DNA of 10,146 nucleotides. It comes from Terriglobia bacterium. GTDB lineage: Bacteria > Acidobacteriota > Terriglobia > UBA7540. Under the pieces are notes generated by a model, which searched no databases, was not told where the DNA came from, and saw only the letters and a program-made list of their open reading frames with translations. Location of the stretch: positions 1 to 10,146 of the forward strand of contig JALHUF010000583.1 of NCBI GenBank assembly GCA_022866195.1, read 5' to 3'. How positions within the stretch are numbered: position 1 is the first letter of the stretch; each line of letters opens with the position of its first letter. The position numbers and the translations under genes are program-made. This document shows positions 1 through 10,146 of this stretch, in pieces.

Positions 1-174
1 CACCTCTACCCGGTCGCCCCCGACTTCCGCAGCAAATTCCGCCAGGTCCGTCGTGGAAGTGACAATCTTCAGTTTTGAGGCAGCGCGCGCCGGCACAGGA
101 GCAACCACGCCCAAGACCAACGCAAGGGCAAAAGCCGAACCGGCGACGCGAAGTGAACTGGATCTTCGAGACAT
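1..174 (-). CDS. Metal ABC transporter substrate-binding protein, TroA/ZnuA type (N-terminal 58 residues only)
   Basis: Partial gene: it starts at the ATG at 174 and runs off the left edge in frame. The visible part has a signal peptide (residues 1 to about 31: MSRRSSSLR, a hydrophobic core AFALALVLGVVAP, then an ARA cleavage site). The mature start reads KLKIVTSTTDLAEFAAEV followed by GGDRVEV. Short beta strand, T-S-T-T-D-L, then the GGDRV turn is the usual opening of cluster A-I (TroA/ZnuA/PsaA) receptors, which bind Zn2+ or Mn2+ in the periplasm and deliver it to an ABC importer. Known family members use His/Asp/Glu ligands that lie beyond the edge, so the metal cannot be told. The ribosome site AGGAG overlaps the stop codon of the porin gene, which ends 8 bp upstream, so the two are almost certainly co-translated. 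The permease and ATPase genes should follow to the left. Confidence 0.82.
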   Translation of the reverse strand, partial: MSRRSSSLRVAGSAFALALVLGVVAPVPARAASKLKIVTSTTDLAEFAAEVGGDRVEV

Positions 175-182
175 AAGCACTC

Positions 183-1454
183 CTAGAAGGGATGGGCGCC
201 GTGCGCCCCGAGGACGAACAGGAATTGAAATAGCAGATCGTTGCCGGACCGGCCGTCGGCGTAGCGCGTGAACCGGTACTGCCCCCGGATCTGGCTGAAC
301 TCGCTGGGCCAGTAGGTAATCACAGGGGCAAAGCCGCTGTCGGTCAGCAGCTCGTTACGCGCCCGGTCGGACCGATCGTAGCGTCCCCCGACGGTCCATC
401 GCCGGGAGAGCCGATAGTCGGCCGAAGTATAGAATCCAAACGCGCGCTGGATCGAGAGCTCCTGCTGGCGGCGGCTCCAGACCAGTTCGGCCCGACCGAG
501 GAAATTGTGATAAATGGCTCGCCGCAGCGGCTTCCAGCGGAAAGTGGCATCCAGCCCGTAAAGTTGAGTGATAAACGCCGTGCCCACATCGTTGTGACCG
601 CGCGCGTAGGAGAAGCCAAGATCGAGATTGGTGGATTCGGTGATATCGCGGTAGGTGCGCAGGCGCCCGACCAGACTGACATCACCCCGCTGCATCGCGC
701 GGAAGACGTCGCTCGAGTCTCCCCGGAAGACCTGGGCGGTCGCTTCCAGGAAAAGGCCTTTCGGCGCCGGCAAGATGCGACTGACCGAAACACCCGCGTC
801 GTTGATGCCGTCCTCCCCGCCCACCAGATGCTCCGTCACCAGCGGCCTATCCGTCCAGGGCAAATTGTGCGTGTGAAGCGTGTTGACCACCCCGAAGGCA
901 GAACGCATCTTGCCCACCTTGGCGACGAACCCGCCCGGCAAAGACGTGAAGGTTATGTAGCCCTCTTCCAGGCCCACGCCCTCTTGGCCGAAAGAAAGGA
1001 AGAAATCACCTCGCGCGTAGGGATCGATAATCGCCTGAAATCCCACCTCCGCTTCGTGCAGTTCGAGCGTGGGAACATCACGCCCCGGGTCTCGCCCAAC
1101 CGCGCCGAGGAAATCTCCAATCACGCTGATGTCCGGATTAAGAACCTTGGACAGGCCGCTAGCTCCGCCGTAAACGGGGAGTTGGCCGGAGGGTGTACCG
1201 GGCACGCCAGCGGGACTCTGCGGCTGCGGCATAGTTGTCGGCGCGGCCTGGGGTGCTTGCGCCGAGGTCAAGGAGGCAGCCGGCGGCGAGGGAGTAGCCG
1301 CCTGGCCGGCCTTGAGGGCTCGTATCTCGGCTTCCAGCGCATTGATCCGGTCTTCGAGGGCTTTCAGCCGTTCCTGCGTGTCATCCCTCGCTTGCGCCCA
1401 AAGGATTCCTGGCGTGAAAAAAAGCAAGCAGGAAAGAATACGGACTGTTCTCAT
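183..1454 (-). CDS. Outer-membrane porin-like beta-barrel with N-terminal coiled coil
   Basis: A 423-residue exported protein. Residues 1-20 form a signal peptide (basic start, RILSCLLFFTPG, cleavage near ILWA/Q). Residues about 25-51 are a heptad-rich coiled coil (ERLKALEDRINALEAEI), followed by a Pro/Ala/Gln-rich linker to about 90. The rest alternates short polar and aromatic beta strands and ends in Phe, the usual BAM signal of outer-membrane barrels. This layout matches trimeric OprP-like or related porins, where the coiled coil can contact peptidoglycan. Strand-rich motifs include LNPDISVIGDFLGAVG and a His-bearing segment LHTHNLPWTDRP. The ATG at 1454 is preferred because GAGGAG sits 7 bases upstream; a TTG five codons earlier is in frame but lies upstream of that site. 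It is followed after 8 bp by a metal-receptor gene and preceded by a His/Cys small protein, so a role in metal passage is inferred from context. Exact family and substrate are unknown. Confidence 0.78.
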   Translation of the reverse strand: MRTVRILSCLLFFTPGILWAQARDDTQERLKALEDRINALEAEIRALKAGQAATPSPPAASLTSAQAPQAAPTTMPQPQSPAGVPGTPSGQLPVYGGASGLSKVLNPDISVIGDFLGAVGRDPGRDVPTLELHEAEVGFQAIIDPYARGDFFLSFGQEGVGLEEGYITFTSLPGGFVAKVGKMRSAFGVVNTLHTHNLPWTDRPLVTEHLVGGEDGINDAGVSVSRILPAPKGLFLEATAQVFRGDSSDVFRAMQRGDVSLVGRLRTYRDITESTNLDLGFSYARGHNDVGTAFITQLYGLDATFRWKPLRRAIYHNFLGRAELVWSRRQQELSIQRAFGFYTSADYRLSRRWTVGGRYDRSDRARNELLTDSGFAPVITYWPSEFSQIRGQYRFTRYADGRSGNDLLFQFLFVLGAHGAHPF

Positions 1455-1461
1455 CTCAACG

Positions 1462-1467
1462 CTCCTC
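1462..1467 (-). promoter_or_regulatory. Ribosome binding site of the porin gene
   Basis: GAGGAG on the minus strand, 7 bases before the ATG at 1454. It decides between that ATG and the in-frame TTG at 1469, since a TTG start would place the site inside the gene. Confidence 0.7.
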
Positions 1468-1531
1468 AAAATCTCAGCCTACGAAGTGTGGGTGATCCTA
1501 CCGCTCGCCAAAGAAGGGCCAACGGTGGCCC

Positions 1532-1897
1532 TCAGAAGACAGGAGGGGCCCGGGCGGGGATAATAGTCAGACGCGAGGGACCGAAATCAAGCAGCGAAAA
1601 CGTAGAGAGGAAAGGAGTCACGGAGTCGGGGGGTTCAGTCGGAAATCCTGTCGCCGGGCGCCCTACATTCTGCCGCCCGATCTGACAGGCCGCACACGGC
1701 GGCCTGACCACAGCACGCTGTGTGGTGACATCGCCCCTCCGCATCACCAGCCGACGTGCTGAAACAATCTGATCTTCCTCGTGATGATGAAACTCTGCGA
1801 CCCACAAGAGCTGGGCTTGGATGAATATCAGGCACCACACAGCCAGTGTGCGCGACCATCGGTTTCGAAAAAAACGAACCAGCGTTGTGATTGTCAC
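1532..1897 (-). CDS. Small single-span membrane protein with HHHEED and CxxC motifs (DUF2946-like layout)
   Basis: A 121-residue protein with a GTG start at 1897. A basic N-terminus (RFFRNRWSR) leads into one hydrophobic segment, residues about 17-35 (LAVWCLIFIQAQLLWVAEF). Immediately after it comes HHHEED (37-42), then CAAC (68-71) in PPCAACQIGRQ, and a Pro-rich tail. One N-terminal span, a His cluster just beyond the membrane and a downstream Cys pair is the layout of small DUF2946-type proteins that often lie beside metal-uptake genes; I do not claim membership without a profile search. By the positive-inside rule the His and Cys residues should face the periplasm, where they could bind Zn or Cu. 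The gene ends 77 bp before the porin start and is probably the first gene of that operon. The ribosome site is weak (GAAGAG, 6 bases upstream), so the start is the least sure part. Low sequence conservation is possible, and expression is unproven. Confidence 0.6.
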   Translation of the reverse strand: MTITTLVRFFRNRWSRTLAVWCLIFIQAQLLWVAEFHHHEEDQIVSARRLVMRRGDVTTQRAVVRPPCAACQIGRQNVGRPATGFPTEPPDSVTPFLSTFSLLDFGPSRLTIIPARAPPVF

Positions 1898-2022
1898 TCT
1901 GATCTCTTCACCAAGCTCCTCCCCCGATCCGTGGAACCAACAAAAGCGGCGCCCATCGGGCAGAGTAGCTCGACCTACTTACCGGTTAGATGGAACCAGA
2001 ACGGGAGAAGATGTCCGAGGAA

Positions 2023-2037
2023 TTGACACTATGTCAA
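2023..2037 (-). promoter_or_regulatory. Candidate 15-bp operator (7-1-7 palindrome) overlapping a -35 box
   Basis: The plus strand reads TTGACACTATGTCAA: six-base arms TTGACA/TGTCAA match perfectly, and as a 7-1-7 palindrome 6 of 7 pairs match, which is the geometry of Fur-family (Fur/Zur/PerR) boxes. On the minus strand the right arm is an exact TTGACA -35 hexamer at 2037-2032. A weak -10-like CATCTT lies 18 bp further at 2013-2008. It is 126 bp upstream of the small His-rich gene that heads the porin and metal-receptor operon, and 75 bp past the end of lpxD. A metal-responsive repressor covering the -35 box is a reasonable inference, but the sequence does not match a published Zur or Fur consensus that I can quote. 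Confidence 0.42.
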
Positions 2038-2082
2038 ACAGACCGCGCGGGAAATCGGCCTGCCGACCCGGATGCAGGGCTG

Positions 2083-2102
2083 GGGCTGCGTCATGGCAGC
2101 CC
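2083..2102 (-). terminator. Hairpin just after lpxD, possible weak terminator
   Basis: Perfect 6-bp arms GGGCTG and CAGCCC around an 8-base loop, starting 11 bases past the lpxD stop codon in the direction of transcription. No U-run follows, so intrinsic termination would be poor. It may instead protect the mRNA 3' end or be chance in a GC-rich gap. Confidence 0.25.
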
Positions 2103-2112
2103 GACATTCAAC

Positions 2113-3132
2113 CTATGTGCCACGCCCCGACAGTTGCGCGGAGATCTCTTTCACCTTCTGGGCCAAGCTCGGGAGATGCGAGAGGTGTGCGTACATCCGC
2201 TTGAACTCCGCGAGGGGCCGGGCCGGCGAACCCCAGACGGTCTCGCCCTTGTGAACAATCTTGCCTGGCAGAATCGCGGCGCCGCCCCCAAGCACGGCCC
2301 TTTCCTCAACGCGCGCGTGGTCACCAATTCCCACCTGGCCACCCATTACCACGTAATCGCCAACTTCAACGCTACCCGAAATCCCAACCTCCGCTGCAAT
2401 CACGCAATGCCGGCCGATCCTCACGTTGTGTGCGATCTGGACGAGGTTGTCAATCTTGGTTCCCTGTCCAATCAGCGTCACTCCCAGCGATCCTCGGTCC
2501 ACCGTGCTGTTACTGCCGATCTCCACGTCGTCTTCGATCACCACTTGTCCGAGTTGCGGGAACTTGTGATAGCGACCTTCGGCAAGAACATAACCGAACC
2601 CATCCGAGCCTACGACCACGCCAGCGTGCATAATCACCCGGTTGCCAATGTGCGCCCCCGGATAGATGGTCACCCGCGGGTACAGGACGCACTGCGCGCC
2701 CACGTGCACGTTCTCACCCAGAAACACCCCGGCCTCGAGGCGTGTTCCCTGCCCCACTGATACGCCAGGTTCGATTACCACGTAAGGGCCGACACTCACA
2801 TCGGGCGCCAGTTGCGCGTCTGAGGCAATCACGGCCGTGGGATGGACTCCAGGAACCGGAGGAGTAGGCGGACGAAGCACCTCGGCGACGCGGATCAACG
2901 CAAGCTTGGGGTGAGGAACGGCAATGGTGGTTTGCCCCTGCACCGACACCCCCTGCGCCACCAGGATGCAGCCGGCCCGGGAGGAGGCGGCCAACCGCAG
3001 GGCCCGTTCACCCTCCGCGAAGGTCAGTTCCTCCGCTCCGGCGCTCTCCAGGCTCGCCACATTTCGAATCTCGCGGCCCCCTTCCCCTTGAAGTTCGCCG
3101 CCTAGTAACCGGGCAATTTCTTCGACTCTCAT
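2113..3132 (-). CDS. lpxD: UDP-3-O-(3-hydroxyacyl)glucosamine N-acyltransferase
   Basis: A 339-residue LpxD, the third step of lipid A synthesis: it transfers a 3-hydroxyacyl chain from acyl carrier protein to the 2-amino group of UDP-3-O-acylglucosamine in the cytosol. Residues 1 to about 95 form the N-terminal uridine-binding domain ([12 protein letters not shown], then the TFAEG strand). Residues about 97-300 are a left-handed parallel beta-helix with many [I/V/L]-G-x-x hexapeptides (for example [20 protein letters not shown]). The family signatures GSDGFGY (175-181), NSTVDRG (208-214) and IAHN (233-236) are present, with H235 matching the catalytic His. The C-terminal helix (about 307-335) fits the acyl-carrier contact region. 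The ATG at 3132 is chosen because MRVEEIA is the normal family start; a TTG ten codons earlier lacks a ribosome site. It lies 69 bp downstream of the LpxL-like gene and probably shares its transcript. Length is normal. Confidence 0.95.
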
Positions 3133-3201
3133 GGTCACACCCCAGATCTGTTCAAAGTCCAACGGTAAACGCCGAAAGTGTCTCCTTCCAACTTTCGGCA
3201 G

Positions 3202-4197
3202 TCAACCTGCAACTCCGCAAGAAGGATAAAACGGAGGTTCGCCCTGCGGACGCGTCTTCCAGCGCCGGTGCACCCAGAGCCACTGGTCAGGATGGCGGCG
3301 AATGTAATCCTCAATCAGCCGCGTGAAGTTCGCCGTGTTTGCAGCAATTACTTCCTCCGGGTCTTCCCGCGTGATCCAAGCGACGGGATCAAAGCGCAGG
3401 CGATACTTCCGCATCTGCGCGTCCCAAATCACCAAGCCCAGCACGACGGGGACCCCAGTCTTCCGTACCAGCCGGGCCGGGGCCGTCGTCGTGCAGGCGG
3501 GGCGGCCGAAAAAATCAACAAACACTCCTTCGGCGGCAAGCGTGTTTTGGTCTGCCAGAATGCCCACAGCCTCTCGGCGTTGGAAGGCACGCAATACCTC
3601 GCGGGCGGCATCCCGCTTCTCGATGGCGCGTCCCCCACTCAGGCAGCGGTAACGGTTGATGAAGGCATCGAGCAAAGGATTGTCCAGCTCCCGCACTATG
3701 AAATTGCAGGGATAACCGTACACGCCGTGGGCAAACGATCCCAGTTCCCAATTGCCAAAATGGGCGGTGAGGAAAAGCACGCCTTTCCCCTGGTCTCGGG
3801 CGCACGCGTAGTTCTCAAACCCATCGTAGATGACCAGGCGTTCGATGTTCTCCCGGTTCCAGGAAGGAAAGTGCGCGAAGTCGGCGAGCACGCGGCCGAA
3901 ATTCCGAAATGCGCCAAACTGCACTTGTCGACGGCGCCGTTCGGACCACTCGGGAAACGCCACGCGCAGATTAGACAGACCCACCCCGCGCAGTCGGGGC
4001 CAGAACCAGTAGCTCAGGGTTGCCAGCACCGTGCCGAGGGCGCGGGCCAATCGGTGAGGCAGCCAGCCGAGGAACCACAGGAGGCTCGTCGCCGCGGCGA
4101 ACTGCACCCAGTGACGGAGATTAGGGCGGCGCGGTTGCGCGGTTCCCGAGCACGGTGCCCCAGGGCGCGAGGAACTGTCAGCCATCAAGGAACCCAA
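3202..4197 (-). CDS. Lipid A biosynthesis late acyltransferase, LpxL/HtrB family
   Basis: A 331-residue membrane-bound lysophospholipid-type acyltransferase of the HtrB/LpxL/MsbB family, which adds secondary acyl chains to lipid A at the inner membrane. A membrane segment covers residues about 32-66. The catalytic HX4E motif is HFGNWE (H146, E151), within LFLTAHFGNWELGSF. Further family blocks are ADQN (215-218), VDFFGRPACTTTAPARL (227-243) and the terminal HPDQWLWVHRRWKTRP (302-317). The acyl chain and exact position cannot be read from sequence. The start is set at TTG 4197 because GGAGG lies 4 bases upstream and a stop codon is directly upstream in frame; ATG 4185 is an alternative but sits about 16 bases from that site. 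It lies between the hydrolase (80 bp upstream) and lpxD (69 bp downstream), so early and late lipid A acylation genes are side by side. Confidence 0.9.
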   Translation of the reverse strand: MGSLMADSSSRPGAPCSGTAQPRRPNLRHWVQFAAATSLLWFLGWLPHRLARALGTVLATLSYWFWPRLRGVGLSNLRVAFPEWSERRRRQVQFGAFRNFGRVLADFAHFPSWNRENIERLVIYDGFENYACARDQGKGVLFLTAHFGNWELGSFAHGVYGYPCNFIVRELDNPLLDAFINRYRCLSGGRAIEKRDAAREVLRAFQRREAVGILADQNTLAAEGVFVDFFGRPACTTTAPARLVRKTGVPVVLGLVIWDAQMRKYRLRFDPVAWITREDPEEVIAANTANFTRLIEDYIRRHPDQWLWVHRRWKTRPQGEPPFYPSCGVAG

Positions 4198-4277
4198 TCA
4201 CCCTCCGCGCGTGGGATTCCCCAGGCAGCAGACAAGATCAGGGGTTGCGTCCCGGCTCCGAGCGCGGCGGGCCATCG

Positions 4278-5225
4278 TCAATCAGCCCGTAGAGGCAGCT
4301 TGTCGCGGAAGAAGTCGACGACCTCCTGCTCGTACTGCTTTTTCATGGCACCCGAAGCCAGCGTGGTGTACGTATGCTCCAGCACCAACATGCGCTTGGG
4401 TGGGGGGGCAAGCGCGTAAAGATCTTCGGTGGCGGCAGCCAATAGAGGCCAGTCTCGGCTGTTGATGAAGAGCTTCGGCATGTTTTCCAACTTGGAGAGA
4501 TTGGCGCGGACCGGCGGCCTCGCCCTCCCCAAGGTGAGAAGGTGGAATCCTGCGCGGGGCACCATGCGGAAAAAGCGGCTTGTACCACCCAGCAGGTCGT
4601 CCACCTGCGCTTCCAGCATCTGACTGGGGTCTTCGTAGATCGTGTCAGCCACCAGCGCCTTTACCAGAGGACTCTGTTCCGCCGCCACCAGCGCCGCATA
4701 GCCCCCCGAAGTCGTCCCAAATAAGCCCACCCGGTGAGGATTGACTCTGGGGTGCCTCGTCACCATCGCGATGGCGGCCAGCAAGTCCTCCGCCTCACGT
4801 ATGCCTAGGTCCGAATACCCCTGCTCCGCCTTCGGACCACGGGAATTGAAAAGATAGACATTGAAATTACTTTTGCTGAGGAAACTGCCCAGCGCCAGTA
4901 GCTCCGAACGGTTGGAGTTGTAACCGTGGCAGAGAATGATGGCCGGCGCCCCTTTGAGACCCAGCAGCAACCACCCGTCGTGCTCGCCGCCCCTGCGATC
5001 CGTGAAGCTGAGGGTTATGTAGTTGCTCTGGAGGGAAGACTCGGGCGTCACGGTTTCGGTGTCATTGACCGTAGTGACAACGCGATAGGTCAGGAAGGCG
5101 CCCACTCCCCCCAGTACAATCGCCAGCGCCGCTGCCAGGATGAACGCTGCTCGGACCAGTCTCCAGACCACTTCGCTGGGGATTCGTGCAGGGGCAGCGA
5201 CCGCGATAGCTCGCCTACGTGCCAT
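4278..5225 (-). CDS. Membrane-anchored alpha/beta hydrolase (BEM46/YfhR-like)
   Basis: A 315-residue protein with a basic N-terminus and one hydrophobic segment (residues about 26-47), so probably an inner-membrane anchor with the catalytic domain outside the cytosol. The hydrolase core shows the oxyanion turn LCHGYNSNR (98-106), the strand VYLFNSRG (123-130), a nucleophile elbow FGTTSGGY with S173, a likely acid at D258 (INSRDWPL) and a base at H284 (LEHTYTTL). The elbow is T-T-S-G-G rather than the usual G-x-S-x-G, with Thr at the S-2 position. Family members are esterases, thioesterases or peptidases, and the substrate here is unknown. ATG 5225 has AAAGG 7 bases upstream. It is the first of three minus-strand genes that include two lipid A acyltransferases, which hints at envelope lipid metabolism by context only. 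A short palindrome, GCGAGC/GCTCGC, lies 37-54 bases upstream at 5262-5279. Confidence 0.82.
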   Translation of the reverse strand: MARRRAIAVAAPARIPSEVVWRLVRAAFILAAALAIVLGGVGAFLTYRVVTTVNDTETVTPESSLQSNYITLSFTDRRGGEHDGWLLLGLKGAPAIILCHGYNSNRSELLALGSFLSKSNFNVYLFNSRGPKAEQGYSDLGIREAEDLLAAIAMVTRHPRVNPHRVGLFGTTSGGYAALVAAEQSPLVKALVADTIYEDPSQMLEAQVDDLLGGTSRFFRMVPRAGFHLLTLGRARPPVRANLSKLENMPKLFINSRDWPLLAAATEDLYALAPPPKRMLVLEHTYTTLASGAMKKQYEQEVVDFFRDKLPLRAD

Positions 5226-5700
5226 AGAGCTGCCTTTGATTCACTCTACACTTCAACGATGGCGAGCACACCGGCTCGCAAACTCGAAATGCTACCACAA
5301 CCTGTTATCTACCTCGACCAAAACTTTCATCTCGCAGCCTCAGCGCGGCGCACATGTCTCACCCGCGCTTGGGGAAGAGCAAACGCAAACGTCCGAACTC
5401 TCGCCTCCCCATAGGCCAGCGGCTGACGCCCTGGCCACCAAGGCCTTCTTCGTTCTCTCGCGGATCTACTGACAAACTGTCCTCTTCAGCCCTTCATTTG
5501 CGTCTTTCAGTGCGCCTCGCGCGGCCGCGCAAGAGCCGCGGGAACTAAACCCAGCAAAATGACTCGCGCGCTGCAAGACGATGGGGCGGCTTTTGCGCTA
5601 TATTCCTGCTAAGCTTGACCACGTACGAACGCTTGGCGCCGCCGGCCTGGTTATGGGGAGCCTTTCGTTACCAGGTCGGCGCGAGAGGGAGCACGCAGTC
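5226..5700. other. Divergent intergenic region without a convincing gene
   Basis: Between the minus-strand hydrolase and the plus-strand GNAT gene. Open frames here show no conserved wording. Visible items are a 6-bp perfect inverted repeat GCGAGC/GCTCGC at 5262-5279, near the hydrolase start, and GGCCAG/CTGGCC arms around 5414-5435. There is also a possible plus-strand promoter near 5575-5604. From 5581 the frame is open into the GNAT gene, but third-position GC is only about 60 percent there, against a much higher value after 5701, so it reads as leader rather than coding sequence. No strong minus-strand promoter for the hydrolase was recognised. Confidence 0.5.
5575..5604 (+). promoter_or_regulatory. 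Possible promoter of the GNAT gene
   Basis: -10-like TATATT at 5599-5604, with a poor -35 (AAGACG, 5575-5580) 18 bp upstream. If used, transcription would start near 5611, inside the open frame that begins at ATG 5581, which favours a later translation start such as 5701. Confidence 0.25.
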
Positions 5701-6687
5701 TTGGCATCTGAGGTGATCGACATCCGCCAATTCACGGCCCGCGACTTCGAGCCCTTGTTGGAAGCCGAGTCGCGCATCTGGCGCGAGACTCTGCGCTGGG
5801 ACTACACTACCTCGCGCCGCCTGATTTCTTCCTGGCTTGACGAGAAACGCCTTTCCGGCTACGCCTTCCTGCGCGACGGCCAAATTACCGGTTACAGCTT
5901 CTTCTTCTACGAGGCCGAAAAAGCTCTCATCGCCGACCTGTTCGTCATGCCCGAAGAGGAGCAAGTCGGCCCGGCGCGGGTCTTGCTGGAACACGTCATC
6001 GAAACCCTGCTTGCGACCCCGGGCCTGCGCCGCGTGGAGACCCAACTTCCTCACTTTACTTTCGAGGAACTCGAGCCGTGCTTTCGCGCTCACGGCTTCG
6101 CCGGCTTTCTCCGCCGCTTCATGGCGTTGTCGCTCGCGACCCGACGACCGGATTCAGCCGTCCCTGGCCAGGAGGCGGGACACCCAACTTCGCAGGCTGT
6201 TTCTGTGCCCGGAGATTTCTGCGTGGAACCCTGGGAACGCAAACACGATCCGCCGGCGGCCGCGCTCCTCTACAGCACCTATGGCCAGCACCTCGACTCC
6301 CGGATCAACGACCAATACACTTCCTTGGCCGGTGCCACCCGCCTGATAGAGAGCATCGTGCACCAGCGCGGCTGCGGGCAGCTCCTGCCCCAGGGCTCGC
6401 TGGTGGCCCTTCACCGCCCAACGCGGAAACTCGCCGCGGCGTTGGCGATAACCGCCGTGCGGCCCCAGACCGCGCACATCCCCCAAGTCGCGGTGGCGAG
6501 GGAGTTCCAGCGCGTGGGTCTGGGCACCGCCCTGATGGAGACTTCGTTTCGTGAGCTGGCGCGTCTGGGCCATGAGGAGGTCTCGCTTGCCGTCACCGAC
6601 TTGAATGCTGGCGCGGTGCGGCTCTACCAGCGCCTGGGATTTGAGACCTTTCGCACGTTCGGGGCCTTTGCCTGGGAGGGGCGATAG
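5701..6687 (+). CDS. Tandem GNAT-domain N-acetyltransferase-like protein
   Basis: A 328-residue protein with two GNAT folds. The N-terminal fold (about 4-145: VIDIRQFTARDFEPLL, then ITGYSFFFYE and ALIADLFVMPE) has the strand order but no clear acetyl-CoA loop, so it may be degenerate. The C-terminal fold (about 170-328) keeps motif A, QVAVAREFQRVGLGTALM, with the Q/R-x-x-G-x-G pyrophosphate loop at 270-275, and motif B, DLNAGAVRLYQRLGF. It probably acetylates a small molecule or a protein N-terminus; the substrate is unknown. The start is uncertain: TTG 5701 is preferred because GAGGGAG lies 9 bases upstream and codon bias rises sharply there. ATG 5581 and ATG 5653 are in frame but would add 40 or 16 residues unlike a GNAT start. 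It stands alone, divergent from the hydrolase and convergent with nrdR. Confidence 0.8.
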   Translation: MASEVIDIRQFTARDFEPLLEAESRIWRETLRWDYTTSRRLISSWLDEKRLSGYAFLRDGQITGYSFFFYEAEKALIADLFVMPEEEQVGPARVLLEHVIETLLATPGLRRVETQLPHFTFEELEPCFRAHGFAGFLRRFMALSLATRRPDSAVPGQEAGHPTSQAVSVPGDFCVEPWERKHDPPAAALLYSTYGQHLDSRINDQYTSLAGATRLIESIVHQRGCGQLLPQGSLVALHRPTRKLAAALAITAVRPQTAHIPQVAVAREFQRVGLGTALMETSFRELARLGHEEVSLAVTDLNAGAVRLYQRLGFETFRTFGAFAWEGR

Positions 6688-6720
6688 GGGAACTGCTTGC
6701 TGTGTCGCGGCAGACATCTT

Positions 6721-6740
6721 GCCGGGCTCTGCGCCCCGGC
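6721..6740. terminator. Hairpin between convergent GNAT gene and nrdR
   Basis: Perfect 6-bp arms GCCGGG/CCCGGC with an 8-base loop, placed in the 61-bp gap between two converging 3' ends. It could serve both strands as a terminator, but neither side has a U-run, so support is limited. Confidence 0.35.
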
Positions 6741-6748
6741 GAGCGTCA

Positions 6749-7210
6749 CTACTTCCCTTTAGCTTTCAAGAGTTCCTTCAGCTCGTCCATGAACTCGCGA
6801 ACATCTTTGAAATCCAGATAAACCGAAGCGAAGCGGACATAGGCGACCTTATCGAGCTTCTTCAGCCGGTTCATGACCAGGGCGCCCACCTCGGAGGTGG
6901 GCCGTTCGCGGTCCGGTGATTCGACCACCAAGGACTCCGCTTCGTTAACGATTTCCTCCATCTTGCCCATGGGGACAGGCCGCTTTTCACACGCCTTGAG
7001 CACTCCCGCCAGAACTTTCTGCCGGTCGAACTTCTCACGTCGCCCGTCTTTCTTGATGACCATGTACGGGATTTCATCGAGGCGCTCATAGGTCGTGAAG
7101 CGCCGGCCGCATTTCCCGCACTGCCGCCGGCGGCGGATGGTATCGCCGATCTTCGCCTCGCGCGAATCAACCACCTTATCTTCCACGTGCCCGCAGAATG
7201 GACATTTCAT
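6749..7210 (-). CDS. nrdR: Transcriptional repressor NrdR
   Basis: A 153-residue NrdR, the nucleotide-sensing repressor of ribonucleotide reductase genes in the cytosol. An N-terminal zinc ribbon has ligands C3, C6, C31 and C34 (MKCPFCGH and QCGKCGRRF), with the DNA-binding basic stretch IRRRRQ between them. Residues about 49-139 form the ATP-cone, which binds ATP or dATP and sets the oligomeric state (MVIKKDGRREKFDRQKVLAG, then RFASVYLDFKDVREF). Length and wording are normal for the family. ATG 7210 is the only sensible start, because the zinc ribbon begins at once; GGAGG lies 12 bases upstream, which is rather far. It follows the YbhN-type gene by 42 bp and probably shares its promoter. No nrd gene is in view, and no NrdR box was recognised in the window, so its targets lie elsewhere. 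Confidence 0.97.
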   Translation of the reverse strand: MKCPFCGHVEDKVVDSREAKIGDTIRRRRQCGKCGRRFTTYERLDEIPYMVIKKDGRREKFDRQKVLAGVLKACEKRPVPMGKMEEIVNEAESLVVESPDRERPTSEVGALVMNRLKKLDKVAYVRFASVYLDFKDVREFMDELKELLKAKGK

Positions 7211-7252
7211 GGGAGCCGGTTGCCTCCGAAAAACCGAGCTGAGGGGCGGACA

Positions 7253-8320
7253 TCAGGCTTCTTCCACCGCTGCGCGCTCTTCTTCTGCGATGGCCTCGAG
7301 TTTCCTGAACGTTAGGCCTTCATGCACCAGTAACCCCGCGCCCAGCGCCAAGCAGGGCACCGAAATCATAAGCCAGAGCAGAATGGCAGCCCCCGTGGCA
7401 GCTTCCACGCCCACACCGAAGAGCCCCGTGAGGGCCAGAATGGCTCCCACCTGGTATCCTCCCCCAATGCCGGGAAATTGCACGGCCAAACCGATGACCG
7501 CAAAAAACAGAACCAGCGTCGTCGCCAACCACGTGAGGTGCGCCAGCTCCCCGCCTAGGGCCTGAAACACCAGCCAGAACACGCTGGCGTTGAAAATCCA
7601 GAGAATTACGGTCGCGATGATGCTAGCCAGTAAATCCTTCCAACTCTGTATGACTTTCAAGCCGTCGGCGAACGAGCGCAGGAAATGCTCGAAGTGGTGA
7701 CCGGCGCGTCCCGGCAGGAAACCGAACACCCCTACCAGCCACCGCGTGGCCGCCTCCGTACGGAGGCGGAACCACACCAGTGCCGCAATCATCAGTGCCG
7801 TCCCCAGGAACACCGCGGCCCCGAACTCGTCCAATCGGACGAGGATGGTTCCCGCGCGGCTCGCCGCGGCGTCTCTAGGCGCCAGGTACAGCGCCCCAGC
7901 GAACAGGAGGACCAGGAAAACAGTGTCGTAGATGCGCTCGAGCACTAACACCGCCACCATGGAGCTAAACGAAACATTTTCTTTCCTAGCGATGTAGGCT
8001 GGCCGAACAAACTCACCCAGCCTGCCGATCAGGTAGATGGAGCTGAATCCCAGGATCTGGCCCACGAACAACACCCAGACCGAGGCCTTCTTGATGGGGC
8101 CCAGAAAAAATTTCCAGCGATAGGCCCGCAGCAGATAGCTCGTGTAGGTCGTCACCAGCGCCGCCAGCAAAAGTCCCGGGCGCGCATGCACCAACGACGA
8201 CCAGAATCTATCCCAGCGAAACGCGCGCCACTCGGCACTGCGACTCAGGTTATAAATAATCAGCCCCAGGATGACGGCGCTCGCGCCCAACCAAAGCCAT
8301 CGTCGCCGGTTGCTTTTCAT
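7253..8320 (-). CDS. YbhN/UPF0104 family multi-pass membrane protein (LPG synthase transmembrane-like)
   Basis: A 355-residue integral membrane protein with about eight hydrophobic spans (near 8-25, 49-64, 80-98, 119-146, 165-184, 229-251, 263-281, 305-332). Family marks are RAYRW (65-69), GRLGEFVRP (99-107), LERIYD (127-132) and [10 protein letters not shown] (283-292). These match the UPF0104/YbhN family, related to the flippase half of lysyl-phosphatidylglycerol synthase MprF. There is no soluble aminoacyl-transferase domain, so it is not a full MprF. A role in lipid or glycolipid handling is inferred from the family only. The charged tail ([14 protein letters not shown]) is probably cytosolic. 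Start ATG 8320 has no good ribosome site. A clear promoter lies 34 bases upstream, giving a leader of about 27 nt. nrdR follows after 42 bp. Confidence 0.87.
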
Positions 8321-8353
8321 AGAGGGGAGTTTCGCCTTGCGCTGTCGCCCGCC

Positions 8354-8382
8354 AAACTATCCGAAGCACCTGGGGAAGTCAA
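8354..8382 (-). promoter_or_regulatory. Promoter of the ybhN-like/nrdR unit
   Basis: On the minus strand, -35 TTGACT at 8382-8377, a 17-bp spacer, then -10 TAGTTT at 8359-8354 (T1, A2 and T6 conserved). Predicted start is near 8347, about 27 nt before the ATG at 8320. Confidence 0.5.
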
Positions 8383-8417
8383 GCCAGTCAGATGGCTGTT
8401 GGCTCACGCAGCGCGCG

Positions 8418-8446
8418 TTGACTTGCCCCGGCGCGCGGCCTAACAC
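8418..8446 (+). promoter_or_regulatory. Possible promoter of the kinase gene with a very short leader
   Basis: -35 TTGACT at 8418-8423, 17-bp spacer, -10 TAACAC at 8441-8446 (3 of 6). It would start transcription near 8453, only about 13 nt before the ATG at 8466, leaving the GGAGG at 8447-8451 outside the mRNA. Either the leader is nearly absent or another promoter further upstream is used. Confidence 0.33.
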
Positions 8447-8465
8447 GGAGGGCGGTACGCCGGCG

Positions 8466-9740
8466 ATGTCTATGCTCGGTAAGACAATTTCTCACTACCG
8501 CATCCTGGAAAAGCTCGGAGGCGGTGGTATGGGTGTAGTGTACAAAGCCGAGGACACCAAGCTCGGCCGGCTGGTCGCCCTGAAGTTCCTGGTAGGGGAG
8601 GGCTCCCCGACTGCGCCGGGGCAGGCCGCCCTCCCGCGGGAGCCCGGAGGGCTCCCCTACCAAATCGATCGCGCAGCCCTGGAGCGCTTCAAGCGCGAGG
8701 CGCGTGCTGCCTCGGCTCTCGATCACCCCAACATCTGCACGGTCTATGACATTGGTGAGCACGAGGGTCAGCCCTTCATCGTCATGCAGTTTCTGGAGGG
8801 GCAGACGTTCAAGCAGCGCATTAGCGTAGGGGCACGCCATGGCGTGCCCCTACCAACGGACACCCTGCTCGACCTCGCCATCCAGATTGCCGACGCCCTG
8901 GATGCGGCGCACGCGAAGGGCATCATCCATCGCGACATTAAGCCGGCAAACATTTTTGTGACCACGCGCGGCCAGGCGAAGATTCTGGATTTTGGGCTGG
9001 CGAAGCTGACACCCCAGATGCTTCGCTCCGCTCAGCATGACATCAAGGCGGGTGTCACCCTGAGCGCCAGCGAAGGGTCTCGGGACCTGCCGACGGCCTC
9101 CCTCGGCGAAGAGCTTCTGACCAGCCCCGGCGCGGTGATGGGCACGGTGGCTTACATGTCGCCGGAGCAGGCCTTGGGGCAGGAACTTGATGCTCGGACT
9201 GACCTGTTCTCCTTTGGAGTCGTTCTCTACGAGATGGCCACCGGACGGCGCGCTTTCGCTGGTGGGCCGCCTGGCACCATCTTCGACGCCATTCTGCATG
9301 CCGCGCCAACCTCCCCGCTGCGGCTGAATCCCGAGTGTCCTGCCGAGTTGGAACACATCATCAACAAGGCGTTGGAGAAAGATCGCGACCTGCGCTGCCA
9401 GAGCGCGGCCGAGCTGCGTGCCGATCTCAAGCGCGTCAAGCGCGACACGGAATCCGGGCGGGCTGCCGCTGTTGCGGCGCGGGTAGGGGAGCACCTTTAC
9501 GGTGCTCCCGTGGGAGGGCCGTCCCGACGAGGTCGGGACAGGCGCCGGCCCTCCCCTACAGGCCGCATGAACTTCCCGCCGCAATTCGTCCGGGCATGGC
9601 TTCAGCCATGCCGGGAGAATGCCGCCTTCCGAAACTGTTGTGGGGTTTTAGCCCCTGCGGCCCCAGGGGCTGAAGCCCTGGGATTGTCTGTTGGCGAGCG
9701 GTTCGGCACGGATCCCGACCGAGAACATCGGGACAGGTAA
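8466..9740 (+). CDS. Ser/Thr protein kinase (Pkn/Hanks type) with in-frame palindromic repeats, truncated C-terminus
   Basis: A 424-residue Hanks-type kinase; the kinase domain covers about 11-325. Glycine loop [10 protein letters not shown] (17-26), beta3 Lys K40, alphaC Glu E78, catalytic loop HRDIKPAN (D157, N162), DFG (175-177), the MSPEQ segment (P233, E234) and the alphaF Asp D246 are all present, so phosphotransfer is plausible. Three segments not expected in the family are encoded by palindromic repeats: residues 43-65 (beta3-alphaC loop), 121-130 (before alphaE) and about 184-207 (activation segment). From residue 340 the protein is repeat DNA read through, and its TAA at 9738 lies inside a repeat. 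Acidobacterial relatives usually continue into a transmembrane helix and a long sensor or beta-propeller part, which is absent here. Start ATG 8466 precedes the normal [11 protein letters not shown] opening; ATG 8472 is equally possible. GGAGG is 14 bases upstream. It may be a functional soluble kinase or a decaying copy. Confidence 0.85.
8592..8660. repeat. 69-bp palindromic repeat inside the kinase gene (beta3-alphaC loop)
   Basis: Outer arms GTAGGGGAG and CTCCCCTAC (10 bp with the flanking G/C), inner arms GGGCTCCC at 8600-8607 and GGGAGCCC at 8638-8645. It is exactly 23 codons, in frame, encoding V43 to Y65 right after the beta3 strand VALKFL. Family members have about 6-8 residues (PEELxxD-type) here, so the insertion is inferred from general knowledge of the family. 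Confidence 0.8.
8826..8853. repeat. Perfect 28-bp palindrome inside the kinase gene
   Basis: Both halves read GTAGGGGCACGCCA, so the dyad is perfect with no loop, centred on CCATGG. It encodes VGARHGVPL (121-129) between QRIS and [11 protein letters not shown], where relatives have a short GKPLP-like turn. Confidence 0.85.
9021..9075. repeat. Imperfect inverted repeat inside the activation segment
   Basis: Left arm 9021-9042 (CTTCGCTCCGCTCAGCATGA plus CA) pairs with right arm 9053-9075 (TGTCACCCTGAGCGCCAGCG plus AAG), with a mismatch and a bulge, around a 10-base loop. The right arm continues into GGTCTCGGGACCTG. This is the CCCTGAGCG...CGAAGGGTCT type of dispersed repeat, known to be translated in several GC-rich phyla as HPERSEG-like peptides. 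Here it is read as residues 186-204, between DFG and MSPEQ. Confidence 0.75.
9483..9559. repeat. 77-bp compound palindromic repeat at the end of the kinase domain
   Basis: Outer arms GTAGGGGAG/CTCCCCTAC (9 bp). Inside are a hairpin GGGAGCACC-tttac-GGTGCTCCC (9487-9509), a second stem GGGAGGGCC (9512-9520)/GGCCCTCCC (9547-9555), and within it GTCCCGAC-gag-GTCGGGAC (9521-9539). It shares its ends with the repeat at 8592. It begins the stretch where the kinase reading frame is pure repeat. Confidence 0.85.
9592..9615. repeat. Short palindrome GGCATGGCT-tc-AGCCATGCC
   Basis: Perfect 9-bp arms (9593-9601 and 9604-9612) with a 2-base loop, read through as part of the kinase tail (RAWLQPCRE). Confidence 0.75.
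9641..9682. repeat. Palindrome of the AGCCCCTG/CAGGGGCT type
   Basis: Perfect 8-bp arms at 9650-9657 and 9664-9671, followed by GAAGCCCTGGG. Still within the kinase reading frame ([14 protein letters not shown]). Confidence 0.7.
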
Positions 9741-9749
9741 ATCCGTGCC
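9705..9749. repeat. Nested palindrome that supplies the kinase stop codon
   Basis: Outer arms GGCACGGAT (9705-9713) and ATCCGTGCC (9741-9749); inner arms TCCCGA (9713-9718) and TCGGGA (9728-9733). The TAA at 9738-9740 that ends the kinase frame lies between the inner and outer right arms. Confidence 0.8.
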
Positions 9750-9798
9750 CTGACGCGAGGCCCACCTGGATTGCTGCCGTAGCACCTCTCCTTCCTTC

Positions 9799-9884
9799 GT
9801 AGCACGGCCATCTTGGCCATGCAGGGCCATGATGCATCCCGATAAAAGCAATCGGGACAGGTTGGAGCAGGCCGCCCGCGCTAC
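9799..9884. repeat. Repeat bounded by GTAGC/GCTAC with two inner hairpins
   Basis: Ends GTAGC (9799-9803) and GCTAC (9880-9884). Inside are GGCCA-tct-TGGCC (9806-9818) and TCCCGAT-aaaagca-ATCGGGA (9837-9857). A further GTAGCAC at 9779-9785 directly precedes it. The right boundary is uncertain, because 9861-9881 can also be the 5' arm of the possible RNA that follows. Confidence 0.6.
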
Positions 9885-10024
9885 CACGGCGTATGAGTTT
9901 CCCACCTTACGGGCGGACCCCAGACGTCAGGTTCCGATGAACAGGTGAGGGCTCCGGCACGCCGCCGAGCAGCCTTGCGCGACGCACAGCAATCGTAGGC
10001 AAAGGCTGTTGCATCCCACCTTTT
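9861..10024 (+). ncRNA. Candidate structured RNA (long interrupted hairpin, 6S-like shape)
   Basis: No open frame here looks coding, yet the plus strand folds as one long arm. Outer stem: GGT.GGA.GCA.GCC (9861 on) with GGC...TGC.TCC.ACC (ending 10020). Then CGCGC (9877-9881) with GCGCG (9977-9981), CGGCGT (9887-9892) with ACGCCG (9959-9964), GGACCCC with GGGCTCC (one mismatch), and an apical GTTC-cgat-GAAC. A TTTT run follows at 10021. An extended hairpin with internal bubbles of about 160 nt resembles 6S RNA in outline. The outer arm overlaps the preceding repeat, no promoter is visible upstream, and the opposite strand can form most of the same pairs, so strand, ends and family are all unsure. 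Confidence 0.3.
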
Positions 10025-10031
10025 CCGCTTC

Positions 10032-10040
10032 TGGTACAAT
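10032..10040 (+). promoter_or_regulatory. Extended -10 promoter element
   Basis: TGGTACAAT: a TG-N-TACAAT extended -10, five of six matches to TATAAT. No good -35 at 17 bp; a TTGCAT lies at 10009, 20 bp upstream. Transcription would start near 10047 and could serve the gene that may begin at 10119. Confidence 0.4.
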
Positions 10041-10118
10041 GCGCGCCAAGTTTCTTGAGGCAAGTTGCAAGCGGTCGGACAATAAGTCCCGCCCTTGTTT
10101 TCTTGCGGACGAGGCCGA

Positions 10119-10146
10119 GTGGACCAAGATCCGGAACTGGTGACAC
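10119..10146 (+). CDS. Possible start of a gene cut by the right edge
   Basis: GTG at 10119 with GAGG 4 bases upstream begins nine open codons reading MDQDPELVT. A start of the form D-x-D-x-E-L-V is common in ECF-type sigma factors, but nine residues cannot settle this. The promoter at 10032-10040 would give a leader of about 72 nt. Treat it as a hint only. Confidence 0.22.

Follow-up and report, generated by a model that had tools for sequence, protein, structure and literature searches.

In one family of Acidobacteriota, palindromic repeats of the REP/BIME type, some tagged with GTAG and others from different palindromic families, are translated in frame within PknB-type kinases, where they recur in the same three loops of the kinase domain and are in part shared by diverged paralogs. 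The explanation that we prefer, and regard as probable, is that the kinase loops tolerate such repeats and that some of them were moved between paralogs by short-tract recombination.

Repeats in the window kinase

The window, i.e., the whole stretch of 10,146 nt analysed here, is the entire contig C479 from the genome assembly of a Terriglobia bacterium (G000; 3.58 Mb in 727 contigs), which, judging by its fragmentation, is probably a metagenome assembly. An open reading frame on the forward strand (8466-9740, 424 aa from the ATG at 8466) encodes a PknB-type Ser/Thr kinase. The protein has a Pfam Pkinase domain (PF00069, E 1.7e-40; about aa 11-312), and its closest solved structures are PknB/Stk1 chains with about 30-33% identity. 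A preliminary description of this DNA had stated that the catalytic motifs were untouched, and indeed K40, E78, D157, N162, D175 and D246, all invariant in an alignment of 72 kinases, are retained. Fold and catalytic motifs are those of PknB-type kinases, and the difference lies in repeat-derived insertions in three loops. Elsewhere in the window (183-8320), Pfam matches were to LpxD, a lipid A acyltransferase, an alpha/beta hydrolase, a GNAT protein, NrdR and an LPG-synthase-type membrane protein; a 428-aa open reading frame at 183-1469 gave no Pfam match at E 1e-5.

The palindromes that had been described at 8592-8660, 8826-8853 and 9021-9075 are present and all translated as part of the kinase. 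Element 1 (8592-8660, forward strand) lies in the beta3-alphaC loop (site 1) and encodes 23 aa. It was recognised by pattern match and by its counterpart in the paralog C508 as a GTAG REP pair (GTAGGGG...CCCCTAC), 42 of its 69 positions are self-complementary, and it folds into an outer stem with two inner hairpins. In C508 a 48-nt form of this pair occupies the same codon; the window copy carries 21 additional nt in one hairpin loop, a small in-frame palindrome that codon alignment with C508 places at approximately 8606-8626 (forward strand). The identity runs between the two genes stop at 8605 and restart at 8634. Element 2 (8826-8853, forward strand) is a perfect palindrome with GTAG and CTAC ends (28 of 28 nt self-complementary) that encodes VGARHGVPL in the alphaD-alphaE loop (site 2; 8820-8861, forward strand, from the kinase comparison). 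Element 3 is an imperfect palindrome in the activation segment (site 3; 9009-9113, forward strand, defined by the kinase comparison as the loop between DFG and a 10-residue stretch). The interval 9021-9075 mirrors without gaps at only 18 of 55 positions, and the somewhat wider interval 9018-9080 (forward strand) folds into a long hairpin with -18.1 kcal/mol. Neither GTAG nor CTAC occurs in 9018-9080, and element 3 is thus not a GTAG-tagged repeat. Since elements 1 and 2 both have GTAGGGG/CCCCTAC ends, the earlier view of three unrelated palindromes was wrong for these two; it holds for element 3, which belongs to another family.

A fourth element, a 77-nt GTAG REP pair identified by pattern match and fold, follows in frame directly behind the kinase domain (9483-9559, forward strand) and folds into two hairpins with unpaired GTAG ends. 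Thus, a GTAG tag stands beside a short stem-loop in elements 1, 2 and 4; in the minimum-energy folds of elements 1 and 2 the tag is paired as well. The rest of the reading frame (9560-9740, forward strand) consists of further palindromic repeats translated up to the stop codon, and the protein has a repeat-derived tail after about aa 340. The region behind the kinase domain (9483-9862) is a cluster of several palindromic families, among them a small palindrome of the TCCCGA...TCGGGACAGG kind at 9712-9738, at 9836-9862 and within the hairpin loop of 9483-9559. When repeats were sought across the whole window, mainly chance-like pairs were found.

Compared with insert-free kinases, the window kinase is longer by 19 aa in the beta3-alphaC loop and by 5 aa before alphaE, and its activation stretch has 35 aa versus 24 aa. 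The alignment with paralogs, which the preliminary description had proposed as a test, therefore shows a gain in length at all three loops.

Survey of the kinase family

Our comparison covered 143 different kinase domains. Of these, 131 come from 25 genomes of the window's family (f1), one comes from a sister family and 11 come from five genomes in other families of the class, making 31 genomes in all. They are the best matches to the window protein among those listed, a non-random sample, and were aligned to a profile of 14 kinases without inserts at the three sites. These domains contain 148 internal insert stretches of at least 5 aa, of which 29 are in the beta3-alphaC loop, 62 before alphaE, 55 in the activation segment and just two elsewhere. 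That 146 of the 148 are in three loops gives good support to the earlier suggestion that only loop insertions survive. One of the two other stretches, RRAAMGTSPLQ at profile column 253 of a kinase from G029 (L214), resembles repeat-derived peptides.

Gains of at least 4 residues were found in f1 in 19 of 124 kinases at site 1, 53 of 123 at site 2 and 52 of 121 at site 3, and in none of the 12 kinases outside f1 at any of the sites. At least one site-2 gain was present in 19 of the 25 f1 genomes. The distribution within f1 is uneven: at site 2, G036 and G031 had gains in 0/4 and 0/3 kinases, versus 2/4 each for G017 and G020 (partly genes of the first set). A second set from four non-f1 genomes, with at least two kinases already present in the first set, showed no gains (0/15 kinases at site 1 and at site 2, 0/12 at site 3). 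Furthermore, 83 kinase domains from 80 named records showed one gain per site; these records were taken among those listed and ranked by similarity, which may favour insert-free genes, and the site-1 and site-2 gains repeat the letters of G010 and G019 kinases already counted. One of the records agrees in its site-2 DNA with a kinase of the sister genome G019. The titles of 79 of these records refer to Acidobacteria lineages, many of them Terriglobia, and one to Candidatus Aminicenantes.

The inserts could in most cases be recognised as repeats. With at most one mismatch, GTAG/CTAC was present at one or both ends of 14/19 inserts at site 1, 42/53 at site 2 and 31/52 at site 3, where the counts depend on short motifs that native GCCGCTAC codons could produce as well; the remaining 5, 11 and 21 inserts had no recognisable GTAG ends. 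Hairpins more stable than in shuffled DNA (z < -2) were predicted for 9/19, 37/53 and 25/52 inserts at sites 1, 2 and 3, versus 0/19, 1/53 and 6/52 control stretches from the same genes. At site 3, at least in C148, C543, C206, C19 and C221, the activation-loop peptide (VAAASRRRTGDED and variants) seems native, but according to our own reading a GTAGCGG repeat pair encodes it. At site 2, kinases of G008, G016 and G007 as well as C221 have repeat-like DNA without GTAG ends, e.g., of the CACCACCCCCTGACCCCC and CGAAAGTCGAA types.

The slot before helix alphaE

The position of the inserts is most precise at site 2. In 29 of the 30 inserts with a recognisable end, CTAC stands precisely 8 nt ahead of one shared anchor codon, and this holds for 16 different 14-nt ends from 12 genomes. 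Both ends were recognised in 22 elements, and 16 of these replace exactly 13 native bases; they are 28, 49, 52, 55 or 58 nt long, always 1 modulo 3. Three 48-nt elements have the same right end and a left end shifted by 2 nt, so that they are read in another phase and the frame is restored. The three others deviate at the left end or, in one case, at the right end.

The native stretch that the elements replace ends in Pro in 57/82 insert-free kinases, with Leu following in 41/82, and Pro-Leu is found at this position in 36/53 insert-bearing loops. The right end of the element, read as CCC-CTA-C, supplies the Pro-Leu preceding helix alphaE, which would explain why its end falls on one particular nucleotide in nearly every case. 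The fixed junctions thus reflect either selection for Pro-Leu, which the repeat end happens to encode, or old junctions between which repeats were exchanged. The latter reading can be extended, tentatively, to the alphaD-alphaE loop as a standing cassette slot: a single old insertion would have fixed both junctions with the replacement of 13 native bases, and different REP elements of the five lengths given above may since have been exchanged by recombination between repeats and between paralogs, diversifying the loops with peptides from mobile DNA. We regard this as possible rather than probable.

Sharing between paralogs

The elements of the window kinase recur in its paralogs. Elements 1 (in the 48-nt form) and 2 are both found at the same sites in C508, and element 2 is also present in C215 and C206. 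Element 3 recurs in C106 (98%) and C215 (94%), its right half stands at the cut contig end of C208, and a cluster of relatives (79-83%) is present in C587. Outside the loops, the window kinase is far from ten paralogs (dS 0.78-1.50, long-branch averages). Element 2 is identical, at the same codon, in all three paralogs although the flanking dS is about 1.0-1.4: none of its nine third positions differ from C508, C215 or C206, versus 36/83, 38/83 and 33/83 in the flanks. Similarly, element 3 differs at 0/21 third positions from C106 (flanks: 44/111) and at 3/21 from C215. Patches of near-identity with C508 surround the inserts, e.g., at 8634-8683 and 8824-8887 (one mismatch). The proposal of three independent events in about 500 bp is not borne out, since the same elements are at the same codons in paralogs and at least part of this sharing looks like copying of short segments.

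For pairs within a genome, we compared the flank identity of two insert-bearing kinases with that of mixed pairs after subtracting the identity of the rest of the gene. The difference was 0.077 on the right side (permutation mean 0.030, sd 0.0125) and 0.039 on the left side (permutation mean 0.000), and on either side it was reached in 0/1000 shuffles, which ignore relatedness. In G000, too, insert-bearing paralogs resemble one another more closely in the flanks than over the remainder of the gene. The linkage was reversed in G003 (-0.192 for insert-insert versus -0.090 for mixed pairs) and slightly in G019, which fits separate insertions in these genomes. On the kinase tree, the presence of a site-2 insert requires at least 29 changes, fewer than in each of 200 label shuffles (30 to 47, mean 40.5), suggesting that insert presence is partly inherited or shared; as 63 of the 126 inner branches are open and a few remote kinases sit on long branches, insertion counts from this tree are inexact.

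Could each insert nevertheless be an independent transposition, with the sharing between paralogs due to convergence on one permissive position and the identical elements due to a young repeat family? At least 29 changes on the tree point to repeated arrival, as do the 48-nt elements, with their other reading phase and the left end shifted by 2 nt. In a sub-clade of four close paralogs in G003, two kinases have GTAGCG-type inserts of different sequence, one has an insert of the GTAGGGGAG type and one has an empty, native-like loop. However, convergence does not sit well with the shuffle result, with the flanks in G000, or with the 16 of 22 elements, of five lengths, that have both junctions at exactly the same nucleotides, and we consider it rather unlikely that all inserts arose in this way. 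Probably, some inserts arrived separately and others were copied or inherited between paralogs.

Integrity of the kinase

In the AlphaFold model of the window kinase, built on the 72-kinase alignment, the mean pLDDT is 82.8 and the pTM 0.82, with most of the core above 90. The three inserts were modelled mostly as coil of low confidence: pLDDT values of 10-residue blocks were 55-67 in insert 1, 76 in insert 2 and 31-59 in the activation segment (residues 181-220). One may ask whether the inserts were selected as adaptive diversification, the swapped repeat-derived peptides altering substrate choice or autophosphorylation. Their location in the activation segment and two further surface loops would fit this, as would the 11 kinases of the 143-domain set with gains at all three sites. 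Nevertheless, the inserts are predicted as low-confidence coil, tolerance alone accounts for the placement, and we consider adaptive diversification quite improbable. The effect of the inserts on kinase activity may instead be nearly neutral.

Alternatively, the window gene may be decaying and may have gathered repeats without a frameshift by chance, as the preliminary description had also considered. The window copy indeed lacks the membrane/sensor part of C508 (the best match of the C-terminal part of C508 to 9441-10146 had E 0.42) and ends in repeat DNA, and its end branch is 0.17, versus 0.085 for C508. The kinase domain argues against decay. It departs from the conserved residue in 2 of 104 conserved columns, which equals the median of 129 kinases, and family kinases show this same median whether they carry 0, 1, 2 or 3 inserts. 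Moreover, the six catalytic residues are all kept, the full-length paralog C508 carries elements 1 and 2 as well, and pairwise dN/dS outside the loops, the quantity that the preliminary description proposed to estimate, is 0.03-0.17 against ten paralogs (long-branch averages). Decay of the kinase domain, whose conserved columns are not eroded at any insert number, is therefore not supported, and we judge decay of the gene as the origin of the inserts to be very improbable. As far as the sequences tell, repeat DNA is part of these kinase proteins without visible damage to the catalytic core. Misjoining of repeats in a fragmented metagenome assembly would be in keeping with the 727 contigs and with several kinase contigs that end inside the gene, but 19 separate genomes have kinases with an in-frame insert at site 2, mostly at the same codon, which makes it extremely improbable.

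GTAG repeats and transposases in the genomes

The pattern GTAGGGG-(6 to 66)-CCCCTAC was found 31 times in G000, and the reversed pattern, used as a control, twice; the window repeats thus belong to a set with many copies in inverted pairs. Eleven of the 31 pairs lie within kinase open reading frames, in 8 genes, where 0.65 would be expected for 25 kinase genes of a generous 3 kb each and copies independent of one another, which these are not. According to our own reading, eight of the 11 are in loops and three just behind the domain (C479, C90 and C148). Two further pairs are in frame in other real genes, encoding a pterin-binding enzyme (C240) and a type ISP restriction-modification protein (C444). 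The other 18 either have short or doubtful frames around them or lie close to the upstream edge of an open reading frame (again our own reading). Of the 31 pairs found by this pattern, 13 are clearly intragenic, and all 13 are read GTA-GGG in frame (phase 0).

The copy in the pterin-binding (dihydropteroate-synthase-like) enzyme (C240:866-893, L144) is the 28-nt GTAG palindrome of element 2 with one base changed, and beside it the protein has a duplicated peptide, AHAGLKPGATLTRAK, that looks repeat-derived. In the restriction-modification protein (C444:397-454, L130), the in-frame pair is 58 nt long, and an earlier part of the protein contains a peptide, VGEGSALPKERG, similar to element 1.

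In the sister genome G004, 12 of the 50 listed GTAG pairs (64 in total) were inside kinases among the matches listed, three each in its contigs C35, C171 and C190; in G016 this was the case for just 2 of 25 listed pairs (40 in total), with one more at an edge. Counts of the looser pattern GTAGSGG...CCSCTAC were higher than those of the reversed control in 23/37 family genomes and in 1/24 others. Since the control often equals or exceeds the count (in 14/37 family genomes, e.g., 19 versus 24 in G002, and in 23/24 others), the per-genome counts are only a rough guide. Of the four non-family genomes with kinases surveyed, only G054 stood clearly above the control. Kinase inserts are only weakly linked to the repeat load of the whole genome: the GTAG-rich G036 and G031 had no site-2 inserts in the kinases surveyed, and G028 and G014, with 2 and 1 pairs genome-wide, carry inserts. 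The present repeat load is therefore not predictive of kinase inserts.

We also searched G000 for Y1/RAYT-type transposases (Y1_Tnp); eight of nine hits were over the cut-off, three of the eight with a stop. One RAYT-like gene (L123, on contig C171 of G000) has tandem GTAGCGG repeats on either side, which resembles a REPtron, and a palindrome similar to element 2 about 500 nt away. Two others, L116 (C336) and L119 (C416), have GTAGCG-type repeats upstream (our own reading). The GTAGGGG type of the window was represented near transposases only by single motifs at three of the nine loci, and that at L120 does not look like a clean repeat. None of the nine loci had a clean GTAGGGG pair beside the transposase; the adjoining repeats are of GTAGCG types, unlike those of the window.

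Discussion

Our results are consistent with the following course of events. Within one family of Acidobacteriota, REP/BIME-type palindromes, possibly moved by RAYT transposition, would have entered the PknB-type kinases, which form a large group of paralogs there. Inside the domain, only in-frame copies in three exposed loops (beta3-alphaC, alphaD-alphaE and the activation segment) would persist, because the kinase core tolerates extra residues there. Some insert-bearing loop segments may then have been copied between paralogs over short tracts of tens of bp, presumably by gene conversion, so that the same element came to stand at the same codon in otherwise diverged genes.

Palindromic repeats read as parts of proteins have precedents. 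Rickettsia palindromic elements (RPEs) were known earlier than the 2013 report on in-frame GTAG REPs. RPEs are palindromic mobile-type DNA kept in frame within proteins (PMC10969869, PMC3733652) and end in CGTC (PMC3733652). The analogy with RPEs drawn in the preliminary description is well supported, as the kinase repeats are likewise palindromes of a mobile type that survive in frame in proteins. They differ from RPEs in phylum and in sequence, the window repeats ending in GTAG and not in CGTC, and also in their hosts: RPEs are found in unrelated genes, the repeats described here mainly in one kinase family with shared slots.

Elements 1, 2 and 4 fit the GTAG REP super-family as portrayed by Di Nocera et al. 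(2013, PMC3733652), with a GTAG tag, a short stem-loop, frequent inverted pairs, many copies and RAYT genes nearby. According to the same report, some GTAG copies are in frame within open reading frames, and more than half of the inserts encode 20-30 residues. The intragenic copies described there are in different kinds of genes, many of them for DNA repair, and the sharing of about one site is stated only for recB in two species of Xanthomonas. Here, in contrast, one paralogous kinase family carries the repeats in the same three loops in many genomes. The report mentions Acidobacteria once, in connection with TIR-flanked transposases, and they are absent from its list of phyla with GTAG repeats (PMC3733652); REP counts for some Acidobacteriota genomes are given in the RepRanger paper (PMC12306157). 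In a literature search that reached few subscription papers, we found no report of REPs in kinase loops or of a nucleotide-fixed slot in Acidobacteriota. Intragenic in-frame GTAG REPs and RPEs are thus already known, and the new aspect seems to be the recurrent, nucleotide-fixed slot in one kinase family.

For the kinases of these metagenome-assembled genomes, our findings call for caution, since much of their variation in loop length is repeat DNA. At the same time, the family provides repeat insertions by the dozen, of natural origin and in one well-understood fold, and the same genomes also contain paralogs whose sites are empty. This combination makes it testable how palindromes survive in proteins, whether their arrival is due to transposition or to exchange, and whether regulatory kinase loops are remodelled by mobile DNA.
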